In this document: positions 1 to 32,267 of the stretch, in pieces
Layout of the letters: each line of letters opens with the position of its first letter
Position numbering within the stretch: the stretch's first letter is position 1
IMG/VR virus record: IMGVR_UViG_3300032296_001406
Coordinates: 1 to 32,267 of that record
Reading direction: 5' to 3' (one strand)
Source: a virus
DNA: 32,267 nucleotides
Notes under the pieces: generated by a model
The model's input: only the letters and a program-made list of their open reading frames with translations
What the model was told of the DNA's origin: nothing
Database searches by the model: none
Position numbers and translations under genes: made by a program

Positions 1-369
1 GTATAGGATGCACATCATTTTATGGGCAGCTTCGCCCATAATCACACCATCTTTGTATATATCACCGCACACGCTATCCAAGTCCACGTATTCGCCAAAC
101 GTCATTGAACTTAAATCCGGCACAAAGCCCAGTTCATACACACCGATGCGCACCTTGCGTTCAAAGTCACCACTGCTTAAGCGAATGGCTGCTTCGAACC
201 GCTCAATGATTTCATCAATCACATGAACCTGTAGCAGGCGAATGCTTTCGGTACTCTTCCCTGTAATCACACGCACCTGCTCAATCTTATCGACTGCGTT
301 TTGATAGTCGATGTATTGATTCAGCGTGATGCCTTTTGCGTTAGCTGCTATGCTAAAGTTTAATTTCAT
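1..369 (-). CDS. Tail-assembly chaperone, N-terminal part (cut by window edge)
   Basis: The reading frame starts at an ATG at 369 and runs off the left edge after 123 codons. The protein is almost identical to residues 1-123 of the 200-residue protein at 31605-32207 and starts MKLNFSIAANAKGITLNQY. It is the same gene seen again across the circle junction, not a separate paralogue, unless the genome truly carries a tandem copy. On the minus strand it follows the candidate small-terminase gene (404-688) after a 34-base gap, which gives the true upstream neighbour of the full-length copy. Function as for the full-length entry. Confidence 0.8.
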   Translation of the reverse strand, partial: MKLNFSIAANAKGITLNQYIDYQNAVDKIEQVRVITGKSTESIRLLQVHVIDEIIERFEAAIRLSSGDFERKVRIGVYELGFVPDLSSMTFGEYVDLDSVCGDIYKDGVIMGEAAHKMMCILY

Positions 370-429
370 GCTCTGTTGTATTGTAGTTTTTGCTTCCTTT
401 TTGTTACAAGTCCGAATGCACGTTGATAA
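1..429. repeat. Terminal repeat, left copy (circle junction)
   Basis: Positions 1-429 align without gaps to 31839-32267, with about 25 base differences (roughly 94% identity). The last ~80 bases are identical. The repeat covers the first 123 codons of the tail-chaperone gene plus the gap before it and the end of the next gene. Gene order is continuous if 31838 is joined to 1, so this is most simply the overlap of a circular or circularly permuted genome. The mismatches mean the two ends come from related but distinct variants, or that there is a real duplication. Confidence 0.85.
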
Positions 430-688
430 CAACCGGTGCTTTCTCATCACCTGCATGTGTTACACGCGCTTGTTTTGGTTTGAAGTATTCGAGTAGGGCA
501 GTGTAATGTTTGATGTATTCTTCATCTTCCATTTCGTTCATGATGCGCATACACTTAGCTGCACCCTGCTGGGTAAACCACTCTCCTAACTCATTCCACA
601 TTTTTGTTTTTTCACTCACTGCACCTTTTGGTTTTAAGCCACCATGACCAGGCAACAAGTGTCCTTTTTCGTTTCTGCTCTTTTCCAT
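404..688 (-). CDS. Candidate terminase small subunit
   Basis: The protein is 94 residues from the ATG at 688; an in-frame TTG at 697 would add three. The N-terminus is basic and glycine-rich (HGGLKPKGAVSEKTKMW). The rest is predicted helical with acidic stretches and ends a compact domain with LLEYFKPKQARV. I know this arrangement, a short basic arm, a helical region and 'Y-x2-LLEYFKPK', from small DNA-binding proteins of Bacteroidota phages often labelled small terminase. That is memory of a family style, not a search result. It is the fourth gene of the leftward arm, directly before the tail chaperone and far from the large terminase (7568-8866, other strand), which makes the call less secure. 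A general DNA-binding protein is the alternative. Confidence 0.5.
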   Translation of the reverse strand: MEKSRNEKGHLLPGHGGLKPKGAVSEKTKMWNELGEWFTQQGAAKCMRIMNEMEDEEYIKHYTALLEYFKPKQARVTHAGDEKAPVVINVHSDL

Positions 689-787
689 GCGATTCAATAA
701 GTTTCGATAAGATATTGTTTATATTTGCTTCGTACTTGTTTTTCTCATACGAAGAAGCACCCCACAAATGATAGTATCGTTTGTTCG

Positions 788-819
788 ACACCACATCGCA
801 AGTGTGGTGTTTCTTTTTT
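788..819 (+). terminator. Rho-independent terminator facing right
   Basis: A perfect 8-bp stem ACACCACA / TGTGGTGT has a 7-base loop (788-810) and is followed on the + strand by a T-rich run (811-819). No + strand gene precedes it; it lies between two minus-strand genes. In the minus direction the hairpin is followed by CGAACAAAC, with no T-run, so it should stop rightward, antisense transcription. Confidence 0.6.
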
Positions 820-958
820 ACTTCTGTTCATACTGCGCAATACATACAGCAATGCGCTGCTGTGCATCCGGATATTCACCTTGCACCTTTGCATCACTCA
901 TGCAACGCGCGATGAATTCGTTCTTTTCTTCTTTTGGTGTTGGGGTTGGTAGGGGCAT
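818..958 (-). CDS. Small conserved phage protein (MPLPxP... type)
   Basis: This 46-residue frame starts MPLPTPTPKEEKNEFIARC and ends IAVCIAQYEQK. The pattern 'MPxPxPxxxEKxxxFIxRCMxDxxxxxEYPDxxQRxAVCxxQ' is one I recognise from many tailed phages, as a free-standing small protein or as a domain of head proteins. Its role is not known to me. The conserved Cys pair and the 'FIxRCM' helix support that it is real. The start lies 6 bases after the end of the zinc-ribbon-like gene (965-1411) in the same transcription direction, and a hairpin follows its stop. Smaller than most gene callers accept. Confidence 0.75.
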   Translation of the reverse strand: MPLPTPTPKEEKNEFIARCMSDAKVQGEYPDAQQRIAVCIAQYEQK

Positions 959-964
959 GTTATT

Positions 965-1411
965 TTATTTTTCGATTTTACCTAATTGTCTTCTAAATTC
1001 AGTAATCAAATCGCGAATGCACGATGCACACCCGGAAGGCTGTTGATGTTTACCTGTTACTTTGCTGAACCAATGATACAAAAGTTTTAGGTCTTCATTC
1101 TCAATCCTATTCGCCTTGTAGATGCGGTGAATGAATTCATCCAATGCCGCAATTTCTTCTTGCTTCCAGTCAAGCGCAAACCATTTATGCGCTGGGCATG
1201 ATGCAAATCGAAACTTAGTTTTAACAGGCATTACACAACCGCAAAGCTTTATCTTTTCTTTGTAGTGTGTCACGCTGTTTTCTTCAGGATCTACTGTTTC
1301 ACCTACGATAAGTGTTCCGCAGGATGAAGTTAGCGGTTTGAAGAACTTACATTTTTTGCACGTGTTCAATCTCTCGCGTTGAATGTGCAATGGCACGTTG
1401 AAGTTTAACAT
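965..1411 (-). CDS. Cys-rich, probably zinc-binding phage protein
   Basis: A 148-residue protein with an N-terminal CKKCKFF knuckle (about residue 18), then SSCGTL, LCGC, ASCPAHKW, and a late CASCIRDL pair near residue 128. The spacing of Cys and Cys/His pairs suggests one or two bound metal ions. The middle, GTLIVGE...LCGCVMPVKTKF...CPAHKW, resembles small zinc-ribbon proteins found next to sigma-like genes in Bacteroidota phages (recalled, not searched). It overlaps the end of the sigma-like gene by 65 bases, so the two are translated from one message and may be coupled. A transcription-related role is inference from that neighbourhood only. Confidence 0.7.
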   Translation of the reverse strand: MLNFNVPLHIQRERLNTCKKCKFFKPLTSSCGTLIVGETVDPEENSVTHYKEKIKLCGCVMPVKTKFRFASCPAHKWFALDWKQEEIAALDEFIHRIYKANRIENEDLKLLYHWFSKVTGKHQQPSGCASCIRDLITEFRRQLGKIEK

Positions 1412-1781
1412 ATTCTCTTATTCGTTTTAATGCTCGATGTATTGATGTACGAAGGTAGTTGTATGGAATACCTGTTTCGCGGCTTAATTCTTTGTAATCG
1501 AAATCGGGTTTGGAATATAGACGTAACAAAATGCTGTCGTATTCGTTTAAACGCCCGATTGCGCTGTATAAATATTCCCCATCTATGAATGCGCCTATCC
1601 ATGTTTCGTCTTGTTTGGTATCTGCCACTTCACGTTCGATGTGCAGTTCGTAGTATTTGCGGTATTTGACAGCGTAATCACTTCGGTTGCTGTGCCAAGA
1701 TAACCACAATGCACGATTTACATATTGCTCCACCTTACCACCACACACTATTTCTTTCACATCCTGCTCTGGTCTATCCAT
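1347..1781 (-). CDS. Phage-encoded sigma-like factor (sigma-70 family, ECF-like)
   Basis: 144 residues from the first in-frame ATG. Residues 94-125 (DFDYKELSRETGIPYNYLR... then ALKRIREYV) form a convincing sigma region-4 helix-turn-helix, preceded by LNEYDSILLRLY. The N-terminus carries a region-2-like stretch (VEQYVNRALWLSWHSNRS then YAVKYRK), common in small sigma-like proteins of Bacteroidota phages. The expected first helix of region 2 (ASDLLHEVLARLM) is encoded in the same frame upstream of this ATG, with no ATG, GTG or TTG to start it. The true start may be an ATT at 1880 or ATC at 1886, giving about 177-180 residues. It heads the leftward late arm and probably directs RNA polymerase to late promoters (inference). 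Confidence 0.8.
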   Translation of the reverse strand: MDRPEQDVKEIVCGGKVEQYVNRALWLSWHSNRSDYAVKYRKYYELHIEREVADTKQDETWIGAFIDGEYLYSAIGRLNEYDSILLRLYSKPDFDYKELSRETGIPYNYLRTSIHRALKRIREYVKLQRAIAHSTREIEHVQKM

Positions 1782-1900
1782 TAACCGGGCAAGTACCTCA
1801 TGCAGTAGATCACTTGCCTTTGTTTTATCGTGCGTAAGCCCTGTGGCTTTGTTCAGCCACTCATTGTAATGTTTCCCAATATGGATACTTACACAGTCGA

Positions 1901-1920
1901 TTTGTTAAAAATAGTTAAAA
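1901..1920 (+). promoter_or_regulatory. Tandem GTTAAAA element upstream of early promoter
   Basis: Two copies of GTTAAAA lie 10 bases apart (TTTGTTAAAA then ATAGTTAAAA), ending 14 bases before the -33 box of the promoter at 1935. The same doublet occurs at 8921-8940 at exactly the same distance from the promoter at 8955. It is in phase with one helical turn, so it could be an activator site or an UP-like curved element. Confidence 0.6.
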
Positions 1921-1934
1921 TGTGGTGTAACTTC

Positions 1935-1964
1935 TTGCACATTCCAAAAAATGGTGTACATTTG
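1935..1964 (+). promoter_or_regulatory. Bacteroidota-type promoter for the rightward arm
   Basis: TTG (1935-1937), exactly 19 bases, then TACATTTG (1957-1964) match the Bacteroidota consensus TTG-N19-TAnnTTTG. Transcription would start near 1971 and read the gene at 1996. A perfect inverted repeat covers the -7 box. Confidence 0.8.
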
Positions 1965-1969
1965 TACAC
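1954..1969. promoter_or_regulatory. Palindromic operator over the -7 box
   Basis: GTGTACA-TT-TGTACAC is a perfect 7+2+7 inverted repeat that includes the whole -7 box of the early promoter. A dimeric repressor bound here would block RNA polymerase. The XRE-like protein encoded at 2608-2844 in the same operon is the nearest candidate binder (inference). Confidence 0.6.
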
Positions 1970-1995
1970 GTCAAAGATAAACAAAAACACACAAC

Positions 1996-2253
1996 ATGAA
2001 CTATTTCACTTTTGAACACGACTGCGATAATGCACCATTGTCGCTTAAGATTGAGGTTGAGTATTCAATCTACCGCTTTTCAGGCAACTATTACGAGCCA
2101 TCCGAAACATCGATACAGGATGATAAATTCCAACTGTTTTGCGCTGGTATCGATTTGACTAAATGCATCATGAATAGCAAAAATGAAAAGCTAATAACTG
2201 AATTGGAGAATGCAGTTATCGATGCTATTTGGGAAAACGAAAAATATCTGTAA
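1996..2253 (+). CDS. Hypothetical early protein, first gene of rightward arm
   Basis: An 85-residue acidic protein (starts MNYFTFEHDCDNAPLSLKIE) that I do not recognise. The N-terminal half alternates hydrophobic and polar residues as in a small beta sheet (SLKIEVEYSIYRF); the C-terminal half is helical (LITELENAVIDAIWENEK). It has no signal peptide or membrane segment. The ATG is about 25 bases downstream of the predicted transcription start, so it should be the first protein made from the operator-controlled early promoter. First-position genes of phage early operons often encode host take-over proteins, but nothing in this sequence shows that. Confidence 0.7.
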   Translation: MNYFTFEHDCDNAPLSLKIEVEYSIYRFSGNYYEPSETSIQDDKFQLFCAGIDLTKCIMNSKNEKLITELENAVIDAIWENEKYL

Positions 2254-2275
2254 TCAATTTTTAATTTCAATACAC

Positions 2276-2611
2276 ATGACAAACACAATCACAATTCCAA
2301 CACGTGCCACTACTGTAATTGGCACAACTGAAATCAAGTTACCTTTTTATTTTACATCCGGTGACTGGACCAAAATCTATTGCTGCATGAATGAGAATTA
2401 CGTTCTTGTTACTGTATATGCCAATGGTAGTTCAATCCAAATCGAGAGCAAGCAGTATGAAGATGAGCATGAAGTATCATTCCGCTTAGAACGTGAAAGC
2501 AGAGATAAGCACTATGCAGCTATTGACCAGTCTGTATTCATGCACAAGTTCAGTGAAGCGCATCGCGAATTATTTTACCGAGCCAATCCACAATTAAAAC
2601 CAATCGAATGA
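2276..2611 (+). CDS. Hypothetical early protein
   Basis: 111 residues from the ATG at 2276 (MTNTITIPTRATTVIGTTEI). An in-frame ATG at 2210 also exists but would overlap the previous gene by 44 bases, so the later start, 22 bases after the previous stop, is preferred. The sequence is mostly beta-like (IKLPFYFTSGDWTKIYCC, YVLVTVYANGSSIQI), with a helical C-terminus (SEAHRELFYRANPQ). No known motif is visible. Its stop overlaps the start of the XRE-like gene by ATGA, so the two are probably translationally coupled. Confidence 0.7.
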   Translation: MTNTITIPTRATTVIGTTEIKLPFYFTSGDWTKIYCCMNENYVLVTVYANGSSIQIESKQYEDEHEVSFRLERESRDKHYAAIDQSVFMHKFSEAHRELFYRANPQLKPIE

Positions 2612-2844
2612 AAAAAGATAATCAACTTAATGGGTTGATTGCACGTACGTTGGGGAGCAAAGCCGCTCTCCTTCGTGCGATGCAAAGAAGCAATACACCC
2701 ATAGTAAAAAAGACCTTGCATAATTGGTGCGCAGATCCGGGCAGCATTAGACTTCGACAGCTAATGAATCTTAGCCAGGTGATGCAGATACCACTTTGCG
2801 AAGTAATCGATTCCATAACCATTAAACACGAAGGAGATGAATAA
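2608..2844 (+). CDS. XRE-like helix-turn-helix regulator
   Basis: This 78-residue protein is almost entirely one helix-turn-helix domain: an N-terminal helix (LNGLIARTLGSKAALLRAM), a turn with a recognition-like helix (TPIVKKTLHNWCADPGSI) and a third unit (LRQLMNLSQVMQIPLCEVIDSI). The last part is typical of Cro/C1-type proteins. It sits in the operon whose promoter carries a perfect palindrome, so autoregulation through 1954-1969 is a reasonable guess. Both ends overlap neighbours (4 bases with the upstream gene, 8 with the next), so it is part of a tightly coupled early block. No cleavage or dimerisation domain is present, so it would not be an SOS-type repressor. Confidence 0.7.
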   Translation: MKKDNQLNGLIARTLGSKAALLRAMQRSNTPIVKKTLHNWCADPGSIRLRQLMNLSQVMQIPLCEVIDSITIKHEGDE

Positions 2845-3397
2845 AAGAAGAACCACAGAACTACCAACACGTAGTGATATTTTGTACATCATGAAGAACT
2901 TTGACCACATGAGCTTTGAGCAGATGCGCAAAGACCTGAATGTGACCAATGGCAAATTGATTAATTGGTGCAAGCTGGTATTCAGTAATGATGATAAGGA
3001 GAAAAGATGGCGCGAAATAGAGCAGAACCTAAACAACTTAGAATTTCATGAAGAATTCACTGACTCGATGCAGAGTGAATACGATGTGCATGATATCAAA
3101 CGTGTAGGCGATAAGCAATTCTATACGGTTAAGCGCAAGATTGTAAATGAATATCGCATGTGTTACATGGTTACGCTTGACTATACCACCAATGTATTAG
3201 TGCGCTTTGATATTCCTGTTGAACGAAACAGCATTAAGTATTGCCCGGTTGCACTTGGCTGCGACTATGAAGTGCATTCGGTTGGCGGTTGGGAGTATTC
3301 GCACCTTGAAAGGCATCTACCTGTGGTTACCATTCAGGCAGATGAAGACTACGTGGGTAAATTTTGGTTAGCAATGTCAAACATGTTACCCGCATGA
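2837..3397 (+). CDS. Hypothetical protein with possible N-terminal HTH
   Basis: A 186-residue protein. Residues about 10-50 (TRSDILYIMKNFDHMSFEQM then RKDLNVTNGKLINWCK) look like a helix-turn-helix of the kind used by phage regulators, where each strand of the message asks whether a factor is bound. The remaining 130 residues are mixed alpha/beta, with no motif I recognise (YTVKRKIVNEYRMCYMVTLD, GWEYSHLERHLPVVTIQADE). It follows the XRE-like gene with an 8-base overlap and is itself overlapped by the nuclease gene (ATGA). A DNA-binding regulatory role is possible but unproven. Confidence 0.6.
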   Translation: MNKRRTTELPTRSDILYIMKNFDHMSFEQMRKDLNVTNGKLINWCKLVFSNDDKEKRWREIEQNLNNLEFHEEFTDSMQSEYDVHDIKRVGDKQFYTVKRKIVNEYRMCYMVTLDYTTNVLVRFDIPVERNSIKYCPVALGCDYEVHSVGGWEYSHLERHLPVVTIQADEDYVGKFWLAMSNMLPA

Positions 3398-3756
3398 AGC
3401 ATGACGAAAGCAAGATGCAGCAGCGTTGCGTTGAATGGTTTCGCTATTCATTCCCACGCATACTCATCGCATCATTCCCAAACGGTGTGTTCATTGGTGG
3501 TACACCAGTGCAACGTGCTAAGCGGTGGAACATCTTAAAAGCAGAAGGTGCTATGCCCGGAATGCCCGACCTTATGGTTTGCATGGCATCAGGTCCATAC
3601 CATGCTCTGTTCATCGAGATGAAAACCGAAAAGGGTAAGCTATCCGACACACAGAAAATCGTTCACGCGCAGCTTATCAATGCAGGTTACTGCGTCAAAG
3701 TCTGCAGATCATTCGAAGAATTCACACAAACAATTAAAACCTATTTAGAAAAATGA
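3394..3756 (+). CDS. VRR-NUC domain nuclease
   Basis: 120 residues from the ATG at 3394, which overlaps the previous stop (ATGA); an in-frame ATG at 3364 is less likely. The protein is essentially one VRR-NUC domain, a PD-(D/E)XK-fold nuclease. It shows SFPNGVF (residues 27-33), EGAMPGMPDLMV with Asp59, FIEMKTEKGKLS with the E-x-K pair Glu75/Lys77, and TQKIVHAQL with Gln87. These are the expected catalytic and core positions, all intact. Such proteins in phages cut branched or structured DNA and are found in replication or recombination modules, which fits its place here. Confidence 0.85.
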   Translation: MKHDESKMQQRCVEWFRYSFPRILIASFPNGVFIGGTPVQRAKRWNILKAEGAMPGMPDLMVCMASGPYHALFIEMKTEKGKLSDTQKIVHAQLINAGYCVKVCRSFEEFTQTIKTYLEK

Positions 3757-4166
3757 GCAAGACCAAAGAAAAGTACATGAATGCTATGCTGTATGCATGC
3801 GCACAGCCCGAATTTCAATCAAGGGAATTTGCAAAAGCATTCAAGATAAGTCATAACGTAATAACTGCCATGCATGAACTGGGTTTAATTCAAAAGGTTG
3901 GCAATGGCAAATACTGTTGGATAGTTAGGCGTGAACCTTTAGCATCCGATGTAGTAGCTATTCGCAAAAGATTAGCTGCTTACAATGCGATTGCGCGACA
4001 AAGCAATGGGCAGCTAACTATCAAACCTGTTCGCAAAGCACCTGCACCCACACCAACACCGATTGTGCATGAAGCTGAATGCGACAATAGTAATAGCAAG
4101 ATGCTATTGATTATGGCAATAGGTGCTGTAATCGGATTCATGATTGCAACTGCAATTTGGAAATAA
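3753..4166 (+). CDS. Winged-helix protein with C-terminal membrane anchor
   Basis: A 137-residue protein in three parts. Residues 1-60 look like a winged helix (helices to about 46, then GNGKYCWIVRR as the wing). Residues 61-115 are a basic, proline-rich linker (RKAPAPTPTP). Residues 117-135 (LLIMAIGAVIGFMIATAIW) are one hydrophobic segment at the very end, i.e. a tail anchor with the DNA-binding part in the cytoplasm. No signal peptide. I do not know a named family with this layout. It overlaps the nuclease gene by 4 bases and precedes the ParB-like gene, so tethering phage DNA or replication complexes to the membrane is an attractive but unproven idea. Confidence 0.7.
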   Translation: MSKTKEKYMNAMLYACAQPEFQSREFAKAFKISHNVITAMHELGLIQKVGNGKYCWIVRREPLASDVVAIRKRLAAYNAIARQSNGQLTIKPVRKAPAPTPTPIVHEAECDNSNSKMLLIMAIGAVIGFMIATAIWK

Positions 4167-4220
4167 CATAGGGGTAGCCGAAAACCTTACAGAGTAGGCA
4201 AACAAAATAAATTTTATTTT

Positions 4221-5030
4221 ATGTTATCAGTTCAAACAGAACCAATGGTGAAAGTCAGTAACCACGTTCAAAATTCTTCTCAAGTAAATCAAGTTTTTGT
4301 AACGAAAAACTTGGGCATGTTTTCTTCAATAGATGGCAATCGAGTGCCTAATCTTATTCACGTTAAGCGTTTAACCGACAGTCTACGTAAGTACGGAATG
4401 AAATGCAATCCAATTTTAGTGAATGAGAAGCTACAAGTTATCGATGGACAGCATAGGTTGTTAGCGGCAAAGGAAGTGCAATCGGAGGTTTATTTTATTA
4501 TCATTCCGGGAAGCAATCTAACCGATGTCCACACACTCAATCTCAATCAAAAGAACTGGTCAAGAAAAGATTTTATGGAAGGTTATGCCAACATGGGTAT
4601 TATCCCATACATAAAGCTTCGTGACTTTGTAAAAAAGAATGACGATTATGGTTTTAATGATTGCGTGTCTTTATGCAGCAATACCAGTTCAGTATCTGCC
4701 AGTAGCAACAAAACAGGAACAAGTGGTGGTAAAGGTCAGTACACATTAGAAGAAGGCACATGGCAAGGTAAAAATTTTACCTTAGCACAGGAATGGGCAA
4801 ATAAGATTCGAATGATCAAGCCATACTATGTTGGCTACAATCGTTCTGCTTTTGTTGGAACTATGATTGTTCTCCTGCAAAATCCCAATTTTGATTTCAA
4901 TGACTTCATGCATAAGCTAAGAATACAACCAACAGCTTTAGTTGACTGCGCTAATCGTGAGCAATACAAAACGCTTATCGAAGACATCTATAATTTTAAG
5001 CGCAGAGATAAAGTAAATCTGCGATTCTAA
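4221..5030 (+). CDS. ParB/Srx-like phage protein
   Basis: A 269-residue protein. Residues about 45-85 carry the ParB N-terminal-like core: a helix (VKRLTDSLRKYGMKCNPIL) then VIDGQHRLLAAK at 73-84, the conserved 'DGxHR' nucleotide-binding motif. After it comes a beta strand (VYFIIIP) and a helical C-terminal region without a clear HTH, so it is a stand-alone ParB-domain protein like those of many phages rather than a plasmid-partition ParB. Such proteins can be CTP-binding DNA clamps or nucleases; which applies here cannot be told. No ParA partner is encoded. A 54-base gap separates it from the previous gene, and a strong promoter begins just after its stop. Confidence 0.75.
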   Translation: MLSVQTEPMVKVSNHVQNSSQVNQVFVTKNLGMFSSIDGNRVPNLIHVKRLTDSLRKYGMKCNPILVNEKLQVIDGQHRLLAAKEVQSEVYFIIIPGSNLTDVHTLNLNQKNWSRKDFMEGYANMGIIPYIKLRDFVKKNDDYGFNDCVSLCSNTSSVSASSNKTGTSGGKGQYTLEEGTWQGKNFTLAQEWANKIRMIKPYYVGYNRSAFVGTMIVLLQNPNFDFNDFMHKLRIQPTALVDCANREQYKTLIEDIYNFKRRDKVNLRF

Positions 5031-5061
5031 TTTGGAATTGTCAAAGGGTTGTGTATATTTG
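5031..5061 (+). promoter_or_regulatory. Bacteroidota-type promoter for the replication genes
   Basis: TTTG (5031-5034), 19 bases, TATATTTG (5054-5061) match the full consensus TTTG-N19-TAnnTTTG. It starts right after the ParB-like stop codon and would give a leader of about 100 bases before the replication-initiator ATG at 5171. It lacks the tandem GTTAAAA element seen at the other two early promoters. Confidence 0.85.
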
Positions 5062-5094
5062 CAACGCTACTTCGTAATGAAAAACATTTTAAAT

Positions 5095-5158
5095 CCCATC
5101 ACTGCCGTAATGCCATAGCACTTTCGTGCGCGGAGTAGCCTTTACGTGTAGTGGTGGG
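5095..5158 (+). ncRNA. Structured leader (three nested stems) before the initiator gene
   Basis: The RNA leader can form a long interrupted hairpin. The outer stem is CCCATCACT (5095-5103) with AGTGGTGGG (5150-5158), one G-U pair. A middle stem is CGTAA (5106-5110) with TTACG (5142-5146). An inner stem-loop is GCAC-TTTC-GTGC (5118-5129). It ends 12 bases before the ATG. It could control translation of the initiator, or act as a DNA structure near the origin. It does not match a riboswitch class known to me. Confidence 0.45.
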
Positions 5159-5170
5159 TATTTTATTCCA

Positions 5171-5971
5171 ATGAAGAACAACGGTTACGACCTTTCTCGA
5201 AAGTGGTTTGACTTTGCCTTTGAGCATTCGGAAGTCAAGTGCCAGCACACTGCTTTGTTCATGTGGATCATTGAACTAAACAATCGACTTGGGTGGAAGG
5301 AGCAGTTTGGAATACCAACGAACGCAACAATGGAAGGTTTGCACATTGGTAACAAACGCACCTACTTGGATGCACTTAGCGACTTAGCTAAATGGAATTT
5401 CATTCAAATCATAAGTGAATCTAAGAACCAGTATAGCAGCACAATAATATCAATATGCCGTAGCAAAAAAGCCACAGCATTGCATACGGCATTGGATACG
5501 GCATTGATACAGCACAGCAACGGCATTGAACACAGCATTGAACACAGCAGTGCCCCTATAGATAAACAAAGAAACCAAGAAACAAAGAAACAAAGAAACA
5601 ATAGAGTGGTGTTCACACCACCATCCGAAAATGATATTTATAATTTTATGGGTGAGTTGAATATGAAATCAGGTGGTAAGTGGAGCGAAATTAAAATTGT
5701 TGCAGAAAGCAAAAATTGTTTCGACCACTACACAAGCACCGGATGGAAAACATCAGGTGGCGCAAAAATCGTTTCTTGGGAAGCGACTGTGCGCAAATGG
5801 ATGAATAATGCATTTACATTTGAAAAAAATAAAAACCAAAATCAGTATGGAAAACAACCAAATACAACAGCAAACAGCATTGCACAAGCTAACCAACTTC
5901 TCACCGAAGCAATCGCTATCAGTCGCGCACGCGATGCAGCAGGAAAAACTCAGTCTACTTCGGAAGGCTGA
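5171..5971 (+). CDS. Replication initiator (lambda O-like organisation)
   Basis: 266 residues from the ATG at 5171; a GTG at 5126 is inside the leader hairpin and less likely. Residues about 1-100 form a winged-helix-type DNA-binding domain (ALFMWIIELNNRLGW, then TNATMEGLHIGNKRTYLDAL, then LAKWNFIQIISES), as in phage replication initiators. A low-complexity linker (about 103-145) is encoded by the iteron array, and the C-terminal domain (IYNFMGELNM, FDHYTSTGWKTSGG, VSWEATVRKWMNNAF) resembles the C-terminal part of DnaT/phage initiator proteins. The arrangement, initiator gene containing the origin repeats plus an A-rich stretch, is that of lambda O. The 3' end overlaps the next gene by 125 bases. 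Confidence 0.75.
   Translation: MKNNGYDLSRKWFDFAFEHSEVKCQHTALFMWIIELNNRLGWKEQFGIPTNATMEGLHIGNKRTYLDALSDLAKWNFIQIISESKNQYSSTIISICRSKKATALHTALDTALIQHSNGIEHSIEHSSAPIDKQRNQETKKQRNNRVVFTPPSENDIYNFMGELNMKSGGKWSEIKIVAESKNCFDHYTSTGWKTSGGAKIVSWEATVRKWMNNAFTFEKNKNQNQYGKQPNTTANSIAQANQLLTEAIAISRARDAAGKTQSTSEG
5477..5552 (+). repeat. Iteron array, probable replication origin
   Basis: Five exact copies of GCATTG start at 5477, 5489, 5501, 5523 and 5535, plus a degenerate GCAGTG at 5547. Spacings are 12, 12, 22, 12 and 12 bases. The fuller 12-base unit is GCATTGNATACR or GCATTGAACACA. An A-rich stretch follows at once. Regular iterons inside an initiator gene beside easily melted DNA are the classic layout of a phage origin such as lambda ori. 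Confidence 0.65.
5561..5604 (+). other. A-rich stretch next to iterons (possible unwinding element)
   Basis: This 44-base stretch is built from repeats of AAACAAAG/AAACCAAG, almost pure purine A/G with a few C on the + strand and only a few T. It lies 8 bases after the last iteron. Asymmetric A-rich tracts in this position serve as DNA unwinding elements in iteron origins. It encodes the charged linker DKQRNQETKKQRNN of the initiator. Confidence 0.45.
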
Positions 5972-6536
5972 TAAGGAACTAACCAAAGTCGCAGTGATGT
6001 CATTGCTTGCCCGGTGCGTGCAGCTGGTCAATGTGCAGCATACCATGAACAGTTTGCAGATTGAGTTTTGCGCTGAGCAAATCATGGACAAGATGTGGAT
6101 GTATTCACTTGAAGAACTGCAAATCATTTTTGATAACGGTGCTATTGGTAAATACGGCACGTTGTTTAATCGTATTGATCCAGCTACGATACTTGCATGG
6201 TTTCCACTTTATGATCAAGAAAGGCAGGTGGTAAGTGATGCAATCAATGAAAGTAAGAAGCAGCAGAACAACATCTACGAAATGTTTCAGCATCCGCAAA
6301 TCATGGATGCGATGCAACAGGCAGCAGATAAGTTAAGCATCAAAGAAGAACCAGTGCGCGAAGTGAAAAGGGAAAATCCACCACCACTTGAAATTGCACT
6401 CATGCGCGAATACGATGCGCTGCCGCAATGGGATAACGACATGCGCTTCCGGGTTTACAAAAACAAGCCGTATCAGTTTACTGAATACAGACAGGAACGT
6501 TACAAGGAATTAATCGAAACTCAAAATGAATACTGA
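5847..6536 (+). CDS. Conserved replication-module protein (DUF6633-like)
   Basis: 229 residues from the ATG at 5847. The N-terminus is polar and disordered-looking. The core has a helix (MNSLQIEFCAEQIMDKMW), then YSLEELQIIFDNGAIGKYG and TLFNRIDPATILAWFPLYD. The signature 'IxxxFxxxxxGKYGxLxxRIDxxxIxxWxxxYxxER' is one I associate with proteins in the replication modules of Bacteroidota phages and prophages, which I recall as DUF6633. The position straight after an initiator is where lambda-type phages carry a helicase loader, so that role is possible but not shown. Overlap with the initiator is 125 bases, unusually long. Confidence 0.65.
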   Translation: MENNQIQQQTALHKLTNFSPKQSLSVAHAMQQEKLSLLRKADKELTKVAVMSLLARCVQLVNVQHTMNSLQIEFCAEQIMDKMWMYSLEELQIIFDNGAIGKYGTLFNRIDPATILAWFPLYDQERQVVSDAINESKKQQNNIYEMFQHPQIMDAMQQAADKLSIKEEPVREVKRENPPPLEIALMREYDALPQWDNDMRFRVYKNKPYQFTEYRQERYKELIETQNEY

Positions 6537-6762
6537 TATGGAAATACCAAAAGAAATAAATATATCAGAAGTCAAAAGGACAGTGATGTATGAAATTGAT
6601 TTAAGCAATGACGTACGCTATTCTGCGTTGGTTAATGGTGAACGGATAATGACAATTACCGATGGATGGATGAGACCGCACATGACCATAGAGCAGTGGG
6701 TTGAATACGTTGTCATTCGTTGCATTAAAAGATATAACGAATTACATGAAGCAAACAAATGA
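6526..6762 (+). CDS. Hypothetical small protein
   Basis: 78 residues, acidic, starting MNTDMEIPKEINISEVKRTV; a second ATG at 6538 would avoid the 11-base overlap with the previous gene. The first half is beta-like (YEIDLSNDVRYSALVNGERI), the second helical (TIEQWVEYVVIRCIKRYNEL). No known motif is visible. It ends in an ATGA overlap with the next small gene, so it belongs to the same translational chain. Confidence 0.65.
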   Translation: MNTDMEIPKEINISEVKRTVMYEIDLSNDVRYSALVNGERIMTITDGWMRPHMTIEQWVEYVVIRCIKRYNELHEANK

Positions 6763-6920
6763 AGCAATACGATAAGCAAAAAGAAACCGACCTGCTCCGC
6801 AAACTATTCGTGCTAACAGCAAAGCGAAGTATGCGACCAGCAATGAGTGATAACATGGCAATGCGCCTTATCTTTGAGGAGTTACATTTGCTAACTGATA
6901 AAGATGAATATAAGCTATGA
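6759..6920 (+). CDS. Small helical protein
   Basis: A 53-residue frame (MKQYDKQKETDLLRKLFVL...) not reached by usual length cut-offs. Start and stop both overlap the neighbours by ATGA (6759-6762 and 6917-6920), which strongly supports translation. It is predicted to be mostly helical (LLRKLFVLTAKRSM, MAMRLIFEELHLL). I do not recognise a family. Confidence 0.65.
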   Translation: MKQYDKQKETDLLRKLFVLTAKRSMRPAMSDNMAMRLIFEELHLLTDKDEYKL

Positions 6921-7099
6921 CAATAGGTGAGTTGTGGGATAAGCTGGCGCAGTATCACGACGATACTGAAATCTATATTGGTTTTATCAATGGTCACAGC
7001 ATTGACCATGAAACCTTTGAAGTGGTAGAAACGCAGGACTTCTACGGCAAGACCACAATTAGTCTAATGATTGAAGACATCGGAATAATCAATAATTAA
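6917..7099 (+). CDS. Hypothetical small acidic protein
   Basis: A 60-residue acidic protein: [20 protein letters not shown], then [20 protein letters not shown]. The opening, a helix with 'TIGELxxxLxxxxxDxEIxI', is a theme I know from small phage proteins of unknown role. It starts in an ATGA overlap with the preceding tiny gene and is followed after 5 bases by the SSB-like gene. Confidence 0.65.
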
Positions 7100-7104
7100 A
7101 TACA

Positions 7105-7335
7105 ATGAGCAACTATCAAATGCAAGAGGGACAGTTCACCCTATTCAAGAACAACAACGTGGCTAACAACGGTCCACAGTACACAGGTGAAATCATGGTG
7201 AATGGAAAGAAGATGCGACTGGCTGCGTGGGTTAAGGAAGGAAAGAATGGCAAGTTCTTTTCAGGTAAGATGAGCGAGCCTATTGTAAAACGTGACGAAC
7301 AACAAGACGAACCATCAGGAGACCTGCCATTCTAA
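7105..7335 (+). CDS. SSB-like small protein with DLPF tail
   Basis: 76 residues. The body ([40 protein letters not shown]) has the strand pattern of a very small OB-like fold. The protein ends in an acidic, disordered tail finishing DLPF, which copies the DxIPF tip by which bacterial SSB recruits partner proteins. Together these suggest a single-strand-DNA-binding or SSB-mimic role in replication/recombination. It is much shorter than cellular SSB (about 170 residues) and lacks its usual sequence signatures, so a DUF736-like protein of unknown function is the alternative. It overlaps the next gene by one base (TAATG). Confidence 0.6.
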
Positions 7336-7571
7336 TGATCCTGCCTATCCTACCTGAAGACAAAGCAAACCATGCGCTGTATGGTGTTGCTATCTACGCT
7401 GCCGCTGCTTCGATATTCAGCGCACCATTCTCAATGATAGTGGTGTTGGCATTCGCAGCTGGCAAAGAATTATTCGATTCGGTGCTGAAGGAAAAATCAT
7501 TTAGCACGTTGGATATGATAGCCACACTGTGCGGTGGATTGGTTGGAATGTACATCGGATTGTTTACATGA
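7335..7571 (+). CDS. Small membrane protein before large terminase
   Basis: 78 residues with the pattern 'PEDKANHALYGVAIYAAA...P...AFAAGKELFDS......STLDMIATLCGGLVG'. There are two or three hydrophobic segments (about 13-30, 32-46 and 62-77). The conserved 'DKxxHxxxGxxI...KExxD' pattern recalls small VanZ-like/YfiM-like membrane proteins seen in phages; the function is unknown. It starts at TAATG from the SSB-like gene and overlaps the terminase start by ATGA. It could be a holin-like protein, but the lysis genes lie elsewhere on the other strand. Confidence 0.6.
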   Translation: MILPILPEDKANHALYGVAIYAAAASIFSAPFSMIVVLAFAAGKELFDSVLKEKSFSTLDMIATLCGGLVGMYIGLFT

Positions 7572-8866
7572 TTGAATACCTGCCGAAACAAAAGGAAGCA
7601 TTGCGCGTGCTGGGTAACTCACACCCGGCACGTGTGGTGCTATTCGGTGGTGCTGCAGGTGGCAGCAAGTCATTCATTGGATGTGCATGGCAAATAAGCC
7701 GTAGGTTTAAATATCCTGGCACTCGCGGTTTAATCGGTAGAAGTAAACTTGACACGCTAAAGAAGACCACACTAAAAACGTTTTTTGAAGTAGCGAACAT
7801 GTTTGGTCTTGCGCCCAACGAACACTACACCATTAACAATCAAACGCACGTAATTACATTCAGTAACGGAAGCGAGATAATACTAAAGGATTTGTTTGCT
7901 TATCCATCGGATGCGGAGTTCCATAGTTTAGGAGGGTTAGAATTGACAGATGCCTACGTAGACGAGGCAGCACAGGTTAGCAAACGTGCAATAGATATCT
8001 TACAGTCACGTATTCGATTTAAACTAAATCAATATGATCTCAAACCAAAGATGCTGCTTACATGCAATCCATCAAAAGGATGGCTGTACAACGAATTCTA
8101 CGCGCCGTTTAAGACGGAAAGCTTACCGCCATATCTTGCGTTCATACAATCATTGCCAAATGACAATCCGCATCTACCCGAATCGTACATTGAAACGCTG
8201 CGCATGTTGCCTGAAGTGGACCGAAGACGTCTATTGGATGGAGATTGGGAGTATGATGAGTCCGTAGACAACCTATACCAGTACGATGATTTGGTGCGCT
8301 GCTTCCGAGATGAAGAAAGCAAAGGCGATAAATACATCAGTGCCGACATCGCGCGACTTGGAAAAGACCGTAGTGTCATTTGCGTGTGGCATGGATTGCA
8401 TCTAATCGAGATTCATGAATTACGAAAGCAACCTATCACAACAGTTGTATCTACCATTCGCCAGCTATGTGATAGGCATAGCATCAAATTAAGCAATGTG
8501 ATCTGTGACGAAGATGGTGTGGGCGGTGGTGTAGTTGATAGCTTGAAGTGTCGCGGTTTCTTAAATGGTGGTAGAGCAAAGCAAGCCGACAGATATACGA
8601 ACCAAAAAGCAGAATGTTATTTTAAGCTTGCAGAATTGATTGAGCAGAACAAAGTAATCTTCAAAGTGAATCAGTTTCGCGATGTGATAGTGCAGGAACT
8701 GGACATGATGCGCAGGCGGCAACCGGAAGCAGACGGTAAACTCGCAGTTATCTCCAAAGATGAAATAGCCCGGATGCATGGCAAATCACCTGACTACGCA
8801 GACGCGATAATGATGCGTATGTATTTCGAACTATTCCCGAACTACGGTAGCTATTCGTGGGCGTGA
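7568..8866 (+). CDS. terL: Terminase large subunit (TerL)
   Basis: 432 residues from the ATG at 7568, which overlaps the previous stop; the in-frame ATG at 7529 lies inside the previous gene. The ATPase part has Walker A GGAAGGSKS (about 27-35), a Walker B-like DAYVDEAAQVS near 130, and a coupling-type motif LLTCNPSKGW near 165. The nuclease part has ISADIARLGKDRSVICVW near 255 (first acidic residue), VICDEDGVGGGVVDSL near 315 and a final SPDYADAIMMR. It powers DNA packaging and cuts the concatemer. It is transcribed with the replication genes on the opposite strand from the head genes, and a candidate small subunit is 6.9 kb away. The final signature fits headful-type packaging only loosely. 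Confidence 0.95.
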   Translation: MIEYLPKQKEALRVLGNSHPARVVLFGGAAGGSKSFIGCAWQISRRFKYPGTRGLIGRSKLDTLKKTTLKTFFEVANMFGLAPNEHYTINNQTHVITFSNGSEIILKDLFAYPSDAEFHSLGGLELTDAYVDEAAQVSKRAIDILQSRIRFKLNQYDLKPKMLLTCNPSKGWLYNEFYAPFKTESLPPYLAFIQSLPNDNPHLPESYIETLRMLPEVDRRRLLDGDWEYDESVDNLYQYDDLVRCFRDEESKGDKYISADIARLGKDRSVICVWHGLHLIEIHELRKQPITTVVSTIRQLCDRHSIKLSNVICDEDGVGGGVVDSLKCRGFLNGGRAKQADRYTNQKAECYFKLAELIEQNKVIFKVNQFRDVIVQELDMMRRRQPEADGKLAVISKDEIARMHGKSPDYADAIMMRMYFELFPNYGSYSWA

Positions 8867-8869
8867 GGT

Positions 8870-8886
8870 GGTTACAATCTGTAACC
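8870..8886. promoter_or_regulatory. Perfect inverted repeat after terL
   Basis: GGTTACA-ATC-TGTAACC starts 4 bases after the terL stop. It has no following T-run, so it may be an operator rather than a terminator. A related half-site GTTACAC lies inside the promoter spacer at 8970-8976, and its complement GTGTAAC at 1925-1931 near the first early promoter. Confidence 0.4.
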
Positions 8887-8920
8887 GATTAAAGATAACA
8901 CGTTGATTCTCAATCACGCG

Positions 8921-8940
8921 TTTGTTAAAATTTGTTAAAA
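8921..8940 (+). promoter_or_regulatory. Tandem GTTAAAA element, second copy
   Basis: TTTGTTAAAA occurs twice in direct tandem, ending 14 bases before the -33 box of the promoter at 8955. Sequence, period (10 bases) and distance equal those of the element at 1901-1920. A shared, position-fixed element implies both promoters answer to one DNA-binding factor or one polymerase contact. Confidence 0.65.
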
Positions 8941-8954
8941 CTGCATACTACCTA

Positions 8955-8984
8955 TTGCGTGGGTAAAAAGTTACACTATCTTTG
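8955..8984 (+). promoter_or_regulatory. Bacteroidota-type promoter for the recombination genes
   Basis: TTG (8955-8957), 19 bases, TATCTTTG (8977-8984) give exact consensus spacing. It drives the small gene at 9016 and the annealing protein and exonuclease after it. Confidence 0.85.
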
Positions 8985-9015
8985 ACCCATCAAACAACAA
9001 TAAAAACACAAAGCA

Positions 9016-9156
9016 ATGAGAACACAAGTTAAAATTTACAGCGTTGAAGATCTTAAAAATTTATTGGCTGTAGAAAATGAAAAATTTCCAAGCACGTATA
9101 CTGATAGAAAAAGAACAATCATTGAAATGTTGAACATGCGAGGAGTTAGAATCTAA
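9016..9156 (+). CDS. Hypothetical 46-residue protein
   Basis: A short frame (MRTQVKIYSVEDLKNLLAVE...) starting about 25 bases after the predicted transcription start, the same distance as the first early gene from its promoter. The sequence is basic and helical, ending NMRGVRI. No known family. Support comes from its position as first gene behind a strong promoter and from good codon use, not from similarity. Confidence 0.6.
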   Translation: MRTQVKIYSVEDLKNLLAVENEKFPSTYTDRKRTIIEMLNMRGVRI

Positions 9157-9213
9157 TAATCAAATGAGGGGCGCGACTCAATAACGCGCATTTAAACTTT
9201 AAAACACAATAAC

Positions 9214-9315
9214 ATGAAAGCAAATAAAGTAATCAAGTACATCGTATGGGGCGCAATCTTCTTCGCCATTCTTAGTTACTGTCAAGAACTGAATGATTGC
9301 CTAATGAAGTATTAA
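9214..9315 (+). CDS. Tiny single-pass membrane protein
   Basis: 33 residues: MKANKVIKYIVWGAIFFAIL, then SYCQELNDCLMKY. One hydrophobic segment (about 7-22) follows a positively charged start, so it would sit in the inner membrane with its N-terminus inside. It is in the promoter-led cluster with the annealing protein, preceded by an A-rich leader (AAACACAATAAC) like other genes here. The role is unknown. The small size lowers confidence. Confidence 0.5.
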   Translation: MKANKVIKYIVWGAIFFAILSYCQELNDCLMKY

Positions 9316-9333
9316 TCTAAAATCAATAACAAC

Positions 9334-10005
9334 ATGAACACTTTTCACAAAGACAACTTAGAAGCATTGCAAAAGTTTCAGCAAATGCTTAACGCTGCAC
9401 CTGATAAGGAAGGCATCGAAAAAACACCCGATGGTAAAGCCGTTACGCTGGTAGTTAGCCACGTTGAAACCACATTAGATGAAATGTTCTTCGGGCATTG
9501 GCGCACTGAAAATTTCAAGTGGGCAGTATTAGCCAACGAAGTGCAGGCATCACTTGACCTTGTAGTGATACATCCGATAAGTGGTTACGAAATTCGCAGG
9601 GTAGGTGCAGCTTCAGTTATCATTATGGTGGATCGCGTGCCTGATGGCGTGACCGGAACGGAACGGAATAGATGGGCATTAAACCCCGATAACAAAAAAG
9701 CTAATGCTATGGACCTTGCATTCGGTAAACTCAAAGCAGAATGCCTTAAAAACGCTGCACTGTCATTAGGTAAGGTGTTCGGGCGTGATGTTAATCGCGT
9801 GAATAAGGATACATACAAGCCATTCAAGTTGAAAGGTGCATTGGGTAGAGGGCATGAGCAAGATGTCGCGTATGTGCGCGAACTAATCCAGCAGGCAACC
9901 GACCTAACACAGCTGCACAAAATCTTTAAAGCTTGCAGCCCTGAAGTATTAGCCGAAGTGGCTGATGAACTGAACGCGAAGAAGGATCAGTACGGCATCG
10001 AATAA
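9334..10005 (+). CDS. Rad52-like single-strand annealing protein
   Basis: 223 residues. The middle carries the Rad52-superfamily (Sak-type) beta-sheet region: TLDEMFFGHWRTENFKWAVL, ASLDLVVIHPISGYEIRRVG, AASVIIMVDR. The helix KLKAECLKNAALSLGKVFGR (about 132-151) is the typical Rad52/Sak 'A-x-K-x-A-x-x-x-A-x-x-x-G-x-x-x-G' helix. It would coat and anneal complementary single strands in recombination and concatemer formation. The exonuclease encoded immediately downstream supplies the single strands, the usual two-component phage system. The start ATG follows a short A-rich leader 18 bases after the tiny membrane-protein gene. Confidence 0.8.
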   Translation: MNTFHKDNLEALQKFQQMLNAAPDKEGIEKTPDGKAVTLVVSHVETTLDEMFFGHWRTENFKWAVLANEVQASLDLVVIHPISGYEIRRVGAASVIIMVDRVPDGVTGTERNRWALNPDNKKANAMDLAFGKLKAECLKNAALSLGKVFGRDVNRVNKDTYKPFKLKGALGRGHEQDVAYVRELIQQATDLTQLHKIFKACSPEVLAEVADELNAKKDQYGIE

Positions 10006-10034
10006 ATGTTAAAATTTAAGGTATATTGTAAATC

Positions 10035-10059
10035 ACATGGGGGCAATATGTCCCTATGT
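10035..10059. promoter_or_regulatory. Imperfect inverted repeat before the exonuclease gene
   Basis: ACATGGGG, nine bases, CCCTATGT: seven of eight positions pair. It lies 31 bases before the exonuclease ATG. A single GTTAAAA (10008-10014) and a poor -7-like TATTTTTA (10062-10069) are nearby, but no canonical promoter is present. A regulatory RNA hairpin or operator is possible. Confidence 0.35.
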
Positions 10060-10089
10060 ACTATTTTTACACCATCAATCAATAACAAC

Positions 10090-10857
10090 ATGAACAATAC
10101 ACTATTTAGAGCATCGCAGCTTGGTAAGCTAATGACCGATGCAAGAACCAAATCAGGTTTATCCGAAACCACTAAGAGCGCATTGCTCGAAGTCTATGTG
10201 CAAAACAAGTACAACCGGTACAAAGAAATCAGCAACAAGTACATCGAGAAAGGTTTAGCCGTAGAGAATGATGCGATTGACATGTGGCGCAGGTCACGTG
10301 GTGAAATCGTATTCAAGAATGAGCAGATGTTTACCAATGACTTCATCAAAGGCACACCCGATTTGCTTATCAAAGATGAAGCAGGTGCAGTTATCAATGT
10401 GCCCGATATCAAAAGCAGTTGGGATATACACACTTTCATGGATGCTAAGACTAGCGACATCAGCAAAGACTACTACTGGCAAGGTCAGGCTTATTGCTGG
10501 CTAACAGGCGCACCACGTGCCACGTTCTGCTACGTGCTAGTAAGCGCACCTATCGAAATGATTAACGATGAAAAGTACAGACTATCACGCAGGCTTAACC
10601 TAATAGATCCGCAAGGTGACCCTGTATTCTTAAAGAAAGCGCAAAGCATCGAACGCAACATGATATACGACATGCCACGTTTCCTTCGCGAATACCCGGA
10701 TGCAAACCTAGAAACACCACGCGATGAGTGGGCGTTTGATATACCCATCGCTGAACGCATACATGAAAAAGTTGTGGAGTTTGATAGTGAAGCTATCACA
10801 AAGCTTCAGGAGCGTGTACCTATGTGGCGTGAATACCTTAATACTTTGAACGTATGA
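10090..10857 (+). CDS. PD-(D/E)XK exonuclease (YqaJ/lambda-exo-like)
   Basis: 255 residues from the ATG at 10090, the codon that follows the A-rich leader; upstream in-frame codons have no conserved content. It opens with RASQLGKLMTDAR, the usual start of YqaJ-type nucleases. Then come GLAVENDAIDMW with Glu59, IKGTPDLLI with catalytic Asp91, DIKSS with Asp106/Lys108, and YYWQGQAYCWLTG with Gln131 and Tyr135. All active-site positions of this family are present. It should digest one strand of double-stranded ends and pass the product to the annealing protein encoded upstream. The next small gene starts in an ATGA overlap. Confidence 0.85.
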   Translation: MNNTLFRASQLGKLMTDARTKSGLSETTKSALLEVYVQNKYNRYKEISNKYIEKGLAVENDAIDMWRRSRGEIVFKNEQMFTNDFIKGTPDLLIKDEAGAVINVPDIKSSWDIHTFMDAKTSDISKDYYWQGQAYCWLTGAPRATFCYVLVSAPIEMINDEKYRLSRRLNLIDPQGDPVFLKKAQSIERNMIYDMPRFLREYPDANLETPRDEWAFDIPIAERIHEKVVEFDSEAITKLQERVPMWREYLNTLNV

Positions 10858-10994
10858 CCACCGAACAACTCAAAGACCACGTGCGCAATTCAATGCAGCA
10901 CTACTATAACAAAGAGCAAGTAATCGAATTAATCAACAAGCTAAACAATGAAAGCAAAAGACAAAGCATGGCAGCTGTACTCGAACTATTTTGA
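10854..10994 (+). CDS. Small helical protein after the exonuclease
   Basis: A 46-residue frame: MTTEQLKDHVRNSMQHYYNK, then EQVIELINKL and KRQSMAAVLELF. It starts in an ATGA overlap with the exonuclease stop and overlaps the next gene by 47 bases. Highly helical; no family recognised. The long overlap could mean it ends earlier in nature or that one of the two starts is wrong. Confidence 0.5.
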   Translation: MTTEQLKDHVRNSMQHYYNKEQVIELINKLNNESKRQSMAAVLELF

Positions 10995-11217
10995 TATAGT
11001 CGAAGGAGAATCGCAGGAAGGTCAGTTAGCACAGGTGCATTTTAAAGCTATCAACTGCGCATTGTATTGCGTGGATGAAGCAATCACAAATGCACCCAGC
11101 GACATCATGCAGGACTTCGAAGGAACCGGTGAATACTATTCGGTTAAAGCATACTACCACCACGTAAAAAATGAAATACTAAAACTCAATGCCCAAAAGA
11201 AACCTAATGCCGCTTGA
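10948..11217 (+). CDS. Hypothetical protein
   Basis: 89 residues, beginning MKAKDKAWQLYSNYFDIV. Helical throughout, with two Cys (INCALYCVDEAI) and an aromatic stretch (GEYYSVKAYYHHVKNEIL). The pattern 'KAxxLxxxY...A...C...ID' is common in small proteins of Bacteroidota phages without known function. Its end overlaps the start of the next gene by 29 bases. Confidence 0.65.
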   Translation: MKAKDKAWQLYSNYFDIVEGESQEGQLAQVHFKAINCALYCVDEAITNAPSDIMQDFEGTGEYYSVKAYYHHVKNEILKLNAQKKPNAA

Positions 11218-11359
11218 TGAACTGAAGGAAGAACGGTTGGTGTTGCTCAACATGTACATCAATGCAAAGACGCGCTACGTCAAAGACAATCTATTCCACA
11301 AAATCAAAGCGGTTAACAAAGATTTATTTACCATAACCAAAGACACAAAGTATTTATGA
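11189..11359 (+). CDS. Small hypothetical protein
   Basis: A 56-residue frame: MPKRNLMPLDELKEERLVLL, then NMYINAKTRYVKDNLFHKIK. It is basic and helical. The stop overlaps the next start as ATGA (11356-11359), good evidence that it is translated. The start overlaps the previous gene by 29 bases; an inner ATG (at MPLDEL, 11207) would shorten that. No family recognised. Confidence 0.55.
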   Translation: MPKRNLMPLDELKEERLVLLNMYINAKTRYVKDNLFHKIKAVNKDLFTITKDTKYL

Positions 11360-11592
11360 CACAAGAGAAAAAAGAAACAGCCATTCGCAGACTTAGTAAA
11401 GCTTTGCGCAAGAGATTTCAAGGACCATCGGTAAACATATCATGGATTCAACTTGATGCCTTCATGATGAAAGCCCAAACATGGGAAATGGAAAACATCC
11501 TTAATTCCTATAATGATGGCTACTTACATGGTGAAAGTGGATTACCAAATAAAACACAAATCGAAGCAGATGAAAGCAACACTAACGTTTAA
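11356..11592 (+). CDS. Hypothetical protein
   Basis: 78 residues, N-terminal half strongly basic (KKETAIRRLSKALRKRFQG), then a helical acidic part (DAFMMKAQTWEMENILNSYN). The basic start could bind nucleic acid. It starts in an ATGA overlap and its end overlaps the next gene by 23 bases. Unknown function. Confidence 0.6.
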   Translation: MTQEKKETAIRRLSKALRKRFQGPSVNISWIQLDAFMMKAQTWEMENILNSYNDGYLHGESGLPNKTQIEADESNTNV

Positions 11593-11782
11593 TCTACCCG
11601 AAGAACAAGTAGAATACAACTACACCCTTAACGCTGTCCGGTATAAAGATGCACTCAAAGACATCATGGATTTGATGCGCAGAGAATACAAGTACGGTGA
11701 ACACGTTGAAGAAGTAAGTGATAAGATTGCAGATTTGTACGATAGGTTTATAGAAATAACGGAAGGGTTGTTTGATGAATAG
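11570..11782 (+). CDS. Small conserved phage protein, last gene of rightward arm
   Basis: 70 residues from the ATG at 11570. An in-frame ATG at 11513 exists, but the section before 11570 is the previous gene's coding region. The opening MKATLTFNLPEEQVEYNYTL followed by YKDALKDIMDLMRREYKYG is a pattern I recognise from many phages and prophages ('LTFNLPEEQxEYxxAxxgxxyxxaLxdl...Lrxxxky'); its role is unknown. It ends the + strand operon. The converging metallopeptidase gene ends 27 bases further on. Confidence 0.75.
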   Translation: MKATLTFNLPEEQVEYNYTLNAVRYKDALKDIMDLMRREYKYGEHVEEVSDKIADLYDRFIEITEGLFDE

Positions 11783-11808
11783 GTTTCTAATTCTTAGTAG
11801 TGGACGCA

Positions 11809-12054
11809 TCATTGCTGCACCTTGCGATAGCCATGCTTCCAAAGAAAGCGACCGAGTGCCTCACCCTCAGCATCCACCTTTTCTTCGCTCCACTCCGGCT
11901 GTATGTGGTGAAGATATTCGTGAATGAGAACAATCATGTAACGCATTGGTGGTAACGTTGGATCTATCTCAATAACGTTATCGCAGTACAATCCATCAGC
12001 CTTTTCCCTGCCCAACTTTCGATGGATAACTTTTGGATGTTGCTTGCGTTTCAT
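11809..12054 (-). CDS. Small HExxH metallopeptidase-like protein
   Basis: 81 residues from the ATG at 12054; a more distant ATG at 12120 is in frame but the added residues look non-coding and cover a terminator. The motif LIHEYLHH puts the zinc ligands at His45 and His49 and the catalytic Glu at 46. It is preceded by NVIEIDP and followed by PEWSEEKVDAEGEALGRFLW, where Glu61 or Glu64 may be the third ligand. Small zincin proteins of this layout are known from phages, with unknown targets. It is the last gene of the leftward arm, converging with the early arm. Confidence 0.65.
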   Translation of the reverse strand: MKRKQHPKVIHRKLGREKADGLYCDNVIEIDPTLPPMRYMIVLIHEYLHHIQPEWSEEKVDAEGEALGRFLWKHGYRKVQQ

Positions 12055-12108
12055 GTTTATATTTGCCGCGTTTGTGTACTTGTTAATGTTTTTGTTATTT
12101 GATTGAAG

Positions 12109-12136
12109 AATGCCCTGCAACGGTGGGGCATTTTTC
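12109..12136 (+). terminator. Rho-independent terminator for the rightward arm
   Basis: AATGCCC (12109-12115), a ten-base loop, GGGCATT (12126-12132), then a T-run on the + strand. It would stop rightward transcripts that read past 11782. It also lies between two minus-strand genes, but in that direction no T-run follows. Confidence 0.65.
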
Positions 12137-12138
12137 TT

Positions 12139-13167
12139 TTACCGAATCTTGCCATTCACTATTCGGTAGTTGCTCACTTCAAATTCGCCTGTATCTAACA
12201 CGCGCACATGTGCAAAGCCATGATGGTGTTTGTTGATGGGCATGTAATCAGGATGCAATTCGCACAAACAGGCAACACTCCAGCATGTAGTAATCTTGCC
12301 GTTAATGTTCGGCTCTGTGTGTTCGCTTGCCTGATGGTGGTGTCCACACAATGCACTGTCTTTTGCACGTAGGAATAGACCGCGTGCGATGTTCACCGGG
12401 CTGAATACCGATGCACCAAGCTCATGACCATGTAAAATCGTAAGCTTGCCTGCGTGAATGATTTGCTTATCAGGAATAAAAGTGATATTTAAGTCATCCA
12501 GCTTCATCAATGATTCAAAATTGAACTCATCCATGCCAAGCAAATCAGGTGCATTGCGCATGATATAATGGTCATAGCGCACATCATGGTTGCCACACTT
12601 GTAATAGATAGCAGCATTCGGAAACAGCTTGCGTAATGTTTGCAGAAACTGTCTTGTCATTAAGACTTCATGCCCAAAGTTCCGTTTGCGTGGATCCTTT
12701 TCAAATCGACTGATAGCATAGAAGTCAATAATATCACCATTGAGCAGGATTGTATTCACGTCATTCTCCAAACCATACTTTAATGCCAGCGTTAAAGCTT
12801 GAATGTTGTGATATGGCACGTGAATATCCGACAATAGCAGAATGTTGTTGTGGTTTGTCGGTAGCTTGAAAGGTTTGTAGTTCGCTTCCTGTGATGGCGG
12901 CAGGTCAAGTGGATTCGCTTCTTGTGGAATTAACTCATTAATCATATTGGTAAAGTCACCGATATGATTATCTAACTTCTCTAATTGCGGAGTTGGTTTA
13001 ACCGGTTGAATGTTTCGGTTATCTACCCATCTGCGATAGGTTTTCTCTAACGAATTGACCGTAATATCTAAGCCATACTTCTTTATCAGCTCGCGAACAC
13101 GTGGCAAAAGTGGTCCCGTCCCATCATGTAATTCACGATGTAGCTTTTCGCGGTCTATTGTATGCAT
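12139..13167 (-). CDS. Calcineurin-like metallophosphoesterase with N-terminal helical domain
   Basis: 342 residues. All five signature blocks are present: LLSDIHVPYH with Asp114/His116, NGDIID with Asp145, CGNHDVRYD with Asn193/His194, LHGHE with His246/His248, and CGHHHQ at 274-279. These coordinate the two metal ions of phosphoesterases such as Mre11/SbcD and lambda phosphatase. Residues 1-50 (LHRELHDGTGPLLPRVRELI, KKYGLDITVNSLEKTYRRW) look like a helix-turn-helix segment, so the enzyme may be brought to DNA. It lies downstream of the lysis genes, 5 bases after the preceding stop. Substrate unknown; nuclease or phosphatase are both possible. Confidence 0.85.
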   Translation of the reverse strand: MHTIDREKLHRELHDGTGPLLPRVRELIKKYGLDITVNSLEKTYRRWVDNRNIQPVKPTPQLEKLDNHIGDFTNMINELIPQEANPLDLPPSQEANYKPFKLPTNHNNILLLSDIHVPYHNIQALTLALKYGLENDVNTILLNGDIIDFYAISRFEKDPRKRNFGHEVLMTRQFLQTLRKLFPNAAIYYKCGNHDVRYDHYIMRNAPDLLGMDEFNFESLMKLDDLNITFIPDKQIIHAGKLTILHGHELGASVFSPVNIARGLFLRAKDSALCGHHHQASEHTEPNINGKITTCWSVACLCELHPDYMPINKHHHGFAHVRVLDTGEFEVSNYRIVNGKIR

Positions 13168-13172
13168 AGTAT

Positions 13173-13472
13173 TTACTTATTAGCTTTCAAGTAGCCATTC
13201 AGTTCCGCAAGGTGCGAACTAATCATGGCAATCTGCGTTTGTATCGCATCAATCTTTCCTTCCAACTTATCATTCTTACTATTCAATTCAGTCTTCTGCT
13301 CTTTCAGCGCATTGTTAATCATTTCAATTTCTCTTTTATGGTAGGTGTCTATTCCGCGCACTTGCCCGGCTAACTTATCCACGCTGCGCTTTAATGCAAA
13401 ATATAACGATGCAAGTGATATAGCTGCACCGAGAATTGTAATAACATCACGTAATTCAAAAGCCATGTTCAT
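13173..13472 (-). CDS. Membrane-anchored coiled-coil protein (lysis module)
   Basis: 99 residues: a transmembrane segment near 11-27 (ITILGAAISLASLYFAL), followed by a basic stretch and a long heptad-like helix (NNALKEQKTELNSKNDKLEG, KIDAIQTQIAMISSHLAEL). The layout resembles XhlA-like or holin-accessory proteins, anchored in the inner membrane. It starts in an ATGA overlap with the preceding spanin-like gene, which supports co-expression. The exact role cannot be told: a second holin, an antiholin or a spanin partner are all possible. Confidence 0.6.
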   Translation of the reverse strand: MNMAFELRDVITILGAAISLASLYFALKRSVDKLAGQVRGIDTYHKREIEMINNALKEQKTELNSKNDKLEGKIDAIQTQIAMISSHLAELNGYLKANK

Positions 13473-13909
13473 AGGATTGCAAAATATATAGTAGAAAAAG
13501 CCAGTCCTGTGATACCGAGTGTCAGTGCTGTGTTAGTAATTATTAACCGCCTGTTCTTCTTTTTTAATTCGCCTATTTCATTGTCTTTTTCAACCGCAAT
13601 AGCCTTTTCAATGCTCTGTTTATTCTTGTAGATTTCGGCTAATGTTTCATAACTCGTTGCCTGAATGCCTGTTATCTTCGCGTAATAGGTAACCTTCAAC
13701 CGTTCCATTTGATACAGCGAATCAATCTGCATTGCCGTATCATACCAATATAGCATGCTATTGAAGTTGAGATTGAAAAGCTGCCTGTCGTAGGTTGTAA
13801 GTTCGGGTATAAAATCCTGCTTTGAGTAAGCTGTCCGATTTTTTGATGGTTGAGCGAAACTTGACATCGTTATCAGTAGCAGAAGCAGAAAGGATATTGT
13901 ATGTTTCAT
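13469..13909 (-). CDS. Spanin-like secreted protein, nested with the preceding gene
   Basis: 146 residues from the ATG at 13909, chosen because it gives a clean signal peptide (MKHTISFLLLLLITMSSFAQ, cut before Gln). Upstream ATGs (13924 and beyond) would bury it. A helical middle follows (MQIDSLYQMERLKVTYYAKI, then a heptad-like stretch to KKKNRR) and a C-terminal hydrophobic segment (about 120-146). There is no lipobox cysteine, so it is not a classic outer-membrane lipoprotein spanin. It overlaps the membrane coiled-coil gene upstream by 152 bases, as Rz/Rz1 pairs do. I recognise this type from lysis regions of Bacteroidota phages. Confidence 0.65.
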   Translation of the reverse strand: MKHTISFLLLLLITMSSFAQPSKNRTAYSKQDFIPELTTYDRQLFNLNFNSMLYWYDTAMQIDSLYQMERLKVTYYAKITGIQATSYETLAEIYKNKQSIEKAIAVEKDNEIGELKKKNRRLIITNTALTLGITGLAFSTIYFAIL

Positions 13910-14168
13910 TGCGATAGATTTCATTGGTGATTTGTTGCTTTGTGATAATGGTATCTTGTTCGACCTGTAGCGAATCAATTTTTAAGAATAGACTATCTGT
14001 TTTTGCGTTATTGGTTTCAATGATTTGATAGAGCGAATCATTGATATCCTGTAACCTTTTTATAGCAGGATTTGTTACGGGCTTATTGCATGAACGCACG
14101 CTGAATACTATGACCAGCGCGGCAATCGCAACACCCAATCCGATTAAGAGCTTTGTCTTTTTCCCCAT
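13758..14168 (-). CDS. Inner-membrane spanin-like protein
   Basis: 136 residues. The N-terminus is a membrane anchor (LLIGLGVAIAALVIVFSV at 7-24) followed by a periplasmic coiled coil (IKRLQDINDSLYQIIETNN, SLFLKIDSLQVEQDTI). This is the layout of an i-spanin such as lambda Rz. It overlaps the endolysin gene by 25 bases upstream and the secreted spanin-like gene by 152 bases downstream. Together the two could span the periplasm and fuse the membranes at the last lysis step (inference from layout only). Confidence 0.65.
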   Translation of the reverse strand: MGKKTKLLIGLGVAIAALVIVFSVRSCNKPVTNPAIKRLQDINDSLYQIIETNNAKTDSLFLKIDSLQVEQDTIITKQQITNEIYRNETYNILSASATDNDVKFRSTIKKSDSLLKAGFYTRTYNLRQAAFQSQLQ

Positions 14169-14725
14169 CGCGTAATGTGTAAGTTTTTGGTTAGTGGTCT
14201 AATCTTGTAATACACTCCATCGCGTGAACGTGAATCACGCATGCCTTGATCATTAGTGTTGCCTTCAATGGTGCGCACTGAATACTTGCCTACCCTGTCC
14301 ACGATGCCAGTGTGACCAATGCCTTTGTAACGTTGTTTGCGGAAGCTTGGATAACTCAAAGTCATTATAAGCACATCATCATCACTAAACGTTTTTACAA
14401 ATTTGCCATCGGTAAATATCACATCGCGCTTGTTGTAGGCAGTCGGTGACCAACCTGTGATGGTATTAGGTATACCGCACTCGTTAAGCATAGCCATGAC
14501 AAAGAAACTACACCATGCGTAACCGGGCAACCAACCCTCCTGCTTCATCAATACCTGCAATGCAGCATCATTGAAACCTTTATTGTTACCGCCACGCTCT
14601 TTTACACCGACGAATGATGCAGCTGTAGTCCTTACGCAGTAGCCGTCATCAGCATGCGTAAAATAAACAGGAATGCAGCAAAGTAAAACGCATATAAGAG
14701 CAGGTACAAGACAACCTTTTGCCAT
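14144..14725 (-). CDS. Endolysin, CHAP/NlpC-P60-type peptidase
   Basis: 193 residues. Residues 5-22 are strongly hydrophobic (LVPALICVLLCCIPVYFTHA), a signal peptide or signal-anchor. The catalytic part has GYAWCSFFVMAM with Cys72, GIGHTGIVDRVG with His138 and RTIEGNTND with Glu154/Asn156. This is the Cys-His-acid/Asn arrangement of CHAP-type amidases or endopeptidases, acting on cell-wall peptidoglycan. The N-terminal segment means export by the host Sec system is likely, with the holin setting timing. The first 94 bases overlap the end of the holin gene, and its end overlaps the i-spanin gene. Confidence 0.8.
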   Translation of the reverse strand: MAKGCLVPALICVLLCCIPVYFTHADDGYCVRTTAASFVGVKERGGNNKGFNDAALQVLMKQEGWLPGYAWCSFFVMAMLNECGIPNTITGWSPTAYNKRDVIFTDGKFVKTFSDDDVLIMTLSYPSFRKQRYKGIGHTGIVDRVGKYSVRTIEGNTNDQGMRDSRSRDGVYYKIRPLTKNLHITRWGKRQSS

Positions 14726-15051
14726 GTGGTGAGATAGGTGTTTAGTTCATACTTAATTTCTTTGCTATACACTTCGCGCTGTAATGCCCGAAAATTGAAA
14801 CGAATTCCCAAAAACGTAATGAAGTTAGCAAACACCATGATGAGTGAAGCCAGCACGATGTATTGCACGTATTCGGTAGATATAAGCGCATCGCCAAAAT
14901 ATTCGCTGCTCAATGCACCTGCAATCAAGAACACTGCAAACGCAATCGGTATAGACCACAAGCCATCGAACAACTGAAGATTGTACCGGATGAACTTGTA
15001 AGTAATACTTGACGGTTCACTTTTTGGTTTTGTCTGCTTCTTTGTTGACAT
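14632..15051 (-). CDS. Holin candidate (three membrane segments)
   Basis: 139 residues with a polar, basic start and three predicted membrane segments: about 32-49 (WSIPIAFAVFLIAGALSS), 62-84 (VQYIVLASLIMVFANFITFL) and 112-133 (VVLYLLLYAFYFAAFLFI). It lies directly before the endolysin in the transcription direction, so a pore-forming holin is the natural call. Its 3' end overlaps the signal-peptide region of the endolysin by 94 bases. It overlaps the preceding 39-residue frame by 35 bases. No family recognised by sequence. Confidence 0.6.
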   Translation of the reverse strand: MSTKKQTKPKSEPSSITYKFIRYNLQLFDGLWSIPIAFAVFLIAGALSSEYFGDALISTEYVQYIVLASLIMVFANFITFLGIRFNFRALQREVYSKEIKYELNTYLTTWQKVVLYLLLYAFYFAAFLFILRMLMTATA

Positions 15052-15136
15052 TGCTTCTTAATTTAAGTGACAGTTCACGCTCATACTTGCGCAAACGTTC
15101 AGTGTAATCTTGTTTCAGTGTCTTCTTTTCACTCAT
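15017..15136 (-). CDS. Small basic protein between connector and holin
   Basis: A 39-residue frame: MSEKKTLKQDYTERLRKYER, then ELSLKLRSNVNKEADKTKK. Highly charged and helical. The start overlaps the connector stop as ATGA (15133-15136), and the frame overlaps the holin start by 35 bases, so it appears to bridge the two genes. It may be a real small protein or serve mainly to couple holin translation to the connector. Confidence 0.6.
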   Translation of the reverse strand: MSEKKTLKQDYTERLRKYERELSLKLRSNVNKEADKTKK

Positions 15137-15702
15137 GGTATGCGGTTAATGATATTTCGTGAGTAGGTAGGGCGATAACTGGTCGATGTGTTGCCCGATG
15201 AAAACTGATAGTTTAGCGTGTTGGTTACATCAGTTCGTGGTGAACGGTCAGGCCACTGCGCTGTGCTGTATTCAGGGAACAAACTTGAATTCGCACACAA
15301 GTAATCAACGAGCAAAGTCGTGTAATGCTCCGCGTTTTGACGTGCGCGGTCTATCATATCCTTCATGACCAAGTCCGAAACAGGTACAGTATCTTCGCTT
15401 TGACGTTGAACCAGCGTGCCATTGTCCATTCGATAGCAAAGATTCGGAGTTACATCCACCATAACCCACCAAAGCAGCATCTTTTGGATGTAATCTTCAA
15501 GCAATGTTTCGTAGTTACCGCTTATTGTGCCTGCAGCAACATCAGCTTTAATCTTATTCAACAAGTCAGTTCCCAAAAAGGGAAGTAGCCATTTGTCCTG
15601 TGCCAAATAGATAGATGGATATAGAAGATTTGGATCAACACTACCGTTTATAGTAGTGTACTTCTTGACGTAGTTTTCGGATATTAGTAATACTTCAGCC
15701 AT
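15133..15702 (-). CDS. Head-tail connector / head completion protein (DUF6712-like)
   Basis: 189 residues. It begins VLLISENYVKKYTTINGSVD, then LLYPSIYLAQDKWLLPFLGT, a start typical of the Bacteroidota-phage connector family I recall as DUF6712; the rest is helical with a proline/serine-rich tail. Such proteins sit under the portal as adaptor or stopper. It follows the portal gene by 8 bases, the right place for a connector. Confidence 0.7.
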   Translation of the reverse strand: MAEVLLISENYVKKYTTINGSVDPNLLYPSIYLAQDKWLLPFLGTDLLNKIKADVAAGTISGNYETLLEDYIQKMLLWWVMVDVTPNLCYRMDNGTLVQRQSEDTVPVSDLVMKDMIDRARQNAEHYTTLLVDYLCANSSLFPEYSTAQWPDRSPRTDVTNTLNYQFSSGNTSTSYRPTYSRNIINRIP

Positions 15703-15710
15703 AGTTTTAT

Positions 15711-17981
15711 TTATTTATCTCCGTATATAGGATTGGTTGGAAGGAAGCCATTGTTATCTTGGTCAATAGGCAATTTTGCTACACGTCTATCATTACGCAC
15801 TTTATAGCCCATGCGTTCAGCCAAGCTTACTGCGATACGCTGCGCATCAGGATCATTAGGGTTAATCTTTGCGCCACTTGCATCTACATACACGCGCTTT
15901 TCCCAAAAGTGTTTGCAGTTTCCACCGCCTTTATAGAACCAAATGTCGTATAAATCAATGCCATTTGGTCCCCATCCGGGATTTACAGGAATAAACTCCA
16001 TTGCTTGAATATCTTCCATGCGGTATAGCTTACCTGCTTCAAGCATCTTACGACAGAATGGGCGCATATTATCATGCCTAAAGTCACCTGCATAAACGTA
16101 ACGCGTAATAAAGTATTTGCCATCGATAATAGCATCTTGCTCACTCTTTGCACCCGGTCTTGCCGCACCTGTGCGCACTGCAAATGCGTGTTCGATTTCA
16201 TCATCTGCATTGTAGGCATCAATTAGAATCATATCGGCTGTTGCATCTTCACCTAATTCGATTAATGCTTCAGCTACGTGTAGATCTTGCAGTTCTTCTT
16301 TGCTCACACGTTCAACAATGCGTTGTGCCCAACCTTGCCCAGCATCACCGCCCCAAAGCTGCCACGCTATGCGACCTGCAGTAGGGAATCCTTCTTCGCC
16401 TTGATTCCAACCGCTTGCCTGCTTATCTACTTCGTGTCTTGAAAAGTAGCTATACATTCTTTTGACAGTATCAAGTGATAGATTGCGTTTGTTGCTAATA
16501 TCACGTGCACGTGCCACACCTACTTCAGTACCACCGCGACCGTATTCTTCGCGCCACTTCAAACCAAGTTCAGCTTCAGCAGCCATTTCATCCGTTGGCT
16601 GATAGCTTTCTTCAGCAGCATCTACTTTTTTTTTTAATTCAACACTTGATTGAATCACTTCGGTAGGTTGCAATGTACCGGGTAAAACATCCGCGAAGAT
16701 TGCATCGATAGTAGTAGGTGGCAACGTTGGGAATGCAGCTTGTACGATTGCCTTTGCGCTGCTCACAGGAACAGCACCCGCAGCACTTTGCATCACAATA
16801 TCAATAAGCGAACTAATTTGCGCACCATTTAAAGCTGTAGCAGCCACATCGGTAGTAGTTCCACCTGTTGTATCAACTACTACTTCTGCCTGCTCAACAG
16901 CAAGTGGTGTGTTCGGCACAATCTCAAAGGTTACACCCGGAAGTTGATTGCCCAATAGTTCTTCAATGCTATGGTTAATCATTGCCTGATATGGCTCTAC
17001 AACTTGCTTGTTAAATATCTCAAGCCCTGTTGCCATTTCATCTTTGTTGCTTCCGAATCCTGTGTTCTCACGAATACCGAATAGCAATGGTGTAGTTACA
17101 CGATGCGCTGTGATAATCTTCTGCTGTGCAGTATCATTCATTAACTGATATTGCTTATCTGCATCATTAACCGGAAATGGAGTGATTTCGGTCTTAGGTT
17201 GATCACGTTCGTTGAAGAACATAACCACCTTGCCAGCGTTACGCGCACCGCTCATTTTGTTTTCCCAATCCAACATCATTTGCTGCTTCTGTTCAGGTGT
17301 TGCCTGTCCATTGTAGAAGTTAATGATAGTCGAAGGGAAAAGACCGTTTGATATTTGGTTGATATGGAAGATTGAAATCTGCTTATCTAATTCGATGTAA
17401 TTAATCGCACTCCAATAGTCTGGGCGTGGATATGAATCGCTACCTGTATACGTAAAGCACCAATAGATTTGACGTGGTTCTTGTTCGCGTGTTAGGTAGT
17501 TGTATTTAGGTATAAACTCAGGTGTGTTTTTCTTCTTACGAATGTTTGACCAATCGTAGCTGTGGAAAATACCTATCTCACTTTCATCTTCTTGATTCAC
17601 CGCAATGCGGCATTCTTCGAATGGTATAGCATTAAGCTTTGATATGACAGTTCTGTCATTGCTCCAAATGACTTCGATAAAGAAACCGCCAAACAACTTC
17701 AAATCCTTTGCGCATGCATAGGTCAAAGTATCAATATTGAGCGCATCTAATTCGGCTTGGTATTGCTCCGATTGAATGCCCTTTCCTGCTATCATATCAC
17801 CAATAGCCACAACGAGTGAACCATGCACTGGTGATTCGTGCGATAGGTCACGTAGGTATTGCGGAAAATCGTTTTGATCTCCGTAATTCACCCAGCCTTT
17901 ACGGTCTACTTTTTCTGCATCGCTCTTTGCTACGTATTCACTAAGCTTCAGCGAAACTATATTTGATTCGTTATGGTTCAT
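15711..17981 (-). CDS. Portal protein with two extra C-terminal modules
   Basis: 756 residues. Residues 1-370 match the phage portal style: helical wing, GGFFIEVIW, and IITAHRVTTPLLFGIRENTG, then EMATGLEIFNKQVVEPYQ near 316-333. A Ser/Thr/Ala-rich stretch (375-460) leads to a second module with GRGGTEVGVARARDISNKRN (481-500), MYSYFSRHEVDK and GRIAWQLWGGDAGQGWA (537-552). The last 150 residues contain MRPFCRKMLEAGKLYRMEDI and YKGGGNCKHFWEKR, a Cys/His pattern seen in phage minor head proteins. Portals are usually 400-550 residues, so this is a portal fused to head-associated modules. It forms the DNA gate at one capsid vertex. The start overlaps the preceding gene by 11 bases. Confidence 0.85.
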   Translation of the reverse strand: MNHNESNIVSLKLSEYVAKSDAEKVDRKGWVNYGDQNDFPQYLRDLSHESPVHGSLVVAIGDMIAGKGIQSEQYQAELDALNIDTLTYACAKDLKLFGGFFIEVIWSNDRTVISKLNAIPFEECRIAVNQEDESEIGIFHSYDWSNIRKKKNTPEFIPKYNYLTREQEPRQIYWCFTYTGSDSYPRPDYWSAINYIELDKQISIFHINQISNGLFPSTIINFYNGQATPEQKQQMMLDWENKMSGARNAGKVVMFFNERDQPKTEITPFPVNDADKQYQLMNDTAQQKIITAHRVTTPLLFGIRENTGFGSNKDEMATGLEIFNKQVVEPYQAMINHSIEELLGNQLPGVTFEIVPNTPLAVEQAEVVVDTTGGTTTDVAATALNGAQISSLIDIVMQSAAGAVPVSSAKAIVQAAFPTLPPTTIDAIFADVLPGTLQPTEVIQSSVELKKKVDAAEESYQPTDEMAAEAELGLKWREEYGRGGTEVGVARARDISNKRNLSLDTVKRMYSYFSRHEVDKQASGWNQGEEGFPTAGRIAWQLWGGDAGQGWAQRIVERVSKEELQDLHVAEALIELGEDATADMILIDAYNADDEIEHAFAVRTGAARPGAKSEQDAIIDGKYFITRYVYAGDFRHDNMRPFCRKMLEAGKLYRMEDIQAMEFIPVNPGWGPNGIDLYDIWFYKGGGNCKHFWEKRVYVDASGAKINPNDPDAQRIAVSLAERMGYKVRNDRRVAKLPIDQDNNGFLPTNPIYGDK

Positions 17982-18360
17982 AGATTATATCGTTTGGAAT
18001 CGTGATAGAAGGAACATCAAAGAACTGCTGTGAGTTCGTCAATACAGCATAACCACGTCTAAGCAAACCTACCACTGATGCGTTATTTGGATTTACGTTC
18101 ACTGCTGAATTTTGACCATAGACATCGTATCGATACCTACCGGGCAAAGTTAGTTTATCTGTTGTAATTAATAATTCAGTGATGCGCACATTTTCGTTTA
18201 CTATGGTAGCAACTTGTGCAAGCTTATCACCTGTAGTGCTATTTTCTTCGTGTGTAAGGATGAACAAATAATGCGTGAAAGGTGTACTGAAATACTGCCT
18301 TGTTTCATCTAATGAAATATAGACAGTCTGTTGAATTGTATCGGTTTGTAGATATATCAT
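17971..18360 (-). CDS. Hypothetical structural protein before portal
   Basis: 129 residues: TDTIQQTVYISLDETRQYFS, then THYLFILTHEENS and PGRYRYDVYGQNSA. All-beta, ending in a short acidic tail. The pattern 'YLFxLxxxxS....TxxVxxxxxNxRxxxFxI' is common to small tail or baseplate-related proteins of Bacteroidota phages, but I cannot assign a role. It lies between the probable major tail protein (with a terminator between) and the portal, whose start it overlaps by 11 bases. Confidence 0.6.
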   Translation of the reverse strand: MIYLQTDTIQQTVYISLDETRQYFSTPFTHYLFILTHEENSTTGDKLAQVATIVNENVRITELLITTDKLTLPGRYRYDVYGQNSAVNVNPNNASVVGLLRRGYAVLTNSQQFFDVPSITIPNDIIYEP

Positions 18361-18375
18361 TTTATTCTTTAATTA

Positions 18376-18410
18376 AAAAGGGCAAGTCAAAGATAACCTG
18401 CCCTTTTCTT
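18376..18410. terminator. Two-way hairpin terminator after the major tail gene
   Basis: The stem AAAAGGGCA with TGCCCTTTT is extended by GT/AC across a mismatch; A-rich and T-rich flanks give a U-tract in both directions. On the minus strand it follows the gene at 18447-19001 and would limit read-through into the portal genes, so capsid and tail-tube messages can be made in excess. Confidence 0.65.
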
Positions 18411-18446
18411 CAATACAACAAGACACACAGAACGGAAAACAAATTC

Positions 18447-19001
18447 TTAGTAAGCAGGCAATACTTCAACTCCAGAGAAGTTGTCGAAAGGCACTGTTGT
18501 GTATGGTTCAAGATGTACAGCTGGAGTAAGTTCTTCAGCAATCAAAGTCACTTGGTATCCCATCAAATCTGCTTTTTGCTGTCCTGATTGAACAGTACCA
18601 GCAGTAAGTTGTGCTCCTTCGCCAGCACCAACGAGAAGTATTTGATCGTCATTAGTGCGAACAAACACAATCATTTTAGCTTTAGCAACGTTCAAGAATT
18701 CATTACGCATTTCCTGATTCAACTTACCGAAAGTCCATCCAACTTCTTGTGAGAAAAACAGCGTACCTGTTTCCAAATTCTTTTGCACCGTTTCAACGTA
18801 TGAACCTGAATTACGGAATGGAACATAACGATAAATCTTGATTGAACCTGCAGTGCCGGGCAATCCATCAACTTCGCCATCAGGACCACCGTAAGTGATG
18901 CCTGTTTCGAAGTCTTCGTAGTTAGCAATAAGCACTTCTTTAACACCACCGATACCTTCAAGACATCCAAGTGTAAAGCCGGTAGTTAATTCACAAGCCA
19001 T
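18447..19001 (-). CDS. Probable major tail (tube) protein
   Basis: 184 residues. It starts MACELTTGFTLGCLEGIGGV, then VLIANYEDF, IYRYVPFRNSGSYVETVQ, NLETGTLFFSQEVGWTFGKL, FLNVAKAKMIVFVRTNDDQI, LLVGAGEGAQLTAGTVQSGQ, DLMGYQVTLIAEELTPAVHL. I recognise this run ('GTxFFxQ...LxKL...VLVxDNxxxxxxLLGxxxGxxxxxG') from an abundant structural protein of Bacteroidota phages; tail-tube protein is the best fit. It is flanked by hairpin terminators on both sides, consistent with a separately tuned, highly expressed gene next to the major capsid gene. Confidence 0.65.
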   Translation of the reverse strand: MACELTTGFTLGCLEGIGGVKEVLIANYEDFETGITYGGPDGEVDGLPGTAGSIKIYRYVPFRNSGSYVETVQKNLETGTLFFSQEVGWTFGKLNQEMRNEFLNVAKAKMIVFVRTNDDQILLVGAGEGAQLTAGTVQSGQQKADLMGYQVTLIAEELTPAVHLEPYTTVPFDNFSGVEVLPAY

Positions 19002-19025
19002 ATTATTATTTTTTTAATTGGTTAA

Positions 19026-19050
19026 AAGGGGGCTGTTACACCCCCTTATT
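19026..19050 (-). terminator. Hairpin terminator after the major capsid gene
   Basis: AAGGGGG (19026-19032), an eight-base loop, CCCCCTT (19041-19047). Read on the minus strand, the C-rich arm is followed by TTTT, a short U-tract. It lies 13 bases beyond the capsid stop and probably lowers transcription into the next gene. Confidence 0.65.
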
Positions 19051-19060
19051 GATTTATTGA

Positions 19061-19957
19061 TTATGCACCCCAGTAGGTGATATCCTCACCAACAGCAATC
19101 TGCGCACCCAAGTAGAAACGTGCACCATAGCGAACGTTCTGTGAACCATCATGATTCTGCATATCCAAAATGAACACTTCGTTCATTTGGTTTTCCTGCC
19201 AAGTACCCAACATCAAATTGCTCTTTTGAGAGAATACGATGTTATCAGCAGCCATACCTGGACAAACGTAGATTTCGTACATTCCAACGAAACGCTTAGC
19301 TACTTCAGGACCACCTGTCAAGTACCAACCGTTACCATCAGCAATCTGCGCTTGCATGTAAGCTTCCCAAGCAGCTTGTCCCATGTACAAAGCTGGCTTT
19401 TCAGCAGCACCTTTAACAGCAGCAGGAGCAGTGTTAATGATGTCCCAAATAGTTGCAATGATGTTTGTTGAATCAAGCGCACCTGAACCTGCGGATACAG
19501 CACCTGAACCACCTGCCTTGATCAAGGTAAGGAATCCATCGTACTGACCAGCGGTTGCATTAACACCATTCCACATGATAGATTCGTTAGCGGCTGCGAT
19601 ACCACCTACCAAACGCTCAATGATAGCATCTTGGATTTGAGTGTTTACGCGACCTGACATTACATCGGCTGTAGACCAATCTGTGAAGAAGTCTTTCTTA
19701 CAGATTTGACGCTGAACTTGAAATTCTTCCAAAGTCAAAATGCGCTCGGTCAAAGTGATTGTTCCTGTTGGAGTGAAATCACATGTACCAGCGGCAAATG
19801 ATACGGTGTCATCAATTTTACGTACTACTGATTTGTAAGGTACGTTTGGCTTCATTGTCACATATCCTGCAGATACGTTCGACAACAAAGCTTTAGCTAC
19901 GATATCACCAGCTAATTCACCTGCATAGGTGTTGGTGAGTGAAGTTGTTGTTGGCAT
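19061..19957 (-). CDS. Major capsid protein
   Basis: 298 residues. It begins TSLTNTYAGELAGDIVAKAL, then LSNVSAGYVTMKPNVPYKSV and TCDFTPTGTITLTERILTLE, with QICKKDFFTDW and IVFSQKSNLMLGTWQENQMN later. This opening and the 'LTxRxLTxxxFxVQxxxCKKxFxxxW' block are those of the major head protein of Bacteroidota phages I know, of HK97-fold type. Context agrees: scaffold directly before it (29-base gap), a terminator after it, protease two genes up. It builds the capsid shell. Expected to be the most abundant protein of the leftward arm. Confidence 0.8.
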   Translation of the reverse strand: MPTTTSLTNTYAGELAGDIVAKALLSNVSAGYVTMKPNVPYKSVVRKIDDTVSFAAGTCDFTPTGTITLTERILTLEEFQVQRQICKKDFFTDWSTADVMSGRVNTQIQDAIIERLVGGIAAANESIMWNGVNATAGQYDGFLTLIKAGGSGAVSAGSGALDSTNIIATIWDIINTAPAAVKGAAEKPALYMGQAAWEAYMQAQIADGNGWYLTGGPEVAKRFVGMYEIYVCPGMAADNIVFSQKSNLMLGTWQENQMNEVFILDMQNHDGSQNVRYGARFYLGAQIAVGEDITYWGA

Positions 19958-19986
19958 TTTAAATTTAAATTATGAGGTGAATTAAT

Positions 19987-20574
19987 TTACTTTTTTGAAC
20001 GGATGCTTTCCATGAAGTCGCTGAATGATGAACCATTCGATGCAACAACAGGCGCAACGTTTTTCTTAAACTCTTGTGATTTAACAGAAGGAACAGCAGG
20101 TGCTTTCTTAACTGAAGCAAGTTCAGCTTTAACTGTTTCAACTTCATTCTTTGCAGATTCAACGGCTGCGCTTAGTTCAGTCTTTTCAGTTTCAAGTGCA
20201 GCAATGCGCTCCGACAATGAACCGATAACGGCAACAAGGTCTTCGCTGCTCATTTCAGTTGATTGTTCTTCGCGTTCGATTTCGGCAACAAGACCATCTT
20301 CGCCTACGACTACTTTGGTCACACCGTCTTCTAATAGGTATTCGCCAGCAGGTACAGGCACTGGGTTACCTTCAGCATCCTGTGTGTAGATATCCACACC
20401 TACTACCCACTCATCAGCGGTAGAATAGATTTTAGTACCATCATTCAAAGTACCTTCTACAGCAAACTTTACTTCCGCTGCAGCAGCTTCTTCTTCGAAC
20501 TTGATACCAACGCTTGAAGGATCAATGCCGTACTTAGAGAATACGGATTTGATTTGTTCTTTTATGTTTGACAT
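19987..20574 (-). CDS. Head scaffold protein
   Basis: 195 residues, acidic. An N-terminal beta-like part (KFAVEGTLNDGTKIYSTADE, VPVPAGEYLLEDGVTKVVV) is followed by a coiled coil (IGSLSERIAALETEKTELSA, AVESAKNEVETVKAELASVK) and a basic C-terminus ending SFSDFMESIRSKK. A long coiled coil with a basic end, placed immediately before the capsid gene, is the scaffold layout; the C-terminus would bind the capsid protein. The nearby XkdF-like protease would remove it during maturation. Its start abuts the oppositely oriented RHH gene unit. Confidence 0.75.
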   Translation of the reverse strand: MSNIKEQIKSVFSKYGIDPSSVGIKFEEEAAAAEVKFAVEGTLNDGTKIYSTADEWVVGVDIYTQDAEGNPVPVPAGEYLLEDGVTKVVVGEDGLVAEIEREEQSTEMSSEDLVAVIGSLSERIAALETEKTELSAAVESAKNEVETVKAELASVKKAPAVPSVKSQEFKKNVAPVVASNGSSFSDFMESIRSKK

Positions 20575-20610
20575 CGATTTATATTTGGGTATAGTAGCAA
20601 AAACGCGATT

Positions 20611-20640
20611 TTGTTACATGCCAAATCCTTCTTACATTAG
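20611..20640 (+). promoter_or_regulatory. Promoter for the ribbon-helix-helix gene
   Basis: TTG (20611-20613), exactly 19 bases, TACATTAG (20633-20640), one mismatch to TAnnTTTG. It points right, against the surrounding head genes, and its start would lie about 17 bases before the ATG at 20664. A stronger box TATATTTG (20580-20587) lies upstream but without a correctly spaced -33 element. Confidence 0.6.
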
Positions 20641-20663
20641 CCGTATAAATAAATACACCTATT

Positions 20664-20798
20664 ATGAAAAAGCCAGCAGAAACGTTTACGAAGAAGATTT
20701 CAGTGAGATTAACCGATAAGCAATACAAGATGGTTGCTAAAAATGCCAAAGCATCGAAGATGTCAATGGCAGAATACAGCCGCGCATGTATGCTGTAG
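20664..20798 (+). CDS. Ribbon-helix-helix DNA-binding protein
   Basis: 44 residues: MKKPAETFTKKISVRLTDKQ, YKMVAKNAKASKMSMAEYSR, ACML. The strand 'TKKISVRLT' followed by two helices with 'KASKMSMAEYSR' is a typical ribbon-helix-helix (Arc/MetJ/MobC-type) fold, a dimeric DNA binder. It is the only + strand gene in the 20-kb leftward block, with its own promoter and its own terminator, so it is an independent unit between protease and scaffold. It may repress late transcription or act on its own promoter; both are inference. Below the usual gene-length cut-off. Confidence 0.8.
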   Translation: MKKPAETFTKKISVRLTDKQYKMVAKNAKASKMSMAEYSRACML

Positions 20799-20816
20799 TA
20801 GATTAGTTTAGATTGT

Positions 20817-20850
20817 AAAAAAGAAGGGACTCGTTAGTCCCTTTCTTTTT
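20817..20850. terminator. Bidirectional terminator between RHH and protease genes
   Basis: GGGACT-CGTT-AGTCCC (20826-20841) is a perfect 6-bp stem with a 4-base loop, preceded by an A-rich run and followed by a T-rich run. It ends the + strand RHH transcript (stop at 20798) and, read backwards, the minus-strand protease transcript (stop at 20908). Confidence 0.8.
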
Positions 20851-20907
20851 AATGTTAAAACCTAAAACCAATTTTATCACGATAACATGGCGAAGATAAA
20901 CAAAATT

Positions 20908-21498
20908 TTACTTCACCAAACCGCTAATGATATTTTCTAATTCAAGAACTAATTCCGCTTCGTAGTTCTTTACACCACTCATAGCCACTCCGACTTCGTT
21001 AAAGAAACCTTCGATGCTATAACCACGCACCTTGCCTTCCTTAACATCATTCCACACATGATCTTCATCCACCTTTGTTCCTATGAACCATGTGCCATCA
21101 GGTAGTTCAGGCAATCCAAGCTGAAGCGACTTATCTTGCTTACCTTCTTTTATCCATGATTCTACCACTGTTACGCCTGTAACTGGTATTTCGTGCTGTA
21201 AATTGGTAGTGTGTTGCAGGTTCTTCTTAAAGAACTGATGCGCTATTGCGCTAACTGTTGCCTTTTCAAAGTACACATAGTATGGCTCGCCTTTTTCGTC
21301 ATATCGAAGTATTTGCTTATCCGGTATCAATGCAGGACCATACAGCATCCTACGTTCATCATCCACTTTGGCAAGCTGCATCTTGCTTAACGCTATCCAA
21401 TTTTCTTCGATTGCAGGACTATCCACAAGCCCCATTGCGGTTATTCCCAAGCGACCTTCTTCGTCGATTACACACTTAACGATTTTTCTCTTATCCAT
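20908..21498 (-). CDS. Prohead protease, XkdF-like
   Basis: 196 residues. Blocks typical of XkdF-type phage proteases: GITAMGLVDSPAIEENWIAL (18-37), YGPALIPDKQILRYDEKGEP, YYVYFEKATVSAIAHQFFKK, TGVTVVESWIKEGKQDKS, LPDGTWFIGTKVDEDHVW, and VRGYSIEGFF near 158-167. The conserved His of AHQFFKK and the Ser of GYSIEG fit a serine protease active site. It processes the scaffold during capsid maturation. A bidirectional terminator separates it from the RHH and scaffold genes, so scaffold and capsid need their own promoter or read-through. Confidence 0.8.
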   Translation of the reverse strand: MDKRKIVKCVIDEEGRLGITAMGLVDSPAIEENWIALSKMQLAKVDDERRMLYGPALIPDKQILRYDEKGEPYYVYFEKATVSAIAHQFFKKNLQHTTNLQHEIPVTGVTVVESWIKEGKQDKSLQLGLPELPDGTWFIGTKVDEDHVWNDVKEGKVRGYSIEGFFNEVGVAMSGVKNYEAELVLELENIISGLVK

Positions 21499-21517
21499 TT
21501 TGCAAATTTAATTTAGT

Positions 21518-23461
21518 TTATCCAATACGTGAAAGGTCTTCTACGTTCTCGCGAATTTCTTGTTGGCTTGCTACATCACCTGCTAACACATACGCACGTG
21601 GTGTGTATTGGTCAGGTCTATTGTTTATGAACTGCGCAGCAAGTGGGTTGAATTGTGCAGGTTGTGTTCCTGTATCTGCACCCCCACCCCCACCAAACGA
21701 TGGCACGCTTACATCCTGCGAACCACTACCACCACCTTCGAACTTTGTTGCCGCAATTTTAGCAATCGATGCCGCACCTGTAGTAACAGCCAATGCAAGT
21801 GAAGCAATACCAGCAGGGTTAGGTACAGGTCCTATGGCAACGGGTGCAGATGCAAGTGAGGATGTGATTGCTTTAGCTGCATCTATGGTAGCTGCTCCTA
21901 ACTGCAATGCCTTTTGAAATCTAAATTGTTTTCTTGCTAATGCTTCTTCTTCTTTACTTCCCTTCTTCACCTTGCTCATGCGATTAGCAAATACAGCATC
22001 ACCTAATGCATTTACAGCATTCAATCCTTTTTCAGCCCATTCCAAACCTTGCTGAATTTTTTCTAATGTGGTAGTTGTAGATTCAGTAACCGCTGCTTCA
22101 GTATCTGCTACACCCTTTTGCTGTAATGCAAATAATTCATCTGCCAACTGCTTTTGCAACTCATTAGTAGATATTCCTGCTGCATCAGCCGCTGCAAATA
22201 AATCTTCATATTTTTTTGTAATTGCAAGACCTTCTTTTTCTTGGTCCGTTAACGTAGCTTCAAATTGCGCATCTTGTAAAGCCGCAAGTTTATCGTAGTA
22301 CGTTTGATATGCTTGTTCGCGCTTTTTAAGTTCGTCAGTTATAACATCGGTCTTCGCCTTTTCTTCATTAGCAACTGTTTTAGTCGATTCTTTTTGTCTT
22401 GCCTTTTCTTTTGCATCTTGTTCATTGAGCAAACCATCACGTTGGTTAATCAATAACTTCAAATTCTTTTCTGCATCTGCAACTATTTGTTCCTGATTCT
22501 TACGTTCTTCTTCAGGATCAAAAATGCTTTTTACAATAAAGTCATTGACTTGGTCAAAGATTGGTGTGATGCTTATTTTCTCAATGCCTAAACCTAACTT
22601 ATTGAGAATATCGATTGCACCGTTTACAAAACCTTCAAAGAATTCTGCAATCTTGCGCTGCGGAAATGTGACAAAGTCAAGGAAGGTTTGAAGATACTTT
22701 GCATTTCGTTCAGCCGCTGCTATCTGTGCTTCCGCCTGTTGTTTACTTGTTTCAACTACAACCTGTTGTTCAAGTATTGCGCTATTTAATTGCTGAAGTT
22801 TTAAATCGGTTATCTGCTTTTCAGTTAATCCCTGCCGCTTTAGCGTTTGTTCAGTTTGACCAATCAAATCAAACTGCTCTTTGGCTGTAGCCGCACGTTC
22901 TTTTTGAACGTTTAGTGCTTCCTGTTCTGCATCTGTAACACCGTCAATAAGCGAAAGCAATTCCTCAGCGTAGACAATAGCAGCTGCTATAGCAGCACCT
23001 ACTAAAAATATCGGGTTCGTCAATAATGCCTTACCGACTGATGCGAATGCACTACCTATTCCTTGAATCCCTTTGGCAATATCACCCGGCTTGATGTCGC
23101 TGATATTTTGTGCAAGCAACTTCGCACCTTCAGCCGCACCTTCGAAGTCAAGATTCGCAATGCGTGATGTAACAAGTCCTAAAGAACCACTAACCTTTTC
23201 GAATGCTCCACCTGCCTGTGTACCTACCGCTTGCGCTGCATCCTGAATCTTATCCTTTAGCTCACCAGCTGCCTTTGTAAGGTCGCGATATTTTTGCGTT
23301 TGTGGATCAGTGTTCGCCAACTGCGCTTGTAATTCACGCAGTTGCGCCTTCAGTGATTTGCCAGCGTTATCCGCACTATCGAAAGCAGTACCTAAACTTC
23401 GTAGGTTCTGCTCACTTTTCGTGGTGTCAATCTCAAAGGTCCGTACAATAGGTTCAGCCAT
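21518..23461 (-). CDS. Tape measure protein
   Basis: 647 residues, glycine/alanine-rich and largely helical. N-terminal coiled coil (SLKAQLRELQAQLANTDPQT, YRDLTKAAGELKDKIQDAAQ), a hydrophobic segment near 145-168 (LLTNPIFLVGAAIAAAIVYA), then long heptad-rich helices with many Gln/Lys/Glu, a second hydrophobic stretch near 545-575, and a Gly-rich end. This is the standard layout of a tail tape measure, whose length sets tail length. At about 1.5 Angstrom per residue it predicts a tail near 95-100 nm. It starts in a TAATG overlap with the 57-residue gene. Confidence 0.85.
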   Translation of the reverse strand: MAEPIVRTFEIDTTKSEQNLRSLGTAFDSADNAGKSLKAQLRELQAQLANTDPQTQKYRDLTKAAGELKDKIQDAAQAVGTQAGGAFEKVSGSLGLVTSRIANLDFEGAAEGAKLLAQNISDIKPGDIAKGIQGIGSAFASVGKALLTNPIFLVGAAIAAAIVYAEELLSLIDGVTDAEQEALNVQKERAATAKEQFDLIGQTEQTLKRQGLTEKQITDLKLQQLNSAILEQQVVVETSKQQAEAQIAAAERNAKYLQTFLDFVTFPQRKIAEFFEGFVNGAIDILNKLGLGIEKISITPIFDQVNDFIVKSIFDPEEERKNQEQIVADAEKNLKLLINQRDGLLNEQDAKEKARQKESTKTVANEEKAKTDVITDELKKREQAYQTYYDKLAALQDAQFEATLTDQEKEGLAITKKYEDLFAAADAAGISTNELQKQLADELFALQQKGVADTEAAVTESTTTTLEKIQQGLEWAEKGLNAVNALGDAVFANRMSKVKKGSKEEEALARKQFRFQKALQLGAATIDAAKAITSSLASAPVAIGPVPNPAGIASLALAVTTGAASIAKIAATKFEGGGSGSQDVSVPSFGGGGGADTGTQPAQFNPLAAQFINNRPDQYTPRAYVLAGDVASQQEIRENVEDLSRIG

Positions 23462-23634
23462 TAGTAAATAAGTTTAGATAGTAAATAGATAAGTCCAAAA
23501 AACAAGATAGTGCGCCATGCATACAGCGTTACAAACCATAGAACACGCTGCCACTTGCGAAGTGAGTAGTTGTGTTCCTTCTTTGTTGCGATGCCAAGCT
23601 GGATGTAGCGCATTGAGTTTTTGATTGAATCCAT
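23461..23634 (-). CDS. Small tail-module membrane-type protein
   Basis: A 57-residue frame: MDSIKNSMRYIQLGIATKKE, then a basic/aromatic part and a hydrophobic end (TILFFGLIYLLSKLI). Both ends overlap neighbours by one base as TAATG (tail-tip gene upstream, tape measure downstream), so translation is well supported. One C-terminal membrane segment (about 39-56). An 80-residue frame in another phase covers the same DNA but has no such links. Role unknown. Confidence 0.7.
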   Translation of the reverse strand: MDSIKNSMRYIQLGIATKKEHNYSLRKWQRVLWFVTLYAWRTILFFGLIYLLSKLIY

Positions 23635-26600
23635 TATGTTGTTTTGTTTTGTTGGTATTGTAGTGATGAAGTAATGACAAATCCATCTGGATATGTGCCA
23701 CCGGTGAAGGTAACATTTATGCGATGCTCATCAGTATTTGTAGTGGTATCAATTCCAAAAGTGAACACGTTTGTACCTATCGCACCTATTGTGTTAAGTG
23801 TAGTGATTGCGCTGGCAATAGCAAGACCACCAATCTTTTCAAGTGTGAAGTGATGAATGGATGTTTCGCTTGCGCCTGTTGCATCTTTGATTGTTACATT
23901 CCAAAAGCAACTCCACAGCGTATCATCGGGCATGTTAATATACGCACCTGCAATACCTTCAATATCTAAATTTTCAATTTGACCTGATGTTGTAACGGTT
24001 GGATAGCTTTGCAGTACAAAGATTCCAAACTGCGCCCAACCATAGTAAGTTGAAAGTGTATTGCCATCACGATACCCACCGCCTACGTGTAAACCGGGTA
24101 GATTAGCTTCTACATTTTTTCCTAATAAATTACTACCATTAAACCAATTTTTCAATGTTAGATTTTGACCAACAACTAATGTGTTTAAATTACTTGGATT
24201 GATGTTTAAATTTTCTCCTTGTATTACTGATCTCGTTGTTTGTGCAAATTGAATATCAGCTAAATTGCCATATTGTGCAAGTAAATTTGGTCTTCCTGAA
24301 ACAGGTGTACCACGAAACTGACCACCATTGTTGAATGCCCAGCACACACCGTTGATTTCATCCCAAAAATATCCATAACGTGAACAGCAATCTTCAGTCG
24401 CTTCTACAGGATCACCTTCGCTATTCTCAAAATTGACTTCACCATTTGCTGTTGTTCCTACTGGTGTAGATGAACAATCATTGATTTGATCAAGGAATTT
24501 GATAAGCTTAACCTTTGTACTTTCGTTATATCCTACTTTGTAATCGGTTATTTCAAGTATTCTCCAATAGCTGTCCTGAATCCAAATCTTATCTGCAAAT
24601 GAGAATGTAAGTATATCCTTCAAGTCAAGCGCAAAGAATGCTTCCATTATCCTACCTTCAGGCGAATAAATTTCATTCATGTAATTGCGCCAATACAGAT
24701 TGAATAAGTTATTATATGGGTTAGCGGTTACTGTAGCATTATGTGGTGGTACTTCAGGTGCCCAGTTCAAATCATAATCATCTACATTTGGATAAGTATT
24801 ACTGTAATGATTTAAAACAGGTACAGATGTAATCGGTGAATTATTATTTGCTTCATCAAATAAATATATACTAATATCATCAGCATAAAATAAAGCGCGT
24901 GGACCGGGTGCAACGAATTCTAAAGAATCATTATAAAAACATGGTATTGGATTTATAGTACCGGGTATAGAACCAGCAGGTGTACTCCTTGTAACTAATT
25001 GAATTTTTTGGTCACCTATTGCAAAGTCGCTCGGTGCAGTCGATGGATTTATTGTGTAACCAATGGCTTCATAATCTCCATATACGCGATTAACATCTTT
25101 ATAAAGTTTACTCCAATAATCTTCTCCTGCGGTATAGGTAAATTGAAATTTTGCTTTTTGTATATCAACAGTACTACTTACTGAAATATCTTTTGATATG
25201 TCAATTTTGTTTGTCCAGTCTACAATATCTCCTGTGCCCAAGTAATTATTTTGTGGAATAATTGCAATTTGATTTGGCACAATACGACTCGGCACAATCG
25301 CGCAGTTGTGCATCTTAATCACATCATTCACAAAATCTATTTGACGCATATCAGGTGCGTTCAATGGATAACTTATGGTTGGTGTATCTACATCAACTTG
25401 ATATAATTCAAGATAACTTGTATTTTGAATAACTATTGTACTAACATTTGCTGGTGGATATGCATTGTTTGCTTGAAATTGTATTATATCACCAGCACTG
25501 CATGGTACACTATATTCAGCAAATACTGTTCTTGTGCCTAATGGTTGGTTATTATTTATTGCAATAGTTGGAACATATTGACAACATCCAACTTTTACGC
25601 ATAGCACTTGAAAATTGCCTTGATATCCCGAAACAGTTATTGTTAATACTATTCTAAAATAATAAACACCATCAACAGGTGCAGTATATTGATAAGTTGT
25701 GTTATTATAGTTGTTATTATTATCAAATGATTCATTTGCTAATGGAATTACAAAATTAGAAAAGCCACTTGATGATGGTATAGTTGTATAAGTATTGCTA
25801 AATACCTTAAAAAAATACTGATTTGATTCAATCGTCATTGATAGCAATCTTTGATTGCAAAAAGGCATCCAGTAATCACTTAATATATTTTGAAGCGAAG
25901 AACCTACAAGATTAAAACCTGCTTCCGTTATAATGTTACTCAGCAAAAACCACCAACTAACTGCAGGTGTTAAATCAATTCCACGCACTGGATTTGTTGC
26001 ATCATCTAATGGTCTTGAATTTACTTCTCCTAAATAACTCCATAATTGCCCACGATCACACAGCGCCCAAATGCGGTCTGCTGTTTCGGTTGTTACATTT
26101 GCATAGGTTACCGCTTCATTTAAATCAGCAAGCGCAGCAATATCACTTAGCTTCTTTTCACCAATGGTGCGAACAAGGTCAGGTGTTTCAGCATAGAAAG
26201 CAACTTCAACTTCGTTAAGCTTGCCCATCTGCTTATACACTTTGCGCACACGCAAGTAACCTGTTGCAATAGGTAGGGTATCTACGCGAATTTCAGCAGG
26301 CAATTTGTAGAAGAAATAGTTCTCCGCACCTTGCTCTACGTTGTTGTCAAATAATGCACCTAATGCTTCCTTATTCGTTTCGCTGAATGGCAATCTAAAC
26401 TCACGACTGAATGCGCCCTGTGCTGTGAAGTTGGATAGGTCTTGAAACTTCCAGTTCTGCGATATGCTTTCGTTTTCGTATAAGTCTAAATAGTATTCAC
26501 TAATTGCACCCAAAATAAAATATCCACCTGCTGCTGCTGAATAATCTTGCGCCCAAGTGCCTACAAAGTTTAATCGCGTTTGACCGGGCACAGGAGAATC

Positions 26601-26816
26601 CAATACAGGTGGTGAATTCAGTGTTTTAACAACACTTTGTCCTGCTGCATTTTTAATAGTTAAAACATCGCCCGTATTTAAAGCCGTAACATCAGGAGAA
26701 GTGTTTACGATTAAACGAGATAACGCTGTAATACCTACATAAGTAGGATCATTGCTAATGCTGTTAATTCTTACAGTAGAATCATTTGTTACTATTAGTT
26801 GTACTTCTCCGTTCAT
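23634..26816 (-). CDS. Large tail-tip / baseplate protein
   Basis: 1060 residues, mostly beta. It contains EYYLDLYENESISQNWKFQD, LSNFTAQGAFSREFRLPFSE and YRKLPAE-like text near 110-190, a block I recognise from large tail proteins of Bacteroidota phages. C-terminal part: YGYFWDEINGVCWAFNNGGQ, and many short beta repeats. It is likely the tail-tip or Tal-like protein that links tube and fibres. Codon use is A/T-richer between about 24.1 and 26.0 kb than in neighbours, which may mark a variable part. It starts one base after the previous gene's stop. Confidence 0.65.
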   Translation of the reverse strand: MNGEVQLIVTNDSTVRINSISNDPTYVGITALSRLIVNTSPDVTALNTGDVLTIKNAAGQSVVKTLNSPPVLDSPVPGQTRLNFVGTWAQDYSAAAGGYFILGAISEYYLDLYENESISQNWKFQDLSNFTAQGAFSREFRLPFSETNKEALGALFDNNVEQGAENYFFYKLPAEIRVDTLPIATGYLRVRKVYKQMGKLNEVEVAFYAETPDLVRTIGEKKLSDIAALADLNEAVTYANVTTETADRIWALCDRGQLWSYLGEVNSRPLDDATNPVRGIDLTPAVSWWFLLSNIITEAGFNLVGSSLQNILSDYWMPFCNQRLLSMTIESNQYFFKVFSNTYTTIPSSSGFSNFVIPLANESFDNNNNYNNTTYQYTAPVDGVYYFRIVLTITVSGYQGNFQVLCVKVGCCQYVPTIAINNNQPLGTRTVFAEYSVPCSAGDIIQFQANNAYPPANVSTIVIQNTSYLELYQVDVDTPTISYPLNAPDMRQIDFVNDVIKMHNCAIVPSRIVPNQIAIIPQNNYLGTGDIVDWTNKIDISKDISVSSTVDIQKAKFQFTYTAGEDYWSKLYKDVNRVYGDYEAIGYTINPSTAPSDFAIGDQKIQLVTRSTPAGSIPGTINPIPCFYNDSLEFVAPGPRALFYADDISIYLFDEANNNSPITSVPVLNHYSNTYPNVDDYDLNWAPEVPPHNATVTANPYNNLFNLYWRNYMNEIYSPEGRIMEAFFALDLKDILTFSFADKIWIQDSYWRILEITDYKVGYNESTKVKLIKFLDQINDCSSTPVGTTANGEVNFENSEGDPVEATEDCCSRYGYFWDEINGVCWAFNNGGQFRGTPVSGRPNLLAQYGNLADIQFAQTTRSVIQGENLNINPSNLNTLVVGQNLTLKNWFNGSNLLGKNVEANLPGLHVGGGYRDGNTLSTYYGWAQFGIFVLQSYPTVTTSGQIENLDIEGIAGAYINMPDDTLWSCFWNVTIKDATGASETSIHHFTLEKIGGLAIASAITTLNTIGAIGTNVFTFGIDTTTNTDEHRINVTFTGGTYPDGFVITSSLQYQQNKTT

Positions 26817-26817
26817 G

Positions 26818-28122
26818 TTAAGTCCAGTATTCGTTTGCCATTCTTACTTTCAAAGATAGGTTGTAAAGCTTGCCGTCACGTGTCTTACGTTCGGTGTAAG
26901 TAGTATCGTCTAAGTTAACAGGAAGCGCGATGTTCTCACCGTTGCGCTGTGTAATCCATACAACTTGATTGCTCACAAGCAATGAGCGAAGAAATAAGAA
27001 TTCACCTTCCTGAATGTAGTCGCTGGTTACGGTCAACACTTGTTGCACTAAGTTCCTACGTTCAAACAATCCGCGATCATCTTTGCTGAACACACTTGTT
27101 GTACTATTGAACAAAACCTTTCGGTACTTCTTGCGCTCAATCTCATCGTTCATTTCGGATTTCTTTATGAAGTTGAAATAGTCCCATCCACCACGACTGT
27201 TCACCCATCCCAAACGAATCACATCATTGTGGCAATCCTTCTGTCCATAGTAAGCTGCATTGTAGAAGCGGTATTTCACACTTGATTGCGTGCCGCCTGT
27301 TCGGGCAAATACTTCGTAATATCTCCAACCGGGATTGTCATTTTCATTTGGTTTAATTGACCACGCACCCGTCCAGTCATTTAGGTTAGCAGGATAAACA
27401 GGCAAAGCTTCAATATCGTAAGCATTTAGTGATAGCGTTTCGGTCAGCGTTGTTCCATTGGCCTTCACTAAATTGATGCGCACGTTGTCAACAAGGTTAT
27501 TGAACATGTAGTTTGCGTTACCCGGTATGCTTAATGTTCCATAGTCCGTTTCGTATGAAGGAATCCACACGATGTTTTGCGCTGTTGGGTTGCCTGCTCC
27601 CCAACTTGGTGCTAAATACCATGAATGCGTGCCATACTTGCGGTCACTCATGCCATAGTTAAAACTAACCTGCAGCACATACTTAATATCATCAACACCA
27701 ATTTCAGGATTTGGCTTGTAGCCATCGAATACTTGATAGTAACCATTGATCACAATTCGCCCACTCATAGTTACTTCACTGCCTTCATTCTCTGTTAAGA
27801 CCAATCCTTGACCGGGTACATTGACCAACCACCATTCAGTGATTGATGCGCTAAGCGAATACTTGCTTAAATCGTCAATGGTATTATCTGTTCCAAAATG
27901 ATATTGCTGGTTGCGCAAATCGTCAACAAGTGGGGCAATATCAAAGTACATGTTATTATCCGGAGCAGGTGACAAATAGAACGTGTACGTTTTAGCATCA
28001 ACAGTAATGTTCAAGCCATAGCGAAAACCTTGCTGCGCTACTTCTGTGCTCGATGCAATAAGCATAATCTTTTGACCACGCACCACCCAGTTGAAGGGTT
28101 CATCTACGATTGTTAATGCCAT
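26818..28122 (-). CDS. Tail protein (probable distal tail / baseplate)
   Basis: 434 residues, beta-rich. Opening MALTIVDEPFNWVVRGQKIM, followed by YTFYLSPAPDNNMYFDIAPL, later RYYEVFARTGG, RLGWVNSRGGWDYFNFIKKS, and FLRSLLVSNQVVWITQRNGE. 'LGWVNxxGGWDYFxFxKKS' is familiar from a tail structural protein of Bacteroidota phages that pairs with the large tail-tip protein. It sits between tail completion and tail-tip genes. Distal-tail function is inference from order. Confidence 0.6.
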   Translation of the reverse strand: MALTIVDEPFNWVVRGQKIMLIASSTEVAQQGFRYGLNITVDAKTYTFYLSPAPDNNMYFDIAPLVDDLRNQQYHFGTDNTIDDLSKYSLSASITEWWLVNVPGQGLVLTENEGSEVTMSGRIVINGYYQVFDGYKPNPEIGVDDIKYVLQVSFNYGMSDRKYGTHSWYLAPSWGAGNPTAQNIVWIPSYETDYGTLSIPGNANYMFNNLVDNVRINLVKANGTTLTETLSLNAYDIEALPVYPANLNDWTGAWSIKPNENDNPGWRYYEVFARTGGTQSSVKYRFYNAAYYGQKDCHNDVIRLGWVNSRGGWDYFNFIKKSEMNDEIERKKYRKVLFNSTTSVFSKDDRGLFERRNLVQQVLTVTSDYIQEGEFLFLRSLLVSNQVVWITQRNGENIALPVNLDDTTYTERKTRDGKLYNLSLKVRMANEYWT

Positions 28123-28650
28123 TTATCTTTTGTTTAAGAGTATTCTATTTTCGACTGATTTGATATAAGCATCCATTAGCTTGTCTTTGTATTCATCCCA
28201 TGTATCGTCTATTGCTTCCTGATAGTAGTTGATGCCTTGAATACCTTTTGCGCCTATGCTTTTTGATATAGCAATAGCGGCACTTTTAATTGCGCTCTCG
28301 GTTGATTTAATGAATGCGCCCTGTTTGTTGCGAAGCTTAAGCGGTTTCATTCGAATCCACTTCATGATATCTTCGTATGGTGGGCGTTTCGTTGGATCAC
28401 CCGGATAAGGTTTGCGCCCGTATTCAATAACGTCTGCATACTTGCCAGCATCGCCTTTCACAGTGAAGTCAATGGTGGGTTTGCCGTAGCGAATGCGCAG
28501 CTTGTAATTCAAAGAGCGAAGCAAGTTACCCGAAGCAACACGATTGACAATCTTACCACGCACACGTCGTTTGATACGCAGGTTTGATTGCGCACGCTCG
28601 ATTACGGTTTCTGCGTATTCATTTAGTATTTGCTCAAACTCACTTGCCAT
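28123..28650 (-). CDS. HK97 gp10-like tail completion protein
   Basis: 175 residues. Typical blocks: a helical start (ILNEYAETVIERAQSNLRIK), ASGNLLRSLNYKLRIRYGKP, GDAGKYADVIEYGRKPYPGD, PPYEDIMKWIRMKPLKLRNK. 'YAxxIEyGRxPxxxPPxxxIxxWI' is the hallmark of HK97-gp10-like neck/tail proteins. It helps join head and tail. It starts one base after the previous gene and shares a base with it. Confidence 0.75.
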   Translation of the reverse strand: MASEFEQILNEYAETVIERAQSNLRIKRRVRGKIVNRVASGNLLRSLNYKLRIRYGKPTIDFTVKGDAGKYADVIEYGRKPYPGDPTKRPPYEDIMKWIRMKPLKLRNKQGAFIKSTESAIKSAAIAISKSIGAKGIQGINYYQEAIDDTWDEYKDKLMDAYIKSVENRILLNKR

Positions 28651-28883
28651 TAAACATTCCAGGGGGCTATATTGATAATTGCATCGGTAATAATCGAGTC
28701 ATCTGCTCCCCATGCTTGAACAGTTGCATCATCAATGAAACATTGCCCGTCCTTTAGTACCAAATCGTCCGAAGTCGTTAGTTGATAATAAGCCACATTA
28801 TCCGGGTAGGTCATTGTCCACTTAAGTTTGGTAAGTGTAGTATTAAAGTAAGTCAATGGGGTTGGAAGAATTGCTGTAATCAT
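28650..28883 (-). CDS. Hypothetical small structural-region protein
   Basis: 77 residues, beta-rich, opening MITAILPTPLTYFNTTLTKL, then KWTMTYPDNVAYYQLTTSDD. It lies between the connector-fibre protein (2-base gap) and the gp10-like protein (1-base overlap). A minor head or tail completion role is likely from position only; no motif recognised. Confidence 0.6.
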   Translation of the reverse strand: MITAILPTPLTYFNTTLTKLKWTMTYPDNVAYYQLTTSDDLVLKDGQCFIDDATVQAWGADDSIITDAIINIAPWNV

Positions 28884-28885
28884 AA

Positions 28886-31444
28886 TTAAGAAGTAAAATA
28901 TGTTCCACTAAATGTGACAGTTTTATATGAACCTGAAACTCCTGAAAAGTAAAAATCAAACGTTGGACCTACCGTATTTTTTACACGCAAGCCTCCTGAA
29001 AACGTTGTTTGAACTGTGCCCGTTGTACTTGTTACCATAGTGACAAAGTTTCTTATTAGCCACACAGAATTTGCATTAAATCCTGAAGGAATTAATGGAG
29101 CTGGCATATCTGTAGGCAGGTCCCAGTTTACCAAAGTGATAGCGATAGGAGTGGTTACAATGAACTGAAAGGTATAATGAACCATATTCCCTATTCGAAA
29201 CCAATTGTAGTGATAATTACCAGCACCCCAGAAACCTACATTTGTTGTAATAGGATTTGCACCTAAGGATTGATTACCCGGAAATCTAAATGTTTGATCA
29301 CTTGCAACTGCTGAAGCACCTGTGTTGTTACCCTTCATCGTGTAAGCCGGAACAGCCGCGCCTCCAGAGATTGTACTTTGAACAAATGCTGTGGTGGCTA
29401 TTTGAGTATTATTAGTTCCTGCAGTAGCTGTTGGAGCAGTTGGTGTTCCTGTAAAAGCAGGCGATGCAAGTTCGGCTTTTCCATTAAACGTTGACCAATC
29501 TGTGCTGCTCAATGCACCGCGATTTGATGCGCTTGCTGTTGGTAGGTTGAATGTATGTGTACTTCCTGCGCTGCTGATTGCGAAGTCAGTACCTGCTGTG
29601 CCTGTTGCAAAGTTCTGCGTGCTTTCAGTTAAGCCATTGAGCGAAGAAAGTCCTATTGCATAGGTAGTATGCACTTCACCTATGCGCCCATCTTCAGTAT
29701 AAAGTGTAACAGTCTTACCATTCGTGTTTTGAATATCGAATTCAATGTGTACCCGGTCGCTTGCTGCTGTGACTGTATTAGGAACTGAAATAGTAAAGGT
29801 GTACAAATCAGGAACATTCCCATTTGTGATTTCTTCCATTGTGGAAGTAGCAACTAATGTGAACGTGCTGCCGTTATACGTGTAAAGCTTTGCAAGTATT
29901 TGGGCATGATTTGAACCACCACCTGTTTCACTTAAATACACATCGATAGTCCATACACCTGAAGGAATGAGAACGTGGTTTGGTTCGCCTACATCCGTGA
30001 TGAACCGGGCAATCGCACCTGTTGTCGCGCGTGTAAAGTTAGCTGCTGGTCCTGTGTTGGCTGCTGTACCTAACTCGTAGTAATCATTGCCACCTATAGT
30101 ACCTTGCGAAACGTTACCATTAAAATACAACACTTGCCCACCACCACCACCTGTGGAAGGTAGTGTGCGAAGCGCACCTGTTCCATCGATGTATTGATCA
30201 GTTGTGCCATTTGCTGCAACCGCAAGTGTGCCTGAAGTTGTAACCGGTGAACCACTTACACTAAATGCAGCGTTTGTTGGTGCAGGCATTGTAAGACCAA
30301 CCGAAGTAACTGAACCACCTGAAGCAGGTGTAACAGCTTCCCAATCGCCTGATGTGCTATTGTAGCTTAGCACTTGCCCGTTCGAAGGTGTTGGTGCGTT
30401 TACATCAGCTAAATCGTCAAGATTTGTTGGTATAGTTGGCTGATTGATTAAGTCGTTGTAATCGCCTGTAGTAGCAACTGTGGCAAGTGTTGGCTTGTTA
30501 AGGATTTCTGCAACACCGCTCACTGCATCCCAATCCGAATTAACCTGTGCTGCAGGAATCGTTGGTTTGTTCAGGATTTGATAATCACCGCTTGTTGCGT
30601 TCCAATCAACAGGCGTTTGACGCAAGCGATAACCAACAGCAACTAAAGTCCAGTATGAAGGATTGGTTGGATTAATTCCATCGTTGTTTGCAATGCATCG
30701 ATACACGCTGCCATTGTACCAAACGCGGTCACCTATTTGGTATGGGTTGCCTTGCGCTGTAGTGTGGTTTGCGTTCCATTCTGTGCTCACATATTCTCCA
30801 CTACCACCACCCCCACCTGATGCATCTATCGTAACACTACCATCTCCGTTATCTGTGAGCGTTATGTTAGTGCCTTCGACTAAGTCAAGGATGTTTTGTA
30901 CTGCGTTATCTACACCATTCGTGCGTAGTGTCAAGCCGTAACCTGTTCCGCTTCCACCACTTGATGAACCGCCCACGCTCCATACTGCAGGTATATCACA
31001 CGCACTCCAATCCCATGGGACTTCAAGTGTCAAAGTGAAAGCAATACCGGTTACTGTGTTTTTATATTCTTCAATAAAAGGCTCAAACGTTGGAATGTTT
31101 ACGAGCTGCACATCGAAACCGAATAACTCCAAACCATTGCGTACTTCAGCTATTAAGTCTTGACCTAATCGGATGCAATCGCTTATCACTTCACGCTGGT
31201 ATTCTGCCTTGTATTCTTTGTCGCGTGGTATATCAGCAAACATGACTAAGAAACCAAACTGCATACCGCCCTGAATCGGTGTGATAGTATCAGGTGTTAC
31301 GTGCATGAATGGGTATTGATCGTCCTGCAACTGATCTGCAAGGTCAATTTGCCCATGTGTGAAACGCTTAATCAAAAAGTGACCAGCAGCAAAAGCTTCC
31401 AATCTATTGATAAGTACATTATAGCTGTAGTTATAGCTTGTCAT
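28886..31444 (-). CDS. Tail completion-like domain fused to a receptor-binding fibre
   Basis: 852 residues in distinct parts. Residues 1-150 are a compact domain (YNVLINRLEAFAAGHFLIKR; MQFGFLVMFADIPRD; VISDCIRLGQDLIAEVRNGL) of the tail terminator/completion kind. A Gly/Ser linker (157-170) follows, then short fibre units. Residues 223-267 (WNANHTTAQG, GDRVWYNGSVYRCI, NPSYWTLV) look like a small carbohydrate-binding module. Residues 279-340 hold three 'ILNKPT/LINQPT' repeats of about 23 residues. Near 690-720 is SPAFTGTPTAPTATAGTNN, a common fibre motif, then a beta C-terminal domain. It should bind host-surface sugars. Its start overlaps the end of the frameshift extension by ATGA. Confidence 0.75.
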   Translation of the reverse strand: MTSYNYSYNVLINRLEAFAAGHFLIKRFTHGQIDLADQLQDDQYPFMHVTPDTITPIQGGMQFGFLVMFADIPRDKEYKAEYQREVISDCIRLGQDLIAEVRNGLELFGFDVQLVNIPTFEPFIEEYKNTVTGIAFTLTLEVPWDWSACDIPAVWSVGGSSSGGSGTGYGLTLRTNGVDNAVQNILDLVEGTNITLTDNGDGSVTIDASGGGGGSGEYVSTEWNANHTTAQGNPYQIGDRVWYNGSVYRCIANNDGINPTNPSYWTLVAVGYRLRQTPVDWNATSGDYQILNKPTIPAAQVNSDWDAVSGVAEILNKPTLATVATTGDYNDLINQPTIPTNLDDLADVNAPTPSNGQVLSYNSTSGDWEAVTPASGGSVTSVGLTMPAPTNAAFSVSGSPVTTSGTLAVAANGTTDQYIDGTGALRTLPSTGGGGGQVLYFNGNVSQGTIGGNDYYELGTAANTGPAANFTRATTGAIARFITDVGEPNHVLIPSGVWTIDVYLSETGGGSNHAQILAKLYTYNGSTFTLVATSTMEEITNGNVPDLYTFTISVPNTVTAASDRVHIEFDIQNTNGKTVTLYTEDGRIGEVHTTYAIGLSSLNGLTESTQNFATGTAGTDFAISSAGSTHTFNLPTASASNRGALSSTDWSTFNGKAELASPAFTGTPTAPTATAGTNNTQIATTAFVQSTISGGAAVPAYTMKGNNTGASAVASDQTFRFPGNQSLGANPITTNVGFWGAGNYHYNWFRIGNMVHYTFQFIVTTPIAITLVNWDLPTDMPAPLIPSGFNANSVWLIRNFVTMVTSTTGTVQTTFSGGLRVKNTVGPTFDFYFSGVSGSYKTVTFSGTYFTS

Positions 31445-31710
31445 CTATTCCTTTTTTTCATTTCCATTTTCTGCACATACACGTAATCTGCTAAATACGT
31501 TAAGTGCGTAAACACTTCATAACACCTTCGCTCCGTTACTGCATCAAACTTCGTTATATCCCTGTCGGCTAAGCTTTCAATTATATGAAACCAACCGTAC
31601 ACACCTAATCCGTCAGGGGTTGCTGTTCCTTCATCTCCTTCACTATCTCCGTTATCTCCTTTGCCAAAAAGACGAGGGAATCGTTGTATAGTTCGATTTC
31701 TAAACTCGAA
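31441..31710 (-). CDS. Frameshift extension of the tail-assembly chaperone (-1 frame)
   Basis: In the -1 frame relative to the 200-residue protein, an open stretch of 89 codons runs from the nine-T tract to a stop at 31441, with no ATG to start it on its own. It reads FEFRNRTIQRFPRLFGKGDN, then YGWFHIIESLADRDITKFDA, then VTERRCYEVFTHLTYLADYV. The 'WxxxIxxLAxxDITKFDxVT...LTYLA' block is typical of tail proteins encoded before tape-measure genes. Fusion by -1 slippage would give about 255 residues, as in lambda G/GT. The stop overlaps the next gene's start (ATGA). Confidence 0.7.
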   Translation of the reverse strand, partial: FEFRNRTIQRFPRLFGKGDNGDSEGDEGTATPDGLGVYGWFHIIESLADRDITKFDAVTERRCYEVFTHLTYLADYVYVQKMEMKKRNR

Positions 31711-32207
31711 AAAAAAAGCAGCGTATTCAACACATGATCTAAAGTCAATTCGCCAATGGCATCTTCATACTTGCGCTTGTCATTGGTAGCATATGGCTCA
31801 ATATCATAATACTTCCCAAACTTCGCTTTGATAGGTCGGTATAGGATGCACATCATTTTGTGTGCAGCTTCGCCCATGATCACACCATCTTTGTATATGT
31901 CACCGCACACGCTATCTAAGTCCACGTATTCGCCAAACGTCATTGAACTAAGGTCTGGAACAAAGCCCAATTCATACAATCCAATACGCACCTTGCGTTC
32001 AAATTCACCACTGCTTAAGCGAATGGCTGCTTCAAATCGCTCAATGATTTCATCAATCACATGAACCTGTAGCAGGCGAATGCTTTCGGTGCTCTTGCCT
32101 GTAATCACACGCACCTGCTCAATCTTATCAACTGCATTTTGGTAGTCGATATATTGATTCAGCGTGATGCCTTTCGCGTTAGCTGCTATGCTAAAGTTTA
32201 ATTTCAT
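31605..32207 (-). CDS. Tail-assembly chaperone (short form)
   Basis: 200 residues, helical. MKLNFSIAANAKGITLNQYI opens it; GFVPDLSSMTFGEYVDLDSV (about 83-102) and AHKMMCILYRPIKAKFGKYY (about 115-134) are blocks I know from tail-assembly proteins of Bacteroidota phages ('GFIPxLxxxTxGEYxDLDxY...MxxLYRP'). A run of nine T (31709-31717, minus strand) lies at codons 164-167, where -1 slippage joins the extension frame. Tail chaperones made in two lengths by frameshift are a hallmark of long-tailed phages; here the gene is before the fibre, connectors and tape measure. The start is the same ATG as in the left-edge copy at 369. Confidence 0.75.
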   Translation of the reverse strand: MKLNFSIAANAKGITLNQYIDYQNAVDKIEQVRVITGKSTESIRLLQVHVIDEIIERFEAAIRLSSGEFERKVRIGLYELGFVPDLSSMTFGEYVDLDSVCGDIYKDGVIMGEAAHKMMCILYRPIKAKFGKYYDIEPYATNDKRKYEDAIGELTLDHVLNTLLFFSSLEIELYNDSLVFLAKEITEIVKEMKEQQPLTD

Positions 32208-32267
32208 GCTCTGTTGTATTGTAGTTTTTGCTTCCTTTTTGTTACAAGTCCGAATGCACGTTGATAA
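31839..32267. repeat. Terminal repeat, right copy (circle junction)
   Basis: Second copy of the 429-base end repeat; it pairs with 1-429. Nearly all differences fall at synonymous codon positions of the chaperone gene. I find only two amino-acid changes in the shared 123 codons: Asp/Glu near residue 68 and Val/Leu near residue 77. This pattern fits natural strain variation rather than read error. Confidence 0.85.

Follow-up and report, generated by a model that had tools for sequence, protein, structure and literature searches.

In the virus record IMGVR_UViG_3300032296_001406, whose 32,267 nt were analysed as a whole and are referred to here as the window, a gene for a ribbon-helix-helix (RHH) protein of 44 amino acids (MKKPAETFTKKISVRLTDKQYKMVAKNAKASKMSMAEYSRACML) lies on the plus strand at 20664-20798. 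It sits inside a block of minus-strand genes that spans 12139-32207. Its two neighbours belong to this block: a head maturation protease (20908-21498; Peptidase_S78_2, E 6.6e-20), which is the last gene ahead of a terminator, and a scaffold-like gene (19987-20574), which opens the restarted operon. The scaffold-like protein contains a coiled coil and matches the C-terminal half of phrog_24921, a family whose N-terminal half is the protease. The coordinates agree with an earlier note on this DNA, which had placed an RHH gene of the plus strand between protease and scaffold within a minus-strand block. The ends of the window overlap (1-429 versus 31839-32267, with 404 of 429 positions identical), so that the genome is near-complete and either circular or terminally redundant, with a length of about 31.8 kb. 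The Nonlabens phages P12024S and P12024L are the closest cultured relatives, and a distant relative of the head protease was found in a Galbibacter contig; the host is therefore likely a member of the Bacteroidota. The phage belongs to a common and abundant, uncultured freshwater group of genus level. Elsewhere in the genome, the Rfam DUF805b cis-regulatory RNA motif was found in the early region at 4168-4200 on the plus strand (42.8 bits, E 4e-9), just upstream of an open reading frame at 4221. A promoter-RNA-terminator unit at 719-820 was checked for conservation and is not conserved.

Family-model matches and the predicted fold assign the 44-aa protein to the RHH superfamily, as the earlier note had recognized. 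It matches the Pfam family NikA-like above the curated cut-off (E 1.3e-8), and the same family is matched by all 17 diverse relatives that were aligned, while RHH_1 is matched by 2 of the 17. The AlphaFold model (pLDDT 81) contains helices at residues 18-30 and 35-43, both preceded by the segment expected as the intermolecular strand, which forms only in the dimer. When this model was compared with the PDB using Foldseek, the best matches were nearly all RHH proteins (AtaR, KacA, the N-terminus of NikA, Arc, AmrZ and CopG), with E-values that are not significant at a length of 44 aa. A profile search against the PDB gave chance matches only, and tblastn of the protein against phage and plasmid records gave no match. 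The protein is predicted to act as a dimeric, sequence-specific DNA binder through its strand.

Presence or absence of the gene in relatives, a check proposed in the earlier note, was examined in 115 distinct scaffold-upstream regions pooled from several scans. The RHH gene is found in 111 of them at the same position; its product has 43-46 aa in most cases, and its distance from the scaffold start hardly varies (~92 nt). Related proteins thus do exist in other genomes. With a median pairwise dN/dS of ~0.13, purifying selection clearly acts on the protein over its whole length. The four sequences without the gene represent three lineages (L030, L057/L061 and L074). Compared with its sisters L075 and L077, L074 carries a 168-bp deletion reaching from within the RHH promoter spacer to the RHH stop codon. 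No RHH homologue was found in 84 distant loci. In distant relatives protease and scaffold are either fused, as in P12024S, or parted by forward genes; at 22 protease-scaffold junctions that were inspected, the only reverse open reading frame kept encodes 244 aa and is found in L286. Due to its absence from distant relatives and its losses within the group, the cassette is best regarded as a derived and dispensable feature of its phage group. In many relatives an extra forward gene separates the protease from the RHH cassette. It encodes either a subtilase of 683-689 aa (L024:8594-10663; Peptidase_S8, E 5e-32) or a protein of 354 aa that matches no family (L031:2981-4045).

In Flavobacteria, promoters have the form TTTG / TAHHTTTG, in which the -7 box spans -12 to -5 (PMC6847099; PMC9723704). 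A motif of this type precedes the RHH gene on the plus strand at 20610-20640, with the -33 TTTG at 20610-20613 and the -7 box TACATTAG at 20633-20640. The spacing of ~19 nt and the sequence fit the pattern with one mismatch, which lies in the -7 box, and the predicted transcription start is at ~20645. The pair of TTTG and -7 box is kept in 110 of the 111 RHH-bearing genomes, and we assign a probable promoter function from motif pattern and conservation. The correctly spaced promoter that had been ascribed to the gene is retained in substance, while its type is better read as Bacteroidota -33/-7 than as sigma-70. The coordinate 20611, given as a start in the earlier note, falls in the conserved -33 TTTG. 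The best match to an E. coli-type promoter (TTGACA-16-TATAGT, 20568-20595) is probably a coincidence: its TTGACA coincides in part with the scaffold start codons of the opposite strand, and its TATAGT is the late -10 box described below, read as reverse complement.

A short repeat had been expected near 20575-20660 as the binding site of the RHH protein. By inspection we found an inverted repeat, GTATAAATAAATAC, at 20643-20656, which overlies the predicted RHH start. The pattern GTA-N6/8-TAC occurs in 84 of 92 genomes with main-class RHH, and none of the 18 genomes with divergent-class RHH has it, the two classes being clades. The repeat is a candidate RHH operator, to be taken as a lead. In the -33/-7 spacer, ACATG is repeated directly in one clade, but this is not general.

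Downstream of the RHH gene lies a bidirectional intrinsic terminator (20823-20850, stem 20823-20844). It is terminator-like on both strands, as the earlier note had claimed, and it is so in 108 of the 115 relatives. After loss of the RHH gene the terminator is still clear in L030 and L074, and L057/L061 have a weaker hairpin only. A second host-type promoter motif, TTTG...TATCTTCG, is located on the minus strand at 20891-20920, just behind the protease, and would yield an RNA of ~70 nt ending at the bidirectional terminator. Its -7 box (TAWHTTWG) and the leader are kept across relatives with differing upstream genes. In the window, the minus strand at 20817-20920 comprises a leader of 70-95 nt with TTTAGGTTT and the two-way terminator, an arrangement also kept in RHH-less relatives. 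It could represent a small RNA, or else the scaffold operon may have an attenuated leader here. A conserved 5' hairpin was sought in the leader RNA and was not consistent across clades.

A bipartite element, TGTAACAAAA-N11/12-CTACWATA, is found directly before the scaffold-like gene and again before the first late gene, both on the minus strand, and is putatively a phage late promoter. At the scaffold/capsid operon (putative late promoter 2, 20590-20618) it reads TGTAACAAAA-N11-CTACTATA, and at the first late operon (putative late promoter 1, 32217-32246) TGTAACAAAA-N12-CTACAATA; the latter sequence is repeated at 379-408, in the terminal overlap. Within the window the top matches score 18/18 and the next best 14/18. 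Searched as TGYAACAAA-N9..15-YTAYNNTA, the motif has two sites in most near-complete relatives, and the reversed pattern, used as control, gave 0 matches in the relatives. Exceptions are partial records with one site, a few records in which a loose match or one in the terminal repeat is added, and the lineage G009/G024 with none. At late site 1 the element shares bases with the upstream gene's stop codon, so that its sequence is partly constrained there. The GTAT...ATAC repeat is absent from late site 1.

Upstream of the late block, an open frame on the minus strand at 1347-1904 resembles a phage sigma factor with regions 2 and 4. It matches phrog_1740 (E 5.7e-6) and Sigma70_r4_2 (E 2e-5), the Pfam scores being weak and the latter match slightly below the cut-off. 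In sigma factors, region 2 contacts the -10 and region 4 the -35 element. In G009/G024, which form one RHH-less lineage, sigma region 2 is 36% identical to that of the window versus at least 69% elsewhere, while region 4 is 87% identical. In the same lineage TGTAACAAAA is retained at late site 1, the -10 box is changed at both late sites, and the scaffold site has a changed -35-like box as well. This co-change of region 2 and the -10 box in one lineage is suggestive of the sigma-like gene product reading the late promoters. The sigma-like gene has no ATG, GTG or TTG before 1781, and homology begins ~40 codons earlier. Most relatives likewise have none; their likely start codon is ATC or ATA, and a few relatives have TTG. 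Translation from a rare start codon is possible.

When reverse-complemented, the -33 sequence of the RHH promoter, TTTTGTTACA, is identical to the late -35-like TGTAACAAAA. Due to these shared bases, two polymerases should not occupy both promoters together, and the RHH promoter and the scaffold late promoter should be mutually exclusive. The RHH-less L030 and L074 have retained the late element and lost the RHH -7 box; the two promoter functions are therefore separable. We considered whether residue 11 of the RHH protein strictly covaries with the choice of TTACA or TTGCA in the shared box, and rejected this, as main-class genomes with TTGCA break the rule. That the cassette splits the head operon, as had been stated in the earlier note, is borne out, and the second copy of the late promoter directly behind it would restart late transcription.

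We propose that the cassette encodes an RHH protein which is made early, regulates its own gene and in addition tunes the scaffold/capsid promoter, and we give this reading about an even chance. Early in infection, host RNA polymerase would transcribe the RHH gene from the host-type promoter, and the transcript would halt at the bidirectional terminator, so that no antisense RNA runs into the tail genes. The 44-aa protein would dimerise as RHH, bind around its own start site and limit itself, and it would modulate, most likely delay, the scaffold/capsid promoter. Later, the phage sigma factor would drive two late operons: the first from ~32.2 kb, ending past the protease at the same bidirectional terminator, and the second from 20.6 kb, restarting at the scaffold. 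The role as late-gene repressor, already raised in the earlier note, is suggested here by the shared -33/-35-like bases and the inverted repeat at the start site. At the sequence level the proposal is supported by the conserved gene, by the overlapping motifs, by a late motif that has two sites and by the co-change of sigma and -10 in one lineage; from these we infer timing, dimerisation, DNA binding, repression and the pairing of sigma factor and motif. The proposal is weakened by the dispensability of the protein, three lineages having no RHH gene. Further points against it are that the candidate operator was picked out by inspection and follows RHH classes that are clades, that its repeat is missing at late site 1, that RHH residue 11 does not vary strictly with the shared box, and that the sigma co-change comes from one lineage, with weak Pfam sigma scores.

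A similar arrangement is found in the complete genome of P12024S (NC_018271, L414), where four isolated small reverse genes (gp04, gp07, gp40 and gp43) lie in the structural region. Each of them adjoins a copy of a late-type motif, TTTYCGTTAMTATA (3015, 5396, 23945 and 25185), and a further copy at 163 heads the head operon. Two of the five copies are identical to the query, and the other three have 3-4 mismatches in 19 positions; another match with 4 mismatches lies inside a gene at 9295. An exact TATATTTG box accompanies three of the four reverse genes and a terminator two of the four, and gp33 is annotated with sigma-70 region 2. As in the window, the structural region contains small reverse genes that each face a late-type motif head-to-head. 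In contrast to the window, the proteins are not RHH, the late motif differs and only two of the four genes have a terminator. Because the reverse genes of P12024S abut late-type motifs, a reverse gene combined with a restart late promoter seems to be a recurring layout in such phages.

The same layout bears on the alternative that the cassette is a moron proper, with an RHH protein acting elsewhere (on a host gene, in anti-defence or on other phage promoters), a seat in the head operon that is a tolerated slot, and a divergent late promoter that merely restarts the interrupted operon. The reverse genes of P12024S share the layout with non-RHH proteins, so that the layout needs no regulator. 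By anatomy the cassette is moron-like: at motif level it has its own promoter and terminator, and distant relatives have protease and scaffold fused or collinear. The moron-like unit of the earlier note therefore holds as far as anatomy is concerned (own host-type promoter, gene, terminator, clean losses), but it is not a recent stray insertion, since the gene is near-universal in a genus-level group. Cargo acting elsewhere would leave unexplained why the start-site inverted repeat tracks the RHH class and why dispensable cargo is retained almost universally. We regard this as the main alternative, possible but with odds clearly against it. An effect purely in cis, in which the cassette serves as insulator and promoter competitor (by terminator, occlusion by host polymerase and restart promoter) and the protein autoregulates only, would agree with the bases shared by the two promoters, with the conserved two-way terminator and with its retention in the RHH-less L030 and L074. 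However, the purifying selection along the RHH protein points to a function beyond transcription through the locus, which makes this explanation unlikely. It is highly improbable that the gene is what remains of an antitoxin or of an accessory protein for mobilization (NikA/MbpA): its nearest profiles are indeed NikA-like, MbpA, MobA and a RelB-type antitoxin, but NCBIfam scores are far below cut-off, the protein ends after 39 of the 72 positions in the NikA profile, plasmid and phage records hold no similar protein, the 334-nt gap holds no second gene, and fixed length and purifying selection are unlike a remnant. A NikA/MobC-type mobilization protein as such was rejected on profile coverage (39/72), the neighbouring protease and scaffold and the missing plasmid match, and a type II antitoxin because there is no adjacent toxin gene and a single gene lies between promoter and terminator.

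Beyond the early, autoregulated RHH protein proposed here, we speculate, with considerable doubt, that Bacteroidota phages of this kind share a design in which reverse early genes within the late region stand head-to-head with phage-sigma promoters, the two promoters having bases in common, and form mutually exclusive early/late switches that also restart structural blocks and control them separately, and in which the RHH protein times capsid synthesis. A search of open-access literature text gave no account of such a scheme in Bacteroidota phages. In conclusion, our analysis offers a concrete and testable transcription map for an abundant uncultured freshwater phage group, with host early promoters, a phage sigma factor, two late operons and a divergent switch that shares bases. 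The similar layout in the cultured relative P12024S makes bench testing possible.

A precedent for the proposed role is SvtR of the archaeal virus SIRV1, an RHH regulator whose targets are its own gene and a gene for a virion structural protein, the latter being repressed more strongly; it was proposed to prevent premature expression of that structural gene (PMC5569661). Like the protein described here, SvtR is a very small viral RHH protein, but it belongs to an archaeal virus with TBP/TFB promoters and its targets are distant. In the window, by contrast, the structural promoter diverges from the RHH promoter and has bases in common with it, and RHH binding is putative. Arc and CopG are small RHH repressors that act on promoters in their own locus. 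They are comparable as single-domain RHH proteins of ~45-53 aa, of which Foldseek aligns ~33-34 residues; they differ in that there is no detectable sequence family match, that helix 2 is shorter in the window protein and that its locus has no immunity or copy-control genes. The mobilization proteins of the NikA-like/MbpA type provide the best Pfam match, above cut-off, but the window protein covers only the first 39 of 72 positions and is below the NCBIfam cut-offs, and no relaxase is nearby. With phage morons the cassette has in common its own promoter and terminator, its position between genes that are adjacent in relatives and its dispensability. In contrast to these, it is near-universal in its group, lies on the reverse strand and is tied to a second late promoter with which its own promoter has bases in common.
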